From contig NZ_AP024745.1 in the NCBI RefSeq assembly GCF_019704555.1, forward strand, positions 7,882,501 to 7,946,500: a stretch of 64,000 nt of DNA, read 5' to 3'. Every line of letters begins with the position of its first letter. Position 1 is the stretch's first letter. This DNA comes from Actinoplanes sp. L3-i22 (lineage in GTDB: Bacteria; Actinomycetota; Actinomycetes; Mycobacteriales; Micromonosporaceae). Both the position numbers and the translations under genes were made by a program. Below the pieces are notes generated by a model. The model saw only the letters and a list, made by a program, of their open reading frames with translations. It searched no databases and was not told the origin of the DNA. This document shows positions 1 through 64,000 of this stretch, piece by piece.

Positions 1-509
1 TCGTCGAGCGCGATGTCGAGCTTGCGGGTGACCGCGTCCTCCAGCGGCTCGTCGTCGCCGGCGAACACGCCCTGGGTGTAACAGCGGTGCCGCTCGTCGA
101 GGAAGGTCAGGAAGAAGTCCGACTCCTCGTCGTAGTGCTGGGAGATGGCCCGCCGGTCGTGGTCGGTCTTGCCGTGCCACAGCGACGGCGCCCAGCGGCC
201 GAGGAACGCGACGGGATGGAAGTCGGAGAAGAACCTGCGCATGTTGAGCGCCGCGCCGAGGTCGCCCTCGACGTCGACGTGCCCACCCAGGTACGCCAGA
301 GCGACCTGCAGTTGATCGAGGGACGCCAGCGCGTCGTGGCCCGCGTCGTCACGGACCACGATGCGGAACCTGGACGGGGTGGACTCGCTGACGCCGTACG
401 ACCGGGTGACGCCGTCGCGGGTCAGGATCTCGAAGGGGATCGGTGTGCGGTCACGGAAGAACTCGTCGTAACGCCGGCTGAAGACGTCGGCCAAGGAACG
501 CCGCCTCAT
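1..509 (-). CDS. Cyclopropane-fatty-acyl-phospholipid synthase-type methyltransferase (3' end outside window)
   Basis: Only the N-terminal 169 codons are present; the gene runs off the left edge. The start is ATG at 509-507 (MRRRSLADVFSRRYDEFF). The sequence carries the usual N-terminal region of the CFA/mycolic-acid cyclopropane synthase family, then the junction into the SAM-dependent methyltransferase domain: a QHYDEESDFF stretch followed by FLDERHRCYTQGVF, which matches the family's YD...FY.LFLD...YS.G.F block. These enzymes transfer a methylene or methyl group from SAM to unsaturated acyl chains of membrane phospholipids. The SAM-binding GxGxG motif lies beyond the window, so activity cannot be judged. 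It lies 61 bp downstream of, and in the same direction as, the saccharopine-dehydrogenase-like gene, so co-transcription is possible. Confidence 0.8.
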   Translation of the reverse strand, partial: MRRRSLADVFSRRYDEFFRDRTPIPFEILTRDGVTRSYGVSESTPSRFRIVVRDDAGHDALASLDQLQVALAYLGGHVDVEGDLGAALNMRRFFSDFHPVAFLGRWAPSLWHGKTDHDRRAISQHYDEESDFFLTFLDERHRCYTQGVFAGDDEPLEDAVTRKLDIALD

Positions 510-570
510 GCCGAGATCTTCTCACCAAATTCCGCGCCGCACACCCGTCAATATCGACGGATCCCCGGGG

Positions 571-1815
571 TCACACCCCGGCCGGCGCCGGAGCGGGCAC
601 CGCCTGCTCACGAAGGCCCCAGGGCGAGCCGTACGCGGTGAGCAGATCCAGGAACGGCCGCGGCGGGAACGCCTCCGGGCCGAGCACGCCCGCACCGGTC
701 CACGCGCCGGTCGCGACCAGCTCCAGGGCGACCACCGGGTTGATCGCGGTCTGCCAGACCACGGCCTGACTGCCGTACTCCGCCATCGACCACTCGTTGT
801 CGACCACGTGGTAGAGGTAGACCTCGCGCGGCACGCCGTCCTTGGTGCCGGTCACCCAGGTGCCGGCGCAGGTCTTGCCGCGCATCCGGCTGCCCAGCTG
901 CGCCGGGTCGGGCAGGCTGGCCGCCACCACGTCCCGCGGCGACACGGTGACCGGGCCGTTCGGGCCGGGCACGATCACGCCGTCGGTCTTGTCCAGGCCG
1001 ATCTGGTGCAGGGTCCGCAGGGTACGGATGAAGTCCTCGCCCAGGCCGTACTTGAAGGTCACCCGGCGGGCGTCCACCCAGCGCGGGATGAGCAGCACCT
1101 CCTCGTGCTCCACGTTCACGCACTGGACCGGGCCGATCCCCTCGGGGAAGTCGAACATCTCCGGCTCGCTGAACGGCGCGGTGGTGAACCAGCCGCGCTC
1201 GGCCTCCCACACCACCGGTGGATTCAGACACTCCTCGATGGTGGTCCAGATGTTGAAGCTGGGCGCGAACTCGTAGCCGTCGACGGTCAGGTTGCCGCCG
1301 TCGCGTACGCCGATCTCCTCGATCTCGTCGAACAGCTCGTCGGCCGCGTAGCGGGCGAAGACGTCCGAGAGCCCGGGCTCGACACCCATGCCGACCAGTG
1401 CCAGGGCGCCCTTGCTCGCCCAGACCGTGTGCTCGGCGAACTGGGCGTCGCCCAGCTTGACGCCGGTCTTCCGGTACGGCGCGTCGGGGTGCGGCTTGGA
1501 CAGCGACATCGCCATGTCCAGATATGTCACGCCGGACTCCTGCGCCGCCTCGAACAGCGACACCACGAAGCGCGGGTCGGTGGCGTTGAGCAGCACGTCA
1601 CAGCCGGTCCGGCCGATCAGCTCGACAACGCCGGCCGGGTCGGCCGCGTCCACCCGTTCGGCGCGGAAGCGGGGGTCACCGACCGATGCCACCGCGGCTT
1701 GCGCCCGGCCCAGGTCGTAATCGGCCACCACCATCTCGTCGAAGAACCGGCGCCGCGCCGCGATCCGTGTGATCGCCGTGCCGACGCCGCCCGCACCTAC
1801 CAGCAGGACACGCAT
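571..1815 (-). CDS. Saccharopine dehydrogenase-family NAD(P)-dependent oxidoreductase
   Basis: A 414-residue protein beginning MRVLLVGAGGVGTA. The Rossmann motif GAGGVG (residues 7-12) sits at the very N-terminus, as in saccharopine dehydrogenase and carboxynorspermidine/homospermidine synthase-type enzymes. Length and the later GVEPGLSD motif also fit that superfamily, whose members oxidise or form secondary amines from amino acids or polyamines. The substrate cannot be assigned. The ATG at 1815 has a good Shine-Dalgarno on the minus strand (GGAG, 8 nt upstream). The gene is divergent from a TetR regulator (start 1931) across a 115-bp gap, making the TetR a plausible controller. It is followed by the CFA-type methyltransferase gene. 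Confidence 0.8.
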   Translation of the reverse strand: MRVLLVGAGGVGTAITRIAARRRFFDEMVVADYDLGRAQAAVASVGDPRFRAERVDAADPAGVVELIGRTGCDVLLNATDPRFVVSLFEAAQESGVTYLDMAMSLSKPHPDAPYRKTGVKLGDAQFAEHTVWASKGALALVGMGVEPGLSDVFARYAADELFDEIEEIGVRDGGNLTVDGYEFAPSFNIWTTIEECLNPPVVWEAERGWFTTAPFSEPEMFDFPEGIGPVQCVNVEHEEVLLIPRWVDARRVTFKYGLGEDFIRTLRTLHQIGLDKTDGVIVPGPNGPVTVSPRDVVAASLPDPAQLGSRMRGKTCAGTWVTGTKDGVPREVYLYHVVDNEWSMAEYGSQAVVWQTAINPVVALELVATGAWTGAGVLGPEAFPPRPFLDLLTAYGSPWGLREQAVPAPAPAGV

Positions 1816-1930
1816 GACCTGCTCCTTCCTTGCCTTTCAAACGCCAGAGTTATCAGGGGCCCCGCACAGATCAAACTGTCTCGGAGGTCGTAAGGTCAAC
1901 TGTGTTGGCATAAGAAGGTCGAGGTGAGCG

Positions 1931-2635
1931 ATGCCGAAGGCAGTGGTCAGCGAGGAACGGCGGCGCCGGCGCCGGCCCACGCGCAGCGGCAAGGTGCTGT
2001 CCGAGCAGTTGATCATCGATACGGCGTTGCGCCTGCTCAGGGAGCACGGCAGCACCGGGCTGAGCGCCCGCCGGCTGGGCCTCGCGCTGGACTGCGACCC
2101 GAGCACGCTGTACCGGTACTTCCGCGGCATGGACGACCTGACCCTGGCGATCGGCGACACCCTGATCGGGCAGGCGCTGGAGGGCTGGTCCCCGACCGGC
2201 GCGTGGCGGGCCGACCTGCGCCGGCTCGGCATGCGGATCCACGCGGCGTACGTCGCGCACCCGCAGGCCGCGGTGCTGACCACCAGCCGGGTCACCGGGC
2301 GGGCCAACGAGCTGGCCGCCGACGAGGCGGTGCTGAGCGTGCTGCGCTCGGCCGATCTGCCGGTCGCCGAGGCGGTCCCGGTGTACCACGCCTTCATCGA
2401 CCAGACGCTCGCCTTCGCCGCCCTCGACGCGGCCTCGCTCGCCCTGCCCAACGCGGCCCTGCGCGCCGAGGACGAGGTGTGGCGATCGACGTACGGACAT
2501 CTGCCGGCCACCAGCCACCCGCACATCGCCGAGGCCGCTCCCCTGCTGGCCACCGAGATGGTGAACAGCGCCTATCCGTCCGCACTGGAGCTGCTGCTGG
2601 ACGCCGTGGCGGCCCGGTTGTCCGGCCGGCCCTGA
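1931..2635 (+). CDS. TetR/AcrR-family transcriptional regulator
   Basis: A 234-residue one-component regulator. A basic N-terminal arm (many Arg) is followed by the TetR helix-turn-helix at about residues 25-70, with the hallmark segment DPSTLYRYFRGMDDL. The rest is a helical ligand-binding domain of the TetR_C type. It closely resembles the second regulator of this type in the window (25252-25941): both have RRRRPTRSG near the start and the same RRLG....D.S..YRYFR.MD.L pattern, so they are paralogues. The start has GAGGTGAGCG just upstream. It is divergent from the saccharopine-dehydrogenase-like gene and tail-to-head with the EEP gene 24 bp downstream. Confidence 0.9.
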   Translation: MPKAVVSEERRRRRRPTRSGKVLSEQLIIDTALRLLREHGSTGLSARRLGLALDCDPSTLYRYFRGMDDLTLAIGDTLIGQALEGWSPTGAWRADLRRLGMRIHAAYVAHPQAAVLTTSRVTGRANELAADEAVLSVLRSADLPVAEAVPVYHAFIDQTLAFAALDAASLALPNAALRAEDEVWRSTYGHLPATSHPHIAEAAPLLATEMVNSAYPSALELLLDAVAARLSGRP

Positions 2636-2659
2636 CCCGGCGGCGGCTATCGTCGGACC

Positions 2660-3604
2660 GTGCCGATCCGCAAGGTCCGACCATTGGTGCTGCTCGCGCT
2701 CGTGTTCACCTGCCTGCGCGGTGACCCGGTCGCGGCGCCCGCTCCGGCACCGGCACCACCGGCTCCGGTACCGGTACCGGTGAGTCCGTCCGTTCTGGAC
2801 GCTCTGGCCGGGCCGGCCGCGCCCTCCGATCTGGACGTGATGACGTTCAACCTGCGGTACGCCAGCAGCGTCGGGTCCAACACCTGGGCGCAGCGGCGCC
2901 CGGTGATGCGCGACCTGCTGCGCGACGAGCGGCCGGACCTGATCGGCACCCAGGAGGGGCTCACCTTCCAGCTGAACGACATCCGGGCCGACCTGGGCCC
3001 CGCCTACGACTGGACCGGCAAGGGCCGGGACGGCGGTGACCTGGGCGAACACATGGCGATCTTCTTCGACACCACCCGGTTGAGCCCGGTCCGGTCCGGC
3101 GACTACTGGCTCTCCACCACGCCGGAGGTGCCGGCCTCGCGCAGCTGGGACACCGCCCACGTCCGGATGGTCACCTGGGTGCTGTTCGAGGACCGGCGGA
3201 CCGGGCGGCGGTTCTACGCGGTCAACACCCACCTGGACAACATGAGCGAGAGCGCCCGCGAGCACGGCGCCCAGCTGATCCTCCGGCGGCTCGCCGCGTT
3301 CGACCCGCTGCCGGTGGTGCTGACCGGCGACTTCAACAGCCCGGGCGAGGCGAGCCCGGTCCACCGGCTCCTGACCGGCGCGGGCGGCCTCCGGGACACC
3401 TGGACCGGCGCGCCGTTGCGGGGCCCGGCGTACGCGACGATCCACAACTACCAGGCGCTGATCCCGGACGGGGAGCGCGACGACTGGATCCTGACCACCT
3501 CGGACGTCGGCGCGGTGGCCACCCTGATGAACACGTACCGCGGCGGCGGCACCCAGTACCCGAGCGACCACCTGCCGATCCAGGCCCGCCTCCGGCTGCC
3601 GTGA
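2660..3604 (+). CDS. Secreted endonuclease/exonuclease/phosphatase (EEP) family protein
   Basis: A 314-residue protein with a GTG start. An N-terminal hydrophobic stretch (LVLLALVFTCL) suggests export or anchoring. It is followed by a Pro/Ala-rich linker (about residues 25-45) and then an EEP domain: MTFNLRY with N64, TQEG with E99, a central H in NTHLDN, TGDFNSPG, and the terminal SDHLPI. These are the metal-binding and catalytic positions of the Mg-dependent DNase I/sphingomyelinase/inositol phosphatase superfamily. The exact substrate (nucleic acid or a phosphodiester) cannot be told. No clear Shine-Dalgarno precedes the GTG. The end is 7 bp from the convergent inositol-phosphate-synthase-like gene. 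Confidence 0.85.
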   Translation: MPIRKVRPLVLLALVFTCLRGDPVAAPAPAPAPPAPVPVPVSPSVLDALAGPAAPSDLDVMTFNLRYASSVGSNTWAQRRPVMRDLLRDERPDLIGTQEGLTFQLNDIRADLGPAYDWTGKGRDGGDLGEHMAIFFDTTRLSPVRSGDYWLSTTPEVPASRSWDTAHVRMVTWVLFEDRRTGRRFYAVNTHLDNMSESAREHGAQLILRRLAAFDPLPVVLTGDFNSPGEASPVHRLLTGAGGLRDTWTGAPLRGPAYATIHNYQALIPDGERDDWILTTSDVGAVATLMNTYRGGGTQYPSDHLPIQARLRLP

Positions 3605-3611
3605 GCGGCGC

Positions 3612-4562
3612 TCAGACCGCCGTGCCCGGTGGGGACTTGAGCAGCGCCGCGGCCTCCGGCAGGTAGCCGCCCCGGCCGGACCGCACCGCCGCGCCGGCCA
3701 GCCGGACCAGGTCGATGTTGACGCCGGCGGCGCCGGCCGGGTCGTGCACCTTCAGATGGACGTCCAGGCTGACCGCGCTCCCGGCCCAGCCCCGCGCCTC
3801 GATGTTGAGGTGGGCGATCTTCTGCGAGCCGAGGTGCGGCAGGTACCCGAGCGGGGCGATCCCCACCAGGTCCGAGCCGAGAGCGTTCGCCTTGGACCGC
3901 TTCTTGGCGTCCGGGTTCGCCACCAGGTTGCGGAAGTCCTCGGTGCCACCCAGGTTGACCTGGTACGAGCCGGCCAGCGTGAGACCGCGCGCCGCCAGCA
4001 GGTCCAGCAGCGTCCGGTGCAGCACCGAGACGCCGAACTGGCTGGCCAGGTCGTCGCCGATGAGCGGCAGCGCGGCGGCCGCGAAGCGCCCGGCCAGACC
4101 GGCGTCCCGGGCCACCGGGTCGGCGGTGGTGTTGACGAACGCCGCCCCGGCCGCGAGCGCCGCCTCGGCGTAGGCGAGCGCGATCTCCGGGCGACCGCTC
4201 GGCGCCGAGTAGAGCACCACCTCGGCGCCCGTCAGCGCGCCGGCGATGCGCTCGATCCCGGTCGCGTCGAACAGGCCGCGCTGCACGGTCACGCCCGCCG
4301 GCGGCAGGTCCGCCTCGACGCGCGGGAAGTTGTTCGGCGCCGCGAAGATCGCCTCGTGCAGGTCCTTGCCGACCTTGCCGTCGGAGCGGGCGAACGCGGC
4401 GACCACCCGGACGTCGCCGACCGCGAGCCCGTCCACCTCGGGGCGGGCGATGCCGATCAGGCTGCCGGTGTTCCGGTAGAACGCGAGGCCCTGCACCAGC
4501 GCCGACGTGTTGTTCCCGACGCCGATCACCGCGACGCGCAAGCTATCGATCATGGTCAGCAC
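3612..4562 (-). CDS. Inositol-3-phosphate synthase family protein
   Basis: A 316-residue NAD-dependent synthase homologue. The N-terminus DSLRVAVIGVGNNTSALVQG carries the family's GVGN..S.LVQG nucleotide-binding motif; later segments VTVQRG, IGDDLASQFG, YQVNLGGTEDFRNL and the C-terminal LLKSPPG match actinobacterial Ino1. Such enzymes convert glucose-6-phosphate to inositol-1-phosphate for phosphatidylinositol and mycothiol. It is about 50 residues shorter than canonical mycobacterial Ino1 and divergent, so it may be a paralogue with another sugar-phosphate substrate. Translation may start at GTG 4562 or at ATG 4553; neither has a strong Shine-Dalgarno. It is divergent from the acyl-CoA dehydrogenase gene. 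Confidence 0.8.
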   Translation of the reverse strand: MLTMIDSLRVAVIGVGNNTSALVQGLAFYRNTGSLIGIARPEVDGLAVGDVRVVAAFARSDGKVGKDLHEAIFAAPNNFPRVEADLPPAGVTVQRGLFDATGIERIAGALTGAEVVLYSAPSGRPEIALAYAEAALAAGAAFVNTTADPVARDAGLAGRFAAAALPLIGDDLASQFGVSVLHRTLLDLLAARGLTLAGSYQVNLGGTEDFRNLVANPDAKKRSKANALGSDLVGIAPLGYLPHLGSQKIAHLNIEARGWAGSAVSLDVHLKVHDPAGAAGVNIDLVRLAGAAVRSGRGGYLPEAAALLKSPPGTAV

Positions 4563-4660
4563 GGTAGACGACTGTCGATCATCGCAGAGGGCTACCTACC
4601 GGTAACACTCGGGCGTAGCGTGACGGCCAGGCACGTCCGACGTCGGAGGGATGTGGACCG

Positions 4661-6577
4661 ATGACCACGACGCACGGGAAACCGGCAGACGTCTCCGAGA
4701 AGCAGGCCCGGCAGGTCGCCGAGGCCGCCCGCGAGGCCGAGTGGCGAAAACCGAGCTTCGGCAAGGAGCTCTTCCTCGGCAGGTTCCGGCTCGACCTGAT
4801 CGATCCGTGGCCGTCCGCGCCGGCGAGTCCGGACGCGGACGATTTCCTTCAAAAGCTCGAGGCGTACGTCCGGGACGGCCTGGACGGCGAGCAGATCGAG
4901 CGGGACGCCCGGATCCCCGACGAGGCGTTCCACGAGCTGGCCCGGCTCGGCGCGTTCGGCATGAAGATCGACAAGGAGTACGGCGGGCTCGGCCTGTCGA
5001 ATCTGCACTACTGCAAGGCGTTGACGCTGATCGGCTCGGTGAGCGCGTCGACCGCCGCGCTGCTCTCCGCGCACCAGTCGATCGGGGTGCCGCAACCGCT
5101 GAAACTGTTCGGCTCCGACGTACAGAAGCAATCGTTCTTGCCCCGGCTTGCCGGGGGTGAGGTTTCCGCGTTTCTGCTGACCGAGCCGGATGTCGGGTCG
5201 GACCCGGCGCGACTGGGCACGATCGCGGAGCCGGTCGACGGAGGTTTTCGCCTCAACGGGGTGAAGCTGTGGGCGACCAACGGGACGCTGGCGACGCTGC
5301 TCGTGGTGATGGCGCGGGTTCCGGAGAAGGGCATCACCGCCTTCGTGGTCGAGGGCGACTCGCCGGGCATCACCGTGGAGCGGCGCAACGCGTTCCTGGG
5401 CCTGCGTGGCCTGGAGAACAGCGTGACCCGCTTCCACGACGTGTTCGTGCCCGCCGAGAACGTGATCGGCGGCCTCGGCCGGGGCCTGCGCATCGCGCTG
5501 ACCACGCTGAACACCGGCCGGCTGTCGCTGCCCGCGATGTGTGTCGGCGCCGGCAAGCGGTCCCTGGCGATCGCCCGCGAATGGTCCGCGGACCGGGTCC
5601 AGTGGGGCCGCGCGGTCGGCAGCCACGAGGCGGTCGCGAAGAAGATCTCCTTCATCGCCGCGACCACGTACGCGATGGAGTCGATGCTCGACCTCTGCTG
5701 CCTGATCGCCGACGACAAGCGCAACGACATCCGGATCGAGGCGGCGCTGGTGAAACTTTTCGCCAGCGAGATGGGCTGGCAGATCGCCGACGAGCTGATC
5801 CAGATCCGGGGCGGGCGCGGCTACGAGACCAGCGACTCGCTGCGGGCCCGGGGCGAGCGCGGCGCGGAGGCCGAGCAGCTGCTCCGCGACATGCGGATCA
5901 ACCGGATCTTCGAGGGCTCGACCGAGATCATGCACCTGCTGATCGCCCGGGAGGCGGTCGACGCGCACCTCTCGGTCGCCGGCGACATCATCGACCCCGA
6001 CGCCGGCCTGGCCCGGAAGGCCCGGGCCGGGGCGCGGGCCGGCGGTTTCTACGCCCGGTGGCTGCCGACGCTGGCGGTCGGCAAGGGGCAGAACCCCGCC
6101 GAGTTCGGCCGGTTCGGCCCGCTCGCGGCCCATCTCCGGTACGTCGAGCGCGCCTCCCGCAAACTGGCCCGCTCGACGTTCTACGCGATGTCCCGCTGGC
6201 AGGGCAAGCTCGAGCGCAAGCAGGGCTTCCTCGGCCGGATCGTGGACATCGGGGCGGAACTCTTCGCCATGTCGGCGACGTGCGTGCGCGCCGACGCGTC
6301 CGGGCAGGCGCCGCAGCTGGAGCTGGCCGACCTGTTCTGCCGGCAGTCCCGGATCCGCGCCGAGGCGCTGTTCGCCGCGCTGTGGGACAACACCGACGCG
6401 CTGGACGTGAAGGCGGCGAAACGGGTCCTCGACGGGCGGTACGCGTTCCTCGAGGAGGGGGTGGTGAATCCGGCCTCGGATGCCGCCTGGGTGGCCCCCT
6501 GGGAGCCCGGACCGGCCACCGTCGAGGACGTCCGGAGGCGGTTTCCTCAGGTCAGCGACCCCGCGGACGATCATTGA
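4661..6577 (+). CDS. Acyl-CoA dehydrogenase family protein (FadE-type, long form)
   Basis: A 638-residue flavoenzyme that would oxidise acyl-CoA at the alpha-beta bond in fatty-acid or related degradation. The N-terminal ACAD domain includes LGAFGMKIDKEYGGLGLS, the FAD-binding LLTEPDVGSDPA and LWATNG motifs, and the C-terminal helical domain with IRGGRGYE and RIFEGSTEIMHL, the block holding the usual catalytic Glu region. About 180 further residues follow the core, so the size is like very-long-chain ACADs and mycobacterial FadE10-type proteins rather than the 380-residue short forms. The ATG has GGAGGGATGT upstream. It is monocistronic as far as seen. Confidence 0.9.
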   Translation: MTTTHGKPADVSEKQARQVAEAAREAEWRKPSFGKELFLGRFRLDLIDPWPSAPASPDADDFLQKLEAYVRDGLDGEQIERDARIPDEAFHELARLGAFGMKIDKEYGGLGLSNLHYCKALTLIGSVSASTAALLSAHQSIGVPQPLKLFGSDVQKQSFLPRLAGGEVSAFLLTEPDVGSDPARLGTIAEPVDGGFRLNGVKLWATNGTLATLLVVMARVPEKGITAFVVEGDSPGITVERRNAFLGLRGLENSVTRFHDVFVPAENVIGGLGRGLRIALTTLNTGRLSLPAMCVGAGKRSLAIAREWSADRVQWGRAVGSHEAVAKKISFIAATTYAMESMLDLCCLIADDKRNDIRIEAALVKLFASEMGWQIADELIQIRGGRGYETSDSLRARGERGAEAEQLLRDMRINRIFEGSTEIMHLLIAREAVDAHLSVAGDIIDPDAGLARKARAGARAGGFYARWLPTLAVGKGQNPAEFGRFGPLAAHLRYVERASRKLARSTFYAMSRWQGKLERKQGFLGRIVDIGAELFAMSATCVRADASGQAPQLELADLFCRQSRIRAEALFAALWDNTDALDVKAAKRVLDGRYAFLEEGVVNPASDAAWVAPWEPGPATVEDVRRRFPQVSDPADDH

Positions 6578-6666
6578 CGAAGACCACAGTGATCTTGGGA
6601 AAGGCGTCCGGTAGGGTTAACCCCAGGTGAACGACGAGTGAATCGCAGAACGGGGAGCCAGCCGGG

Positions 6667-7494
6667 GTGCCAGCCAATGAACTTGCCATGCCGCGCGCCC
6701 GGCGTCTCGACCCGGCCCGACCCGGGAAACGGCACTTCGCCAAGAACACCGGCAAGTGGGGCTACTGGGTGCCCCCGGCCGGCCGCACCGTGAAGCTGGC
6801 CGACCAGGCCGAACGCGTCGAGCTCAAGGTGGTCTCCAGCGAACGGCAGTGCCGCTCGCTGGCGATCGACCGGGCCGCCGCCGAGTCCCGCCGGGTGTTC
6901 TTCCTGGACACGCCGGACCTGGCGCTCTACCGCGCCGGGCTGGTCGTGCGGGTCCGCGACATGGGCGACCGCCCGGACGACGTGGTGGTCAAGCTCCGGC
7001 CGATGGACTCGCACACGGTGCCGAAGTGGGTGCGCCGCAAGAACATGCTCGAGGTCGAGATCGACGCGATGCCCGGGCAGCGGGTCTGCTCCGGCTCGCT
7101 GAAGGTCCGCCTCGGCCGCGGCGTGGTCGCCCGCACCTGGTCCGCCGGGCGCCCGCTCACCAAGCTGCTGCCGCAGCCGCAGCGCCGGCTGCTCGCCGCC
7201 TGCGGCCCGGACCGGCTCTCCCTCGACGACCTGGTCGTCTTCGGGCCGGTCGAGGTGCGGAAATACCGGTTCGAGCCGGACGGCTTCGACCGCCGGCTCG
7301 CCGCGGAGAAGTGGGCCTTCCCGGACGGGTCCACCGTGCTGGAACTGTCCACCCGCTGCCCGGTGGGCAAGGCGCCGGAGGTCGCGGCCCGGCTGACGGC
7401 GACCCTCAGCGCGCACGGGGTGGCGCCGGCCGCGTCCCAGATGACCAAGACCGAGATGACGCTGCGCTACTCCGCCGCCGACTGGGCAGCCTGA
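6667..7494 (+). CDS. CYTH-fold (triphosphate tunnel) protein, possibly non-canonical
   Basis: A 275-residue protein starting at GTG. The segment RVELKVV (residues 50-56) resembles the ExExK signature of CYTH/TTM phosphatases and class IV adenylyl cyclases. It is followed by the expected beta strands FFLDTPDLALYRAGLVVRVRD and DVVVKLRP. The first Glu of ExExK reads Arg50, while E52 and K54 are kept, so catalysis is uncertain. Family members hydrolyse inorganic triphosphate or cyclise ATP with divalent metals inside a beta tunnel. The N-terminal 45 residues are basic and unlike known domains. It stands alone between the ACAD gene and the protease gene. Confidence 0.65.
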   Translation: MPANELAMPRARRLDPARPGKRHFAKNTGKWGYWVPPAGRTVKLADQAERVELKVVSSERQCRSLAIDRAAAESRRVFFLDTPDLALYRAGLVVRVRDMGDRPDDVVVKLRPMDSHTVPKWVRRKNMLEVEIDAMPGQRVCSGSLKVRLGRGVVARTWSAGRPLTKLLPQPQRRLLAACGPDRLSLDDLVVFGPVEVRKYRFEPDGFDRRLAAEKWAFPDGSTVLELSTRCPVGKAPEVAARLTATLSAHGVAPAASQMTKTEMTLRYSAADWAA

Positions 7495-7647
7495 TCCCAC
7501 CCGATCACCGCCCATCGAAGATCGTCGTTTGCAAGCCGGCATCAACCTCCTGAAGACCTCCTAATGAATCGTTGATCGTCAATCAAACTTTGGTTCCTAG
7601 CCTGAGTTCCAGGCGCCACACCGGCGTCGCAACTCGGGAGGAACCCC

Positions 7648-8820
7648 ATGCGTCAGCAAGCCGCCGCCGTCCTCACCGGCATCACCCTCGCGGTCCTCGC
7701 GACATCCCCGGCCTACGCCGCCGAGGCGACCGGCACCGTCCTGAACGCGGACAGTGCCACCGCCGTGGATGGCACCTACCTGGTCACCCTGACCTCCGAC
7801 GTCGACCGGGCGCGGGCCGACCGGCTCGCCGCCCGCTACGGCGGATCGGTCGACCGGATCTTCGGGCACGCCGTCGAGGGCTACACCGCGCACCTCTCCG
7901 CCCGTCAGGCCGCGCGACTGGCCGCCGACCCGTCGGTGGCGAGCGTGGAGGCCGACCAGACGGTCCGGATCGCCGACACCCAGAGCTCCGCGCCGTGGGG
8001 CCTGGACCGCATCGACCAGCGGGCGTTGCCGCTGAGCGGGACCTACACCTACGGTCCGAGCAGCGGGACCACCGTCTACGTGATCGACACCGGGATCCGG
8101 ATCACGCACCAGGACTTCGGCGGCCGGGCGAGCTACGGCTACGACGCGGTGGACGGGGACACCGTCGCGCAGGACGGCAACGGGCACGGGACGTTCGTCT
8201 CGGCGGTCGCGGTCGGTAGCACGTACGGCGTCGCCAAGAGCGCGAACGTGGTCGGCGTCCGGGTCCTGGACAACAACGGCTCGGGCACGACCGCGGGCGT
8301 CATCGCCGGCATCGACTGGGTGACCGCGCACGCGGTGGCCGGCCGCTCGGTCGCCAACCTCAGCCTGGGCGGCGGCACCAGCAGCACGCTCGACGCCGCG
8401 GTCCGCCGGTCGATCACGGCCGGGATCCCGTACGCGATCGCCGCCGGCAACTCCGGCGCCAACGCGAGCACCAGCTCACCGGCCCGGGTCACCGAGGCTC
8501 TCACGGTCGGCGCCACCGGCAAGACCGACGCCAAGGCCTCCTGGTCCAACTACGGCTCGGTACTGGACCTCTTCGCACCCGGCGTCGACATCACCTCGGC
8601 CTGGCGGACCAGCGACTCCGCCACCTACACCGGCAGCGGCACGTCGTTCTCCTCGCCGCACGTCGCCGGCGCGGCCGCCCTCTACCTCACCGCCCACCCG
8701 GGCGCCTCGGTCGCCACCGTCAACGCCGCCGTCGTCGCCGCCGCCACCACCGGCGTCGTCACCGGCGCGGGCACCGGCTCCCCCAACCGCCTGCTCTACA
8801 CCAGCACCCTGAGCAGCTGA
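7648..8820 (+). CDS. Secreted subtilisin-like serine protease (peptidase S8) with inhibitor propeptide
   Basis: A 390-residue pre-pro-enzyme. The signal peptide ends near AYAA (about residue 24). An I9-type propeptide (about 40-108) contains YLVTL and the VASVEADQ end. The S8 catalytic domain follows: Asp147 in VIDTGI, His180 in GNGHGTF, oxyanion Asn268 in AAGNSG and Ser333 in GSGTSFSSPHVAG. The residue after the catalytic histidine motif is Phe (HGTF) where proteinase K/aqualysin relatives usually have His. A strong Shine-Dalgarno (GGAGGAACCCC) precedes ATG 7648. A good terminator hairpin lies about 160 bp downstream. Likely an extracellular nutritional protease. Confidence 0.93.
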   Translation: MRQQAAAVLTGITLAVLATSPAYAAEATGTVLNADSATAVDGTYLVTLTSDVDRARADRLAARYGGSVDRIFGHAVEGYTAHLSARQAARLAADPSVASVEADQTVRIADTQSSAPWGLDRIDQRALPLSGTYTYGPSSGTTVYVIDTGIRITHQDFGGRASYGYDAVDGDTVAQDGNGHGTFVSAVAVGSTYGVAKSANVVGVRVLDNNGSGTTAGVIAGIDWVTAHAVAGRSVANLSLGGGTSSTLDAAVRRSITAGIPYAIAAGNSGANASTSSPARVTEALTVGATGKTDAKASWSNYGSVLDLFAPGVDITSAWRTSDSATYTGSGTSFSSPHVAGAAALYLTAHPGASVATVNAAVVAAATTGVVTGAGTGSPNRLLYTSTLSS

Positions 8821-9217
8821 AAGATCAAGAGATTCATTTCCGACGCTGCGGCCAATAACTGATCGTCGCTCCCGCGGGGACCCTTCCGGGCCTCGCAAGG
8901 GCGCGGGGCGCCCAGAACACGAGACCCGCAAGGGCGACGTCCGCGGGTGGTTGCGGTCAGAGCACAAAACCTGAACACCGGAGGGCTTCGCGTGCGGAAC
9001 GCGAAGCCCTCCGGTTTGTCGCTAAACTTCAGTGCGGCAGTTCAACTGTGCGTCACGAGTGATCGCGGCGCGGCCTCGGGAAGGTGTTCCAGCACCTTCT
9101 CGGGGCTCTGCCCGCGCGGCGACGGACAGGTAGCCGCGGGCGGACAGGTAGCCGCGGGCGGACAGGCTGCGGACCGGCAGGCAGCCGACGGACCAGGAGC
9201 CGGCGGGCAGCCCGCGG
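8821..9217. other. Intergenic region with terminator and an 18-bp direct repeat
   Basis: No credible gene. Besides the hairpin at 8977-9018 it holds two perfect adjacent copies of an 18-bp unit beginning GGACAGGTAGCC (9124-9141 and 9142-9159) and a decayed third copy just before the stop of the SHOCT-like gene. Function unknown. Confidence 0.6.
8977..9018 (+). terminator. Strong Rho-independent-like hairpin downstream of the protease
   Basis: A perfect 16-bp stem (8977-8992 against 9000-9015) with a 7-nt loop, followed by TTTGTC. It lies between the plus-strand protease and the minus-strand SHOCT-like gene, so it could stop transcription from either side. Read directly from the sequence. Confidence 0.75.
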
Positions 9218-9640
9218 TCAGTCACAGAAGACCCGGACCTTCGCGTCCGGCTGGTCCACCTCGACGGTCATCTCGCCCAGGTGCTCGACCAGCTCCTCCA
9301 GCTGCTCCGGCTTGAGCTGCGTCAGGTCGAACGGGATCCCGTTCTTGCTGAGCTCCTCGTTCGCCTTCCCCAGCGCCTGCGGCGGGATCAGCGCGGCCAG
9401 CCGCACCCCGGCCCGCAGCAGCTGCAGCGGCACCCGCACGTTGACCCGGCCCGGCTCGCCGCCCTCCATGGTGTCGACCTCGACCCGCAGATACTTCGGC
9501 GCGGCGGCCGGCCGCACGTCGGAGCTGGTCGCGTTGGCCGGCCGCGACCGGTCCAGCGCGGCGATCAACTGCTCCGCCTCGTCCGCCGTGATCTTGCCCT
9601 CGGCCAGCATGTCGAGGATGTCCTTACGCTGTTCGTTCAT
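9218..9640 (-). CDS. SHOCT-like / YvlB-LiaX N-terminal-domain protein
   Basis: A 140-residue cytoplasmic protein. Residues 5-30 (RKDILDMLAEGKITADEAEQ) form the short helical SHOCT-like unit that opens YvlB/LiaX-type proteins. The remainder has a beta-rich middle and an acidic C-terminus with no further domain recognised. It is the last gene of a three-gene minus-strand operon (DUF2089 protein, small membrane protein, this protein); the gap to the membrane gene is 22 bp and contains AGGGAG before the ATG. The same pairing of DUF2089 with SHOCT-like/DUF4097 proteins occurs in envelope-stress loci of Gram-positives, so an envelope role is a reasonable inference only. Confidence 0.75.
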   Translation of the reverse strand: MNEQRKDILDMLAEGKITADEAEQLIAALDRSRPANATSSDVRPAAAPKYLRVEVDTMEGGEPGRVNVRVPLQLLRAGVRLAALIPPQALGKANEELSKNGIPFDLTQLKPEQLEELVEHLGEMTVEVDQPDAKVRVFCD

Positions 9641-9662
9641 TGCTTTCTCCCTTCCGGAGAAC

Positions 9663-9923
9663 TCATCGGATGTTCACCAGCACGGTCGACCGCCCCTCGT
9701 GGACGTCGACCAGGGTGCCGCGCAACGCGCAGAAGAACCGCCAGCCCGCGAGGAACGCCCGCAGCACCGAGACGCGGTAGACCACGCACGCGACGACGGC
9801 CACCAGCGCGGCCAGGATCAGGAGCGGCGAGAACACGAGCGCCACCGGCAGCACCGGCACCCAGATCCGGATCGGCCGATGATCCGGCTGCTCGACCCGC
9901 ACGGTGAGCAGCTGCGGCATCAT
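9663..9923 (-). CDS. Small membrane protein in DUF2089 operon
   Basis: An 86-residue protein starting MMPQLLTVRV at ATG 9923. The start overlaps the stop of the DUF2089 gene by 4 nt (ATGA), implying translational coupling. It has one long hydrophobic segment, probably two closely spaced passes (PVLPVALVFSPLLILAALVAVVACVVY), flanked by basic residues, and a C-terminal tail with ALRGTLVDVHEGRSTVLVNIR. The family is not recognised. Its place between a putative DNA-binding protein and a SHOCT-like protein suggests a membrane partner for signalling, by analogy only. Confidence 0.8.
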   Translation of the reverse strand: MMPQLLTVRVEQPDHRPIRIWVPVLPVALVFSPLLILAALVAVVACVVYRVSVLRAFLAGWRFFCALRGTLVDVHEGRSTVLVNIR

Positions 9924-10300
9924 GACGGGCCCCCGCCCAGCTCGGCCAGCGCCTGCTGCGCGGTGATCTCGCCCCGCCGCAGCCGGTCGATGACCTCCGA
10001 CCGGGGTGGCGCCGGATCGGTCTCGACGAAGTCGAGCAGCTGGGAGACCCGGTTCAGCCGGGACTTGATCGTCGGGTAGCTCACCCCGAAGATCCGCTCC
10101 ATCTCCTTGATGGAGCCGTGACACCGCACGAACGCCGTCACGAACACCTGGTCCTCGACGCTGAGCTGAGCCAGCTGCGGCGGCTCGAACCCACCCTCGA
10201 CAGCCACGCCGTTGTCGGCCAGGCGCACGCGCTCGACGACGAACGGCCTGCCTCTGGTCAGGTTGGTGAGCTCCTGCCAGTCCATCGCCCGCTCTGTCAT
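9920..10300 (-). CDS. DUF2089-family putative transcriptional regulator
   Basis: A 126-residue protein. The middle holds a helix-turn-helix-like stretch SIKEMERIFGVSYPTIKSRLNRV (about residues 62-84), the defining part of DUF2089, followed by a SHOCT-like tail RRGEITAQQALAEL. The start ATG lies immediately after a -10 element, so the mRNA appears leaderless. A perfect palindrome (ATAACT-CA-AGTTAT, 10299-10312) overlaps both the -10 and the start codon, which would suit autoregulation. First gene of an operon with the small membrane protein and the SHOCT-like protein. Confidence 0.85.
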   Translation of the reverse strand: MTERAMDWQELTNLTRGRPFVVERVRLADNGVAVEGGFEPPQLAQLSVEDQVFVTAFVRCHGSIKEMERIFGVSYPTIKSRLNRVSQLLDFVETDPAPPRSEVIDRLRRGEITAQQALAELGGGPS

Positions 10301-10336
10301 AACTCAAGTTATAGGCCGTACCAAATTGATTTTCAA
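10299..10336 (-). promoter_or_regulatory. Leaderless promoter with overlapping palindrome for the DUF2089 operon
   Basis: On the minus strand, TTGAAA (10336-10331), an exact 17-nt spacer and TATAAC (10313-10308) are followed 7 nt later by the ATG (10300). The palindrome ATAACT-CA-AGTTAT (10299-10312) covers the -10 and start codon. Seen in sequence; the transcription start is inferred. Confidence 0.65.
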
Positions 10337-10355
10337 GAAGTTGATCTTAAGATTT

Positions 10356-11393
10356 TTAATCCCGGGGCCAGCCGGCGTTCGGATGCTCGGGTCCGCCGAG
10401 TCCCGTCGAGACCAGATCGGCGAGCATCCAGACCTGGAAGTCGCCGGTCTGGTAGCCGCGGAAGGCGAGCCCGCCGACGATGTCCTCCCAGGTCGTGGCC
10501 GGGAGCGTCACCGGGACCCGGGCGGCGGTCGGGGACACCGACGTCAGGATGCGCTCGATCCGCGCGTGGGCGTAGCGGCCGGCGGGCCACTCGATCGGCT
10601 CGAGGCTGCGGCGGATCGCGCGCCACTTCGCGGCCGGGAGCACGACCTGATAGCTCCGCGTCGTGTCGAGGCCCAGGTCGTCCGAGGTGACCTTGCCGAC
10701 GGTGAACTCGCACCACGGCGACCAGCCGCCGGAAGCTCCGCGAACCCGCCATTGGTACGACTCGCCGTGCGCGAGCATGGGGCCACCCGTGAAGTGCAGG
10801 TCGGCAACCGCCTTCCCGCCCTCGCTACGGCCCGGGAGTGTGCGGTCCTGCGCGGTCGACCGGTCGACCCCGGTGATCTGGAAGGTCGAGTCGGTCCCGG
10901 CGGCCGACGTGGCGGACAGCTTCGGCCAGACGGTGTCCAGGACGGGCCGGTCCGCGCCACGCACGCAGAGGTACCCGTCGGTGTCCATGGTCGGCTCCGC
11001 GAGCGGAAGGACCGGGCGGGTTGTCGCGGGACCGCACTGCTCCGGTCCGTACAGGAGCCGGCACCGATCGATCGACCGCAGCAGAAAGTCGTCCGTCGCG
11101 GCAATCTCGGCCGACGGCTCCCGGCCGCGGTCCGCCGGCCGGGTCGCGACGACCGTGACCAGGCACAGCACCACGACGACGGCCGCGGCGACGGCCATCC
11201 GGACCAGCGACCGGGACGCCCCGGACGGCTCGACGGGCGGCAGACCGGGCGGCGGATCCGGCTCAGCGGAGGGCGGCGGCACGGAAACCGCCGGCCTCCG
11301 ATGCCGGATCAGGCGGGCGGTGGCGACCCCGCCCACCGCCAGCCCGGTCAGGGTGAGCAGGATCCCCCACCCGGTCGCACGGCGCGTCGTCAC
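10356..11393 (-). CDS. Membrane-anchored protein of unknown function
   Basis: A 345-residue protein with GTG start. Two hydrophobic segments near the N-terminus (about residues 9-24 and 66-83, the latter AVAAAVVVVLCLVTVVA) are separated by a Pro-rich linker. The remaining 260 residues would lie outside the membrane. They contain four cysteines (CRLLYGPEQC, YLCV, WCEF) and a motif ESYQWRVRGASGGWSPW reminiscent of a beta-sandwich domain, but I do not recognise a family. It is 55 bp upstream of the promoter of the DUF2089 operon in the same direction and 43 bp downstream of the MHS transporter gene. Function unknown. Confidence 0.7.
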   Translation of the reverse strand: MTTRRATGWGILLTLTGLAVGGVATARLIRHRRPAVSVPPPSAEPDPPPGLPPVEPSGASRSLVRMAVAAAVVVVLCLVTVVATRPADRGREPSAEIAATDDFLLRSIDRCRLLYGPEQCGPATTRPVLPLAEPTMDTDGYLCVRGADRPVLDTVWPKLSATSAAGTDSTFQITGVDRSTAQDRTLPGRSEGGKAVADLHFTGGPMLAHGESYQWRVRGASGGWSPWCEFTVGKVTSDDLGLDTTRSYQVVLPAAKWRAIRRSLEPIEWPAGRYAHARIERILTSVSPTAARVPVTLPATTWEDIVGGLAFRGYQTGDFQVWMLADLVSTGLGGPEHPNAGWPRD

Positions 11394-11436
11394 GGCCCGC
11401 CGGATCGGCAGCTCAGCCCAAAAACTGAGGTGAGCG

Positions 11437-12771
11437 TCAGCCCACCGGCTCCCGGACCGCGTCGGTGACCCGGTCGTGCCGCAGCGAGGACCGCGCGGTC
11501 TCCTTCGCGGCCAGCACCGCGATCACGGTCAGCACCGACGCCACGGTCATGTAGATCGCCACCGCCGTGGTGTTCGGGTGGTGCACGTCGCCGAGCAGCT
11601 TCAGCGCGATGATCGGGGCGAGCGCCCCGGCCAGGATCGAGGCGAGCTGGTAGCCGACGGACGCGCCGGTGTACCGCACCGACGTCCCGAACAGCTCGGC
11701 GAAGAACGCGGCCTGCGGGGCGTACATCAGGGAGTGCAGGATGAGACCGACGAGCACCGCCAGGATGATCTTCGGCTCCGACCTGCTGCCGATCAGATCG
11801 AAGAAGACGTACGACCAGATCGCGATCCCGATCGCCCCGGCCAGGTAGAGCGGCCGCCGCCCGACCCGGTCGGAGACCGCCCCGAGGATCGGGATGAGCA
11901 CGAACTGCACGGCCGAGCCGATCAGCAGCGCGGTCAGGATCTTGCTCTTGTCCGCGCTGGTCCCGGCGAACGTCGTCAGATACGTGATCGAGATGACCGT
12001 GACCAGGTAGTACGCGATGTTCTCGGCCAGCCGCATGCCCATCGCCAGGATGATCTCCCGCGGGTAGCGCCTGATCACCTCCAGCAGCGGCTGGTGTTCC
12101 TTGGCCGGCAGCTTGGCGCGCGCCTCCTGGAAGAGCGGGGACTCCTCGATCTGCAGGCGCACCCAGAGGCCGACCAGGACGAGCACCGCGCTGAGCAGGA
12201 ACGGGATCCGCCAGCCCCACGCGTTGAACGCCTCGTCCGGCTGGACCAGCGCGAGCACCCACAGCACCCCGGTGGCGAGCAGGTTGCCCAGCGCGACACC
12301 GGCCTGCGGCCAGGACGACCAGAAGCCGCGGCGCGCGTCGTCGCCGTGCTCGGCGGCCATCAGCACCGCGCCGCCCCACTCCCCGCCGACCGCGAAGCCC
12401 TGCCCGAGGCGGCAGACCAGCAGCAGGATCGGGGCGGCGACGCCGATGCTCGCGTAGGTGGGCAGCAGGCCGATCGCGACCGTGGCGACGCCCATCATCA
12501 TCAGCGAGACGACGAGCATCTTCTTGCGGCCGACCCGGTCGCCGAAGTGGCCGAAGACCACCCCGCCGAGCGGGCGGGCGAGGAACCCGAGGGCGTAGGT
12601 GCCGAAGGCCAGCAGCGTTCCGGTGACCGAATCGGATTTCGGGAAGAACAGGGTGCCGAAGACGAGAGCGGCGGCCGAGCCGTAAAGGAAGAAGTCGTAC
12701 CACTCGACGGCGGTGCCGACCAGGGAAGCGAAGACGACCTTGACGATCGGGGCACGTGCGGTGGTCGACAT
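11437..12771 (-). CDS. MFS transporter, metabolite:H+ symporter (MHS) family
   Basis: A 444-residue, 12-helix permease. The N-terminus EWYDFFLYGSAAAL and the loop RPLGG..FGHFGDRVGRKK are the signature of the MHS family (ProP/KgtP/ShiA type), which imports organic acids, betaines or shikimate with protons. I place the start at ATG 12771 (MSTTARAP) because GGAGAGG lies 9 nt upstream; an ATG two codons earlier (12777) is too close to it. It is 95 bp downstream of the GAF-PucR regulator gene in the same direction, and an inverted repeat lies in that gap. The regulator probably senses the transported compound or its product. Confidence 0.9.
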   Translation of the reverse strand: MSTTARAPIVKVVFASLVGTAVEWYDFFLYGSAAALVFGTLFFPKSDSVTGTLLAFGTYALGFLARPLGGVVFGHFGDRVGRKKMLVVSLMMMGVATVAIGLLPTYASIGVAAPILLLVCRLGQGFAVGGEWGGAVLMAAEHGDDARRGFWSSWPQAGVALGNLLATGVLWVLALVQPDEAFNAWGWRIPFLLSAVLVLVGLWVRLQIEESPLFQEARAKLPAKEHQPLLEVIRRYPREIILAMGMRLAENIAYYLVTVISITYLTTFAGTSADKSKILTALLIGSAVQFVLIPILGAVSDRVGRRPLYLAGAIGIAIWSYVFFDLIGSRSEPKIILAVLVGLILHSLMYAPQAAFFAELFGTSVRYTGASVGYQLASILAGALAPIIALKLLGDVHHPNTTAVAIYMTVASVLTVIAVLAAKETARSSLRHDRVTDAVREPVG

Positions 12772-12792
12772 GTGCATCCTCTCCAAAGGTGT

Positions 12793-12818
12793 GACGTAGG
12801 TTACGGGGACGCTACGTC
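12793..12818. promoter_or_regulatory. Inverted repeat upstream of the MHS transporter
   Basis: GACGTAG, a 12-nt spacer and CTACGTC form perfect 7-bp arms, ending 22 bp before the transporter start. A second near-palindrome, TGGATC-G-GATCCA, is at 12839-12851. Candidate sites for the adjacent PucR-type regulator. Confidence 0.45.
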
Positions 12819-12866
12819 CGCGCAGGCCACGAAGCCCATGGATCGGATCCACACATCCAACTCGCG

Positions 12867-14777
12867 CTATGTGTGGTCGGCGCCCAGCGAGAGGCGGTTC
12901 AGGCGCAGGGCCAGCTGGAGGTCCAGGACCCGGCGCGGGTGCTGCCAGTCGTCGCCGAGCAGCTGGGCCACCCGGTCCAGGCGCTGGGTGACCGTGTTGA
13001 CGTGCACGTGCAGCGCCTCGGCCGCCTTCGCCAGGCCGCCGCCGTGGTCGAAGTACACCTCCAGGGTGGTGATCAGCGCGGTGCCGCGGCGGGCGTCGTA
13101 GTCGAGCACCGGGCCGAGGATGCCCTGCACGAAACCGGTGACGTCGCGTCGTTCGCCGAGCAGCAGACCGACGTACCCCAGCTCCTCGGTCCCCGCCCCG
13201 GACCCGGACCGGCCCAGCGTGATCAGCGCGCTGAGGCATTGATCGGCCTCGCGGTACGCGGGCGCGACAGCGGCCGCGCCGCGGGCCGGACCCGCGCCGC
13301 CCGCGGTGACCGGTCGGCCCAGCGCGCGGCCCAGCTCCTTGGCCACCTGCCGCGCGGTGCCGGCCGGATCCTCCCCGGCCAGCAGCAGCGTGATCCGGCC
13401 GTCCCGGGTCATCGCCAGCCCGCGCCGGCCGGCCGCGAAGCTGCGCGCCCAGGAGACCGCGCGCTGCCGCAGGCCGTCGCCGGTGTCGTCGCCGGCGGTG
13501 ACGATCACGTACGGCGCGTCCACGTCGAGCCCGAGCCGGGCGGCCCGGTCCCGCACCGCGTCCGGATCCCGGACCGGCCGGCTGATCAGGTCGTCCAGCA
13601 GGTCGCCGCGGACCTGCGCCTCGGCCTCGGCCACGGTCCGCCGAAACAGCAGCAGCAGCGCGGTGACCTGCGCGGCGCGCTCCAGGATCCGCTGGTCGGC
13701 GGGGGCGAGCGGGGTGTCCGGCCGGAAGACCAGGGCACCGAGGTTGTCCGCCCCGGCGACGACCGCCGCGATGATCAGGTCGTTGCGCCGGACGCTGCGG
13801 CCCTCCCCGCGCGACGCCGCGACCGCCTCGCCGACGGTCGTCTCGTCCGGCTGCGGCAGCAGCACCGCGGAGCCGGGCGTCCGCGCGGTCGCCAGCGTCC
13901 GGCCCTGCGCGTCGATCACCAGCAGCGCCCCGTTCAGCACGTCGACCAGGTCGGCGGCGACGTCGTCGACGCCCCCGCCGCGCAGCACCAGCGCGGTCAT
14001 CCGGTCGTGGGCGTCGGCGGCCCGCTCCACCGACTCGCTGTGCGCCTGGATGGTGGAGTTCGCCGCGGAGAGCTCGGCGAGCGCGGTCTGGGTCTCGGTC
14101 AGCAGCCGCGCGGTGTCCAGCGCGACCGCCGCGTGCGCGGCCAGCGAGAGCAGCAGCGCGACCTCCTCGCGGGCGAACGGCCGCTCGGCCCGGTTGGCGG
14201 CGAAGAGCACGCCGATCACCGCGGAGCCGAGCCGCATCGGCACGCCGAGGATCGCGATCAGGCCCTCGTCGCCGACCCCGTGGTCGATGTCGCTGGTGTG
14301 CGCGAACCGGGCGTCGGCCGGGTAGTTGGCGGTCGCGTACGGCGTCCCGGTCAGCGCGACCAGCCCGCCCAGCCCGGCGCCCGGCGGCAGCCGCAGCTTC
14401 TGGAAGCTGGCCGCGACCGACCCGTCGGTGATCCGCATGTACGTGTCGCCGCGCTCGGCGTCGTTCAGCGTCATGTACGACACGTCCGCGTTGAGCAGCG
14501 TCCGCGCCCGGTGCACGATCGCCCGCAGCACCGCGTCGACGTCCCGCAGCCCGGCCAGGTCCCCGGCGGTGTCGTAGAGCGCGGACAGCTCCTCCTCCCG
14601 CCGGCGCCGGCGTTCGAGCAGCGCCCGCACCTTCAGCGCGAGGAGTTTCGCCTGCTCCAGCTCGTCCAGCCGGGCGGCCGGGGCGCCGGTGGCCCGGGCC
14701 GCGATCAGCGGGCGCTCGAATTCGACCAGGGCGGCCTCGCGCGCGAGCAGGTCCAGGTATTCGAGTCCACGCGACAT
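12867..14777 (-). CDS. GAF-domain PucR/CdaR-type transcriptional regulator
   Basis: A 636-residue cytoplasmic regulator. An N-terminal helical segment (MSRGLEYLDLLAREAALVEFERP, then ERRRRREEELSALYDTA) leads into a GAF domain (about residues 60-210) and a second sensory region. The C-terminus carries the PucR-type HTH (HVHVNTVTQRLDRVAQLLGDDW). Such proteins sense small metabolites and switch a neighbouring catabolic or transport gene, here most likely the MHS transporter downstream. I chose ATG 14777 (MSRGLEY); upstream in-frame codons lack family similarity. Divergent from the GGDEF-EAL gene across 171 bp. Confidence 0.88.
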   Translation of the reverse strand: MSRGLEYLDLLAREAALVEFERPLIAARATGAPAARLDELEQAKLLALKVRALLERRRRREEELSALYDTAGDLAGLRDVDAVLRAIVHRARTLLNADVSYMTLNDAERGDTYMRITDGSVAASFQKLRLPPGAGLGGLVALTGTPYATANYPADARFAHTSDIDHGVGDEGLIAILGVPMRLGSAVIGVLFAANRAERPFAREEVALLLSLAAHAAVALDTARLLTETQTALAELSAANSTIQAHSESVERAADAHDRMTALVLRGGGVDDVAADLVDVLNGALLVIDAQGRTLATARTPGSAVLLPQPDETTVGEAVAASRGEGRSVRRNDLIIAAVVAGADNLGALVFRPDTPLAPADQRILERAAQVTALLLLFRRTVAEAEAQVRGDLLDDLISRPVRDPDAVRDRAARLGLDVDAPYVIVTAGDDTGDGLRQRAVSWARSFAAGRRGLAMTRDGRITLLLAGEDPAGTARQVAKELGRALGRPVTAGGAGPARGAAAVAPAYREADQCLSALITLGRSGSGAGTEELGYVGLLLGERRDVTGFVQGILGPVLDYDARRGTALITTLEVYFDHGGGLAKAAEALHVHVNTVTQRLDRVAQLLGDDWQHPRRVLDLQLALRLNRLSLGADHT

Positions 14778-14948
14778 GTGCGCCACCCTACGGCCGGGTG
14801 GCGATCGCCCACATGTGCCCGCCGGCCATGCCGGGGCCACCCCGGATGGGCTCCGGCGACATGACCCGGCGACTTTCCTCGATCGGCTCGCCGGCCTGCC
14901 GATAGAGGCAGCCGAACTCCCCCCGACACGGAAGGGCCACCACGCCCG

Positions 14949-17204
14949 ATGCGATCACCGTCCCGACCCGTCCGAGCGGCCGGCCGATTCGTCGTCGCCG
15001 CGGGCGGATGGTTGCTGGTAGCCGTTCTCGTCGGCGCCCTCGGCACGCTCGTCCCCCTCCCGGTCTGGGTGATGTGGCCGCTCGCCTGGGGCGCGGTGTT
15101 CACCTCGGTGGCCGGCTGCCTGCTGGCCGCGCGGACCGGCGCGGACGCCGCCCGGGCGTTCTGGCGGCGGCTCGGCACCGCGGTCGCGGTGCTCGGGGCC
15201 GGCGCGGTCGCCCAGTGCTTCGACACCGTGCGGCACCCGGAGGAGATGGTCGCGCTGGGCCCGGTCGCCGGCGTCCTGTACTTCGTCGCGCTGACCCTGG
15301 CCGTGCTGGCCCTGGTCCGCCTGCCCGGCCGGAACCGCAGGTCACGGGCGCGAGCCACGTTCTGGATGGACGTGGCGATCGTCGGGGTCGCGACCGGCAT
15401 GGTGACGTTCGAGGTGCTGGCGGTGATGCCGGTCCCGGCCGCGCACGGGCTGCTCTCCGGCGTGCTGCGGGTGATGGTCCTGGGCGCCGCGTGCGCGGCC
15501 GTCGTCGCGATCGTCAAGGTCGGGATGACCGGCGCCGGGCCGGTGCACGGGCGGGCGCTCTGGATCCTGAGCCCGGCCGGGCTGCTCGGGCCGTACGCCA
15601 TGCTGCTCGCCGCCGCGTTCCACCACTGGCCGCATCTGAGCCCCATGGTCGCCACGCTGCCGCTGCTCGCGCTGCTGCTGACGCTGTCGGCACGGGCGCA
15701 GGTCCGGGCCGACCTGGCCGGGGCGGAGCCGGCGCCGGCCGGACGTCGCGGGCGCCGGGCGATCAGCCGGGTCCCGTACGTCACCGTCGCGGTCACCGCG
15801 GCCATGCTGCTCGCCGTCACGCTGCGGGCCGGCTACCTGCCGGCCGGGCTCGCCGCCGGCGCCGTGGTCCTGATCCTGCTGGTGCTGGTCCGGCAGCACG
15901 CGGCGCTGCGGGACAACGGCCGGCTCGCCGACCGGCTGGCCGACCAGGCCCGCCGCGACGACCTGACCGGGCTGCCGAACCGCCGGTTCTTCACCGACGC
16001 GCTGCACGAGCGGACCGGCGAGGCCACCGTCGCGGTCTGCGACCTGGACGACTTCGCCGCGCTCAACGACCGGCTCGGCGACGACACCGGCGACGAGATC
16101 CTGCGCCAGGCCGCCGCCCGGATCACCCTGACCGTCGGCGGATCGGCGCTGGTCGCCCGGCTGCTCGGCGACGAGTTCGGCGTCCTGCTGCCAGCCGGGC
16201 ACCCGCTCGCCGGGGGCAGCCGGCTGGCCGAGGCGCTGGTGCAGGCGTTCCAGGCGCCGCTGCCGGTGGACGTGCACGACCTGCTGGTCACCGTGACGGT
16301 CGGGTCGGCGGCGGGGCGGGACGAGGCCGTACCGGATCTGCTGCGCCGGGCCGAGCTCGCCCTGCAGGCCGCCCAGCGGGTCGGCGCGAACCGCCACCAG
16401 GAGCACACCGCCGACCTGGACGCCTCCGCCCAGCACCACGCCGACCTGGCCGCGGCCCTGCGCCGGGGCCTGGAGCTCGGCGAGTTCCGGCTGGTCTACC
16501 AGCCCATCGTGGAGCTGCCGCTGGGCACCCTGCACTCGGTCGAGGCGCTGGTCCGCTGGCACCCGGACGGCGGCGCGGCGGTGTCGCCGGCCGAGTTCAT
16601 CCCGGTCGCCGAGCAGACTGGCCTGATCGTCGAGCTGGGCGCCTGGATCCTGGACACCGCCTGCGCCGACGCGGCCCTCTGGGGCCGGCGGTACGGCGAC
16701 GCCGCCCCGCGGATCAGCATCAACGTCTCCGCCCGGCAGCTGCTCGACCCGGAGCTGCCCGGCCTGGTCCTGTCGGTGCTGCACCGGCACGAGCTGCCGG
16801 CCCACCAGGTCACCCTGGAGATCACCGAGACCGCGGTGTTCGCCGGCGGCCCGGCCCTGCACACCGTCCGGGCGCTGCGCGGCCTCGGCGTCGGCATCGC
16901 CCTGGACGACTTCGGCACCGGCCACTCGTCGCTCACCCTGCTGCGCACCTGCCCGGTCACCACCCTCAAGGTCGACAAGTCGTTCATCGACGAGCTGAAC
17001 GGCGGCCCGGAGCAGGAGGCGATCGCGGCCTCGCTGAGCGGGATCGCCACGACGCTGGGCCTGCGGGCGGTGGCCGAGGGCGTGGAGACCCAGGACCAGG
17101 CCGATCGCCTGCACGACCTCGGCTACCGGTTCGCGCAGGGCTTCCACTTCGCCCGTCCGGTGCCGGCCCGCGAGATCGACGCGTCCCTGCTGGCCGCCGT
17201 ATAG
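14949..17204 (+). CDS. Membrane GGDEF-EAL cyclic-di-GMP protein, GGDEF degenerate
   Basis: A 751-residue protein. About eight hydrophobic helices fill residues 15-315, then come a GGDEF-type domain (about 330-490) and an EAL domain (about 500-745). The GGDEF signature reads LGDEF (406-410), with Leu in the first position, so cyclase activity is doubtful. The EAL domain keeps EALVRW (532-537), NVSARQL, EITET, ALDDFGTGHSSL and LKVDKSFID, the metal- and substrate-binding set, so it could hydrolyse c-di-GMP, with the GGDEF acting as a GTP sensor. In sporulating actinomycetes c-di-GMP controls development. GAAGGG is upstream of the ATG. Confidence 0.92.
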   Translation: MRSPSRPVRAAGRFVVAAGGWLLVAVLVGALGTLVPLPVWVMWPLAWGAVFTSVAGCLLAARTGADAARAFWRRLGTAVAVLGAGAVAQCFDTVRHPEEMVALGPVAGVLYFVALTLAVLALVRLPGRNRRSRARATFWMDVAIVGVATGMVTFEVLAVMPVPAAHGLLSGVLRVMVLGAACAAVVAIVKVGMTGAGPVHGRALWILSPAGLLGPYAMLLAAAFHHWPHLSPMVATLPLLALLLTLSARAQVRADLAGAEPAPAGRRGRRAISRVPYVTVAVTAAMLLAVTLRAGYLPAGLAAGAVVLILLVLVRQHAALRDNGRLADRLADQARRDDLTGLPNRRFFTDALHERTGEATVAVCDLDDFAALNDRLGDDTGDEILRQAAARITLTVGGSALVARLLGDEFGVLLPAGHPLAGGSRLAEALVQAFQAPLPVDVHDLLVTVTVGSAAGRDEAVPDLLRRAELALQAAQRVGANRHQEHTADLDASAQHHADLAAALRRGLELGEFRLVYQPIVELPLGTLHSVEALVRWHPDGGAAVSPAEFIPVAEQTGLIVELGAWILDTACADAALWGRRYGDAAPRISINVSARQLLDPELPGLVLSVLHRHELPAHQVTLEITETAVFAGGPALHTVRALRGLGVGIALDDFGTGHSSLTLLRTCPVTTLKVDKSFIDELNGGPEQEAIAASLSGIATTLGLRAVAEGVETQDQADRLHDLGYRFAQGFHFARPVPAREIDASLLAAV

Positions 17205-17272
17205 CCACCGGACGGGCGTGGTGAGACGCAGATCAAGCGCGGGCCGGTGGCGGATCGAAGTAACGTGATCGC

Positions 17273-18241
17273 GTGCTGACTACTACTACGGAGCTGACCA
17301 GCGCCGACCTCGACGAGATCCGGCAGACCGCGCTCGGCGCGGCCGACCCCCTCGGCATCGCGGCCGGCCTGGCGGAAGCGGTCGACGCCGGGCGGCTCGC
17401 CGACCCGGACGACGCCGGAAACGCGCTGGCCCTGGCCGCCGAGATCGCCGAGAGCCGGTCGAAGCTGGACGCCGCGCTGCGCTACGCCGATCGGGCCGTC
17501 GAGGCGTTCGGGACGCGGGACGACAGCGCGTCGACCAACGCGAAGGCCGTGCACGCCCGGATCCTGTTCCGGGTCGGCCGCGCCGACGAGGCGCTGGCCG
17601 AGCTCGAGCCGCTGCGCCCGGCGCTGACCCGGCACACCGACGCGGCGGCCTACGTCACCGCGGCGCTGGCCGCGGGCGGGCGGCACCAGCTCGCCGAGGA
17701 GTGGCTGACCGAGGCGGTGCAGGCCGCGCTGGCCGAGCGGGGCTCCGACCCGTCCTCCGCGGAGGACGCCGGCCTGCTGTTCTTCCTGCTGCAGCAGCGC
17801 CACCGGACCCGGCACCAGCTGGGCCGCTCGCACGACGCGCACGACAACCTGGCCGACCGGCTGGAGACCCGGCTGGCCAACGCCACCACCACCGGCGGCG
17901 GCGACGAGCTGCTGTTCTGGCCGCAGGCCGAGTTCGACCGGGTGATCAAGGAGTGGCCGGCGCTGGCCGAGGTCTACGGCCCGACCTGGGACGAGCACCG
18001 CGCCCGCCTGGAGCGCACGCTGGTCGGCAAGGGCGGCACCCCGCTGTCCGGCACCGCCGACGGCCTGACCCGGTTCGCCGGCGACGACGACCCGGCCGAG
18101 GCCAAGGCCCGGACCGGCTACGCCCGCCAACTGGCGACGCAGCCGGCCCAGATCACCTGGCCGCCGGAGCGCAACGGCTCGTGCTGGTGCGGTTCCGGCC
18201 TGAAGTACAAGAAGTGCTGCCTGCCGCGGGCGCGTGGCTGA
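17273..18241 (+). CDS. SEC-C motif protein with TPR-like N-terminus
   Basis: A 322-residue soluble protein with GTG start. Residues 10-150 are Ala-rich paired helices resembling TPR repeats (ALRYADRAVEAF, ADEALAELEPLRPAL). The C-terminus CWCGSGLKYKKCC (about 304-316) is the zinc-binding SEC-C motif shared with SecA, which mediates contacts with ribosome or SecB-like partners. No catalytic domain is recognised. The gene ends 3 bp before the ThuA-like gene and probably shares its transcript. Confidence 0.85.
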   Translation: MLTTTTELTSADLDEIRQTALGAADPLGIAAGLAEAVDAGRLADPDDAGNALALAAEIAESRSKLDAALRYADRAVEAFGTRDDSASTNAKAVHARILFRVGRADEALAELEPLRPALTRHTDAAAYVTAALAAGGRHQLAEEWLTEAVQAALAERGSDPSSAEDAGLLFFLLQQRHRTRHQLGRSHDAHDNLADRLETRLANATTTGGGDELLFWPQAEFDRVIKEWPALAEVYGPTWDEHRARLERTLVGKGGTPLSGTADGLTRFAGDDDPAEAKARTGYARQLATQPAQITWPPERNGSCWCGSGLKYKKCCLPRARG

Positions 18242-18244
18242 CCG

Positions 18245-18904
18245 ATGCGAGCGCTGATCGTCCGGGGTGGCTGGGCGGGACACGAGCCGGTCGCCTGCAC
18301 CGAGCTGTTCCGGGACTTCCTCGAGGGCAACGGGTTCACCCTGCACATCGCGGAGACCCTGGACGCCTACACCTCGGACGATCACTTCGACCTGATCGTC
18401 CAGTGCTGGACCGGGGCCCGATTCACCGAGGCCCAGGAGACGGCGCTGGTCGACCGGGTCCGGGCCGGCGCCGGGTTCGCCGGCTGGCACGGCGGGATCG
18501 TCGCCACCGGCTACGAGGCCCCGCGATATCAGTTCATGGTCGGCGGCCGCTTCGTCTGTCACCCCGGCGGCTTCGTCGAGCACACCATCAACATCAACAA
18601 AACCCATTCCCTTGCGTACGGCCTGAGCACCTTCCCGGTCCGCACCGAGCAGTACTTCCTGCACGTCGACCCGACCCTGGACGTGCTGGCCACCACCACG
18701 TTCACCGGTGACCACGGCGCCCCGGAAACCGCCGGCGCCGTGATGCCGGTCGCCTGGACCCGCCGGTTCGGCGCCGGCCGGGTCTTCGTCAACACGCTCG
18801 GGCACAGCCCCACCGACCTGCAGGTTCCGCCGACCCGGAAAATCACGGAGCGCGGGATGCTGTGGGCGTGTGGGATAGTTCCCGACCATGATCGAGACCA
18901 TTGA
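18245..18904 (+). CDS. ThuA-like domain protein
   Basis: A 219-residue class I glutamine-amidotransferase-fold protein of the ThuA family: MRALIVRGGWAGHEP, FDLIVQCWTG, a GFAGWHGGI nucleophile-elbow-like turn and GRVFVNTLGHS near the end. ThuA proteins are linked to trehalose and other sugar utilisation, with biochemistry unclear. It overlaps the following ABC ATPase gene by 17 bp and follows the SEC-C gene by 3 bp, making a four-gene run with the ABC permease. The neighbours do not tell the substrate. Confidence 0.85.
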   Translation: MRALIVRGGWAGHEPVACTELFRDFLEGNGFTLHIAETLDAYTSDDHFDLIVQCWTGARFTEAQETALVDRVRAGAGFAGWHGGIVATGYEAPRYQFMVGGRFVCHPGGFVEHTININKTHSLAYGLSTFPVRTEQYFLHVDPTLDVLATTTFTGDHGAPETAGAVMPVAWTRRFGAGRVFVNTLGHSPTDLQVPPTRKITERGMLWACGIVPDHDRDH

Positions 18905-19766
18905 TCTGACCAAGGCGTACCGGAAGGTACGCGCGGTGGACGGCCTCTCCTTCACGGCCCGGCCCGAGCGGGTCACCGGTTTCCTCGGCCTGAACGGCTC
19001 GGGCAAGACCACCACGCTGCGCATGCTGCTCGGCCTGACCCGGCCCACGTCCGGCACCGCCCTGATCAACGGGACGCCGTTCGCCGAGCTGGCGAACCCG
19101 CTGCGCGCGGTCGGCGCGGTCCTCGACCAGGGCATCAGCCACCCGGGCCAGAGCGGTCGGGCGCACCTGATCGGGCAGGCGATGCTGGCCGGCGCGAGCC
19201 GTGCCCGGGTCGACCTGCTGCTGGAGGCGGTCGGCCTGGCCGACGCGGCCCGGCAGCGCACCGGCGACTACTCGCTCGGCATGCGGCAGCGGCTCGCGGT
19301 GGCGACCGCCCTGCTCGGCGAGCCGCAGGTGCTGGTCCTCGACGAGCCGGCGAACGGCCTCGACCCGGAGGGCATCGCCTGGCTGCGCGGCCTGCTGCGG
19401 GCGCACGCGGCGGCGGGCGGCACGGTGCTGATCTCCAGTCACCTGCTGGCCGAGCTGGCCCAGCTGGTCGACGACGTGGTGATCATCGCGAACGGCCGGC
19501 TCCGGTGCGCGATGCCGCTGGCCGAGCTGACCGGCGCGGAGGGGCTCCGGCTGCGGGTGCGCGGCCGGGATCCGGTGCGGTTGTGGCGGGCGTTCGAGGA
19601 GGCCGGCGCCGTGGTCACCGCGGAGGAGCAGACCCTCGAGGTGGCCGGCCTGTCGCCCGAGGACGCCGGCGAGATCGCGTTCGCGGCCGGGATCCCGCTG
19701 TACGAGCTGTCCTCGGACGCGCCCAGCCTGGAACAGATCTTCCTGGAGCTGGCGGCCGCCCGATGA
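18888..19766 (+). CDS. ABC-2-type transporter ATP-binding protein
   Basis: A 292-residue ATPase. Walker A GLNGSGKTT, signature YSLGMRQR, Walker B LVLDEP and the H-loop ISSHLL are all present. The C-terminal 70 residues resemble the accessory region of DrrA-type drug or lantibiotic exporters. Its stop overlaps the start of the small permease gene (ATGA), so the two form one exporter. Start ATG 18888 lies within the end of the ThuA gene. Confidence 0.92.
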   Translation: MIETIDLTKAYRKVRAVDGLSFTARPERVTGFLGLNGSGKTTTLRMLLGLTRPTSGTALINGTPFAELANPLRAVGAVLDQGISHPGQSGRAHLIGQAMLAGASRARVDLLLEAVGLADAARQRTGDYSLGMRQRLAVATALLGEPQVLVLDEPANGLDPEGIAWLRGLLRAHAAAGGTVLISSHLLAELAQLVDDVVIIANGRLRCAMPLAELTGAEGLRLRVRGRDPVRLWRAFEEAGAVVTAEEQTLEVAGLSPEDAGEIAFAAGIPLYELSSDAPSLEQIFLELAAAR

Positions 19767-20365
19767 TCAGTCTGGTCCGCAGTGAGCTCTACCGGATGGC
19801 GACGATTCGCTCCAGCTGGGTGTCGCTCGCCCTGTTCGGCGCGGTGACCGCGGCCGCCGGCATCGTCGACGACACCTGGTGGGCGCTGTTCGCCGGGCTG
19901 GGCGCGTTCGGCATCTCGGTCCTCACCGTCACCCAGCACTACCAGCATCGGACCCTCGCGCTGCTGTACCTGGCCCGGCCCCGGCGCTTCCGGGTGCTGC
20001 TCGCGCAGGTCGTCACGACGGTCGTGGTGGCCTGGCTGCTGGCCGTGTTCAGCGGGATCCCGGCGTACGCCAAGTTCGGCGGGCTGGTGTACTTCCGGAC
20101 CCTCGACGTCGTACCGGTGATGGCGGTCTTCGGCGCGGCCCTGGCCGCCACCGTCCGCCGGTCCACCTGGCTGCTCGGTGGCTTCGGGGTCTGGTTCGTG
20201 ATCGTCGAGGGCATCGCCACCCAGTTCAAGTGGCCGCTGCCGATGACCAGCTACCTGGACGCCTCCCGGGGCGACGCCTTCGGCCTGGAGATCTTCATCG
20301 TCTGGGCGGTCGCCGCGCTGGGCATCGCCGCGGTCGCCCTGCGCCGCGACCTGACCGGCGACTGA
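19763..20365 (+). CDS. ABC transporter permease, ABC-2-like
   Basis: A 200-residue integral membrane protein starting MISLVRSELYRMATIRSSW at ATG 19763, a typical ABC-2 permease N-terminus. Six hydrophobic helices follow, including DTWWALFAGLGAFGISVLTV and VVAWLLAVFSGIPAYA. The gene overlaps the ATPase gene by 4 nt. Together they would export a substrate or modulate resistance. Downstream lie a duplicated 29-bp segment and a pseudogene. Confidence 0.85.
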   Translation: MISLVRSELYRMATIRSSWVSLALFGAVTAAAGIVDDTWWALFAGLGAFGISVLTVTQHYQHRTLALLYLARPRRFRVLLAQVVTTVVVAWLLAVFSGIPAYAKFGGLVYFRTLDVVPVMAVFGAALAATVRRSTWLLGGFGVWFVIVEGIATQFKWPLPMTSYLDASRGDAFGLEIFIVWAVAALGIAAVALRRDLTGD

Positions 20366-20367
20366 TT

Positions 20368-20425
20368 CCCCGCCGAGCGGCGAGAATGCGGCGGCTCCCC
20401 GCCCAGCGGCGAGAACGCAGCGGCT
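20368..20425. repeat. 29-bp direct tandem duplication
   Basis: Two adjacent 29-bp copies (20368-20396 and 20397-20425) beginning CCCCGCC.AGCGGCGAGAA, differing at a few positions. They sit between the ABC permease stop and the winged-helix pseudogene and may mark the deletion that removed its 5' end. Confidence 0.7.
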
Positions 20426-20435
20426 CGTCGCGGCG

Positions 20436-20949
20436 ATGGCCGGCGACAAGAGCCTGCTGCAGAGCTGGTCCCTGCGCGGTTCACCGTTCTTCTTCCCGGC
20501 CGCCGACGCCGCGGTCTTCACCACCGGGGTGCTCCCGCCGACCGAGGCGGCGACCCGCCGGTTCCTTCTCGGCCGACGAAACTCGGGCTGGGTCTGATCG
20601 AGATGGCCGATCTGACCGCCGCGGCGATCGGCGAGGTGCTGGCCGGCGACGGGCTCGACACGGCACTCGCCGGACGGATCGCCCCGGAGCCGCCGAAGAA
20701 GCGGCGTGCCGGCTGGGAGCGCGAGGGGCCGCTGATCGGCGAGGCGATGGTGCACTTCGACCCGGGGCGGTGCTCGTCGACGGTGCGATCGCGGGGACGT
20801 GGCGGCCGCGCACGAGCGGCCGGAAGCTGACCGTCACGGTGCGCATGTTCGGCACCCTGCCGAGCCGGCATGAGACGGCGCTGCGGCGGGAGGCCGGGCA
20901 GATCGCCGTACTGAAGAATGCCCGGTCTTTTGATCTGCAACGGGAGTGA
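20436..20949 (+). pseudogene. Remnant of a winged-helix DNA-binding domain protein (HTH_42/AlkZ-like)
   Basis: Three family-like fragments occur in order but in three reading frames. 20436-20597 reads MAGDKSLLQSWSLRGSPFFF and PPTEAATRRFLLG. 20603 onward reads MADLTAAAIGEVLAG, then PPKKRRAGWE and GEAMVHF. 20770-20949 reads VLVDGAIAGTWRPR and ends in DLQRE before TGA. In intact actinobacterial homologues of the winged-helix/AlkZ-like family the second and third fragments are separated by roughly 200 residues, so a large internal deletion plus frameshifts and a missing N-terminus are inferred. Family assignment is from memory of these motifs. Not expected to make a working protein. Confidence 0.7.
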
Positions 20950-20997
20950 CCCCGGAACGGGTGATTTCCGGGTTCAATCACGCACAACGCCGCCTTT

Positions 20998-22071
20998 ATG
21001 GCCCAAAATGTGCGCACGATGGAACTTTCCCGGCCTTCCCGGTCCCCCGAATCCTCGACGCGCCGCCGTCTCCCCGGTCTGCTCGCCGTCCTGATGGCGT
21101 CGCTGCCGCTCGCGGTCTCCCCGCAGACGGCCGGCGTCGCGGCTGTGCCCGTGTCCTACGACGTGGCGCCGGACGGCCACATCCCCCTGGCCACCTTGCG
21201 CGAGGCGACGCTGGACGTCCCGGCCTGGCCGGCCGACGACGTCCAGTGCACCTCGGGGCGACTGCGCTTCCACGACGGCTCGTCGCCGGTCCCGCCGCAC
21301 CCCGTTCCGGACGGGCAACCGCCGTACGGCGACTCGGTCCTGATTCTCGGCGCCACCTACGGTGATGTCGATCATGATGGGGCGGACGAGACCGTCGCGC
21401 TGCTCGGCTGCATGATCGAGGGCGGCAGCAAGCAACTCGTCGCCTACGACCGGGACCGGGCCGGCCACATCGTCCCGCTCGGCCAGGTCACCGTGACCAC
21501 CGGCCCGATCCGCGACATCCGCGACGCGAGCCCCCGGTTCAGCCCGGCCGGCGTCGTCACCGCGCTGGTCGGCGACTACCAGCGCTGCTGCGCCGACCGG
21601 ACCCCGCAGATCTGGCAGACCCGCGGCTACGCCCTGCGCGACGGCCGGTTCGAGCAGGTCAGTGGCCCGGACCGGATGCCGGTCAACCGGCACGTCACCG
21701 ACCTCCAGGTCACCACGGGAGACCTGGAACTCGGCCCGGCGACCGGCGGGTACCGCACCGGCGGCGTCGACGTGACGATCACCCACCGTCATGGCGCGCA
21801 CCCGTCGAAGGTCACCGTCTGGTTCTACGCGCCGCCCGGCCTGGAGCGCACCGGCCCCGGATGGCCGCCGGTGATCACCCGGCCGGAGTCGTTCGGCGTC
21901 ACCGTGGCGGCGCCCGCGGCGGGCGGCAGCGTCACCCACCGCTTCACGTTCCGGCAGCGGGCCACCACCGCCGGCAGCGAACTGCCCGTCGAGATCATCC
22001 CGGTCCCGGCGATGAGCCCGGCCGTCCCGTGGAGCACCAGCGCGACGGTCCAGATCCGCACCACCCACTGA
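20998..22071 (+). CDS. Secreted protein of unknown function
   Basis: A 357-residue protein with an N-terminal basic stretch and hydrophobic signal (LPGLLAVLMASLPLAVSPQTAGVAA, about residues 25-49). Translation may begin at ATG 20998 or at the in-frame ATG 21019. The mature part includes GDVDHDGADETVALLGC, a DxDxDG-type calcium-binding loop like those in FG-GAP/VCBS-type secreted proteins, and a C-terminal beta-rich region. Four cysteines (QCTS, GCM, CC) may form disulfides. No enzymatic motif is seen. The last codons are the start of a 53-bp tandem duplication. Confidence 0.7.
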   Translation: MAQNVRTMELSRPSRSPESSTRRRLPGLLAVLMASLPLAVSPQTAGVAAVPVSYDVAPDGHIPLATLREATLDVPAWPADDVQCTSGRLRFHDGSSPVPPHPVPDGQPPYGDSVLILGATYGDVDHDGADETVALLGCMIEGGSKQLVAYDRDRAGHIVPLGQVTVTTGPIRDIRDASPRFSPAGVVTALVGDYQRCCADRTPQIWQTRGYALRDGRFEQVSGPDRMPVNRHVTDLQVTTGDLELGPATGGYRTGGVDVTITHRHGAHPSKVTVWFYAPPGLERTGPGWPPVITRPESFGVTVAAPAAGGSVTHRFTFRQRATTAGSELPVEIIPVPAMSPAVPWSTSATVQIRTTH

Positions 22072-22169
22072 CCCAGGACACCGGCAGACCGGCGTGACGC
22101 CTCTGTGTCCGTGCCGCCCACTGACCCAGGACACCGGCAGACCGGCGTGACGCCCGCGTCCGTGCCGCC
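22064..22169. repeat. 53-bp tandem duplication spanning a stop codon
   Basis: A unit beginning CCCACTGACCCAGGACACCG at 22064 recurs at 22117 with a period of 53 bp; about 38 bp are identical before small differences. Copy one includes the TGA stop of the upstream secreted-protein gene. Confidence 0.75.
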
Positions 22170-22189
22170 GGCCGATCGCCGGACATCGA

Positions 22190-22225
22190 CGGGCCTGCAC
22201 GCCGCTCCGGCAGCGCGCAGGCCCG
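22190..22225 (+). terminator. GC-rich hairpin between secreted-protein and esterase genes
   Basis: CGGGCCTGC (22190-22198) pairs with GCAGGCCCG (22217-22225) around an 18-nt loop that can itself fold. There is no T-run, so it is only a possible terminator. Confidence 0.4.
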
Positions 22226-22281
22226 CCGTCGGTTAGATTGTTCATCGTCAAGAATAAATATTCCCTGCACAGTCGGGAGCG

Positions 22282-23415
22282 ATGAACATGCAAAGGACAT
22301 CCCTGCGACGGCTGACCGGCCTCGCCGCCATCGCACTTCTCGGCGGCGGCCCGCTCACCGTTCCCGGCCAGGCGTCGGCGGCGCCCGGCACGCCCTTGGC
22401 GCGGCAGGTCCACACGGCCGGTCGGGTCACCCCCACCGGCACCGGCGTCGCCTTCACCTGGCCCGGCGTCTATTTCGAGGGACGATTCCGGGGCAGCAGC
22501 GTGGGAATCCGGCTCGACGACACGGTCAACGACTACGACGTGCGGATCGACGACGCGGCGCCGATCACGCTGGTGACTCCCGGGAGCACCACGCGCTGGA
22601 TCACCGGATTGCGCGGGGGCGAGCACACCGTACGCCTGGCCAAGCGGACCGAAAGCCCCTGGAACCTCGCGCAGTTCGGCGGCCTCGTCGCCGGTCCCGG
22701 CGGACGGATTCTGGCCGCGCCCGCGGCGCGGCACCGGCAGATCGAGTTCATCGGCGATTCCTGGACGGCCGGCTACGGCGACATGTCGGTGAGCCGCGAT
22801 TGCTCCGGCGCCGGAGTGCTGACCCGCAACAGCAACGCCGACCAGGCCTTCGGCGCCCGCACGGCCAAGGCCCTGAACGCCGACTACCAGATCAACGCCT
22901 GGTCGGGCATCGGCATGGTCCGCAATTACAACGGCAGCAACCCGGGAACCGACTACCGCACCTACTATGACCGCGCCCTGCAGGCGGTCGACGAATCGGT
23001 GTGGAAACGCCCGGCGTCCTGGCATCCGCAGGTGGTCGTCATCGGTCTCGGCATCAATGATTTCTCCACGCCGCTCAACCCGGGCGAGAAATGGGCCGAC
23101 GAGGCCGCGCTGACCGCCGACTACATCGCGGCCTATCAGGGATTCATCGGGACACTGCGACACCGGTACGGCCTGGGCACCCATCTCGTGCTCACCTATC
23201 CCGACCTGAGTTACCGCACCACCGCGCTGGCCGACGCGATCGCGCGGATCGTCCGGGATCGCGCCGCGAGCGGAGACGAGCGGGTGTCGTCGGTCTACTA
23301 CGACAACGCTGCCCTGGGCCTGGACCTGCTCGGCTGCGACTGGCATCCGAGCCTGCACGACCACGAGGTCCTGGCCGGAACGCTGACCACCGCGATTCGC
23401 GGGCTGATCCCCTGA
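22282..23415 (+). CDS. Secreted SGNH/GDSL esterase, carbohydrate esterase 2-like
   Basis: A 377-residue exported enzyme. The signal peptide ends near ASAAPG (about residue 34). A beta-rich N-terminal domain (about 40-150) precedes the SGNH domain: IEFIGDSWTAGYG carries the nucleophile Ser, VVIGLGINDFS the GxND block, and DWHPSLHDH near the C-terminus the Asp/His pair. This two-domain plan is that of CE2 acetyl-xylan/gluco-mannan esterases, which remove acetyl groups from plant polysaccharides. The start has GGGAGCG upstream, after an AT-rich stretch (AAGAATAAATATT) that probably holds the promoter. Confidence 0.85.
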   Translation: MNMQRTSLRRLTGLAAIALLGGGPLTVPGQASAAPGTPLARQVHTAGRVTPTGTGVAFTWPGVYFEGRFRGSSVGIRLDDTVNDYDVRIDDAAPITLVTPGSTTRWITGLRGGEHTVRLAKRTESPWNLAQFGGLVAGPGGRILAAPAARHRQIEFIGDSWTAGYGDMSVSRDCSGAGVLTRNSNADQAFGARTAKALNADYQINAWSGIGMVRNYNGSNPGTDYRTYYDRALQAVDESVWKRPASWHPQVVVIGLGINDFSTPLNPGEKWADEAALTADYIAAYQGFIGTLRHRYGLGTHLVLTYPDLSYRTTALADAIARIVRDRAASGDERVSSVYYDNAALGLDLLGCDWHPSLHDHEVLAGTLTTAIRGLIP

Positions 23416-23560
23416 TCCATCCGCTCACCTCATCCGATCACCCCTCGGCCCGCACCGATGACCAGCGCGCTCCGACCATCCTCGCGGGACTTCCGAGATC
23501 ACGCCGACGGCCTGTGGACCACCCATCAGTGTGGACAACCCTACCGGCCGGCGACATGTG

Positions 23561-24520
23561 CTAAGGCAGCAGCGCCGCGAGGTCCGGCTTCGCAGTCAAC
23601 AGTTGGTCGGTCACGGCCAGGTCGGCCAGCGTCTCGACCGACGCCCGATTGATCTCCGCGGGCCACTTGGGCAGCACCAGCGCCGACCGCACTTCCGGCG
23701 CGATCTTCGTATACGACCCGAGCGCGTCCCGCACCTCGTCCGGGTGCCCATCGGCGTACGTCAGAGATGTGCGTATCGCCTCGGTGAATCGCCGGACCAG
23801 ATCGGGGTTGGCCGACAGCAATTGCTGGGAGGTGAAATACATGGCAACGGTCAGATCCGGCGCCGCGTCGACATAACTGGACGCGATCTTCCGGGCCCCG
23901 GCCCCGACCGCGGCCTGCTGGAACGGCTCGACCACGAAAATCGCGTCGACCCGCCCGGACTGGAGCGCCGGAACCTGATCGGGAAAGGCGAGCTCGGTGA
24001 ATTTCACGGCGGCGGCGTCACCGCCGTCCTTGCGCACCGACGCCCGTACCGTCGTCTCCACAATGTTTTTCAGGGTGTTGGCGGCAACCGTCCGCCCGGC
24101 GAGATCCTTGGGCGACCGGATCGGACTGTCGGCCCTGACGAACAGGCCGGCGAAATCCTTGCCGTCGACGCCGGTCGAATTGTTGCCGTTCGCGACGACC
24201 TTCACCGGAAGGCCTTTTGACGCGCCGAGCAGCAGCGAGATCGTGTTGCTGAAGCCGAACTGGTATTGGCCGCCGAGCACCGCCGGCACGATCGCCGCGC
24301 CACCCTGGGCGGTGGTCAGGGTGAGGTCGATGTTCTGGTCCCGGAAGAAGCCTTTCGCCCTGCCGAGATAGATCGGCGCCACGTCGACGATCGCGATGAC
24401 CCCGGTGTTCACCTTGTCCGCCTGCCCGGACGCGGCCGGCGCCGGTTCATCGGGGCCGCCGCAGCCGGCAGCCAGCAGGAACGTCGCGGCCAGCGCCGCG
24501 AGAAGCCGGGTCCGACGCAT
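23561..24520 (-). CDS. Lipoprotein ABC substrate-binding protein, NMT1/SsuA-like (orphan)
   Basis: A 319-residue protein with lipobox LLAAGC (Cys about 20). The mature domain resembles periplasmic-binding proteins for nitrate/sulfonate/taurine/thiamine precursors: FFRDQNIDLTL, GGQYQFGFSN, and SGRVDAIFVVEPF. It is clearly paralogous to the binding protein at 43967-44917, sharing the pattern SG.VDA...EPF and HPDE.R..L..YTK. No permease or ATPase gene is adjacent, so it either uses the 41.8-44.9 kb transporter or another outside the window. The gene upstream on the same strand encodes a hypothetical protein. Confidence 0.85.
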   Translation of the reverse strand: MRRTRLLAALAATFLLAAGCGGPDEPAPAASGQADKVNTGVIAIVDVAPIYLGRAKGFFRDQNIDLTLTTAQGGAAIVPAVLGGQYQFGFSNTISLLLGASKGLPVKVVANGNNSTGVDGKDFAGLFVRADSPIRSPKDLAGRTVAANTLKNIVETTVRASVRKDGGDAAAVKFTELAFPDQVPALQSGRVDAIFVVEPFQQAAVGAGARKIASSYVDAAPDLTVAMYFTSQQLLSANPDLVRRFTEAIRTSLTYADGHPDEVRDALGSYTKIAPEVRSALVLPKWPAEINRASVETLADLAVTDQLLTAKPDLAALLP

Positions 24521-24575
24521 GTCGCTGCCCCCATTCCTCGGTTTCCCCGAAACGTAGGTCAGCTATTCGCACACG

Positions 24576-25250
24576 TCAATTGCCGAGACCGGCCTCCCGC
24601 CGCCACCGGGCGATCTCGTCGGCATGCTCCCCGGCGGCCGTCACGGACGCCACCACGTCCGCGTCCGCATCCCCGTCCAGCAGGGTCAACGGCCAGGCCG
24701 GCGCCCCGCTCCCGCCGTCGAACGCGGTCCACGCGAACGGCCCGCCGAAGCGCCACGCCCGCTGATCAGAATCAGCCACGTCATCGCCGAGTTCCAAAAA
24801 GGCATAAGGCCGGAACACCATTTCGTACGTGATCGGCACACCCCCGTCCACCTCGATGGCGGTGCCCTGGAACTCGGCACGCGGATCGGGCGCCTCGCCG
24901 GCCGTCAGGACCAGCAGTTCCAGGCTCGAACGGGGCAGCCAGCCGGACACCTGGGGCGGGTCGTACTCCTGCACCTCGAGCACGTGCACGATCCGCGGCG
25001 GAAGTCCGACCCGGCAGATCTGGCCGGAAACCAGGTTGCCGACCGGCGGTTCGGTCGTATAAAGCTCACCCGGATCGCGCAGGCTCAATGCCACCTCACC
25101 GTTCCAGCGAATGAAATCGGAATCCGGATCGATCTCCCACCACGGCCACCGAATGATCACGTCGTATTCACCGACCCGGGAGACGAAGGTGGTCGCGAAT
25201 GGACACGAGATGCGCAGCACGTCGCCGGCACGATAGGTCACGTTCGGCAC
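24576..25250 (-). CDS. Hypothetical protein
   Basis: A 224-residue soluble, acidic protein of no family I recognise. It is rich in Trp and Asp (IIRWPWWEIDPDSDFIRWNG, AWRFGGPFAWTAFDGG). I place the start at GTG 25250 (VPNVTYRAGD), 1 nt after the TAG of the TetR gene; an upstream extension would overlap that gene. Its position directly downstream of the TetR gene suggests co-transcription. The even mix of beta-forming segments suggests an immunity- or SMI1-like small globular fold, but this is only an impression. Confidence 0.65.
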   Translation of the reverse strand: MPNVTYRAGDVLRISCPFATTFVSRVGEYDVIIRWPWWEIDPDSDFIRWNGEVALSLRDPGELYTTEPPVGNLVSGQICRVGLPPRIVHVLEVQEYDPPQVSGWLPRSSLELLVLTAGEAPDPRAEFQGTAIEVDGGVPITYEMVFRPYAFLELGDDVADSDQRAWRFGGPFAWTAFDGGSGAPAWPLTLLDGDADADVVASVTAAGEHADEIARWRREAGLGN

Positions 25251-25251
25251 C

Positions 25252-25941
25252 CTACGACCGCGGTGCGGCCTGCGCCAGCGCATCGATCAGCTTGTCCAGA
25301 ACACCCGGGAACGCGGACGCGGTGATCTGCGGCAAATGTTCGCGCACGGCGGCCAGATTCGGATATTCCTCGGGCGGGAATGACGCGTACAGCTGAGTCA
25401 GTGCCTCTTTGTCGGCCTCCTCCTGACCGGGCGCCAATTCGGCGGCGTCCATCGCGGCCAGGGCGAGCACCGCGTCGATGAAGTCGCGGAAGTGCCGGAC
25501 CGCGTCGGCCGGGGCGAAACCGGCGCTGAGCAGCAGTCCGATGCCCATGTCGTCGGCCCGCAGCTCGTTGGGCCCGGCGGTGAAGCGGCTGGCCCGGAGC
25601 TGGGCCAGGCGCGGGTGCCGCAGCATCGAGTCGTGCACGCCGCGGCCCATCTCACGCAGCGCGGCCCGCCAGTCCGGCCCCGGCTCGAAGCCGGCCAGGG
25701 TCTCGCTGATCAGCCGGTCGGCGATCGCGATCAGCAGGGCGTCCATGTCCCGGAAGTAGCGGTAGATCGCCGACGGGTCGGCCCCGAGCTCGACGCCGAG
25801 GCGACGCACAGTGAGCGCGTTGCCGCCCGGCGCCTCGATCAGCCGCAGCGCGGCATCGATGATCATGCGTGGATCGAGCACCACGCCGCTGCGCGTCGGC
25901 CGCCGCCGGACCCGGTCGGAACTTCCCCGCGTCGTCGCCAT
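25252..25941 (-). CDS. TetR/AcrR-family regulator, divergent from FAD oxidase
   Basis: A 229-residue regulator starting MATTRGSSDRVRRRPTRSG at ATG 25941. The TetR HTH is at about residues 25-70 (DPSAIYRYFRDMDAL). The C-terminal ligand domain resembles that of the paralogue at 1931-2635. It is divergent from the DAO-type oxidase, and the 79-bp gap holds a perfect GTCAA-CGCA-TTGAC palindrome, so control of the oxidase and of itself is likely. Confidence 0.9.
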   Translation of the reverse strand: MATTRGSSDRVRRRPTRSGVVLDPRMIIDAALRLIEAPGGNALTVRRLGVELGADPSAIYRYFRDMDALLIAIADRLISETLAGFEPGPDWRAALREMGRGVHDSMLRHPRLAQLRASRFTAGPNELRADDMGIGLLLSAGFAPADAVRHFRDFIDAVLALAAMDAAELAPGQEEADKEALTQLYASFPPEEYPNLAAVREHLPQITASAFPGVLDKLIDALAQAAPRS

Positions 25942-25956
25942 CTGGAAACTCCTTAT

Positions 25957-25970
25957 GTCAACGCATTGAC
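25957..25970. promoter_or_regulatory. Candidate TetR operator between tetR and FAD oxidase
   Basis: Perfect 5-bp arms GTCAA / TTGAC around CGCA. The right arm also forms TTGACC (25966-25971), a plausible -35 for the plus-strand oxidase, so a bound repressor would block that promoter. Confidence 0.45.
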
Positions 25971-26020
25971 CTAAGCGTAGCGCATCAAGTTTGCTATGGC
26001 CCTGACCAGGGAGGATCAGC

Positions 26021-27436
26021 ATGCGGGCGGATACACCGGCCTATGATCTCGACATCCGTATCGATGAGAAGCGCATCCGCGAGGCTCTCGCCGACGCGGC
26101 CCGGACCCCGTTCTGGCTCGAGGATCCCGGTCGGCCCGCGCCCCAGCCCGCTCTCATCGGCGCCATCGAGACCGATCTGCTGATCATCGGCGGCGGTTAC
26201 TGCGGGTTGTGGACCGCGCTGCAGGCGAAGGAGAACGATCCCGGCCGCGACGTCGTCCTCGTCGAGGGCGAGGAGATCGGCTGGGCGGCCAGCGGACGCA
26301 ACGGCGGATTCGTCGAGGCGAGCCTGACGCACGGCCCGGAGAACGGGCAGCGCTACTTCGCCGGCGACCTCAGCGTGCTCGCCGACCTGGCCGGGGAGAA
26401 CTTCGCCGCGTTCCGGGACGCGCTGGTCCGGCACGGCATCGACGCCGAATGGGAGGACGTCGGCTCGCTCTCCGTCGCCACCGAGCGTCACCAGGTCGAG
26501 GAACTGCGGTCCGACGGCGGCCGGTTCTACGACCAGGACGAGCTCGCCACGCTGGTCCGCTCGCCGCTCTACCGCGCCGGCTCGTTCCGGGAGACCGGCT
26601 CCGGGCTCGTGCACCCGGCCAAGCTGGCCTGGGGCCTGAAGGAGGCGTGCCGCAAGCTCGGCGTGCGGATCTTCGAGCACACGCCGGTCACCCGCCTGAC
26701 CGATCGTGGTCGCACCGTCCGGGCCACCACCCGGATGGGCACCATTCGCGCCCGCAAGATCGTGCTCGCCACCAACGGCTTCCCGTCACTGCTGCGCCGC
26801 AATCGGTTCCTGACCATTCCGATCTACGACTACGTGCTGATGTCGGAACCGCTGACACCGGCGCAACTCGACAGTATCGGCTGGCACGGGCGCTTCGGCA
26901 TCGGCGATTGTTCGCGGCAGTTCCACTACTACCGCAAGACCGCCGACAACCGGATCCTGTGGGGCGGTTACGACGCGGTCTATCACCGCGGCGGCGGCAT
27001 CCGGCCGGAATTCGACCAGCGGCCGGAGACCTTCGCCCGCCTCGCCGACCATTTCCTGCGCACCTTCCCACAACTCGGCGACATAAAATTCAGCCACGCC
27101 TGGGGCGGCATGATCGACATGTCGACCCAGCTGGCCGCGTTCCAGGGCCTGGCGATGGGTGGCAAGGTGGCCTACAGCAGCGGATTCACCGGCCTCGGCG
27201 TGGCGGCGACACGCTTCGCCGGCTCGGTCATGCTGGATCTGCTCGCCGGAGCGGACACCCCGCGGACCCGCCTGCGCATGGCGACAAAGCGCCCGTTGCC
27301 CATCCCGCCGGAACCGATCGCCTACCCCGCGGTCCAGGTGATTCGCCGGGCAATCGCCCGGGCCGACCGCAACGGCGGCCGCGACGGCGTGATCCTGAAA
27401 ACCGCCAATCTCCTGGGTTTCTCCTTCGATTCCTAA
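26021..27436 (+). CDS. FAD-dependent amine/amino-acid oxidoreductase (DAO family)
   Basis: A 471-residue flavoprotein. After a 50-residue leader the ADP-binding beta-alpha-beta motif TDLLIIGGGYCGLWTALQAKE appears, followed by GRNGGFVEASL, then the substrate domain. The C-terminal HAWGGMIDMS and GFTGLGVAAT match the second FAD-contact region of DAO-fold oxidases such as gamma-glutamylputrescine oxidase (PuuB) and sarcosine oxidase-like proteins. It would deaminate an amine or amino acid to an aldehyde or keto acid with FAD. GGGAGGATCAGC precedes ATG 26021. Controlled, by inference, by the divergent TetR; the orphan binding protein nearby might bring in the amine. Confidence 0.87.
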   Translation: MRADTPAYDLDIRIDEKRIREALADAARTPFWLEDPGRPAPQPALIGAIETDLLIIGGGYCGLWTALQAKENDPGRDVVLVEGEEIGWAASGRNGGFVEASLTHGPENGQRYFAGDLSVLADLAGENFAAFRDALVRHGIDAEWEDVGSLSVATERHQVEELRSDGGRFYDQDELATLVRSPLYRAGSFRETGSGLVHPAKLAWGLKEACRKLGVRIFEHTPVTRLTDRGRTVRATTRMGTIRARKIVLATNGFPSLLRRNRFLTIPIYDYVLMSEPLTPAQLDSIGWHGRFGIGDCSRQFHYYRKTADNRILWGGYDAVYHRGGGIRPEFDQRPETFARLADHFLRTFPQLGDIKFSHAWGGMIDMSTQLAAFQGLAMGGKVAYSSGFTGLGVAATRFAGSVMLDLLAGADTPRTRLRMATKRPLPIPPEPIAYPAVQVIRRAIARADRNGGRDGVILKTANLLGFSFDS

Positions 27437-27570
27437 ACCCCGATTTGGTACGGATTCCGCCCCGTCCCGCAACCGCCACACAACGCCGGTCCGCCGGTCA
27501 GCGATCCGCACCGACCGGCGGTCGCATTTCAAGGCCGACGCCCCGGTCAGCGCCGCATTCCCCAGCCATT

Positions 27571-27720
27571 CAGCCGGCCGCCGGTCCTTTTAGCCGGCCG
27601 CCGGTCCTTTTGGCCGGCCGCCGGTCCTTTTGGGCGGTCGCCGGTCCTTTTGGGCGGTCGCCGGTCCTTTTGGGCGGTCGCCGGTCCTTTTGGGCGGTCG
27701 CCGGTCCTTTTGGGCGGCCA
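27571..27720. repeat. 20-bp tandem array, seven copies
   Basis: The core CCGGTCCTTT recurs exactly every 20 bp at 27581, 27601, 27621, 27641, 27661, 27681 and 27701; later copies have the full unit CCGGTCCTTTTGGGCGGTCG and the first ones vary (GGCCGGCCG). It lies between the convergent oxidase and small membrane-protein genes. There are no variable spacers, so it is not CRISPR. The period is not a multiple of three and all frames stay open through it. Confidence 0.95.
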
Positions 27721-27730
27721 GCCCGTCGAC

Positions 27731-28132
27731 TCAATGCCGGTCGGGGCTGGTTGCCGGGGTGAGTCGCCACGCGGTCCGGGCATTGCCGCGGGTCCGGTCC
27801 AGCAGCGCCGCGGTGCCGGTGATCAGCAGAAGGGTCACCGTCACCGCGTTCAGGGCCGGCCAGTGCAGCGAGTGGTCGTGACCGGAAAGGGTCATCAGGG
27901 ACGGATGCAGGGCCAGCATGACGCCGGTCATCCCCGCCGTCATCCGCCACGTCGCGGCCGTCGGGCCACGCCACAGCCGGACCGCGCACGGCAGGCACAG
28001 CGCCGTCATGCCCAGTGCCACTCCGGCCAGGGCAAGGTTCCCGCCACGCAGCCCGGACCAGGCGATCGCAACGTGGGCGAGGGCGCAGATGACGCTCAGC
28101 CCAGCGGCCACCCGGCCCCAGAACTTCCGCAT
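27731..28132 (-). CDS. Small four-helix membrane protein
   Basis: A 133-residue protein starting MRKFWGRVAAGLSV at ATG 28132, which has GGAGGTGTC immediately upstream. Four hydrophobic segments are visible (VAAGLSVICALAHVAIAW, LALAGVALGMTALCL, MTAGMTGVMLAL, VTVTLLLITGTAALL), with a His-rich loop SGHDHSLHW between the third and fourth. I do not recognise the family. Tandem arrays flank the gene on both sides (20-bp downstream, 25-bp upstream). Confidence 0.75.
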   Translation of the reverse strand: MRKFWGRVAAGLSVICALAHVAIAWSGLRGGNLALAGVALGMTALCLPCAVRLWRGPTAATWRMTAGMTGVMLALHPSLMTLSGHDHSLHWPALNAVTVTLLLITGTAALLDRTRGNARTAWRLTPATSPDRH

Positions 28133-28270
28133 GACACCTCCATCCCGACAAGCCATCACTTCTGTGACGATCGGGCCCGTCCAGAATCACCGCTCCAGCC
28201 CAAGAAAGCGACCACGCCTTCGCTTCCGCGACCACGCCGCGACCGTCCTGACGCGCGGCGCATACCCCCC

Positions 28271-28456
28271 GTTCGCCGCACGGCCCGGCCTCCCCCGTTC
28301 GCCGCACGGCCTGGCCTCCCTTTTCGTCGCACGGCCTGGCCTCCCTTTTCGTCGCACGGCCTGGCCTCCCCGCTCGTCGCACGGCCTGGCCTCCCTTTTC
28401 GTCGCACGGCCTGGCCTCCCCGCTCGTCGCACGGCCTGGCCTCCCTTTTCGTCGCC
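28271..28456. repeat. 25-bp tandem array, seven copies
   Basis: The core GCACGGCCTGGCCTCCC recurs at 28278 (C variant), 28304, 28329, 28354, 28379, 28404 and 28429, period 25 (once 26). Linkers alternate between CTTTTCGTC and CGCTCGTC. A partial copy ends at 28456. It lies in the divergent gap between the small membrane protein and a TetR gene. Confidence 0.95.
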
Positions 28457-28587
28457 TGACCACGCCTTCTCCGGTTGCATGGACTCGGCCCTCGACGCAC
28501 GGGTCGTGACCTGCTGCTTTGCCGGCCGGCTAGGGCACGAGCGGTACCTTGTGGCTGGGCTTCCGTGCGGGGTGGATGCGGTTGGCG

Positions 28588-28604
28588 CGGTACCATTCGT
28601 ACCG
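28588..28604. promoter_or_regulatory. Candidate TetR operator, CGGTAC-5-GTACCG
   Basis: Perfect 6-bp arms CGGTAC and GTACCG around CATTC, 55 bp before the TetR start at 28659. A half-like GCGGTACC also occurs near 28540. A self-regulatory site for the downstream TetR is the simplest reading. Confidence 0.55.
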
Positions 28605-28658
28605 AAAGCAGGGTGGGTTTGGTCGTTCCTTGGTCGTCGCAGGGATGTGGGGGCTCGG

Positions 28659-29246
28659 GTGACCGGACAGACGCGGCGACGCGGAGCCGCGCTGGAGGAT
28701 GCGATCCTGCGGGCGGCCGCCGACCAGCTGGACGAGACCGGTTTCGCCGGGCTGACCATGGACGCGGTGGCACGGCGCGCCGGGACGAACAAGAACGCCA
28801 TCTATCGCCGCTGGCCGGACCGCCTGGCCCTGGGGGTCGCGGCCTACCGGCAGATCGCGCACACGGTCCAGCCACCGGACACCGGAAACCTCCGCGACGA
28901 CGCCCTCGAGATGCTGCGCCGGGCGAACCGGCACTGGAGCTCCCCCCTCGGCGGCATCCTGCGGGAACTGATAGCCGCAGCCGGCGGCACTCAACAGCTG
29001 CTGGGCCAACTCACCGACCAGTCCGCCGAGGCAACGGCCGCCCCCTGGCTGATCATTCTCGGCCGAGCGGTAGCCCGCGGCGAAGCTTCACCGGAGTCGC
29101 TGCACCCCCGAGTCGCCACCGTCGCCATGGTCCTGCTCCGCAACGAGTTCGTCACACGCGGCGCCCCAACCGCCCCCGACGAAACCCTCACCGAAATCGT
29201 CGACGCCGTCTACCTCCCCTTAATCAGAAACCGAGCCATCAGCTAA
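28659..29246 (+). CDS. TetR-family regulator
   Basis: A 195-residue regulator beginning VTGQTRRRGAALEDAILRAA. The HTH is at about residues 12-55 with the MDAVARRAGTNKNAIYRRW segment, followed by a TetR_C ligand domain. GTG 28659 is chosen because a G-rich Shine-Dalgarno-like run precedes it; GTG 28647 is an alternative. No obvious target gene is adjacent: the upstream neighbour is the divergent membrane protein (start 28132) across the 25-bp array, so that protein may be its target. Confidence 0.85.
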   Translation: MTGQTRRRGAALEDAILRAAADQLDETGFAGLTMDAVARRAGTNKNAIYRRWPDRLALGVAAYRQIAHTVQPPDTGNLRDDALEMLRRANRHWSSPLGGILRELIAAAGGTQQLLGQLTDQSAEATAAPWLIILGRAVARGEASPESLHPRVATVAMVLLRNEFVTRGAPTAPDETLTEIVDAVYLPLIRNRAIS

Positions 29247-29275
29247 CCCAGCCCAGCCACCAAGCACAGCACCCC

Positions 29276-29354
29276 GCCCCTGCCGCCCCTGCCGCCCCTG
29301 CCGCCCCTGCTGCCCTGCCGCCCCGGCCCGGCCCGGCCCGGCCCGGCCCGGCCC
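29276..29354. repeat. 9-bp and 5-bp microsatellites
   Basis: GCCCCTGCC x4 (last copy with one change) followed by GGCCC x6. Confidence 0.9.
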
Positions 29355-29391
29355 GATAGCCTCCGGGCACCCCGCCCCAGTCCGGTCCGGC

Positions 29392-29505
29392 AGTCACCGA
29401 GCACAGCGCCCCGCCCCGGCCCGTCAGCCACCGAGCACGACGCCCCAGCCCCGGCCCGTCAGCCACCGAGCACGACGCCCTAACCCGGCCCGTCAGCCAC
29501 TGCGA
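29392..29505. repeat. ~35-bp tandem repeat, three copies
   Basis: Copies start at 29392, 29426 and 29461, each beginning AG(T/C)CACCGAGCAC and ending CGGCCCGTC, with a short fourth fragment (AGCCACTGCG). Confidence 0.85.
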
Positions 29506-29734
29506 ACCGTCACCGCCCCGCGAACTGGCGCCATCCCGCAACTCGCCCCGCGAACCGTCGCCGCCCCGCACCACGCCCCGACGAGCGGCCTCCGCCCCGC
29601 ACCGTGCGGTGCCCACGAACCCGTCTCCCACCCGGCGCCGCCTCCGCCGAACTGCCGCCGCCCCGCAACTCACCGCGCCGGACTCGGCCGCCACCACGCA
29701 GCTCGCCGCGCCGACGGCCGGCGATGCCGGATCG

Positions 29735-30115
29735 TCAGGCAGACCAGCCGTGCCAGCTCGTCACCTGGATGCGGAGGAACGGGCCGGGTGGCGGCTCGAC
29801 CTCGTACTGCGGGTACCGGGTGATCAGCGCCGGCTCCGGATCGTCCGACACCGTGGCGATGCCATCCGCTCGAACCCACCAGAGCTGCGACCAGTCGTCG
29901 TCATACCGATCCGCAAGGACGCTGACGCGCGGCTCATGGGCGATGTTCATGAGCCTGCGCAGGTTGCGATGCCGCTTCGGCTTACCGTCAACCGCGGTGT
30001 GGATCACGTCGCCGACCAGCGCGAACACGATCGGCACCAGGTGCGGCGCGCCGTCCGGGGTGACCGTGGCCAGGCGTGCCACCCGCACACTCGCGAAGCG
30101 TTCCTCCGGGCTCAT
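29735..30115 (-). CDS. PPOX-class F420-dependent oxidoreductase (TIGR03668-like)
   Basis: A 126-residue split-barrel flavin/deazaflavin protein. The N-terminus RFASVRVARLATVTPDGAPHLVPIVFALVGD and the later KRHRNLRRL and WWVRADG match the small PPOX-class proteins typical of mycobacteria and relatives, which bind F420 and reduce unknown substrates. Its ATG overlaps the stop of the upstream XRE gene by one base (TGATG), so the two are co-translated, suggesting the oxidoreductase is part of the regulator's response. Confidence 0.87.
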   Translation of the reverse strand: MSPEERFASVRVARLATVTPDGAPHLVPIVFALVGDVIHTAVDGKPKRHRNLRRLMNIAHEPRVSVLADRYDDDWSQLWWVRADGIATVSDDPEPALITRYPQYEVEPPPGPFLRIQVTSWHGWSA

Positions 30116-31014
30116 CAGCGGTTGTACTCGCCGATCGTCGTCGTTGTCGGTTGATTCGTCGGTTGCCTCCCTGAGGTGGGCTGGGACTGCGGGTCGGGTG
30201 CGGTGATCGAGGCCAGTAGTTGGAGCTTCTCGGCTGCCTCGGTGGCCTGGTCGGGGTGGTAGATGACCAGCAGTTGGCCGCCGGCGCCGCCGATCATGAG
30301 CTTCTCGCGGTTCAGCGTGAGAGGGCCGACCACCGGGTGGTCCATGGTGACCGAGGCGCCCTCGCGGGTCTGGACGTCGTGGCGGGCCCAGAGCTGCCGG
30401 AAACGGTCACTGGCCAGCGACAGCTCACCAACGAGCTCGATGCAGCGCGGATCGCTGGTGTCGGTGCCGACGGACGCCCGGAAACCGGCGACCAGGTGGC
30501 GGCTGGCGTGCTCCCAATCCGGATAGAGGGCCTGCTCGGCCTGGTCGAGGAAGACGTCGCGCAGCCGGTTGCGGCCCGGGACCAGCCGTGGGGACAGGGC
30601 GGTGGCCAGCGGGTTCGCGGCGAGAACGTCGAAGTGGCGGCCCTCGACGAAGGCCGGCAGCGCCAGCGTGGCGAGGAGCTTGCGGATACCGGCGGGAGCG
30701 GTCTCCCGGCGCGGGCGCCTCCGGGTGCTGCGTGGGCGTTCGATGCCGAGGCTGAGCAGGTATTCAGTGGCGGCTTCGTCCAGGTGCAGGACGCGGGCCA
30801 GCGACTCCAGGACCTGCGCCGACGGATGACGGTCGCGGCCCTGCTCGAGCCGCAGGTAGTAGTCGGCGCTGATGCCGGCGAGCATCGCGACCTCTTCACG
30901 GCGCAGGCCCCGGACGCGGCGCTGGCCGGAGGACGTCAGGCCGGCGGATTCCGGGCTGACGAGCTCACGGCGGGCCCGGAGGTAGGTCCCGAGGGCGTTG
31001 GTCTCGTCGGTCAT
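30115..31014 (-). CDS. XRE-family regulator with MmyB-like ligand-binding domain
   Basis: A 299-residue regulator. The N-terminal XRE HTH (about residues 8-75) includes RGLRREEVAMLAGISADYYLRLEQGRD, and the C-terminal part (about 105-270) has the MmyB/MLTR ligand-binding pattern FDVLAANPLATALSP and FRASVGTDTSDPRC. Such regulators commonly sit opposite a short-chain dehydrogenase or other oxidoreductase. Here the divergent side is occupied by an IS5-family element and then a short remnant ORF. CCTAGG boxes upstream (31062 and the IS junctions) are candidate sites. Confidence 0.9.
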   Translation of the reverse strand: MTDETNALGTYLRARRELVSPESAGLTSSGQRRVRGLRREEVAMLAGISADYYLRLEQGRDRHPSAQVLESLARVLHLDEAATEYLLSLGIERPRSTRRRPRRETAPAGIRKLLATLALPAFVEGRHFDVLAANPLATALSPRLVPGRNRLRDVFLDQAEQALYPDWEHASRHLVAGFRASVGTDTSDPRCIELVGELSLASDRFRQLWARHDVQTREGASVTMDHPVVGPLTLNREKLMIGGAGGQLLVIYHPDQATEAAEKLQLLASITAPDPQSQPTSGRQPTNQPTTTTIGEYNR

Positions 31015-31061
31015 GCCTCGACCGTATGCCGTCGCCGGCCGATGTGCCTGGCCCTGTCGTT

Positions 31062-31088
31062 CCTAGGAAGACTCCGCTCTGCCTAGGG
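31062..31088. promoter_or_regulatory. CCTAGG box and IS-split second CCTAGG
   Basis: TTCCTAGGAA lies at 31060-31069. A second CCTAGG is formed at 31083-31088 with the left IS end; without the IS it would be completed by GG at 32122-32123, giving two boxes 21 bp apart, two helical turns. Candidate operators of the XRE regulator. Confidence 0.4.
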
Positions 31089-31150
31089 CGTGTTTTAGAA
31101 GTTGGGTTTTGCCGGTGAGGGTCACGGCGTGGCGGTCATCGATAACTGAA

Positions 31151-31205
31151 GAGGTCTCCGGTAAGTGGTTCAGCGACCAAGCTAGAACTTCATACCGGAG
31201 ACCTC
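31151..31205 (+). promoter_or_regulatory. 13-bp inverted repeat masking the transposase start
   Basis: GAGGTCTCCGGTA (31151-31163) pairs perfectly with TACCGGAGACCTC (31193-31205), directly before the GTG start. The Shine-Dalgarno GGAG lies inside the right arm, so read-through transcripts would hide it. Confidence 0.6.
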
Positions 31206-32099
31206 GTGGCCACCTTAGCGGTGACGACGCGGCATGACCTCACCGACGCTCAGTGGCAGCGGCTTGCTCCGTTGCTGCCGGCTGTGTCGGGGAACGGGCG
31301 GCCGCCGAAGTGGACGAAACGGCAGCTCATCAACGGGATCCGCTGGCGGATCCGGAACGGGGTTCCGTGGCGGGACGTCGCCGCCGTCTATCCGCCCTGG
31401 CCTACCGTCTATGGACTGTTTCGCCGCTGGCAACGCGACGGCACCTGGGACAGCATCCTGGCCGCTCTGCAGGCCCATGCCGATGCGGCCGGCCGGATCC
31501 GCTGGGACATCAGCCTCGACTCGATGACCAGCCGCGCCCATCAGCACGCGGCCGGTGCTCGCCGCGACGGGCAGTTGCAGAAGGAGCCGCCCGGCGGCGT
31601 GCACACCGAACCTGATGATCACGGCCTGGGGCGGTCGCGGGGCGGGTTGACCACCAAGACGCATCTGGCCTGTGAGCAGGGGCAGAAGGTCATGGCGTTC
31701 ATCGTGACCGCCGGGCAGTGCGGGGACAGTCCGCAGTTCATCCCGGTCCTGTCCAGGATCCGGGTCGGCCGGCCCGGCGGTGGCCGGCCCCGGACCCGCC
31801 CCGACACGGTCCTCGCCGACAAGGCCTACACCTCGAAAGAAAACCGTTCCTACCTGCGTAAACGCGGAATCCGGGCGTGCATTCCCAGCAAGAGTGACCA
31901 GGACGCCCACCGCAAAGCCAAAGGCCGCAAAGGCGGCCGGCCACCCGCTTTCGACCGGCTCGTCTACCGGCAACGCCACGCCGTCGAATGCGGCATCAAC
32001 CGCCTCAAACGCCACCGCGGCGTCGCGACCCGCTACGACAAACTTGCCGTCCGCTACCAGGCAGTTCTGACCATCACCATCATCTGCGAGTGGCTCTGA
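31206..32099 (+). CDS. IS5-family transposase
   Basis: A 297-residue single-frame transposase. The N-terminal DUF4096-like part ([44 protein letters not shown]) is followed by the DDE domain: first Asp in [16 protein letters not shown], second in [13 protein letters not shown], and Glu in [16 protein letters not shown]. All three catalytic residues are present. GTG start at 31206 lies at the end of a 13-bp hairpin. Confidence 0.95.
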
Positions 32100-32171
32100 C
32101 CTGCTTATGAAACACGCCCTAGGAGCGGCTCTCCTCTTTTTAAGCCCGGCGCGACCCGGCAGGGTGAGCGC

Positions 32172-32285
32172 ATGACCGAGACGAAGATGCGGCAACACTC
32201 AGCGAAAGCCTGCGGCGCGAGCCGCCCCGACACCCGAGGCGGCCGCCCGCAACGCCGACCAACGCCGCCCGGCCGCGGTGGCGCG
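32172..32285 (+). pseudogene. Possible remnant of the XRE regulator's divergent target gene
   Basis: After the IS, GGCAGGGTGAGCGC precedes ATG 32172 with a normal-looking ribosome site, then MTETKMRQHSAKACGAS. The frame soon becomes Arg/Pro-rich and runs antisense through the aldose epimerase gene, so only the first few codons look genuine. Promoter, XRE regulator and start suggest a lost oxidoreductase gene. Weak evidence. Confidence 0.3.
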
Positions 32286-33326
32286 CTAATCGACGACGGA
32301 GAAGGTGTGGATCGTGGTGGAGGTGTAGGTCTCGCCCGGCCGCAGGACCGTGGACGGGAAGTCGGGCTGGTTGGGGCTGTCCGGGAAGTGCTGGGTCTCC
32401 AGGGCGAACGCGTCGCTCTGGCGATACTGGCGGCCGGAGGTTCCGCGGAGCTTCCCGTCGAGGAAGTTCCCGGAGTAGAACTGCAGGCCCGGCTCGGTGG
32501 TCTCGATGGCGAGCTGCCGGCCGGTCCGCGGGTCCCGCACCACGGCCGCCTCCGGGCCCGACAGGACGTAGTTGTGGTCGTAACCGAGGCCGAAGGCCAG
32601 CTGCGGGTCGTCCTCGTGCAGACGCTCGCCGATGGCGTGGACCGTCCGGAAGTCAAACGGAGTGCCGGCCACCGGGGTCAGCTCACCGGTCGGGATCAGC
32701 GTCGCGTCGACCGGCGTGAAATGCCCAGCGTTGATCTTCAGGAGGTGGTCGTTGATGGTGCCGCTGCCCTCCCCCGCCAGGTTCCAGTAGGCATGGTTGG
32801 TCAGGCTGACGACCGTCGCCTGGTCGGTGGTCGCGTGATAGTCGATCCGCAGGCGGTTCTCGTCGTCGAGACCGAACGTCACGGTCGTCTCGACGGCGCC
32901 GGGAAATCCCTCCTCACCGTCCGGCGAAAAATGCTTGAGGCGTACGCCGCCGGTGACCGCCTCGGCAGACCACACGCGCTTGTCGAAGCCCCGCACACCG
33001 CCGTGCAGGGTCGTCTCGCCCTCGTTCTGCGTCAGCTTGTGCACCTGCCCGTCCAGCGTGAACGTGCCGTTCGCGATCCGGTTGCCGTAACGGCCGATGG
33101 TCGACCCGAAATACGGGTTTGCCGGGTCGATGTAGCCCGCCAGGTCCGAGAAGCCGAGCGTCACGTTGCCGAGCGCGCCGTCCCGGTCCGGGACCAGCAC
33201 GGACTGGATCGTCGCGCCCCAGGTGAGGATCGACACCGACGCCCCGCTCGCGTTGGTCAGCGTCCACTTCTCGATCACGGTGCCGTCGGCCAGTGCACCG
33301 AACGGAGAGCTGTCGATTCTCGTCAT
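32286..33326 (-). CDS. galM: Aldose 1-epimerase
   Basis: A 346-residue cytoplasmic mutarotase interconverting alpha and beta anomers of hexoses such as galactose and glucose. GSTIGRYGNRIANGTF, TLHGGVRGFDKRVW, the catalytic His in TNHAYWNLAGEG, and the catalytic Glu near the C-terminus in ALETQHFPDSPNQPDFPS are all conserved. Length is that of the GalM family. The gene is divergent from a zinc alcohol dehydrogenase gene, with only 48 bp between starts. Confidence 0.93.
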   Translation of the reverse strand: MTRIDSSPFGALADGTVIEKWTLTNASGASVSILTWGATIQSVLVPDRDGALGNVTLGFSDLAGYIDPANPYFGSTIGRYGNRIANGTFTLDGQVHKLTQNEGETTLHGGVRGFDKRVWSAEAVTGGVRLKHFSPDGEEGFPGAVETTVTFGLDDENRLRIDYHATTDQATVVSLTNHAYWNLAGEGSGTINDHLLKINAGHFTPVDATLIPTGELTPVAGTPFDFRTVHAIGERLHEDDPQLAFGLGYDHNYVLSGPEAAVVRDPRTGRQLAIETTEPGLQFYSGNFLDGKLRGTSGRQYRQSDAFALETQHFPDSPNQPDFPSTVLRPGETYTSTTIHTFSVVD

Positions 33327-33374
33327 GATCTCGTTCTACGCTGATGAGCCAACCCCTGACAACGGAGGCCCACT

Positions 33375-34370
33375 ATGCGCGCGCTGGTCTTCACCGGGCC
33401 CGGCCGGGCCGAGGTCCAGGACGTACCGGAGCCATCGGCCGGCCCCGGGCAGGTGATCGTCGAGGTGGAACGGGTCGGGGTCTGCGGCACTGACGTGGAG
33501 CTGTTCACCGGTGAGATGAGCTACCTGCACACCGGTGCGGCCTCCTATCCGTTGCGGCCCGGCCATGAGTGGTCCGGCACGGTGATCGCCACCGGGCAGG
33601 GCGTCGAGGAGAGCTGGTCGGGCCGGCGGGTCACCGGGGACACGATGATCGGCTGCGGGGACTGCGCGCGCTGCCGCGCCGGGCGGCACCACGTCTGCCC
33701 GGCCCGGCACGAGCTGGGCTGCCGGGACGGGCTGCCGGGCGCGCTCGCGGAACGGCTCACGTTCCCGGCGGCGTATCTGCATGCGCTGCCCGATGCGGTG
33801 GACGCCACGCTCGGTGCGCTGGTCGAGCCGGGCGGGAACGCGCTGCGGGCGGTCCGGGCAGCGGCGGTCGCGCCCGGCGAGCGGCTGCTGATCTTGGGTA
33901 CGGGCACGATCGGGCTGCTCGCGGCCATGTTCGGGAAGGCGCTGGGGGCCGAGGTGCACCTGCTCGGGCTGACCGGGGAGCCGCTCGCGGAGGCGCCGGT
34001 CTGGACCCGCGAGACACTGCCCGACCTCGCCTGGGACGGGATCGTCGACGCCACCAACGCGGCAGTAATGCCGGGGCTTGCGGTGGAGTTGGTCGAGCCC
34101 GGCCGCACGGTGGTCTATATCGGACTGTCGGGGGCGCCGAGCATGGTCGATACGCGCGAGATCGTGCTCAAGGACGTGACGACTGTCGGCATCCTCGGGG
34201 CGTCGTCGGGGCTGGCCGGTGCGATCACGGCGTATGCGGAGAAGGAGGCCGATCCGCGCGGGCTCGTCGCCGGCACCGTGAGTCTTGAGGAGATCGTCGA
34301 CGTGCTGGCCGGGAAGCGCCCGGACGGCTCGGGCCCCGGCCCGAAGTTCCACGCGGACCCACGGCTATGA
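33375..34370 (+). CDS. Zinc-dependent alcohol/sugar-alcohol dehydrogenase (MDR family)
   Basis: A 331-residue MDR enzyme. Catalytic zinc ligands are in GVCGTDVE (Cys) and RPGHEWSG (His-Glu). The structural zinc loop CGDCARCRAGRHHVC is complete. The NAD-binding fold shows LILGTGTIGLLAAMFGKALGA. It probably oxidises a sugar or polyol; divergence from galM hints at a carbohydrate substrate. A 7-bp microsatellite begins at its stop codon. Confidence 0.88.
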   Translation: MRALVFTGPGRAEVQDVPEPSAGPGQVIVEVERVGVCGTDVELFTGEMSYLHTGAASYPLRPGHEWSGTVIATGQGVEESWSGRRVTGDTMIGCGDCARCRAGRHHVCPARHELGCRDGLPGALAERLTFPAAYLHALPDAVDATLGALVEPGGNALRAVRAAAVAPGERLLILGTGTIGLLAAMFGKALGAEVHLLGLTGEPLAEAPVWTRETLPDLAWDGIVDATNAAVMPGLAVELVEPGRTVVYIGLSGAPSMVDTREIVLKDVTTVGILGASSGLAGAITAYAEKEADPRGLVAGTVSLEEIVDVLAGKRPDGSGPGPKFHADPRL

Positions 34371-34424
34371 GCGGCGAGCGGCGAGCGGCGAGCGGCGAGC
34401 GGCGAGCGGCGAGCGGCGAGCGGC
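34369..34424. repeat. 7-bp microsatellite GAGCGGC x8
   Basis: Eight perfect copies of GAGCGGC starting inside the dehydrogenase stop codon (TGA 34368-34370). Between the dehydrogenase and PPOX genes. Confidence 0.95.
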
Positions 34425-34546
34425 GAGGGCCAACGAGCACCCCGGCCAAGCACTACCGTTTCAAGAGCTTCCACACATGCCCATCGGCGCCTGGTCGAGG
34501 TCGTTCCGACGCCGGGCGTCAGCTATCTGAGATACGAGGTTGAGCG

Positions 34547-34933
34547 ATGAGTATCAATGACGATATCCGTGAGATTCTCGACGGCACCGCTACCGCGCAT
34601 CTCGCGACTGTGCTGCCGGACGGCTCGCCGCATTCCGTTCCGGTCTGGATCGGTACGCATGGCGATCATGTTGCCTTCTTCACCGGGCCGGGGTCCCGCA
34701 AGGCCAGGAATCTGCGCCGGGATCCGCGGGTGGCAATCTCGCTCACCCCGGACGGAAATCCGTTCCTGCCGGTGATCATTCGCGGGCGGGTCGTCGAATG
34801 GGTCACCGGGGACGCCGGGTGGGAGATCGTCGACCGGATCGCGGCGAAGTACACCGGTGGTTCCTACCCGCGCGAGGAGGAACGGATCATCGCCCTGATC
34901 GAACCCACAGCTCAGAAGCTGGGCCTCGGCTGA
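34547..34933 (+). CDS. PPOX-class (pyridoxamine-phosphate-oxidase-like) oxidoreductase
   Basis: A 128-residue split-barrel protein: AHLATVLPDGSPHSVPVWIGTHGDHVAFFTG, SRKARNLRRDPRVAISL, and RGRVVEW. These match small actinobacterial PPOX-class F420- or FMN-binding proteins. Substrate unknown. Good start ATG 34547 with GAGGTTGAGCG upstream. The second such protein in the window (29735-30115) is only distantly similar. Confidence 0.87.
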   Translation: MSINDDIREILDGTATAHLATVLPDGSPHSVPVWIGTHGDHVAFFTGPGSRKARNLRRDPRVAISLTPDGNPFLPVIIRGRVVEWVTGDAGWEIVDRIAAKYTGGSYPREEERIIALIEPTAQKLGLG

Positions 34934-34964
34934 GGCCGGCGCTCGAGCCGCCCGACGCCGGGTC

Positions 34965-37413
<2,449 letters not shown>

Positions 37414-37478
37414 GACAAAACCCCTTGCGATGTACGGGCGGAGGCGCTCGACCATATCGCAACCTGGTCAATAACGTT

Positions 37479-37502
37479 ACTCGGTTACAAGTTTAACCGA
37501 GT
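37479..37502. promoter_or_regulatory. Shared operator, ACTCGGTTA-6-TAACCGAGT
   Basis: Perfect 9-bp arms with a 6-nt spacer (CAAGTT) in the 103-bp gap between the HelD-like gene (start 37413) and the TetR gene (start 37517). Likely the TetR binding site controlling both. Confidence 0.75.
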
Positions 37503-37516
37503 GATAGGGTCGTGGG

Positions 37517-38554
37517 GTGAGCGAGGTGGGCGAACAGACACCGGCCGGGGCTGCGGCGGCGCCGGAGCCGATCAAGCAGCCTGCAGGCGGGGCGGTGTCG
37601 GGGGCGCGTGCGCGAACTGAGCGCGCGTCGCTCGAACCGCGGGAGCGCGCTCAGGGCGGGGCGACGCCGGAAGTGCGGGAGCGCGCTCAGGGCGGGGCGA
37701 CGCCGGAAGTGCGGGAGCGCGCTCAGGGCGGGGCGACGCCGGAAGTGCGGGAGCGCGCTCAGGGCGGGGCGACGCCGGAAGTGCGGGAGCGCGCTCAGGG
37801 CGGGGCGACGCCGGAAGTGCGGGAGCGCGCTCAGGGCGGGGCGACGCCGGAAGTGCGGGAGCGCGCTCAGGGCGGGGCGACGCCGGAAGTGCGGGAGCGG
37901 GCTGGGAGCGTGGCGGCGGTGGGGCTGCGGGAAATGAAGAAGCAGCGGACCTTCGACGTGGTGTCCGAGATTGCGATCGCGATGTTTCTTGAGCGCGGGT
38001 TTGATCGGGTGTCGGTGAACGACGTTGCGGCTGCTGCGGAGATCTCCAAGCCGACGCTGTTTCGGTACTTTCCGTCGAAGGAAGACCTGGTTCTGCATCG
38101 GTTCGCGGATCATGCCGGGGAGCCGGCCCGGGTCGTGGCGGGACGGGGTGACGGGGTGTCTCCCGTGGACGCTCTGCACCGGCATTTTCGGGACGGGCTG
38201 GTTGCGCGGGATCCGGTGACCGGGCTCAACGACGTACCGGAAATCCTGGCTTTTCATGATCTTGTTTTTTCGACGCCCAGCCTGGCAACTCGGGTGCACG
38301 AATATCAGGTCAGGGATGAGGAGAGTCTGGCCGCGGCGCTGGGGCCGGTGCTTCCGGACGGGCTCGGGGCGCGGGTGGCGGCGGCGCAGGTGCTGGCGGT
38401 TCAGCGGGTTCTGGCTCGGGAGAACTGGCGGCGGTTGAACTCGGGGGCGTCGGCGGACGATCTCTACCCGGTGGCGGTGGATGACGCGGATCGGGCCTTT
38501 GCCCAGCTCCGGAGTGGGATCGGAGTCACGATCGGCCGGCTCGGGAAAACCTGA
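37517..38554 (+). CDS. TetR-family regulator with a repeat-built N-terminal extension
   Basis: A 345-residue protein with GTG start. The C-terminal 210 residues are an ordinary TetR regulator: GLREMKKQRTFDVVSEIAIAMF, then HTH ISKPTLFRYFPSKEDLVLHRF. Before it lie about 130 residues including seven perfect 12-residue repeats (RERAQGGATPEV, residues 42-125). A GTG at 37919 (VGLREMKKQ) could be the ancestral start, giving a standard 211-residue TetR. The repeat unit is a multiple of three and keeps frame, which favours translation of the extension. Probably regulates itself and the divergent HelD-like gene through the 37479-37502 operator. Confidence 0.8.
   Translation: MSEVGEQTPAGAAAAPEPIKQPAGGAVSGARARTERASLEPRERAQGGATPEVRERAQGGATPEVRERAQGGATPEVRERAQGGATPEVRERAQGGATPEVRERAQGGATPEVRERAQGGATPEVRERAGSVAAVGLREMKKQRTFDVVSEIAIAMFLERGFDRVSVNDVAAAAEISKPTLFRYFPSKEDLVLHRFADHAGEPARVVAGRGDGVSPVDALHRHFRDGLVARDPVTGLNDVPEILAFHDLVFSTPSLATRVHEYQVRDEESLAAALGPVLPDGLGARVAAAQVLAVQRVLARENWRRLNSGASADDLYPVAVDDADRAFAQLRSGIGVTIGRLGKT
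37640..37891. repeat. 36-bp perfect in-frame array, seven copies, in tetR
   Basis: Seven apparently identical 36-bp units starting CGGGAGCGCGCTCAGGGC at 37640, with a partial eighth. Identity between copies implies recent expansion or homogenisation. Confidence 0.97.
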
Positions 38555-38911
38555 TGACGGTGAGCGGCGGGCGGCGGGTTGCGGGTTGCGTGCGGCGGGT
38601 TGCGGGCGGCGGGCGTCCCGGTCTCGGGGCCATGGTCGTTCACGGCGGGGTCGGTCGGTTCCGCGATCCGGGGCTTTATCACTGTCGCCGGGGCCACGCC
38701 GCGGGAACGGGGTCTGGGCGCGGCGCGGATGACGACCGTGGCGCGGCTTTCGCGGTGGCTGAAATCGGCCCGGAGTCGGAAGGACGTGCTGGTCACGATC
38801 GCTGCGCTGCGGGCGTCGCTCGACTCCTGAGGGGCGCCGGGCGGGCTGCGGCGGAGCTGATCTTGTCGGCTGCAAGTCGTCGTCAAGTGGGCTGATCCAC
38901 AATGGGCGCCG
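38555..38911. other. Region without a clear gene
   Basis: It begins with GCGGCGGGTTGCGG-type imperfect repeats (38565-38615). A short plus-strand frame ending at 38830 has a protein-like tail (ARMTTVARLSRWLKSARSRK) but no convincing start or family. It may be the end of a decayed gene. A Shine-Dalgarno for the glycosyltransferase is weak. Confidence 0.4.
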
Positions 38912-39874
38912 ATGTCCACGTATCTGCTGGCGACCATGCCCACGACCGCCCATGTCACCGCGATGGCGCCGATCGCCCGCGCCCTGATCGGGGGTGGTCA
39001 TCGGGTCCACTGGTACGGCAGTCGGTCGTCTCGGGCCGCGATCGAGGCGGCCGGAGCGATGCTGGAGCCGATGGACTCCACGGCCGGGGTGGACGAGGCG
39101 GACCTGGCGGCCCCGCATCCACGAGGCGGAAACGGGCGGTCGAGTGGTTGGTGGACGCGGCGCCGGACGGGCGGGGAGGATCGGCGGCGGGCGCTGGAGC
39201 GTCACTACCTGGATCCGGTGCCCCGGCACCTCTTGGAGCTGGGCCGGCTGACCGGTCTGCTGATCCCGGATGCCCTGATCACCAGCACCGACTTTGTCGC
39301 CGGGGCGCTGTATGCCGAGCAGACCCGCTTCCCGTGGATCTCGGTCGGTATCGATCCGCTGCCGCTGACCCGGCGTGACGCCGGTGTGCTGGGGCGCTAC
39401 CAGGCGATCCGCGCTCAGCTGGGGCTGCGCTCGGTCACGACCTGCCCGTTCACGGCGATCTCCGGGCTGTTGCACCTGCAGAACGGGGTACCGGCGCTGG
39501 ATCCGCCGCGTGAACTGCCGCCGCAGATTCAGCATGTCGGGGCGCTGACCCTGACCGGCTGCCTCCAAGGGCAGATCCTGGTGACCGATCGCGGCTTCAG
39601 CACCGTGCAGACCGCGCTCGCGCACGGGATCCCGGTGCTGGTGACCGGTGGTGACCCGGAGGTGGCCGACCGGATCATGTGGACCGGGGCCGGGCTGCAC
39701 CTGCGTCGGGCGTCGGCTCGCCGGATCGGTCGGGCGGTCGCGCGGATCCTGGATGAGCCGTCGTTCCGTAATGCCGCGATGAGCTTGCGCGACATCTACC
39801 ACGGTTATGACACCCCGGCGGTGATCCTGAAGCAGGTCGAGCAGACCACCATGGCACTGATGCTGCAACGCTGA
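38912..39874 (+). pseudogene. Degenerate macrolide-type (MGT/UGT) glycosyltransferase
   Basis: A 320-codon frame starting MSTYLLATMPTTAHVTAMAPIARALIGGGH, a typical GT1/MGT N-terminus. Family members are about 400-430 residues. Two defects are visible. Residues 69-95 are Arg/Gly-rich and unlike the family (PHPRGGNGRSSGWWTRRR), suggesting a compensated frameshift. After QIQHVGAL the sequence jumps within a few residues to LVTDRGFSTVQTALAHGIP, skipping the roughly 100-residue stretch that holds the start of the nucleotide-sugar-binding domain. The C-terminal donor-site part remains. Probably inactive. Confidence 0.65.
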
Positions 39875-39879
39875 CCAAA

Positions 39880-40019
39880 GGCACAGGCCGGAGGGCACAA
39901 GCCGAAAGGCACAGGCCGGAGGACACAGGTCGGAAGGCACAAGCCGAAAGGCACAAGCCGAAAGACACAGGTCGAAAGGCACAGGTCGAAAGGCACAGGC
40001 CGGAAGACACAAGCCGGAA
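39880..40019. repeat. 14-bp tandem array, ten copies
   Basis: Ten consecutive 14-bp units of the form G(G/A)CACA(A/G)G(C/T)CG(A/G)AA/AG, from 39880 to 40019. They lie between the glycosyltransferase remnant and the stop of a small minus-strand gene. Units differ at four positions in mixed combinations. Confidence 0.95.
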
Positions 40020-40027
40020 GGAAGGCT

Positions 40028-40276
40028 TCAGGCCAGCCACTCCGTGACCTTCGAGGCTGCTTCGCGCACGCTCTCGGCGCTTACCCGGGTTCGCCGCCGT
40101 TCGAGCTCGAACGGCGGTGCGCCGCCCGGGGACGTGTCCACCTGGACCTCCTCGCGGTGACCGCGGCGGCCCAGGTACCACACGTTGTCGTCGTCGGTCC
40201 GGTGCCCGATCGGCAGTCTTTCGATCCGTAGATCGGGAAAGATCTCTCGCAGGATGAGAATCAGGTCGTTCATCAT
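40028..40276 (-). CDS. Small hypothetical protein
   Basis: An 82-residue protein starting MMNDLILILREIFPDLRIERLP at ATG 40276, with GGGAGG 5 nt upstream. It is rich in charged residues (GHRTDDDNVWYLGRRGHREEVQVD) and ends in an amphipathic helix (AESVREAASKVTEWLA). No known family. The start and Shine-Dalgarno are good, so it is probably real. Confidence 0.6.
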   Translation of the reverse strand: MMNDLILILREIFPDLRIERLPIGHRTDDDNVWYLGRRGHREEVQVDTSPGGAPPFELERRRTRVSAESVREAASKVTEWLA

Positions 40277-40797
40277 GATGGCCTCCCAATGAGGAAACCC
40301 AGCCATGGACGACTACACCGCCGTGGGCGAACCGGTTCAGTCGGCCGCGCGGCAACGGCAGAACGCAGAGCTCGTCGACCGGCCGCGCGGCGACGGCATG
40401 GCGGCGGCCGTGGCAGGGCGGCGGTGGCCGTGGCAGGGCGGCCGTGGCAGCGGCGGGAGCGGTGGCCGTGGCGGGAGCGGTGGTGGCGGCGCGGTGGTGG
40501 CGGCGGCGCGGTGGTGGCGGCGGCGCGGTGGTGGCGGCGGCGCGGTGGTGGCGGCGGCGCGGTGGTGGTGGTGGCGCGGTGGTGGCGGCGGCGCGGTGGT
40601 GGTGGTGGCGCGGTGGTGGTGGTGGTGGCGCGGTGGTGGTGGTGGCGCGGTGGTGGTGGTGGTGGCGCGGTGGTGGTGGTGGTGGCGCGGTGGTGGTGGT
40701 GGTGGCGCGGTGGTGGTGGCGCGGTGGTGGTGGCGCGGTGGTGGTGGCGCGGTGGTGGTGGGAGAACGTAGAGCATGGGACAGGGTGCGGGGCCTGC
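40277..40797. other. Intergenic region dominated by GGTGG repeats
   Basis: After a GC-rich segment (40390-40480, GGCAGGGCGGCGGTGGCC-like imperfect repeats) comes the GGTGG array at 40484-40762. No gene is supportable on either strand. Confidence 0.75.
40484..40762. repeat. GCGGTGGTGG(C/T) repeat array, about 280 bp
   Basis: Dozens of GGTGG/GCGGTGG units in nested periods of about 9-21 bp (CGGCGGCGCGGTGGTGG early, GTGGTGGTGGCGCGGTGG later). The plus strand is almost free of C-runs and A, so it could form two-tetrad G-quadruplexes. Confidence 0.93.
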
Positions 40798-41655
40798 TCA
40801 GCCGGCCTCCCGGCGCCGCTGCTCGGTCGGGCGCTGCTGCTCCGCCGGGCGCCGATAGTGTTCCAGGGCCTGCAGGCCCGGCCCGTAAGCCCGTTCCAAC
40901 TCGGGCCCGAAGCCGGCGTAGATCTGCTGCAGGTCGATGTCGTGCCGCACGTACCCTTTGATCGCCGCCACCAGCAGATCGTTGCGGCTGTGCAGCCCGT
41001 GCCACTGCCGCCCGTCGCGGGCGAGTGCCCAGATCACCTCCCGCGAGTCCCCGACCAGGGCGAGGTGCCGGGCCTGATGGTGCCGGTAGATCGCCTTCTC
41101 GGTGCTCTCGTGGCGGAAGACGTGGGCGCCGTCGATGGTGAACGGCAGTTCGCGGAAGTGCAGGATCACCAGGTCGACGCCGCGGCCGGCGGCGGTGCGC
41201 AGCGGGTCGGCGAGTGCGCCCAGGTCGGGGGCGGTGCCGGAGAGGTAGACGCGGCGTTCGGCGGCGGCGAGCAGGGTGGTCGCGGCGGCGAGTACCGCGG
41301 GGCGGTCGGCGAGCAGGGGCAGGAGTTCCGCGGACTCGTCGGCGGGGGCGGGCCGGTTGGACACGGCGGCTTGACGGGCGGCGGCGATCTTCACCGCGTA
41401 CGTCTCCTGCATCTGGTCGAAGAGCGTGCCCGGCGGCACCGCGACGAACCTGGCCGGGTCGCCGGCCAGCCGGACCGCGGCGCCGCGCGCCGCGAGGCGG
41501 CGCAGCGCCTCGTAGACCTTCGGCTGCGGCACGCCGGTGATCTGGGAAACCGCATATCCGGTACGGGGTTCACCCCCGACCAGCCCCGCGTAGCAGCGCG
41601 CCTCGTAGGCGGAGAACCCCAGCCCGAGCAGCAGCCCCGCAAGGTCATCAGCCAT
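40798..41655 (-). CDS. TrmB-family transcriptional regulator
   Basis: A 285-residue protein. The N-terminal TrmB winged helix (residues 5-75) reads LLLGLGFSAYEARCYAGLV and GVPQPKVYEALRRLAARGA; the C-terminal region (about 110-260) is the PLD-like effector domain (RRVYLSGTAPDLG...ESTEKAIYRHHQARHLALVGDS). Such proteins respond to sugars or other substrates of a nearby transporter. It lies just downstream of the four-gene SsuABC-type importer on the same strand. Degenerate copies of its own 5' end lie between it and the ATPase gene. Confidence 0.87.
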   Translation of the reverse strand: MADDLAGLLLGLGFSAYEARCYAGLVGGEPRTGYAVSQITGVPQPKVYEALRRLAARGAAVRLAGDPARFVAVPPGTLFDQMQETYAVKIAAARQAAVSNRPAPADESAELLPLLADRPAVLAAATTLLAAAERRVYLSGTAPDLGALADPLRTAAGRGVDLVILHFRELPFTIDGAHVFRHESTEKAIYRHHQARHLALVGDSREVIWALARDGRQWHGLHSRNDLLVAAIKGYVRHDIDLQQIYAGFGPELERAYGPGLQALEHYRRPAEQQRPTEQRRREAG

Positions 41656-41795
41656 CTGAACAGCCCGCCTCGTGGGCGGAAGTCGCGAGGTCGTCAGTCA
41701 TGCGAGCAGACCGCCCGCGCGCTGAGAACCCCAGCCCGAGCAGCAAGGTCATCAGCCAGGAGAGCGGGCGGAGAGTCGCGAGGCCGTCAGTCATG
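41612..41795. repeat. Serial partial copies of the trmB 5' end
   Basis: 41612-41702 and 41724-41795 share GAGAACCCCAGCCCGAGCAG, AAGGTCATCAGCCA and GTCGCGAGG(T/C)CGTCAGTCATG in the same order, offset by about 100-112 bp. Translated on the minus strand the second copy again gives LLLGLGFSA. A duplication followed by decay is the likely cause. Confidence 0.75.
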
Positions 41796-42560
41796 GCCGT
41801 GACCGATCAGGCGGTGGATCTCCCGGCGGTAGTCCTGGAACAGCGGCAACGCCCGGGTCTCCACCTCGTCCCGCGGCCGCCCCAGGTCGATCGGCACCTC
41901 GCGCAGCACCCGGCTGGGCCGAGCGGACAGCACCAGCACCCGATCCGCCATGAAGATCGCCTCGTCGATGTCGTGCGTGATCAGCAGGACGGTGAGGCCC
42001 AGCTCCGCGGTGATCGTCACGGTCAGCTCCTCCAGGACGGCACGGGTCTGCGCGTCGACCGACGCGAACGGCTCGTCCATCAGCAGGAACCGGGGCCGGG
42101 ACACGATCGCCCGGGCGATCGCGACCCGCTGCTGCATGCCCCCGGACAGCTGGAACGGCCGGTGGTCGGCGAAGTCGGCGAGCCCGACCCGGTCCAGCGC
42201 CTCCCGGGCCCGCTCACGCCCGGCGGCCCGGCCGAGCGAGCGGATCGGGAAGCGGACGTTCTCCGCCGTGCTCAGCCACGGGAACAGGCTGCGGTTGTAC
42301 TCCTGGAAGACCACCGAGACGGCGGCCGGGATGCCGGTGACCGGGCGGCCGTCGAACTCGACCGTGCCGCTGTCCGGGCGTTCCAGGCCGGCCAGGCAGC
42401 GCAGCAGTGTGGTCTTGCCGCAGCCGGACGGCCCGACGACGCCGAGGAACTCGCCTTCGGCCTGTTCGAAGCTGATGTCGCCGATGGCCTGGGTCGCCGA
42501 GCGGCGGCCGCGGTAGGTCTTGCCGATGCCGGCCGCGCGGACGAGCGGCGTCTCAGCCAT
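41787..42560 (-). CDS. ABC importer ATP-binding protein, SsuB/TauB-like
   Basis: A 257-residue ATPase: Walker A GPSGCGKTT, Q-loop VFQEYNRSLFPW, signature LSGGMQQR, Walker B FLLMDEPFASVD and H-loop LITHDIDEA. The FPWLT/S-type Q-loop is typical of nitrate/sulfonate/taurine importers. It overlaps the upstream permease gene by 8 bp and powers the two-permease importer with the lipoprotein at 43967-44917. Confidence 0.92.
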   Translation of the reverse strand: MAETPLVRAAGIGKTYRGRRSATQAIGDISFEQAEGEFLGVVGPSGCGKTTLLRCLAGLERPDSGTVEFDGRPVTGIPAAVSVVFQEYNRSLFPWLSTAENVRFPIRSLGRAAGRERAREALDRVGLADFADHRPFQLSGGMQQRVAIARAIVSRPRFLLMDEPFASVDAQTRAVLEELTVTITAELGLTVLLITHDIDEAIFMADRVLVLSARPSRVLREVPIDLGRPRDEVETRALPLFQDYRREIHRLIGHGHD

Positions 42561-43287
42561 GGACGATGCCCTTCTGCTCCCGGTACCAGCCCAGCACCCG
42601 GCGCTCCACCAGCGAGAACACCGTGGTGACGAGCCAGCCGAGCAGGCCGAGGACGATGATCCCGGCGTACATCTGGGCGATCGCGTAGGTGCGCTGGGCC
42701 TGCAGGATCAGGTAGCCGAGGCCCGCGGTGGCGGCGATCATCTCGCTGATCACCATCATGATCAGGGCCAGGCCGAGGGCGATCCGGGCGCCGGCGACCA
42801 GGGCCGGCAGCACCGCGGGCAGGATCACCGAGGCCGGGTGGGCGCGGCTGATCCGGGCCACGTCGAGGTAGCCGGGCTCGACCGCGCGGGTGGCGTCGAT
42901 GCCGGCGATCAGTACCGGCCACATCGCGGCGGCGGCGATCACGGTGACCCGCATGCCGCCGGTCGCGCCGAGGGCCAGGACCGCGACCGGCAGGACGGCC
43001 GGCGGCGGGATCGCGCGGAGGAACTCCAGCGCCGGGCGGACCCACGGTTCCAGGCCGCGGAACCAGCCGATGGTCACGCCGAGCAGGGCGCCGAGCGCGG
43101 ATCCGATCGCGAAGCCGGCCAGGGCGCGACCGGCCGAGGGCAGCACGTCGGTCCACGGGTCGATCGAGGCCAGCTCGGTGAGCGCGTCGCTGACCGGCGG
43201 GAACAGGCCGGTGTCGCTGTGCCGGCCGGCGAACTCCCAGACGACCAGGAGCAGGGCCACGACCAGGTATCCGAGCAGCCGCTTCAC
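42553..43287 (-). CDS. ABC importer permease 1, SsuC/TauC-like
   Basis: A 244-residue, six-helix permease with the binding-protein-dependent EAA loop (EPGYLDVARISRAHPASVILPAVLPALVAGARI). FLRAIPPPAVLPVAVLALG is a family hallmark. It overlaps permease 2 by 4 nt and the ATPase by 8 bp. Two different permeases suggest a heterodimer. Confidence 0.9.
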   Translation of the reverse strand: MKRLLGYLVVALLLVVWEFAGRHSDTGLFPPVSDALTELASIDPWTDVLPSAGRALAGFAIGSALGALLGVTIGWFRGLEPWVRPALEFLRAIPPPAVLPVAVLALGATGGMRVTVIAAAAMWPVLIAGIDATRAVEPGYLDVARISRAHPASVILPAVLPALVAGARIALGLALIMMVISEMIAATAGLGYLILQAQRTYAIAQMYAGIIVLGLLGWLVTTVFSLVERRVLGWYREQKGIVHG

Positions 43288-43970
43288 CGGACGACCAGGT
43301 GGATCAGGTAGCCGAGCAGGCCGGCGACGACGATGCCGGCGTACGCGGCGGGAAGCTGGCCGGCCTGCTGCTGCTGGGCGATGTACGAGCCCAGCCCGGG
43401 GCTGCCGGACGCCAGCTCGGTGGCGACCGCGACGACCAGGCCGAGCGAGGCGGCGGTCCGCAGGCCGGTGCGGATGGCCGGCAGCGCGGCGGGGGCGGTG
43501 ACCGTCGCGGCCAGCCGCCAGCCGTTCGCGCCGAAGACCCGGCCGGTCTCGACGAGGAGCGGGTCGATGTCCCGTACGCCGAATCGGGTTGAGATCAGAA
43601 GCGGCCAGAGAGTCGCGAAGCCCACCAGGACCGCCGGCATGCTCGCGCCCAGGCCGATCACCACGACGGCGACCGGGATCAACGCGACGGCCGGAATCGG
43701 GCGCAGCAGGTCGACGGTGGTGTCCAACGCCGCGTCCGCCCAGCGGGACAGGCCGAGCAGCACCCCGAGCGGGATGCCGATCAGCGCGGCCAGCAGCAGG
43801 CCGCCGGCCCAGGCGAGCAGGGTTTCGCCGACCGCGCCGGCCAACTCTCCATCCCCCAGGCGGCCGGCGATCTGCCAGCTGGCCGGCGCCGAGTTCGCGG
43901 GCAGGACGTGCGCGAGCCGGCCGAGTTCCCAGAGCAGCACCAGGGCGACGAAGCCGGCGGCGCCCTTCAC
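43284..43970 (-). CDS. ABC importer permease 2, SsuC/TauC-like
   Basis: A 228-residue permease starting at GTG 43970 (VKGAAGFVALVLLWELG), which overlaps the stop of the binding-protein gene (GTGA). LLRPIPAVALIPVAVVVIGLG and the EAA-type loop DPLLVETGRVFGANGWRLAATV are conserved. Paralogue of permease 1. Confidence 0.9.
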   Translation of the reverse strand: MKGAAGFVALVLLWELGRLAHVLPANSAPASWQIAGRLGDGELAGAVGETLLAWAGGLLLAALIGIPLGVLLGLSRWADAALDTTVDLLRPIPAVALIPVAVVVIGLGASMPAVLVGFATLWPLLISTRFGVRDIDPLLVETGRVFGANGWRLAATVTAPAALPAIRTGLRTAASLGLVVAVATELASGSPGLGSYIAQQQQAGQLPAAYAGIVVAGLLGYLIHLVVR

Positions 43971-44917
43971 CGCAGGTACGCGCCGTCGAGCTCGATCGGC
44001 TTCTTGGCGATCTTCTGCTGGGTCAGGATGTCGGCCCACTTCTGCCACCCGGCGGCGTCGGCCGTGGTCGTGTAGACCGGCAGCCGGATCGTGCCGGCCA
44101 GGGCGGCCGGGACCTTGGTGTACGTGGGCAGCACCGCGCGCAACTCGTCCGGATGCGCCTGGGCGTACTCGCACGCCTTGGTCAGCGCCGTGCGGAACTT
44201 GTCGATCGTCGCCCGGTTCGAGCTCACGTACTTCGCCGAGGAGAGGAAGACCGACTGCGGCATCGTGGTGGTCTGCCCGACGCTGTCGGAGAGCAGGTTG
44301 CGGGCGCCGCCGGCGAGTCCGAGCGCGACGAACGGCTCGGCCGGATTGGTCGCGTCGACCTTGCCGGACTTGAGCGCGTCGGCCATCGAGGCGAACGGCA
44401 GCTCGGTGAACTTCACCTTGGCCACGTCGACGCCGGAGGCCTGCAGCGCGTTGCGGATCGACACGTCCGGCAGCTGGTAGAGGGTGTCGACCGCGATGGT
44501 CTTTCCTTCCAGCTCCTTCGGCGTCCGGATCGGACTGTCCGCGGCGACCTGCAGCTGGATGAAGTTCTGCGCCGGGTCGGCCGGGTTGCTCGACGTGCTG
44601 CTGATCGCGGTGACCGGCACGCCGTTCGAGCGGGCCAGCAGCACCGCCGGGGCGTTCAGGAAACCGATCTCGGCCTGGCCGCCGACCACGGACGGGATCA
44701 CCGCGGGCGCCTCGGCCGGCACGACCTGCACGTCCAGCCCGGCCTCGGTGAAGATGCCCTTGCTGACGCCGAGGACCATGGCGGCCGCGCCGGAGACGCC
44801 GATCGTCGCGACCCGCAGCTTCGGCGGCCCGGACTGTTCCTCGTCGGAGGAGCCGCAGCCGGCCGCGAGCAGCGCTGCGATCGCCACCACGGCCACGGAC
44901 ACGCGCGGGAAGCTCAT
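43967..44917 (-). CDS. ABC importer substrate-binding lipoprotein, NMT1/SsuA-like
   Basis: A 316-residue lipoprotein (lipobox LLAAGC), starting at ATG 44917 with GGGAGGGATCC upstream. FLNAPAVLLARSNGVPV and SGKVDATNPAEPF match nitrate/sulfonate/taurine/thiamine-precursor binding proteins. First gene of the importer operon SBP, permease 2, permease 1, ATPase. It is divergent from an amidohydrolase gene, so the imported molecule may be that enzyme's substrate or product. Paralogous to the orphan at 23561-24520. Confidence 0.9.
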   Translation of the reverse strand: MSFPRVSVAVVAIAALLAAGCGSSDEEQSGPPKLRVATIGVSGAAAMVLGVSKGIFTEAGLDVQVVPAEAPAVIPSVVGGQAEIGFLNAPAVLLARSNGVPVTAISSTSSNPADPAQNFIQLQVAADSPIRTPKELEGKTIAVDTLYQLPDVSIRNALQASGVDVAKVKFTELPFASMADALKSGKVDATNPAEPFVALGLAGGARNLLSDSVGQTTTMPQSVFLSSAKYVSSNRATIDKFRTALTKACEYAQAHPDELRAVLPTYTKVPAALAGTIRLPVYTTTADAAGWQKWADILTQQKIAKKPIELDGAYLR

Positions 44918-45025
44918 GGATCCCTCCCTACTCCGGTAGGTAGCAACCTTCAAGAGATCAATGGAGATCTATCGCCAGACGTCAGAGCGGTTGCAAGATC
45001 GGCACTTATCGATCAGTTTGGGCGG

Positions 45026-45868
45026 GTGCGCCGGATCGATCTGCACTGCTACCCCGGTACGCCGGAGTGGGTCGCCTCGCAGGGCCCGTTCGCCGAGGCG
45101 CTCGCCGCGTACTGGAAGAAGCCCTGGGTCGGGCGGCCGGAGGCGGACGTGGTCGCGGATCTCGCGGCGGCCGGCGTCGAGGCACTGCTCGTGGCGTTCG
45201 ACATCTCGGCCGCCACCGGGGCGCCGGCCTGCGACAACGCCTATGTCGCCGGGATGCGCGACCGGCACCCGGCGGTGTTCCCCGGCGCGTGGGGCGCGGT
45301 CGATCCGCTCCGGGGCCCGGCGGCGCTGACCGACGCGGAGACCGCCGTCCGGGAGCACGGGGTGATCGGCTTCCACTTCCACCCGATCATGGGCCGGTTC
45401 CGGGTGGACGATCCGGCGCTGCGGCCGCTGTTCGAGACGATCACCGGGCTGGGCGTGCCGGTCATGATCGACGTCGGGACGACCGGGATGGGCGCCGGGC
45501 TGCCGGGCGGGCTCGGGACCCGGATCGACCACGCGCACCCGCTCGCCGTCGACGTGCTCGCGGCGACGTTTCCGCGGCTCACCATCATCGCGTCGCATCC
45601 CGGCTGGCCGTGGATCGACGAGATGACCGCGGTCGCGCTGCACAAGGGGAACGTGTTCTGGGAGCTGTCCGGATGGGCGCCGAAGTACTTCCCGCCGCAG
45701 CTGCGCAGCGACATCCGGGGGCGGCTGCGCGACAAGATCATGTTCGGCAGCGACCACCCCAGCATCCCGTTCGAGCGGCTGCTGCGGGAGTGGGACGAGC
45801 TGGGCCTCGGCGCGGAAATTCAGGACGCCGTCTTCCACGGGAATGCGGAAAGAGTGCTCGGGCTGTGA
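45026..45868 (+). CDS. Amidohydrolase-family protein (ACMSD-like, amidohydro_2)
   Basis: A 280-residue TIM-barrel hydrolase starting at GTG 45026 (VRRIDLHCYPG). The metal site shows DLHCYPG (normally HxH; here H-C), FHFHPIMGRF, IIASHPGWPWIDE and FGSDHPSIPF. This order and the C-terminal SDxP motif fit the amidohydro_2/ACMSD-like group, whose members decarboxylate or hydrolyse ring-fission products of aromatics. The atypical first metal motif leaves activity open. Divergent from the binding-protein gene and followed 12 bp later by an SDR gene. Confidence 0.82.
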   Translation: MRRIDLHCYPGTPEWVASQGPFAEALAAYWKKPWVGRPEADVVADLAAAGVEALLVAFDISAATGAPACDNAYVAGMRDRHPAVFPGAWGAVDPLRGPAALTDAETAVREHGVIGFHFHPIMGRFRVDDPALRPLFETITGLGVPVMIDVGTTGMGAGLPGGLGTRIDHAHPLAVDVLAATFPRLTIIASHPGWPWIDEMTAVALHKGNVFWELSGWAPKYFPPQLRSDIRGRLRDKIMFGSDHPSIPFERLLREWDELGLGAEIQDAVFHGNAERVLGL

Positions 45869-45880
45869 GAGGGGTGCGCC

Positions 45881-46636
45881 GTGCCGGTCGCGTTCATCAC
45901 CGGGTCGTCCAGCGGGATCGGCCGGGCGGCGGCGCTGCGCTTCGCCGCCGCGGGCTGGGACGTGGCGATCAATTTCAGTCGCTCGGCGAAGCGTGCGGCG
46001 GCCGTGGTGGCCGAGCTCGACGCCGTCGGCGCCGAGGGGCGCCATCAGGCGCTGCGCGGAGACGTGCGCGATGACGTCGCGGTCCGCTCGGTGCTGGGCT
46101 CCCTGATTGCGGCGTACGGCCGTCTGGACGCCCTGGTCAACAACGCCGGCACCACCTCGCCCACACCCCCGGACGACCTGGACGGCGTCGATCCGGCCGA
46201 CTGGGACCGGGTGTTCGCGGTCAACGTCCGCGGCCTGTTCCAGGTGACCCGGGCCTGCGCGCCGCTGCTGCGGACCAGCCACGGCAGCGTCGTCAACGTG
46301 GCGAGCGTCGTCGGGTTGCGGCCCGGGCCACAGCCGCTCGCCTACGCCGCGAGCAAGGCGGCCGTGGTCAGCCTGACCCGCACGCTGTCCCGGGTGCTGG
46401 CGCCGGAGGTGCGGGTCAACGCGGTCGCGCCCGGCTGGATCGACGGGGAGTGGATGCGGCGGACGCTCGGGGACGGGTACGACACGCTGATGGGGCGGCG
46501 GGCCGCCCGTACGCCGATGGGTCGTAATGTCCGCGAAGCGGATGTGGCGGAGGGCATCTTCGCGCTCGCCACGTCGCACCCGTTCATGACCGGCGAAACC
46601 CTGGTCATAGACGGCGGTTACGCCGCGACCAGCTGA
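45881..46636 (+). CDS. Short-chain dehydrogenase/reductase (FabG-like)
   Basis: A 251-residue classical SDR: AFITGSSSGIGRA, LVNNAGTT, the catalytic Ser in VVNVASVVG and YAASKAA (Tyr-x3-Lys), plus VAPGWIDGEW and IDGGY at the end. GTG start 45881. It follows the amidohydrolase by 12 bp, so the two form an operon. Its stop overlaps the convergent AMP-ligase stop by 19 bp. Probably oxidises or reduces an intermediate of the same pathway. Confidence 0.93.
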   Translation: MPVAFITGSSSGIGRAAALRFAAAGWDVAINFSRSAKRAAAVVAELDAVGAEGRHQALRGDVRDDVAVRSVLGSLIAAYGRLDALVNNAGTTSPTPPDDLDGVDPADWDRVFAVNVRGLFQVTRACAPLLRTSHGSVVNVASVVGLRPGPQPLAYAASKAAVVSLTRTLSRVLAPEVRVNAVAPGWIDGEWMRRTLGDGYDTLMGRRAARTPMGRNVREADVAEGIFALATSHPFMTGETLVIDGGYAATS

Positions 46637-48231
46637 TCGACCAGGGCTTTCTTGGAGATCTTGCCGATCGGGGAGAGGGGTAGCTCGTCGAAGAACGCCA
46701 GCCGCTCGGGCAGCTTGAACGACGCGATCTCGGCCGCCCGCAGGAACGCCACCAGCTCCGCCAGCGTCGGCGCCGGCACGCCCGGCCGGAGCTGGACGCA
46801 CGCGCACATCCGCTCGCCGAGCAGCTCGTCCGGCACCGGGACGCAGGCCACGTTCCGCACCGCCGGATGCCCGAGCAGCAGGTTCTCCACCTCCTCCGCG
46901 CTGATCTTCTCGCCACCCCGGTTGATCAGGTCCTTGACCCGGCCCTCGACCACGTAGTTGCCGCTCGGATGCCGGCGCATCAGGTCCCCGGAGCGGTAGA
47001 AGCCGTCCGGCGTGAACGCCCGCGCGTTGTGCTCCGGCGCCCGGAAGTATCCGCGCAGCGTGTACGGCCCCCGGGCCAGCAGCTCCCCCACCTCGCCGGC
47101 CGGCACGTCGTGGCCGGCCTCGTCGACCAGCCGCACCTCGTCGTCCGGGCAGACCGGCCGCCCGACCGTCGCCAGCCGCACGTCGGCCGGGTCGTCGAGC
47201 CGGACGAACATCAGCAGCCCCTCGGCCATCCCGAAGTTCTCCTGGACCGTGCAGTTCGGCAGCAGGCGCTCGGCGAGCAGCCGGGTCTCCGGTTGCAGGC
47301 GCTGGCCGCCGCTCTGCACCACCCGCACCGAGGACAGATCGAACTCGGACAGCGCGGGGTCGTGCAGCCAGCGGATCAGCAGCGCCGGCACCAGGTGGAT
47401 GTGGGTCACCCGGTGCCGCTCGATCAGCTCGAACACCTCGCGGGCCCGGGTGCTCGGGTGCAGCACGGTCCGCGCGCCGGCCAGCAGGAAGCCCTGCAGT
47501 CCCGGGCAGCCGAGCGGCAGGTTGTGCTCGATCGGCAGCACGTTCAGCAGGCAGTCGTCCGGGCGGATGTCGCAGACCGAGGCGGCCATCCGGGTGTTGT
47601 AGACGTAGTCGTCGTGCGTGCGCGGGATCAGTTTCGGCACCCCGGTCGTGCCGCCGGAGAGCAGGAACAGCGCCGGGCCGGCCGGGTCGGGACGCACCGG
47701 GTTCACCGCGCCGAACGGCGGCCGGGCGATCAGCTCGCGCAGGTCGATGCCGGCCGGGCCGGGCTCCCCGAGCACGATCGTCCAGCGCAGCCCCGGGATC
47801 CGCGCGGTCATCTCGCGGAAGTCGAAGTCCCGGTAGCGGTCCGGCACGAAGCAGGCCACCGCCCCGGACAGCGCGACGAACTGGGCGACCTCCCGGAACC
47901 GGTGCACCGGCAGCGCCATCACCGGGATCACCGCGATCTTCTGCAGGGCCAGGTGCAGGTAGGCGAACTCGGCCACGTTCGGCAGCTGGACCACCACCCG
48001 GTCGCCGGGGCGCAGACCGACCGCGGTCAGGTTCGCGGCCAGCCGCGCGGCGCGTCGTTCGAGTTCCGCGTACGTGACGTCGACGCCCCCGGAGTGCAGC
48101 GCGACCCGGTCCCGGTGCCGCCGGCAGGCCTCGTCCAGCACGTCGCCGAGGGGCCGGCCGGCCCAGTAGCCGGCCGCGCGGTAGCGCCGCGCGAAGTCGT
48201 CCGGAAACGGCACCACCCCGTCGAGCGACAT
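46618..48231 (-). CDS. EntE/DhbE-type aryl-AMP ligase (AMP-binding)
   Basis: A 537-residue adenylate-forming enzyme. The N-terminus FPDDFARRYRAAGYWAGRPLG is that of 2,3-dihydroxybenzoate/salicylate-AMP ligases. LSGGTTGVPKLIPRTHDDY is the P-loop, LPIEHNLPLGCPG resembles the EntE active-site segment, and GGEKISAEEVE plus PIGKISKKAL are A8 and the A10 lysine. No carrier protein or condensation domain is nearby, so it may form aryl-CoA in catabolism rather than feed siderophore assembly. Start ATG 48231 (MSLDGVVP) or 48252. It is followed, on the other strand end-to-end, by the SDR gene. Confidence 0.87.
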   Translation of the reverse strand: MSLDGVVPFPDDFARRYRAAGYWAGRPLGDVLDEACRRHRDRVALHSGGVDVTYAELERRAARLAANLTAVGLRPGDRVVVQLPNVAEFAYLHLALQKIAVIPVMALPVHRFREVAQFVALSGAVACFVPDRYRDFDFREMTARIPGLRWTIVLGEPGPAGIDLRELIARPPFGAVNPVRPDPAGPALFLLSGGTTGVPKLIPRTHDDYVYNTRMAASVCDIRPDDCLLNVLPIEHNLPLGCPGLQGFLLAGARTVLHPSTRAREVFELIERHRVTHIHLVPALLIRWLHDPALSEFDLSSVRVVQSGGQRLQPETRLLAERLLPNCTVQENFGMAEGLLMFVRLDDPADVRLATVGRPVCPDDEVRLVDEAGHDVPAGEVGELLARGPYTLRGYFRAPEHNARAFTPDGFYRSGDLMRRHPSGNYVVEGRVKDLINRGGEKISAEEVENLLLGHPAVRNVACVPVPDELLGERMCACVQLRPGVPAPTLAELVAFLRAAEIASFKLPERLAFFDELPLSPIGKISKKALVDQLVAA

Positions 48232-48267
48232 GCCGCCACCATAGCCGGACATCGATTCCCCGGCGGG

Positions 48268-49059
48268 TCACTCGTCGGCCGGGACGGTCTCCAGGAGGGC
48301 GGCGGCGACCTCGGCCGCCGGGGCGTCGAGCCGGCCGTTCAGCTGGAAGAAGTGCTGCTGGGCGGGCACCGCCGGCCAGTCCGCGGGCAGGTGCGGCAGG
48401 GGCAGCCGCGGGTCCCGGCGGATGATCTGCAGCCAGTCGGTGACCAGGTGGAGCTTCGCCGCCAGGGGGTCGCCACCGGACACCGGCGCCGACCAGCGGG
48501 ACCGGAAGTCGGTGTACCGCGCGGCGAGCGCCGGCAGGTCGTACGCGTGGGAGATCATCTCGCCGATGTCGGTGGCCGGGTCGGCCTCGGCCCGGAAGAC
48601 CCGCAGGTGCGGGCCGAGCCCGGGGTCGGCCAGGACCGGCCGGACGTCGGGGTGGCCGGGCGCGATCCACAGCCCGCCCTGCACCGGCCCGAACCCGGCC
48701 CAGGCGAGCTGTGCCCGCAGGTCGTGGCGTTCCCGGCGGCGCTCGGCGGGCAGCGAGAAGGCCAGCAGCGTCCAGGTCCCGTCCCAGTCGTCGTTGACCG
48801 CGCTGGTCCGCCACAGCCGCGCCGACCCGTCGTGCAGTATCCGCGTCGAGCGCTCGGTCAGCCCGAAGTACATCCGCCGCCCGTGCCGCTGGCGGCGCAG
48901 CAGCCCGCGCGCGGTGAGCCGGGTCAGCGTGGAGCGGGTCGCCTCCTCGGAGACGCCGGTCCGGCCGAGGACCTCGATGACGCTTCCGGAGTAGACGCAC
49001 ACCCCGCGATCGAGCACGTGGTCGCCGAGAAACGTGAGCATGACGGAGGAGGAGCGCAC
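48268..49059 (-). CDS. PaaX-family transcriptional regulator
   Basis: A 263-residue regulator with GTG start. The N-terminal winged helix (residues 5-70) reads FLGDHVLDRGVCVYSGSVIEVLG, SEEATRSTLTRLTARGLLRRQRHGR, the PaaX pattern; the C-terminal half matches the PaaX ligand domain (WDGTWTLLAFSLPAERRRERHDLRAQL, GFGPVQGGLWIAP). PaaX binds phenylacetyl-CoA-type thioesters and represses aromatic catabolism. It is 16 bp upstream of the AMP-ligase gene on the same strand, and divergent from the Liv-type importer, so both are probable targets; the ligand may be the aryl-CoA or aryl-AMP made next door. Confidence 0.9.
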   Translation of the reverse strand: MRSSSVMLTFLGDHVLDRGVCVYSGSVIEVLGRTGVSEEATRSTLTRLTARGLLRRQRHGRRMYFGLTERSTRILHDGSARLWRTSAVNDDWDGTWTLLAFSLPAERRRERHDLRAQLAWAGFGPVQGGLWIAPGHPDVRPVLADPGLGPHLRVFRAEADPATDIGEMISHAYDLPALAARYTDFRSRWSAPVSGGDPLAAKLHLVTDWLQIIRRDPRLPLPHLPADWPAVPAQQHFFQLNGRLDAPAAEVAAALLETVPADE

Positions 49060-49113
49060 GGGCGCACGGTACCGCCGATGTTGGCGGCATGTGCGGCGAT
49101 GTCGGGCAGTTTA

Positions 49114-49142
49114 TTGACCAGCGTCACATCGACGCCTAACTT
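49114..49142 (+). promoter_or_regulatory. Promoter of the Liv-type importer operon
   Basis: TTGACC (49114-49119), 17-nt spacer, TAACTT (49137-49142), 32 bp before the binding-protein start. It lies in the divergent gap with paaX. Confidence 0.6.
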
Positions 49143-49173
49143 TGCGGCACCACAATTCGATGGAAGCGGAGAC

Positions 49174-50355
49174 ATGAAACGTCTTGGGTCATCCCTCGCC
49201 GCGCTCCTGATCATCATCACCACCGCGGCCTGCGGCGACAGCGGCAGCGACACCAGCACCGGCGACGGCCCCCTGAAGGTCGGCGCGATCCTCTCCCTGA
49301 CCGGCAACTACGCGCCCCTGGGCAGCGAGGACAAGAAGGCCGTCGAGCTCGCCGTCCAGCAGATCAACGGCGCCGGCGGCCTGCTCGGCCGGTCGGTCGA
49401 GCTGCTCGTGCGGGACGACAAGAGCCAGCCCGAGCAGTCCGTGCTCAGCTTCAACGAGCTCGAGGGCAGCGGCGTGGTCGCGGTGCTCGGCTCGCCGTTC
49501 TCCAACTCGGCGCTCGCCACGATCCCGCAGGTGGACCGCGGGAAGCTGCCGTACGTCTCGCTCACCCCGGCGGACGAGCAGGTGAACCCGATCCATCCGG
49601 GCGTCTTCGTGGTCCCGGCGACGTCCGCGACCTACGCCGACCGGATCCTGCAGTACTACCGGGATCAGGGCTACACCAAGGTCGCCGTGGCGCACGACTC
49701 GCGCAGCTCCTACGCCAACGCCGGCACCGCCGGTATGCGGAGCAAGGCTTCCGGGTACGGGATCACGCTGGTCGCCGACGAGGAGTTCCAGACCACGACC
49801 ACCGAGTTCAGCGCGGTGCTCAACCACGTGAAGGCGTCCGGCGCGCAGGCGCTGACCGTCTGGTCGACCGGCGCGCCCGCGGTCGCCTTCGCCAAGCAGT
49901 ACGCCACCGCCGGCCTCGGCCTCCCGCTGATGTTCACCGGCTCGCAGGCCAGCACGCTCTGGCTGAAACCGACCGGCGCCGCCGCCGAGGGGGTCTTCGT
50001 CGCCAGCTCGATCGCCGTCGTCGGCGACGCCCTGCACGACGGACCGCAGAAGACCGCGATCCAGGACCTCTCCAAACCCTTCATCGGCCAGTACGGATAC
50101 CCGCCGCCCCAGTTCGCCGCGGACGGCTACACCGGCATGAAACTCCTGGCCGGGGCGATCATCAGGGCGAACAGCGCCGACCCGGAGAAGATCCGCGCCG
50201 GGTTCGAGGGCCTGTCGCTGATCACCCCGAACGGCGACTACCACTACACCGCGTCCGACCACGCCGGCCTGACCGCGGACTACATCTCGATCAACGTGGT
50301 GAAGGGTGGTCAGTTCGTCGCCACCGACTGGGCCCTGTCGAAGCTGGGCAAGTGA
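49174..50355 (+). CDS. Liv-type ABC importer substrate-binding lipoprotein
   Basis: A 393-residue lipoprotein: signal MKRLGSSLAALLIIITTAAC with lipobox Cys. The mature domain is of the branched-chain-amino-acid/amide-binding type (LKVGAILSLTGNYAPLGSEDKKAVELAV; LLVRDDKSQPEQSV; AADGYTGMKLL). Such proteins also bind aromatic acids and other small carboxylates. First gene of a six-gene operon; its stop overlaps the next start (GTGA). Confidence 0.92.
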   Translation: MKRLGSSLAALLIIITTAACGDSGSDTSTGDGPLKVGAILSLTGNYAPLGSEDKKAVELAVQQINGAGGLLGRSVELLVRDDKSQPEQSVLSFNELEGSGVVAVLGSPFSNSALATIPQVDRGKLPYVSLTPADEQVNPIHPGVFVVPATSATYADRILQYYRDQGYTKVAVAHDSRSSYANAGTAGMRSKASGYGITLVADEEFQTTTTEFSAVLNHVKASGAQALTVWSTGAPAVAFAKQYATAGLGLPLMFTGSQASTLWLKPTGAAAEGVFVASSIAVVGDALHDGPQKTAIQDLSKPFIGQYGYPPPQFAADGYTGMKLLAGAIIRANSADPEKIRAGFEGLSLITPNGDYHYTASDHAGLTADYISINVVKGGQFVATDWALSKLGK

Positions 50356-51116
50356 CCGCGCTGCTCCGGGCCGAGGGCGTCACCCGCCGTTTCGGTGGCG
50401 TCCACGCCCTGCGACAGGTCGCGCTGGACGTCCGCGAGGGCGAGACCCACGCGGTGATCGGCCCGAACGGCGCGGGCAAGTCCACGCTGTTCAAGCTGAT
50501 CGGCGGGCAGCTGGCGGCCACCTCCGGCACGATCCGGTTCGCGGACCGCCGGGTCGACCGGCTCGCCCCGCACCGGCGCGCCCGGCTGGGCATCGCGATC
50601 GCGTTCCAGGACTCGCCGGTCTTCCGCGGCCTGACGGTCGCCGAGAACGCCATGGTCGGCGCGCACGCGGTCACCTCCGCGGGTCCGCTCGCCGCCGTCC
50701 TGCGCCTGCCCCGACATCGAAAAGACGAGATCCGCATCCGTACGGCGGCGGCCGACGCCCTGGCCCGGACCGGTCTGAGCGACTGGGCCGATCGGCCGGC
50801 CGAGGACCTGCCGCTCGGGTTGCAGCGGGCGCTGCAGGTGGCCCGCGCCCTGTCCGGACGGCCCCGGTTGCTGCTGCTGGACGAGCCGGCGTCCGGGCTG
50901 CGCGCGGCCGAGCGGGCGGCGCTGGCCGGCCTGATCGAGGAGCTGCGCGGCGCGGGGATGTCGATCCTGCTGGTCGAGCACGACGTCGCGTTCGTGGCCC
51001 GGCTCGCCGACCGGGTGACCGTGCTGGATCTGGGCCGGGTGATCGCGCACGGCACCTTCGCCGAGATCCGGGCGGACCCCGCGGTGATCACCGCCTACCT
51101 GGGCGGGCCCGGGTGA
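50352..51116 (+). CDS. Liv-type ABC importer ATPase 1 (LivG-like)
   Basis: A 254-residue ATPase with GTG start overlapping the binding-protein stop. Walker A GPNGAGKST (37-45), Walker B LLLLDEPASGL and the LivG-like insert after the Q-loop are present. The signature reads LPLGLQRAL (153-161) instead of LSGGQ, a variant seen in some Liv ATPases. It overlaps ATPase 2 by 4 nt. Confidence 0.92.
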   Translation: MTALLRAEGVTRRFGGVHALRQVALDVREGETHAVIGPNGAGKSTLFKLIGGQLAATSGTIRFADRRVDRLAPHRRARLGIAIAFQDSPVFRGLTVAENAMVGAHAVTSAGPLAAVLRLPRHRKDEIRIRTAAADALARTGLSDWADRPAEDLPLGLQRALQVARALSGRPRLLLLDEPASGLRAAERAALAGLIEELRGAGMSILLVEHDVAFVARLADRVTVLDLGRVIAHGTFAEIRADPAVITAYLGGPG

Positions 51117-51775
51117 TCGCCGAGGTCCGCGAGCTGACCGTCCGGTACGGGGCGGCGACGGCGCTCGACGGCGTGTCGCTGACCGTCGCGGCCGGCGAGC
51201 TGGTCGCGCTCATCGGGCCGAACGGGGCCGGCAAGACCACCCTGGTCAACGCGCTGTGCGGGATTCTCGCGCCGGCGGGCGGGCGGATCGCCGTACCGGG
51301 AAGCCTGGCTCTTGTCCCGGAGAACCGGCATCTGTTCGGCTCGCTGAGCGTCGACGACAACCTGCGGCTCGGCGCGTGGCGGCGCCGGGAGCGGGACACC
51401 GGGCACGTCTACGCCCTGCTGCCCGAGCTGGTGCCGCTCCGCGATCGGCCGGCGGCCCGGCTGTCCGGTGGGGAGCAGCAGATGGTCGCGCTCGGCCGGG
51501 CGCTGATGGCCCGCCCCGACCTGCTGGTGATCGACGAGATGTCGCTCGGCCTGGCCCCGAAGATCGTCGGCAGTCTCGTCGCGCACCTGCGCGAACGCAA
51601 CACCGTGGACGGGCTCGCGGTGCTGCTGATCGAGCAGAACGCCCGGCTCGCGCTGGAGCTGTGCACCCGCGCCTACGTGCTGGAGGCCGGCCGGGTCGTC
51701 GCCGAGGGACCGTCCGCGGAGCTGGCCGGCAGCCCCGAGGTCGCCACCGCCTACCTGGGCCTGGCGGAGGGGTGA
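51113..51775 (+). CDS. Liv-type ABC importer ATPase 2 (LivF-like)
   Basis: A 220-residue ATPase starting at GTG 51113 (overlap GTGA). Walker A GPNGAGKTT, LSGGEQQMVALGRALMARP and LVIDEMSLGLAPKIV are the LivF hallmarks. Its stop shares one base with the next start (TGATG). Confidence 0.93.
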   Translation: MIAEVRELTVRYGAATALDGVSLTVAAGELVALIGPNGAGKTTLVNALCGILAPAGGRIAVPGSLALVPENRHLFGSLSVDDNLRLGAWRRRERDTGHVYALLPELVPLRDRPAARLSGGEQQMVALGRALMARPDLLVIDEMSLGLAPKIVGSLVAHLRERNTVDGLAVLLIEQNARLALELCTRAYVLEAGRVVAEGPSAELAGSPEVATAYLGLAEG

Positions 51776-52620
51776 TGGCCGAGCTGGTCCAGTACGTGCT
51801 CACCGGGATCGGGGTCGGTTGCGCCTACGCCCTGCTCGGCAGCGGTCTGGTGGTCATCCACCGGGTCACCCGGGTGGTCAACTTCGCGCAGGGCAGCTTC
51901 GCGGTGCTGGCCGCGTTCACGGTCACCACGCTGCTCGCGGCCGGCCTCCCGCACGGCGTGGCGGAGGGCCTCGGCGTGCTGCTGGCCGGCGGGGCCGGGC
52001 TGCTCACCGGGCTGATCGCGACCGGGAAGCCGGGCACCACCCCGCAGGCGGGACTGATCGTGACGCTCGGGCTGGGGGTGTTCGCGTACGCGGTCGAGAT
52101 CCTGCTCTGGGGCGATCAGCCCCGGTCCTTCCCCGGGCTGCCCGGCACGGTCGCCGGGGTGCAGGCCCACTACCTGCTGATCATCGGGGTGACCGCGGTG
52201 GTGCTCGGCGCGACCGCGCTGCTGTTCGCCCGCACCGACCTGGGGCGGGCGCTCACCGCGACCGCGGAGGATCCGTACGCGGCCCGGATCGTCGGGATCG
52301 ACGTGCCGCGGATGGGACTGCTCGCGTTCGCGGCCGGCGGCGCGCTCGGCGGGCTGGCCGGGGTCCTGGTCACGCCGGTTCAGCAGGTCACCTTCGACGC
52401 CGACGTGGCGCTCGTGGTGAGCGGGTTCGCCGCGGCGGTCCTCGGCAACCTGACCCGGCCCGGACTCACGCTGGCCGGCGGGCTGCTGCTCGGTGTGGTG
52501 CAGGCGCTGGTGGGTGGTTACTGGAGTACGTCGTACCAGACGGAAGTGTCCTTGATCTTCATGTTGGCCGTGCTGATCGCGCGCGCCGGCCTGGCCCGCA
52601 CGGCTCTGGAGGCGGCGTGA
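51775..52620 (+). CDS. Liv-type ABC importer permease (LivH-like)
   Basis: A 281-residue permease. The N-terminus VQYVLTGIGVGCAYALLGSGLVVIHRVTRVVNFAQG is diagnostic of LivH. The loop ATAEDPYAARIVGIDVPRM is also conserved. Eight helices or so. It overlaps LivM by 4 nt. Confidence 0.92.
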   Translation: MAELVQYVLTGIGVGCAYALLGSGLVVIHRVTRVVNFAQGSFAVLAAFTVTTLLAAGLPHGVAEGLGVLLAGGAGLLTGLIATGKPGTTPQAGLIVTLGLGVFAYAVEILLWGDQPRSFPGLPGTVAGVQAHYLLIIGVTAVVLGATALLFARTDLGRALTATAEDPYAARIVGIDVPRMGLLAFAAGGALGGLAGVLVTPVQQVTFDADVALVVSGFAAAVLGNLTRPGLTLAGGLLLGVVQALVGGYWSTSYQTEVSLIFMLAVLIARAGLARTALEAA

Positions 52621-53564
52621 AGTGGCTCCCGCCGGCCGTGGCCGTGCTGGTGGCCGCGGCCGTGCCACCGTTCCTGGGGCCGGGGCAGCTCACCGTCTAC
52701 GTCCTGCTCGGGCTCTCGGCGATGGCGGTGGTCGGGTTGTCGCTGCTGATGGGCTATGCCGGGCAGGTGTCGCTGGGGCAGGCGTCGTTCACCGCGATCG
52801 GGGCGTACACGGCCGGGCTGCTCGCCGTACACAAGTTTCCGCCGTTGCTCGGCCTGGTGGCGGCGCCGGTCGCGGCGGCCCTCGCCGCGGTCGTCGTCGG
52901 CATCCCCATCCTGCGGCTGCGCGGGCACCAGCTGGCGTTCGCGACGCTCGCGCTGCAGCTCATCCTGCTGTCCGTGCTCGGCGACGCGGACTGGGCGGGC
53001 GGCGCGATCGGCCTGCAGGGCCTGCCCTACCTGTCGATCCTCGGGTTCGAGCTGAACCAGGACCGCCAGTACGCCTACCTGGTGCTGCTCGGCGTCGCGC
53101 TGACCACGCTGGTCGCGTCGCTGCTGATCCGGTCGCGGACCGGGCGCGGGCTACGCGCGCTGGCCACCGCACCGGCCGCCGCCGAGGCCAGCGGCGTGCC
53201 GGTCGGCGCGTACCGGCTGCTGGTCTTCGCCGTCTCGGCGGCGTTCGCCGGCCTGGCCGGTGGCATCTACGCGTTCTACGTCGGCTACCTGGCGCCGGGC
53301 TCGTTCCCGGTGCTGCTCTCCATCGAGTACGTGGTGATGGCGGTCGTCGGCGGCCTCGGCAGCATCGCCGGCGCGCTGCTCGGCGCCACCCTGATCACCC
53401 TGGTCGTCCAGGCCCTGACCACGCTCGCCACCCAGCCCGGCATGCCCGGCTACGCGCCGAGCGTGCTGTCCTACGCGGTCTACGCCGTGCTGCTCATCGT
53501 GATCGTCCTCTTCGTCCCGCGCGGCATCGTCCCCGCGCTCCGTCTCCGCCGGAGGTCCCCGTGA
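52617..53564 (+). CDS. Liv-type ABC importer permease (LivM-like)
   Basis: A 315-residue permease with GTG start. MGYAGQVSLGQASFTAIGAYTAG, RTGRGLRALATAPAAAEASGVPVGAYRLLVF and VVGGLGSIAGALLGA are LivM motifs. Its stop overlaps the start of the secreted hydrolase gene (GTGA), tying that enzyme to the transporter. Confidence 0.92.
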   Translation: MKWLPPAVAVLVAAAVPPFLGPGQLTVYVLLGLSAMAVVGLSLLMGYAGQVSLGQASFTAIGAYTAGLLAVHKFPPLLGLVAAPVAAALAAVVVGIPILRLRGHQLAFATLALQLILLSVLGDADWAGGAIGLQGLPYLSILGFELNQDRQYAYLVLLGVALTTLVASLLIRSRTGRGLRALATAPAAAEASGVPVGAYRLLVFAVSAAFAGLAGGIYAFYVGYLAPGSFPVLLSIEYVVMAVVGGLGSIAGALLGATLITLVVQALTTLATQPGMPGYAPSVLSYAVYAVLLIVIVLFVPRGIVPALRLRRRSP

Positions 53565-54889
53565 AACGTCTCCTGGCCGTTCTGCCCCTGCTCCTCGCCC
53601 TGCTCGGCCCCGCCCCGGCGCGGGCCGCCACGGTCACCCACTACACCGGCACGCTCGCCGACGGCGCGACCTGGATCGCCGACGTCCCGGCCGGCTGGCA
53701 CGGCACGCTGATCCTGTTCAGTCACGGCTTCGGCACGCTGACCGCGGCCGACGCCCCCTCCCCGGCGGCCGGGCAGGCGCTGCTCGACCGCGGGTACGCG
53801 CTGGCCGGGTCCTCCTACGACCCGCACGGCTCGCTGTGGGCGCTGGAGAGCGCGGCCCGCGACCAGTTCGCGACGCTGGCCGCCGTCGAGCGGATCATCG
53901 GGCCGGCCCGGGTCACGATCGCCTACGGCCAGTCGATGGGCGGCCTGGTCAGCACCCAGGAGGCCGAGCACCCGCGCGGCGGCCTGGACGCGGCGGTCTC
54001 CACCTGCGGGCTGCTCGGCGGCGGCATCGACCTGAACAACTACCAGCTCGACGGGGAGTACGCGCTGTCCCGGCTGCTCGCGCCGGACCAGGACATCCCG
54101 CTGGTGAACTACGCGTCCCCGGCCGACGGCGCGGCGGCGGCGAGCCGGCTCGTCGCGGTGGCGGCCGCGGCCCGGGAGACGGCGGCCGGACGGGCCCGGG
54201 TCGCGCTCGGGACCGCGCTGCTGAACATGCCGACCTGGTCGGCGGCGCAGGCCACGCCGCCGGCCGACGCGGCGGGGATCGCGCAGGCGCAGTACGACTG
54301 GTTCGCGGCCGCGGCGCCGTTCATCATGCCCGCGCGCTACTTCATCGAGCTCAGCGCGGGTGGCAACGCGTCCTGGAACACCGGGGTGGACTATGCCGCG
54401 CTGGTGGCCCGATCGCCGTACCGGGAAATGGTCGTGACCCTGTATCGCGCGGCGGGCCTGGACCTGCGCGCGGACCTGGCCGACCTGACCCGGCACGCCT
54501 CGGTGCGCGCCGACCGCGCGGCCGTCGCCGACCTGACCCGCAGCTCGACGGTGACCGGGCGGCTCGGCGTGCCGATGCTGACCATGCACACGATCTACGA
54601 CCAGCTGGCGCCGGTGGAGTTCGAGAACCGCTACGCCGCGCAGGCGCGGACCGGGCTGCTCCGCCGGTCCTACGTGGCCCGGCGCGGGCACTGCGCGTTC
54701 ACCACGTCCGAGCAGATCGCCGCGATCCAGGCCGCCGAGCACCGGGTGCGCACCGGCCGCTGGGACGACACCGCGACCACGGCCGGCCTGCAGCGGGCCG
54801 CCCTGGACCTGAATCTCGGCGACAGCCCGGCGTTCACCGACTTCCGCCCCGGGCCACTGGTCAGCCACCGGCGCACCGACAAACTGTGA
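53561..54889 (+). CDS. Secreted alpha/beta hydrolase coupled to Liv importer
   Basis: A 442-residue exported enzyme. The signal peptide ends at ARAATV (about residue 23). The hydrolase core has LILFSHGFG (oxyanion strand), the nucleophile elbow AYGQSMGGLVS, and a late His in RRGHCAFTTSEQ that would complete the triad; the acid is probably in the TIYDQLAPVEFENR region. The GTG start overlaps the LivM stop by 4 nt. An extracellular esterase or amidase whose product the Liv system imports is the natural reading. Last gene of the operon; substrate unknown. Confidence 0.83.
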   Translation: MKRLLAVLPLLLALLGPAPARAATVTHYTGTLADGATWIADVPAGWHGTLILFSHGFGTLTAADAPSPAAGQALLDRGYALAGSSYDPHGSLWALESAARDQFATLAAVERIIGPARVTIAYGQSMGGLVSTQEAEHPRGGLDAAVSTCGLLGGGIDLNNYQLDGEYALSRLLAPDQDIPLVNYASPADGAAAASRLVAVAAAARETAAGRARVALGTALLNMPTWSAAQATPPADAAGIAQAQYDWFAAAAPFIMPARYFIELSAGGNASWNTGVDYAALVARSPYREMVVTLYRAAGLDLRADLADLTRHASVRADRAAVADLTRSSTVTGRLGVPMLTMHTIYDQLAPVEFENRYAAQARTGLLRRSYVARRGHCAFTTSEQIAAIQAAEHRVRTGRWDDTATTAGLQRAALDLNLGDSPAFTDFRPGPLVSHRRTDKL

Positions 54890-54953
54890 AATCCGCGTTG
54901 ACTTAACCGCACGAACGTATCGTGACCAGGCCTTGAGGCCCTACAGTACGGCG

Positions 54954-55271
54954 GTGGCAAAGATAGATATCAAGAACAGTGGCGATGGATGGTTGGTCGT
55001 GTGGCTCGAGCCGCTCGGCGAGGACCGCTGGCTCAAGCCCGGCGAGAAGTTCCAGATCCAGGACGACTACGCGGGCCCCGAGTCGCCGTTCACGATCGAC
55101 CACTGGTTCGACCGGGACGACCGGGCGGCCGGGATCGAGCACCTGTCGGTCTGGGTGGAGTACGGCGACCTCTACGCCAAGGTCACTGACGAGACCGGCT
55201 CGGTGATCGAGTGCGGGCACCAGCGTCCGTCCGACGTCGACCACAAGTGGGCGGACGCCCGCGAGCGGTAG
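54954..55271 (+). CDS. Small hypothetical protein
   Basis: A 105-residue, acidic and Trp-rich soluble protein: VAKIDIKNSGDGWLVVWLEPLGEDRW, then SPFTIDHWFDRDDRAAG. No recognised family. Start GTG 54954; an upstream ATG (54933) is in frame. It lies 14 bp before the class V aminotransferase-like gene, so they may be co-transcribed. A TTGACT-like -35 occurs at 54898. Confidence 0.65.
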   Translation: MAKIDIKNSGDGWLVVWLEPLGEDRWLKPGEKFQIQDDYAGPESPFTIDHWFDRDDRAAGIEHLSVWVEYGDLYAKVTDETGSVIECGHQRPSDVDHKWADARER

Positions 55272-55285
55272 GAGACACTGTCGCC

Positions 55286-56485
55286 ATGGTCCTCGACGTG
55301 ACGGCACTCCGCGCCCACTTTCCCTCCCTTGATCACGGCCTGGCGTTCTTCGACGGGCCGGGCGGCAGCCAGACCCCGCGACCGGTCGCCGAGGCGATCG
55401 TCGCGACGATGACCGGGCCGCTGTCGAACCGCGGGACGATCAGTTCGTCCGAGCTCAACGCCGAGCGCGCGGTGACCGAGTTCCGCGCCGCCTACGCCGA
55501 CCTGCTCGGCGTGCCCGCGGCCGGCATCGTGCACGGGCGCAGCGCGACCCAGCTCACCTACGACTTCTCCCGGCACCTCGCCAAGACGTGGCGGCCCGGG
55601 GACGAGATCATCGTCAGCCGCCTGGACCACGACAGCAACGTCCGGCCGTGGATCCAGGCCGCCGAGCGGGCCGGCGTCACGGTCCGCTGGATCGAGCTGG
55701 ACCCGTCGACCGCCGATCTGGACCTGGACACCTTCCGGCCGACCGACCGGACCCGGCTGGTCGCGGTGACCGCCGCGTCGAACATCCTCGGCACCAAGCC
55801 GCCGCTGCGCCGGATCGCCGACCTGGCGCACGAGGCGGGCGCGCTGGTCTACGTCGACGGCGTGCACTACGCGGCCCATCACCTGGTGGACGTGGCGGCG
55901 CTCGGGGCGGACTTCTTCGTCTGCTCGCCGTACAAGTTCCTCGGCCCGCACTGCGGGGTCCTCGCCGCCTCCCCCGCGCTGCTGGCGACGCTCTCGCCGG
56001 ACAAGCTGGTGCCGTCGTCGAACGCGGTGCCGGAGCGCTTCGAGTTCGGCACGCTCCCCTACGAGATGCTGGCCGGCGCGACCGCCGCGGTCGACTTCCT
56101 CGCGGCCGTCGCGCCGGGCTCCGCCGAGTCCCGGCGGGCGCGGCTGACCAGCTCGTTCGCCGCGATTCACGAGTACGAGCTGGTGCTGCGGGCGCGTCTC
56201 GAGGAGGGGCTGCGCGGGTTCGGCGACGCGCTCACGATCCACTCGACGGCGGCCGACCGGACGCCGACGACGTTGCTGACCATCGAGGGCCGGGACGCGC
56301 GCGAGGCCCAGATCCACCTCGCCGGGCTCGGGGTCCTGGCGCCGGCCGGCTCGTTCTACGCCTACGAGCCGTTCACCGCGCTGAAGCTGGTCGACCCCGC
56401 GCTCCGCGTCGGCCTCGCCCCCTACAACACCGCCGACGAGATCGACCGCCTGCTGGCCGGCCTCGCGGCCTTGCTCGAGCTTTAG
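55286..56485 (+). CDS. Class V aminotransferase / cysteine desulfurase-like protein (TIGR01976-like)
   Basis: A 399-residue PLP enzyme of the NifS/CsdA-like fold type I. RGTISSSELNAER, GRSATQLTYDFSR, IIVSRLDHDSNVRPW, VYVDGVHYAAHHLVDV and the PLP lysine in VCSPYKFLGPHCG are visible. The HYAxH and YKFxGPH pattern is that of the TIGR01976 cysteine-desulfurase-like group. The active-site Cys-loop of true desulfurases is not evident, so a lyase or other role is possible. Its stop is 28 bp from the convergent amine oxidase. Confidence 0.85.
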   Translation: MVLDVTALRAHFPSLDHGLAFFDGPGGSQTPRPVAEAIVATMTGPLSNRGTISSSELNAERAVTEFRAAYADLLGVPAAGIVHGRSATQLTYDFSRHLAKTWRPGDEIIVSRLDHDSNVRPWIQAAERAGVTVRWIELDPSTADLDLDTFRPTDRTRLVAVTAASNILGTKPPLRRIADLAHEAGALVYVDGVHYAAHHLVDVAALGADFFVCSPYKFLGPHCGVLAASPALLATLSPDKLVPSSNAVPERFEFGTLPYEMLAGATAAVDFLAAVAPGSAESRRARLTSSFAAIHEYELVLRARLEEGLRGFGDALTIHSTAADRTPTTLLTIEGRDAREAQIHLAGLGVLAPAGSFYAYEPFTALKLVDPALRVGLAPYNTADEIDRLLAGLAALLEL

Positions 56486-56513
56486 ACCATTTGCGGGTAC
56501 GGCGGGTGCCCGG

Positions 56514-57746
56514 TCACCACGGCTCGGCGGCGGCGCGGATGATCTCGGTGGCCCGGGCGGCGATCTCGTCGTCCGAGCCGGTCCACAGCGTGTCCTGCCA
56601 GGGGCCGGCGAACAGTCCGACCAGGGTGGGGGTGCCGTCGGCGGCGGTCGCGTCGAGCCACTCGCTGATGCAGTTCTCGGCCGGCCCGTGCACGCGGTAG
56701 TAGCCGTGCTCGGGCCAGAACCGCCGGTCGAACCGGAGGATCACCTTCTCGACCCGGCCCGCGCCGAGGTGCGACAGCGCGGTCCGGTGGGACTCCGGCA
56801 GCGGCGGGTCGAACGTGATCGCGCCGGCCGCGAGGACCGGCAGCGGCACGGTCACGATCACCGCGTCGGCCGCCTCCCGGACCTCGCCGCCGGACACGAC
56901 CACCGTGCCGGGCTGGACGTCGATCCGGTCGACCGGCCGGCCGAGGCGGATGTCGAGGCCGGCGGCGAGGTGGGCGGTGAGCAGGCGGTAGCCGCCGACG
57001 ATCCAGCGGTCGCCCTCGCCCACGCCCGGCTCGAAGCCGTGCCGGGCGCTGAGCCAGGTCAACGGCACGCCCGCGTCCATCACGATCTCGGCGTCGGCGA
57101 GCCGGTGGATCTGATCCGGGGTCCACGGCGCCGGAGCGCGCAACCAGTCGCCGAGGACGTCGGCGACGCTCGCCTGCGGTCCGGCGGCGGCGAGGCGGTC
57201 GCGCAGGTCGTCCTCGATGCCGTGCGGGATCGGGTGGGCGTTGAGCACGAGCGGGTCGGTGAAGTCGGTGACGACCGTGGTCAGGCCCAGTCGCTCGGCG
57301 AGGCGGGCGAGCACGTTGTCGTCGTACTGCTGGAGCCAGTTGGCGCCCAGGTCGAACGCGCCGCCGGCCACGTCGACGCCGGCGGTCCGGCCGCCGATCC
57401 GGTCCCGGGCCTCCCGGATCCGCACCTGGACGCCCCGCTCGGCGAGTGCGCGGGCGGCGGCGAGCCCGGCCATCCCGGCGCCGACCACCAGGACGCCGGG
57501 GTGACCGCGTTCGATCGCCCAGGCCGCGGCGGCGAGGCCCTGCTCGTACGCGCCGTGGGTCATCCCGGCGCGGGTCGGGTGGGTGGCCTCACCGGCGATC
57601 CGCAGCCGGTCGCCGACCGGGGTGCCCAGCGCGATCCGGTCCTGCGGGGTGCCGTGCCGGCCGATCAGGCTCCACGAGCCGCGCGCCCACGGGTCCGCAC
57701 CCCAGTGCGACACCGCGGAACCGAGCAGCCTGGCCTTGATCGACAT
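56514..57746 (-). CDS. Flavin amine oxidase-like protein with circularly permuted order
   Basis: A 410-residue protein (start ATG 57746; GTG 57755 possible). Counting from the GTG, residues 16-76 (SHWGADPWARGSWS, PVGDRLRIAGEAT, THGAYEQGLAAA) are the segment that normally ends amine oxidases of the MAO/protoporphyrinogen oxidase fold. Only then, at residues 87-123, comes the dinucleotide-binding start GVLVVGAGMAGLAAARAL with EARDRIGGRTAG. The substrate domain follows and the protein ends at DEIAARATEIIRAAAEPW, where relatives would continue into the WG.DP.ARGS segment. All blocks are in one frame. FAD-dependent oxidation of an amine is expected if folded. Confidence 0.82.
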   Translation of the reverse strand: MSIKARLLGSAVSHWGADPWARGSWSLIGRHGTPQDRIALGTPVGDRLRIAGEATHPTRAGMTHGAYEQGLAAAAWAIERGHPGVLVVGAGMAGLAAARALAERGVQVRIREARDRIGGRTAGVDVAGGAFDLGANWLQQYDDNVLARLAERLGLTTVVTDFTDPLVLNAHPIPHGIEDDLRDRLAAAGPQASVADVLGDWLRAPAPWTPDQIHRLADAEIVMDAGVPLTWLSARHGFEPGVGEGDRWIVGGYRLLTAHLAAGLDIRLGRPVDRIDVQPGTVVVSGGEVREAADAVIVTVPLPVLAAGAITFDPPLPESHRTALSHLGAGRVEKVILRFDRRFWPEHGYYRVHGPAENCISEWLDATAADGTPTLVGLFAGPWQDTLWTGSDDEIAARATEIIRAAAEPW

Positions 57747-57816
57747 GGCCCGCACGGTAACAGCCCCGCCGGGCGGGCGCGGGCTACGTCCGTACCCTCA
57801 AATCGGGTCTTGGGTC

Positions 57817-58392
57817 TTAGTCGATTTTGATCAAAGACCGGGCGATGTCGCGGGCGACCGTGCTGATCTCGGCCTCGGAGGCGTTCAGCCCGCGCGAGGC
57901 CATCAGCACGATGTTGACGCTGAGCAGCGCGGCGCGGACCCGCAGCGCCTCCTCGACCGGGGCGTCCGGGCCGGTCAGGTGGTCGAACAGCTCGGTCATC
58001 TTGCCGAACGCGTTCTCCCGGCCCTTGCTCTGGTGCAGCTCGCGGACCACGTGCTGGTTGGCCATCGCGAACTTCATCGCGGCGGCGCCGCTGCCGACGC
58101 TGAGGTCGATCATGCGCTCGACGGCCTGGGCGCGCAGCTCCGGGCTGGGCGGCTGCGCGACGGCCCAGGCGACCAGCTCCTCGATCGCGTCCAGGTGGGC
58201 CTGGAAGATCGACAGGACGATCTCGTCCTTGCTGTTGTAGTGGTAGTAGAGCGCGGCCTTGGTGATCCCGAGCCGCTCGGCGATCTCGCGCAGCGAGGTG
58301 CCCTCGTAGCCCCGCTCGGTGAACAGCTCGATGGCCACCCTGCGGATCTCCGCCTTCGTGTCGGCGCCTCGCCGCTGACCTGCCGTCGCCAT
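57817..58392 (-). CDS. TetR-family regulator of the MFS efflux gene
   Basis: A 191-residue TetR. HTH at about residues 12-55 (TSLREIAERLGITKAALYYHYNSKDEI). Divergent from the EmrB/QacA-type transporter; the gap holds two similar palindromes (58430-58447, 58453-58470). Typical repressor of drug efflux, with the ligand-binding helical C-terminus. Confidence 0.93.
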   Translation of the reverse strand: MATAGQRRGADTKAEIRRVAIELFTERGYEGTSLREIAERLGITKAALYYHYNSKDEIVLSIFQAHLDAIEELVAWAVAQPPSPELRAQAVERMIDLSVGSGAAAMKFAMANQHVVRELHQSKGRENAFGKMTELFDHLTGPDAPVEEALRVRAALLSVNIVLMASRGLNASEAEISTVARDIARSLIKID

Positions 58393-58429
58393 CGCTGTCC
58401 GTCCTCCCGATGCATCACGCCGTTTGCTA

Positions 58430-58470
58430 ACTTACCGTGCGGCAAGTAGGCTACTAACCGGCCGGTAAGT
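58430..58470. promoter_or_regulatory. Two matched TetR operators
   Basis: ACTTACCG-TG-CGGCAAGT (58430-58447) and ACTAACCG-GC-CGGTAAGT (58453-58470) have the same 8-2-8 plan, each with one mismatched pair, centres 23 bp apart. They lie just before the transporter start (58494). Confidence 0.75.
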
Positions 58471-58493
58471 AAGAATACCGAAAGAAGTCCGCC

Positions 58494-60041
58494 GTGACAC
58501 AACCTGAACCCATCCGCTTCACTCACCGCGAAATCATGGTGACCATGAGCGGCCTCGTGATCGCGATGCTGCTCGCCATGCTCGACAACATGATCGTGGC
58601 ACCCGCGCTGCCCACGATCGTCGGCGACCTGCACGGCCTGAACCATCTGGCCTGGGTGACCACCGGCTACGTGCTCGCCTCCACGGTCGCCACCCCGATC
58701 TGGGGCAAGCTCGGCGACCTGCTCGGCCGGCGCGTCACGTTCCTCACCTCGATCGCGATCTTCCTGGTCGGCTCGGCACTCTGCGGCATGTCGCAGAACA
58801 TGGGCGAGCTGATCGCGTTCCGCGCGGTCCAGGGCCTCGGCGCCGGCGGCCTGATGGTCGGCGTCATGTCCGTCCTGGCCGACATCGTGCCGCCCCGCGA
58901 GCGCGGCAAGTACCAGGGCGTGATGATGGCCGTCATGCCGGTCGCGATGATCGGCGGCCCGCTGGTCGGCGGCTTCATCACCGACAACCTGAACTGGCGC
59001 TGGGCGTTCTACGTCAACCTGCCGCTCGGCCTGGTCGCGCTCGGCGTCTGCTGGTTCGTGCTGGCCAAGCTGCCCCGCGGGGCCGGCAAGGCGCGCATCG
59101 ACTGGCTCGGCGCCGCCCTGCTCAGCGTCTGGATCACCGCGTTCGTGCTGATCACCACGTGGGGCGGCAGCCAGTACGACTGGTCCTCCCCGCAGATCCT
59201 CGGCCTGCTCGCGCTGACCGTCGGCGCGTTCGTGGCGTTCATCATGGTCGAGCGCCGCTCCGCCGAGCCGATCATGCCGCTGTCGGTCTTCCGGAACCGC
59301 AACTTCGCACTGGCCGGCGCGCTCAGCCTGATCGTCGGGTTCGCGATGTTCGGCGGCATCACCCTGCTGCCCCAGTTCCAGCAGTACGTGCAGGGCGCCT
59401 CGGCCACCAACAGCGGCCTGCTGCTGATGCCGATGATGATCGCCGCGATGACGGTCTCGCTGATCGGCGGCCAGCTGATCACCCGCACCGGGCACTACCG
59501 GGCGCTGCCGATCGTCGGGACCGTCCTGATGACGGCCGGCCTGGGCCTGTTCGCCACCATGGACACCGGCACGTCGCGGTTCATGACCAGCGTGTTCATG
59601 GTCGTGCTCGGCGCCGGCATGGGCTGCCTGATGCAGACCACCATGCTGATCGCGCAGAACAGCTCGCCGATCAACGCGATCGGCGCGGCGACCGGGGCGG
59701 CCACCTTCCTGCGCAACATGGGTGGCTCGCTGGGCGTCTCGCTGCTCAGCACGATCTACACCAACCACCTGCTCGACTCGCTCGCCGACAGCGGCGGCTC
59801 GGCGGCGACCAGCACCGGCTCGGCGGCCGGGATGACGCCGGCGATGCTGCGGGCACTGCCCGAGCCGGTCCAGCACGCGTTCGCGGTGGCGGTCAGCAAC
59901 GGGATCGGCGCGGCGTTCGTCTGGGGCGCGGCGGCGGCCGCGGCCGGGATCGTGGTGGCGCTGTTCATCAAGCACGTGCCGCTGCGCGGCTTCGCGGACG
60001 CGCCGAAGCCGGCGCCGGTGGTGGCTCTGCAGGACGCCTGA
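58494..60041 (+). CDS. MFS drug transporter, DHA2 (EmrB/QacA) family
   Basis: A 515-residue, 14-helix proton antiporter with GTG start. LAMLDNMIVAPALPTIVGDL (motif D1-like), GKLGDLLGRRVTFL (motif A) and the motif C region MPVAMIGGPLVGGFITDNLNWRWAFYVNLPLG are conserved. It would export drugs or toxic metabolites across the membrane, repressed by the divergent TetR. AAAGAAG precedes the GTG. A terminator hairpin follows. Confidence 0.93.
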   Translation: MTQPEPIRFTHREIMVTMSGLVIAMLLAMLDNMIVAPALPTIVGDLHGLNHLAWVTTGYVLASTVATPIWGKLGDLLGRRVTFLTSIAIFLVGSALCGMSQNMGELIAFRAVQGLGAGGLMVGVMSVLADIVPPRERGKYQGVMMAVMPVAMIGGPLVGGFITDNLNWRWAFYVNLPLGLVALGVCWFVLAKLPRGAGKARIDWLGAALLSVWITAFVLITTWGGSQYDWSSPQILGLLALTVGAFVAFIMVERRSAEPIMPLSVFRNRNFALAGALSLIVGFAMFGGITLLPQFQQYVQGASATNSGLLLMPMMIAAMTVSLIGGQLITRTGHYRALPIVGTVLMTAGLGLFATMDTGTSRFMTSVFMVVLGAGMGCLMQTTMLIAQNSSPINAIGAATGAATFLRNMGGSLGVSLLSTIYTNHLLDSLADSGGSAATSTGSAAGMTPAMLRALPEPVQHAFAVAVSNGIGAAFVWGAAAAAAGIVVALFIKHVPLRGFADAPKPAPVVALQDA

Positions 60042-60074
60042 CCGGCCACGAGTCACGGCAGGCAAGCACGGCAG

Positions 60075-60101
60075 CGGGCGGCGATCATCGATCGCCGCCC
60101 G
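60075..60101 (+). terminator. Terminator after the MFS gene
   Basis: CGGGCGGCGATC (60075-60086) pairs perfectly with GATCGCCGCCCG (60090-60101) across a 3-nt loop, followed by TTTCCC. Confidence 0.75.
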
Positions 60102-60129
60102 TTTCCCTGCCGGCCGCGGCCCCGGCCCT

Positions 60130-60225
60130 GATGCCGGCCGCGTTTCATGCCCCGATGCCGGCCACGGCTCATGCCTCGATGTCGGTCACGGCTCATGCCT
60201 CGATGTCGGTCACGGTTCGCGCCTC
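60130..60225. repeat. 24-bp tandem array, four copies, reaching into a gene end
   Basis: Units of the form GATG(C/T)CGG(C/T)CACGG at 60130, 60154, 60178 and 60202. The last two cover the stop and final codons of the 2'-5' RNA ligase-like gene. Confidence 0.93.
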
Positions 60226-60663
60226 GGTGTCGTAGCTGCGGGCCGCAACGAAAGAGCACTCTCGGGAATCGGGGCGGCCGATCTCTGCCGGGAGCCGGTC
60301 GAGCATGTCGCCCGGGGCCCTGAGGGCCAGGCTGACGTGCGGGAACCACTCCCCCGGCGGCGGCCACGCGCCGGGCAGCGCCGACCAGACCCGCGAGTGC
60401 AGATCCCGCAGCTCGGCGGTCGGCGTCACCGGCCGGACCAGCGCCCGCCCGAGCCTGCGCACCGGCCCCAGCTCGGCGACCAGCGGCAACGTCAGCTCCG
60501 GCAGCCCGTCGAGCGACGCGGCCCGGACCACGGTCAGGTGCGGGCGATTCGTCGGGTGCCCGTGATCGGCCAGGCTCGGCAGGCCGGCATCACGAAGAAG
60601 AGCCCATTCCCGCCGTACGGCGAAATCCTGCTCTTGATCTAAAAGCAGCTCGACGGTGCGCAT
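60193..60663 (-). CDS. 2'-5' RNA ligase / cyclic phosphodiesterase family protein
   Basis: A 156-residue 2H phosphoesterase-like protein. The two HxT/S motifs are HLTVV (in RPHLTVVRAAS, about residue 42) and HVSLAL (in WFPHVSLALRAP, about 109). These act on 2',3'-cyclic or 2'-5' RNA ends in the family. The C-terminal ten residues and stop lie in a 24-bp tandem array, so the C-terminus may be length-variable. Its end to the MFS terminator is about 90 bp. Confidence 0.87.
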   Translation of the reverse strand: MRTVELLLDQEQDFAVRREWALLRDAGLPSLADHGHPTNRPHLTVVRAASLDGLPELTLPLVAELGPVRRLGRALVRPVTPTAELRDLHSRVWSALPGAWPPPGEWFPHVSLALRAPGDMLDRLPAEIGRPDSRECSFVAARSYDTEARTVTDIEA

Positions 60664-60674
60664 CCGGCGATCGG

Positions 60675-61106
60675 TCAGCCGCAGCCGTCCGCGCCGGCGA
60701 CCTTGCTCAGCAGGTGCTCGAGCTGATCGCGCTCGGCGCTGGAGAGCGCGGCGAACAGGTCGTCGTCGGCCCGCTTGAGAACCTTGTCGACCACCTCCAG
60801 CGCGGTCGCGCCCCGAGTGGTGATCCGGACGATGTGGCGGCGGCGGTCGGCCGGGTCGCGCTCGCGCGACGCGTAGCCCAGGCCTTCGAGCTCGTTGAGG
60901 ACCGCGACCAGGGCGCTCGGGTCGACGCCGAGCAGGTCGATCAGGGACTGCTGGTTCACCGGGCCGCGGGCGAGATGGCTCAGCGTGAACATGGACCGCA
61001 TGTTGAGGCGCTGAGTAGCCAGAGTCTGGCGGACGCGGGCGTCGGCCAGTGCGCCGCGGCCGGCGAGCAGCATGCCCAGTTGGACAGGTATCGCGGTCTC
61101 GGCCAT
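60675..61106 (-). CDS. MarR-family transcriptional regulator
   Basis: A 143-residue winged-helix regulator starting at ATG 61106 (MAETAIPVQLG). GPVNQQSLIDLLGVDPSALVAVLNELEGLGYASRERDPADRRRHIVRIT is the MarR recognition helix and wing. The C-terminal helix DDLFAALSSAERDQLEHLLSKV serves dimerisation. Divergent from a DoxX-like gene with a strong operator between them, and 11 bp upstream of the 2'-5' ligase-like gene on the same strand, so it may control both. Confidence 0.92.
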   Translation of the reverse strand: MAETAIPVQLGMLLAGRGALADARVRQTLATQRLNMRSMFTLSHLARGPVNQQSLIDLLGVDPSALVAVLNELEGLGYASRERDPADRRRHIVRITTRGATALEVVDKVLKRADDDLFAALSSAERDQLEHLLSKVAGADGCG

Positions 61107-61144
61107 GCCGCCATCATAGCCAGCCTCACAATTGTTGCCCTCCA

Positions 61145-61172
61145 TAAATCGTTGTAGGCTTCCAACGATTTA
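61145..61172. promoter_or_regulatory. Candidate MarR operator, 10-bp perfect arms
   Basis: TAAATCGTTG (61145-61154) and CAACGATTTA (61163-61172) around an 8-nt spacer, between marR and the DoxX-like gene. Confidence 0.75.
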
Positions 61173-61214
61173 CACAGAGCCATGGTTTCTTTGATGCCAT
61201 CGTTGGAGGCTGTC

Positions 61215-61565
61215 ATGTTTCTCGCCTACGCCATCGTCGGCGGCCTGTTCGGGCTGGCCAACATCAACTCCGCCGTCGCGAAGATCCGCGGCGTGGAACG
61301 GGTCACCGGCGTGCTGTCGGCCGCAGGGGTGCCGAGATCCTGGTTCGTGCCACTGGCGCTGCTGAACATCGCCGGTGGGCTCGGCCTGCTGATCGGGATC
61401 CTGTGGCGGCCACTGGGTGTCGCCGCGGCGGTCGGGCTGGTTCTCTACTACGCCGGCGCGGTGATCACGCACGCGCGGGTCCGCGACGTCAAGGGCATGC
61501 CGCTGCCGGCCGTGCTGCTCGCGTTCGCGGCGGTCACGCTCGCGCTCGCCGTCGCCTCGGCCTGA
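61215..61565 (+). CDS. DoxX-like small membrane protein
   Basis: A 116-residue protein starting at ATG 61215 (MFLAYAIVGGLFGLANI) with GGAGG 5 nt upstream. Four helices typical of the DoxX-like family (AVAKIRGVERVTGVLSAAGVPRSWFVPLALLNIAGGLGLLIG; ALAVASA at the end). The family is linked to thiol/quinone stress and redox proteins, role uncertain. Controlled, by inference, by the divergent MarR. Confidence 0.87.
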   Translation: MFLAYAIVGGLFGLANINSAVAKIRGVERVTGVLSAAGVPRSWFVPLALLNIAGGLGLLIGILWRPLGVAAAVGLVLYYAGAVITHARVRDVKGMPLPAVLLAFAAVTLALAVASA

Positions 61566-61605
61566 GCACGCGGCTTTGCCGCGCAGCGGTCAGAAGGCGT
61601 AGCGG

Positions 61606-62667
61606 TCAGAAGGCGTAGCGGACGTGCAGGTAGGGCGTCCGCGCCGCGATCAGGTCCAGCAGCGCGGCGACGTACCGGCCCTTCTCGCCGGTGCGGTAGC
61701 GGACGTTCCAGGAACCGTTCTGGGAGAGTTTCGGCTGCTGGAGGGCGGGGCGCCAGATCAACTCCTCGGCCTTCGGGTGCCAGCCGAGGTTGACCTCGTG
61801 CAGCTCGCGGTTGTGGGTCAGGAAGATGACCTCGGCCGCGAGCTGCTTCTTCGCCGCCGGCCCGATTCCGGCGTCCAGCTGGTCGAGCAGCGCGGCCCAG
61901 TCGGCCAGCCAGCCGTCCCGGACGACGACCGGGCTGAAGTTGACGTGCACCTCGTACCCGGCGGCGACGAAATCGTCGATCGCGGCGATCCGCTGGTCGA
62001 TCGGCGAGGTCCGGATGTCGAGGATCTTGGCGTCCGCCTGCGGCATCAACGAAAACCTGATTCGGGTACGGCCCCGCGGGTCCCAGTCCAGCAGTTCGCG
62101 GTTCACGTGCTTGGTGGCGAAGGACGCCTTCGCGCCCGGCATCCAGCGGAACAGTTCGACCAGGTCGCGGACGTTGTCGCTGATCCGGGCGTCGACGCTG
62201 CAGTCCGAGTTCTCGCCGATGTCGTAGACCCAGGCGAGCGGATCGCACTCGTTCGGGGCGGGTTTCGGGCCCTGGCGGCTGGCGTGGCCGGACACGTACG
62301 CCGCAATCTTTTCGATGTTGGCGAAGACCGTGATCGGGTTGCTGTAGCCCTTGTGGCGCGGCACGTAGCAGTAGGCGCAGGCCATCGCGCAGCCGTTGGC
62401 GGTGGACGGCGCGATGAAGTCGGCGGAGCGCCCGTTCGGCCGCGCGGTCAGTGTCTTCTTGACGCCGAGGACGAGCGCCTCGCGCTTGATCCGCACCCAC
62501 CGGTTGACGTTCGTCTCGTCGCCGTGGAGTTCCGGGATCCGCTGGTGACTCGCCACCTCGACCCGTTGGGCCGCGGGGAACCGGGCCAGGATCTCCCTGC
62601 CGCGCGGGAGCTGGGCGGCGGCCGGCTCGAAGTAGATGCGGCGAACATCCAGCAGGTCACCAGTCAT
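61606..62667 (-). CDS. Spore photoproduct lyase-family radical SAM protein
   Basis: A 353-residue radical SAM enzyme. NGCAMACAYCYVPRHKGY gives the CxxxCxxC iron-sulfur motif (Cys93, Cys97, Cys100). Residues RRIYFEPAA, IAPSTANGC and KHVNRELLDWDPRGRTRIRFSLMP match SPL. A cysteine at 156 (ENSDCSVDA) could be the hydrogen-donor Cys of SPL. SPL repairs the UV thymine dimer of dormant spores, and homologues occur in non-endospore actinobacteria. ATG 62667. Divergent from a lipoprotein gene. Confidence 0.85.
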   Translation of the reverse strand: MTGDLLDVRRIYFEPAAAQLPRGREILARFPAAQRVEVASHQRIPELHGDETNVNRWVRIKREALVLGVKKTLTARPNGRSADFIAPSTANGCAMACAYCYVPRHKGYSNPITVFANIEKIAAYVSGHASRQGPKPAPNECDPLAWVYDIGENSDCSVDARISDNVRDLVELFRWMPGAKASFATKHVNRELLDWDPRGRTRIRFSLMPQADAKILDIRTSPIDQRIAAIDDFVAAGYEVHVNFSPVVVRDGWLADWAALLDQLDAGIGPAAKKQLAAEVIFLTHNRELHEVNLGWHPKAEELIWRPALQQPKLSQNGSWNVRYRTGEKGRYVAALLDLIAARTPYLHVRYAF

Positions 62668-62745
62668 GACCGGGGAAGGATACGTCGCCGGCGGCGCCCG
62701 GCCGGTCCGGCCGGTTGACAGTCACCTGGACGGCGTAGTGCACTA

Positions 62746-62770
62746 TTCGATAGAGCTCCACTCTATCGAA
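62746..62770. promoter_or_regulatory. 25-bp palindrome upstream of the lipoprotein
   Basis: TTCGATAGAG (62746-62755) and CTCTATCGAA (62761-62770) with a 5-nt spacer, 20 bp before the lipoprotein start. A TTGACA (62715-62720) lies upstream. No regulator gene is adjacent. Confidence 0.7.
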
Positions 62771-62789
62771 GAGACAGGACCGGCACACC

Positions 62790-63617
62790 ATGACCGTTCG
62801 CCGGCGCCTCGCGGCGTTGCTCGCACTGACCGTTGCGCTGTCCGGCTGCTCGCCGGCCGGCGCCGAATCGCCATCCGCCGGATCGACGGCGACCGCCCCG
62901 ACAGCGGATGACTGCGGCGACGCCGCAGCCACCGTCCAGAAGCACCTGAACAGCTCCGACGTCACCACCGTCACGGTGAACGGCCAGTGCACCAACGTCA
63001 CGATCGACACCGGCCTGACCGACGCGGACACCGCCCGCGGGCGGAAGCTCTGCGAGAGCGCCGCCGAGGTCGCCTACGTCGGCGACGTCAACTCGGTCAC
63101 CGTCCGGAGCAAGTCGAAGGCCGAGCTCTCGATCGGCATCCCCGGCGCGGCCTGCCTGTCCGCTGCCGGCGACGGCGCCGGCGCTCCGGCCGGCGATGCA
63201 CCTCAGGCCGGCGATGAACCCGCCAGCACGCCGTCGCCGAGCCATCAGCCGACGCCGGCCGCCACGAAGAAGCGCACCCTGCCGCCCGGCTCGGTGGTGA
63301 CCGTGCAGCCGATCGTGCCGACCATCGAGTACTTCCGGGTCAAGCGGAAACCGGAGTGCCGGTCCGTCAAGGACGGTGTCGTCCACGAGGGCGCGCCGGC
63401 GATCCTCGAGTGGCAGGTCACCGGCACCGGCAAGGTCCAGCTCAGCGTCGACGGGCCGGGCCTCTACGCGGAGTACGGCCCGAGCGGGTCGGACTCGCTG
63501 CCGTTCCCCTGCGATGTCGCTCCGGGCGCCACTCAGTCGCACAGCTTCACGCTGACGGCGATCGGCCTCGGCCGGAACAGGTCCCGGACCCTGGTGGTCA
63601 AGGCCCAGGCCGGATGA
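62790..63617 (+). CDS. Secreted lipoprotein of unknown function
   Basis: A 275-residue lipoprotein: lipobox LSGC at residues 17-20. A Cys-containing domain (about 40-125, with CGDAAATVQ and QCTNVTIDTG and a DUF3060-like beta pattern) is followed by a Ser/Pro/Thr-rich linker (about 128-170) and a beta-rich C-terminal domain (TIEYFRVKRKPECRS, ILEWQVTGTGKVQLSVDG). The DUF3060-like impression is weak. No enzymatic motif. Confidence 0.7.
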   Translation: MTVRRRLAALLALTVALSGCSPAGAESPSAGSTATAPTADDCGDAAATVQKHLNSSDVTTVTVNGQCTNVTIDTGLTDADTARGRKLCESAAEVAYVGDVNSVTVRSKSKAELSIGIPGAACLSAAGDGAGAPAGDAPQAGDEPASTPSPSHQPTPAATKKRTLPPGSVVTVQPIVPTIEYFRVKRKPECRSVKDGVVHEGAPAILEWQVTGTGKVQLSVDGPGLYAEYGPSGSDSLPFPCDVAPGATQSHSFTLTAIGLGRNRSRTLVVKAQAG

Positions 63618-63622
63618 CGCAC

Positions 63623-63652
63623 GACGCGCCCGGCCGGCCGGCCGGGCGCGTC
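63623..63652. terminator. 30-bp perfect palindrome between convergent genes
   Basis: GACGCGCCCGGCC, a central GGCC and the mirrored arm make a perfect 30-bp palindrome six bases after the lipoprotein stop and 11 bp before the stop of the F5/8-type-C gene. Likely bidirectional terminator. Confidence 0.75.
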
Positions 63653-63663
63653 ACCGCGATCCG

Positions 63664-64000
63664 CTACGAGCGGTAGACCCCGAACTCGTAGAGCGAGTAG
63701 CCGTAGGCGGTCGCTCGCCCGGTGTTGTTCACCCGGACGTATCGCCCGGATCCGCTGATCGAGAGCGTGTCGAAGCCGCCGTCACCCGCGGTTGTCGAGT
63801 AGACGTTGGTCCAGGTGTTGCCGTCGTTGGACGTCTGGATCTGGTACGAGGTGGCATACGCCGCCTCCCAGGCCAGCGCGACCTTGTCGAACGACTGCAC
63901 CGAGCCCAGGTCGACCTGGAGCCACGACGTGTCCACCCATTCGCTGGCCCATCGGGTGCCGTAGTCGCCGTCGACCGCGTAGGACGGCAGCTGCGGCCCG
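63664..64000 (-). CDS. C-terminus of an F5/8 type C (discoidin, CBM32-like) protein, cut by window edge
   Basis: The last 112 codons of a minus-strand gene whose start lies beyond the window. SYAVDGDYGTRWASEWVDTSWLQVDLGS, TSYQIQTSNDGNTWTNVYSTT and RYVRVNNTGRAT are the F5/8 type C core; such domains bind sugars at the ends of secreted glycoside hydrolases and lyases. Stop TAG at 63666-63664. Confidence 0.85.
   Translation of the reverse strand, partial: GPQLPSYAVDGDYGTRWASEWVDTSWLQVDLGSVQSFDKVALAWEAAYATSYQIQTSNDGNTWTNVYSTTAGDGGFDTLSISGSGRYVRVNNTGRATAYGYSLYEFGVYRS

Follow-up and report, generated by a model that had tools for sequence, protein, structure and literature searches.

A family of actinobacterial flavin amine oxidase genes, found in Actinoplanes and many other genomes, with a rotated order of the canonical blocks

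The flavin amine oxidases of Pfam family PF01593, including LSD1/KDM1A, LSD2/KDM1B, the polyamine oxidases and MAO-A/B, share a flavoenzyme fold that is among the most thoroughly studied, and in work on it the order of the chain is assumed as given. Permuted order is on record in other enzymes: the reports on MalS (PMC10223318) and on GH3 GlyA1 (PMC5104943) describe natural permuted glycoside hydrolases, which like the protein analyzed here have a permuted domain order inside a known enzyme family, the enzymes themselves being unrelated to it. Among the matches listed from titles and abstract openings of the open-access literature, with subscription journals mostly outside its scope, no account of an amine oxidase that is circularly permuted in nature was found, and a permuted amine oxidase is likely undescribed so far. 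The L-glutamate oxidase of Streptomyces (2e1m, 9w54) has cut chains and a canonical gene order, and so differs from the present protein in having no permutation.

The gene considered here lies in a stretch of 64,000 nucleotides from Actinoplanes sp. L3-i22 (the window). Its product shares with the PF01593 family every block, the motifs for FAD, the flavin-facing lysine and the fold as predicted, but its closing block is N-terminal and its 410 residues hold neither a SWIRM domain nor a tower-sized insert; LSD/KDM1 proteins and polyamine oxidases are nearest to it by sequence and fold only. The same motifs occur in canonical block order in a protein from the same taxonomic order (L034, group f8; 39% identity to the window protein over aligned pieces) and in two plasmid proteins that were read, from Haloarcula pelagica (L105; 36% identity over aligned pieces) and Synechocystis (L106). 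The features of the gene are as follows.

56514..57746, minus strand: flavin amine oxidase gene of circularly permuted order, 410 amino acids plus stop; PF01593
57507..57731, minus strand: moved closing block, residues 6-80, with W..DPWARGSWS, AGEAT and HGAYEQG motifs; PF01593 piece at residues 6-75; profile match to LSD1 742-828 and MAO-B 380-453
57495..57521, minus strand: junction, residues 76-84, end of the block helix and short turn that leads to the first FAD strand (in the model, helix 63-79 and strand 84-88)
57378..57497, minus strand: FAD-binding start, residues 84-123, GAGMAG and EARDRIGGRTA (motifs; predicted structure)
56745..56747, minus strand: Lys334, aligned with K of 29/29 canonical rows
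56517..56573, minus strand: new C-terminus, residues 392-410, the last core helix (model helix 392-407; LSD1 alignment up to 738), where canonical relatives continue into the W..DP block

The reading frame runs from an ATG at 57746 to a stop codon at 56514-56516, with a GTG nine bases upstream of the ATG as an alternative start; the coordinates given by the initial annotation are correct, and the minus strand, which it did not give, can be added to them. Along this single frame the motifs come in the order WGADPWARGSWS (15-26), VGDRLRIAGEAT (44-55), HGAYEQGLAAAA (64-75), GAGMAG (89-94) and EARDRIGGRTA (112-122). PF01593 scores 193.2 bits against a curated cut-off of 19.8, and when the whole genome (12.0 Mb, one contig) was searched with this model three pieces fell inside the open reading frame in rotated order: model positions 363-440 on residues 6-75, 1-72 on 92-165 and 193-364 on 243-406 (residue numbers converted from genome coordinates). 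These pieces are a rotation with the cut at model position 363/364. The motif read-out and the rotated pieces together bear out the earlier claim that closing-type blocks precede GAGMAG within one frame. Canonical block order is absent from the protein, which with its PF01593 blocks rotated is therefore classed as a permuted variant of the family; since the same order is given by a curated model of independent make, it exceeds chance.

Comparison with known structures places both parts of the chain. LSD2 (4gu0) is the best sequence match in the PDB, with residues 82-156 and 248-346 aligned to chain positions 336-411 and 528-627, and residues 12-74 to 708-770 of 776, the last match being weak alone (8.9 bits, E 7.3). 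A profile of the N-terminal block, made from 31 permuted proteins, matches LSD1 at 742-828 of a chain of 852 (E 8.3e-19) and LSD2 at chain positions 703-774 of 776 (E 1.2e-18), and also spermine oxidase at 408-482 and MAO-B at 380-453. The structural alignment of model residues 78/81-410 ends at LSD2 744 and LSD1 738, which agrees with the expectation that the chain stops where relatives enter the W..DP block; with the core aligned to LSD1 up to 738 and the block profile starting at 742, little is missing or doubled. The AlphaFold2 model (50 permuted sequences as input) is confident over the whole chain (pLDDT 94.9, pTM 0.93), and residues 1-80, which the initial annotation had singled out as those that might fail to complete the FAD domain, reach 82-99 by blocks of ten residues, the core alignment stopping where the block match begins. 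When folded alone the N-terminal block gives weak structural matches, and its LSD1 alignments span 295-831 and do not fix its position.

The rearranged form is found well beyond this strain. Permuted order occurs in at least 73 of 980 actinobacterial genomes (G000-G979), the strain's own included, which answers how many homologues share it; this and the following counts are lower bounds, with up to 18 candidates scored per genome for the genus, 9 each for class and phylum and 24 for the family. A search for relatives gave matches colinear to the window oxidase in 27 of 59 other genomes of the genus, two of them (G006, G031) interrupted by runs of N. Profiles of the junction gave contiguous matches in the strain's own genome and at least 25 more of the 394 genomes that represent the class, in at least 6 further genomes among 396 of the phylum (38 genomes being common to the two lists), and in at least 13 further genomes among 150 of the family; one more case (L116) was identified from its sequence. 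When the genomes are sorted by group code, the permuted form occurs in 13 of the 20 f51 genomes listed (L116 included), 5 of 5 of g387 and 6 of 11 of g397. Outside Actinomycetota, coverage consisted of plasmid records and a scan of genomes of all phyla for exact matches to short peptide patterns from the window oxidase, in which 16 of the 48 stretches carrying a pattern encode relatives: 13 from Actinoplanes and one each from Catenuloplanes japonicus, Kineosporia rhizophila and the MAG CAN_BIN24. In 17 further genomes chosen for the permuted gene, PF01593 alone gave a piece starting at model position 367-375 directly upstream of a front or middle piece in 15, and only later pieces, among the matches listed, in the other two (G046, G888); this search runs through stop codons, so that some front pieces extend beyond the end of the gene. 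All 50 of 50 permuted members match PF01593, and G89, G91, G94, E112 and R120 (GxGxxG, ExxxRxGGR) are present in 65/65 permuted and 29/29 canonical rows. Permuted amine oxidases are thus a widespread family, conserved across many actinobacterial genomes.

Several single cases may be recorded beside these counts. The permuted gene of G006 appears split across opposite strands (C1:4348334-4349275, plus, followed by a run of N, and 4357320-4357667, minus), by either an inversion or an assembly fault. G970 has two junction matches of equal score on two contigs (C34:505624-506100 and C43:224959-225435), reflecting a duplicate gene or a duplicate assembly. G961 and G967 (g397) each carry a permuted oxidase and also a canonical relative; in the latter, the match to the same block profile lies at the opposite end of the ORF. 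The permuted gene of Kineosporia rhizophila (L042), a member of another actinobacterial family, is 68% identical to that of the window and falls inside the Actinoplanes-type clade in trees, probably as a result of horizontal transfer.

The product of the gene is very probably a naturally occurring circular permutant of the MAO/LSD/polyamine-oxidase fold. Against this stand two readings in which nothing was permuted. The N-terminal block could be an extra copy ahead of an otherwise normal oxidase, a duplication without permutation, and such a duplicated form would be expected en route to a permutant. However, when ORFs of at least 200 residues in the collected loci were sorted with a two-profile classifier (89 permuted, 45 canonical and 7 with the FAD part only, some genes being counted in several loci), no ORF had the block at both ends, so no duplication intermediate was seen among those classified, and none of the 89 permuted ORFs had a second closing block above 10 bits, the arrangement of extra N-terminal domain and normal C-terminal segment that the initial annotation had named as speaking against it. 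The chain terminates where a second block would start: for canonical rows whose block scores above 40 bits, 332-384 residues separate the FAD start from the start of the block, and permuted chains end 292-430 residues (median 332) past the FAD start, with 8-13 residues between the block and FAD profiles in permuted rows. The extra-copy reading was rejected on the 0/89 count and retains practically no probability. An assembly artefact, a frameshift or a decaying gene could in turn have produced the order, and damaged or masked copies do exist, with runs of N in L018 and L030 and, in L062 and L087, two of the 73 genomes' cases, a permuted gene seen only as a truncated ORF. Against this, the frame is single and open, and dN/dS is low in block and core alike: across 66 pairs from 12 chosen Actinoplanes orthologues (Nei-Gojobori) the median is 0.19 (maximum 0.44) for the moved block, residues 12-80, and 0.34 (maximum 0.47) for the core, residues 81-405, both values being probably overestimated, if anything, because third positions are GC-rich and dS is compressed. 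These values indicate purifying selection on the moved block. Conservation of the order in at least 73 genomes led to rejection of artefact or decay, which is likewise extremely improbable. The single frame and the shared order uphold the earlier view of a genuine permutation rather than two genes, and because the same version recurs in many related bacteria the rearrangement looks like an old and maintained one and no sequencing accident.

How often the permutation arose is a separate matter. It may date from far back in the history of Actinomycetota, when tandem copies of a canonical gene would have become joined in frame and lost sequence at either end. A single old origin is the simplest reading, because the cut is common to the permuted forms. 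Repeated origin at the same loop is unlikely, although the trees require two to four order changes: four in the 94-row quick tree, where starred branches force at least two, two in the 39-row tree and four in the tree built without the moved block, and in these last two trees none of 200 bootstrap trees could be explained by one change. On the other hand, the starred branches of the careful trees force just one change, a single permuted clade is not rejected in AU tests (p 0.72, with a likelihood 18.9 above the free search; p 0.25; and, for the block-less tree, p 0.19), and the cut is identical across distant groups. A bolder proposal, that permutation recurs at a hot spot of the MAO fold, the loop that precedes the closing block, with at least two order changes in Actinomycetota, useful in that a Tat or lipoprotein anchor would move to another face of the enzyme and re-orient the active site to the membrane, is more doubtful still. 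Two Actinoplanes genomes (L022/L047/L122 and L025/L123) have, immediately upstream of the permuted gene and in the same orientation, an oxidase from a distant canonical subfamily (L047:3397-4911 and L122 in A. couchii; L123 in G025). Neighbours of this kind thus do occur, but the upstream oxidase is not the source of the permuted gene.

In the circular permutation, which is the preferred reading, the chain begins with the block (GEAT motif) that canonically closes it, a short turn couples this block to the usual first FAD strand, and the new termini lie in the stretch that separates the core's last helix from the W..DP block. The fold would close as in canonical enzymes, and the protein would thereby bind FAD and oxidize an amine or similar compound with O2 to an imine and H2O2. 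FAD-dependent amine oxidation with O2 as acceptor is the best guess on function from family, motifs and model, and the protein is probably a working FAD amine oxidase. It might instead be a permuted MAO-fold protein with another substrate, a dehydrogenase, or without catalysis. MAO-fold enzymes have substrates that include amino acids and others, and the lysine at the column of Lys334, which aligns with the one facing the flavin in LSD1 and polyamine oxidases, is present in 29/29 canonical but only 52/65 permuted rows, being replaced by T, V, L or A in 11 rows of f51 (L067, L069-L074, L076, L078, L079, L116) and by R in two of f44 (L054, L057); these relatives may have either a different chemistry or lost oxidase activity. 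The window protein, however, has K334, the FAD motifs and the GEAT block, and its top matches by structure and sequence are LSD2, LSD1, cyclohexylamine oxidase and polyamine oxidases, so that a role other than amine oxidation seems improbable for it.

The permuted proteins are of two types, judged from a loose search for twin-arginine-like and lipobox motifs. All 30 of 30 permuted rows not of the Actinoplanes type have a twin-arginine-like motif ahead of the block, 21 of them with a lipobox as well; among 35 rows of the Actinoplanes type, which take in Catenuloplanes, Kineosporia and family relatives, an RR motif occurs in one and a lipobox in none; among 29 canonical rows the numbers are 15 and 6. 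These counts suggest a signal-less type, to which the window protein belongs and which is presumably cytosolic, and a type with a putative Tat-like or lipoprotein signal at the new N-terminus, export signals appearing to have been joined to that terminus in distant relatives.

The neighbours of the oxidase gene vary from locus to locus. In the window they are the following.

55211..56485, plus strand: class-V aminotransferase (PF00266), convergent with the oxidase gene
57817..58392, minus strand: TetR-family regulator (PF00440), 70 bp upstream of the oxidase gene on the same strand
58494..60041, plus strand: MFS transporter (PF07690), divergent from the TetR gene

A TetR-MFS pair near the oxidase occurs in 3 of 16 loci. 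The TetR protein is a possible regulator of the oxidase gene, and its position 70 bp upstream, together with the divergent MFS gene, makes induction by a toxic or exported compound conceivable, as a possible but tentative suggestion.

A rotated family with and without export signals is a natural experiment on fold topology, on the fixation of permutations and on the break point that evolution tolerates. Profile matches given without their order conceal permuted proteins of this kind. If the enzyme works, its new termini would be natural fusion sites.
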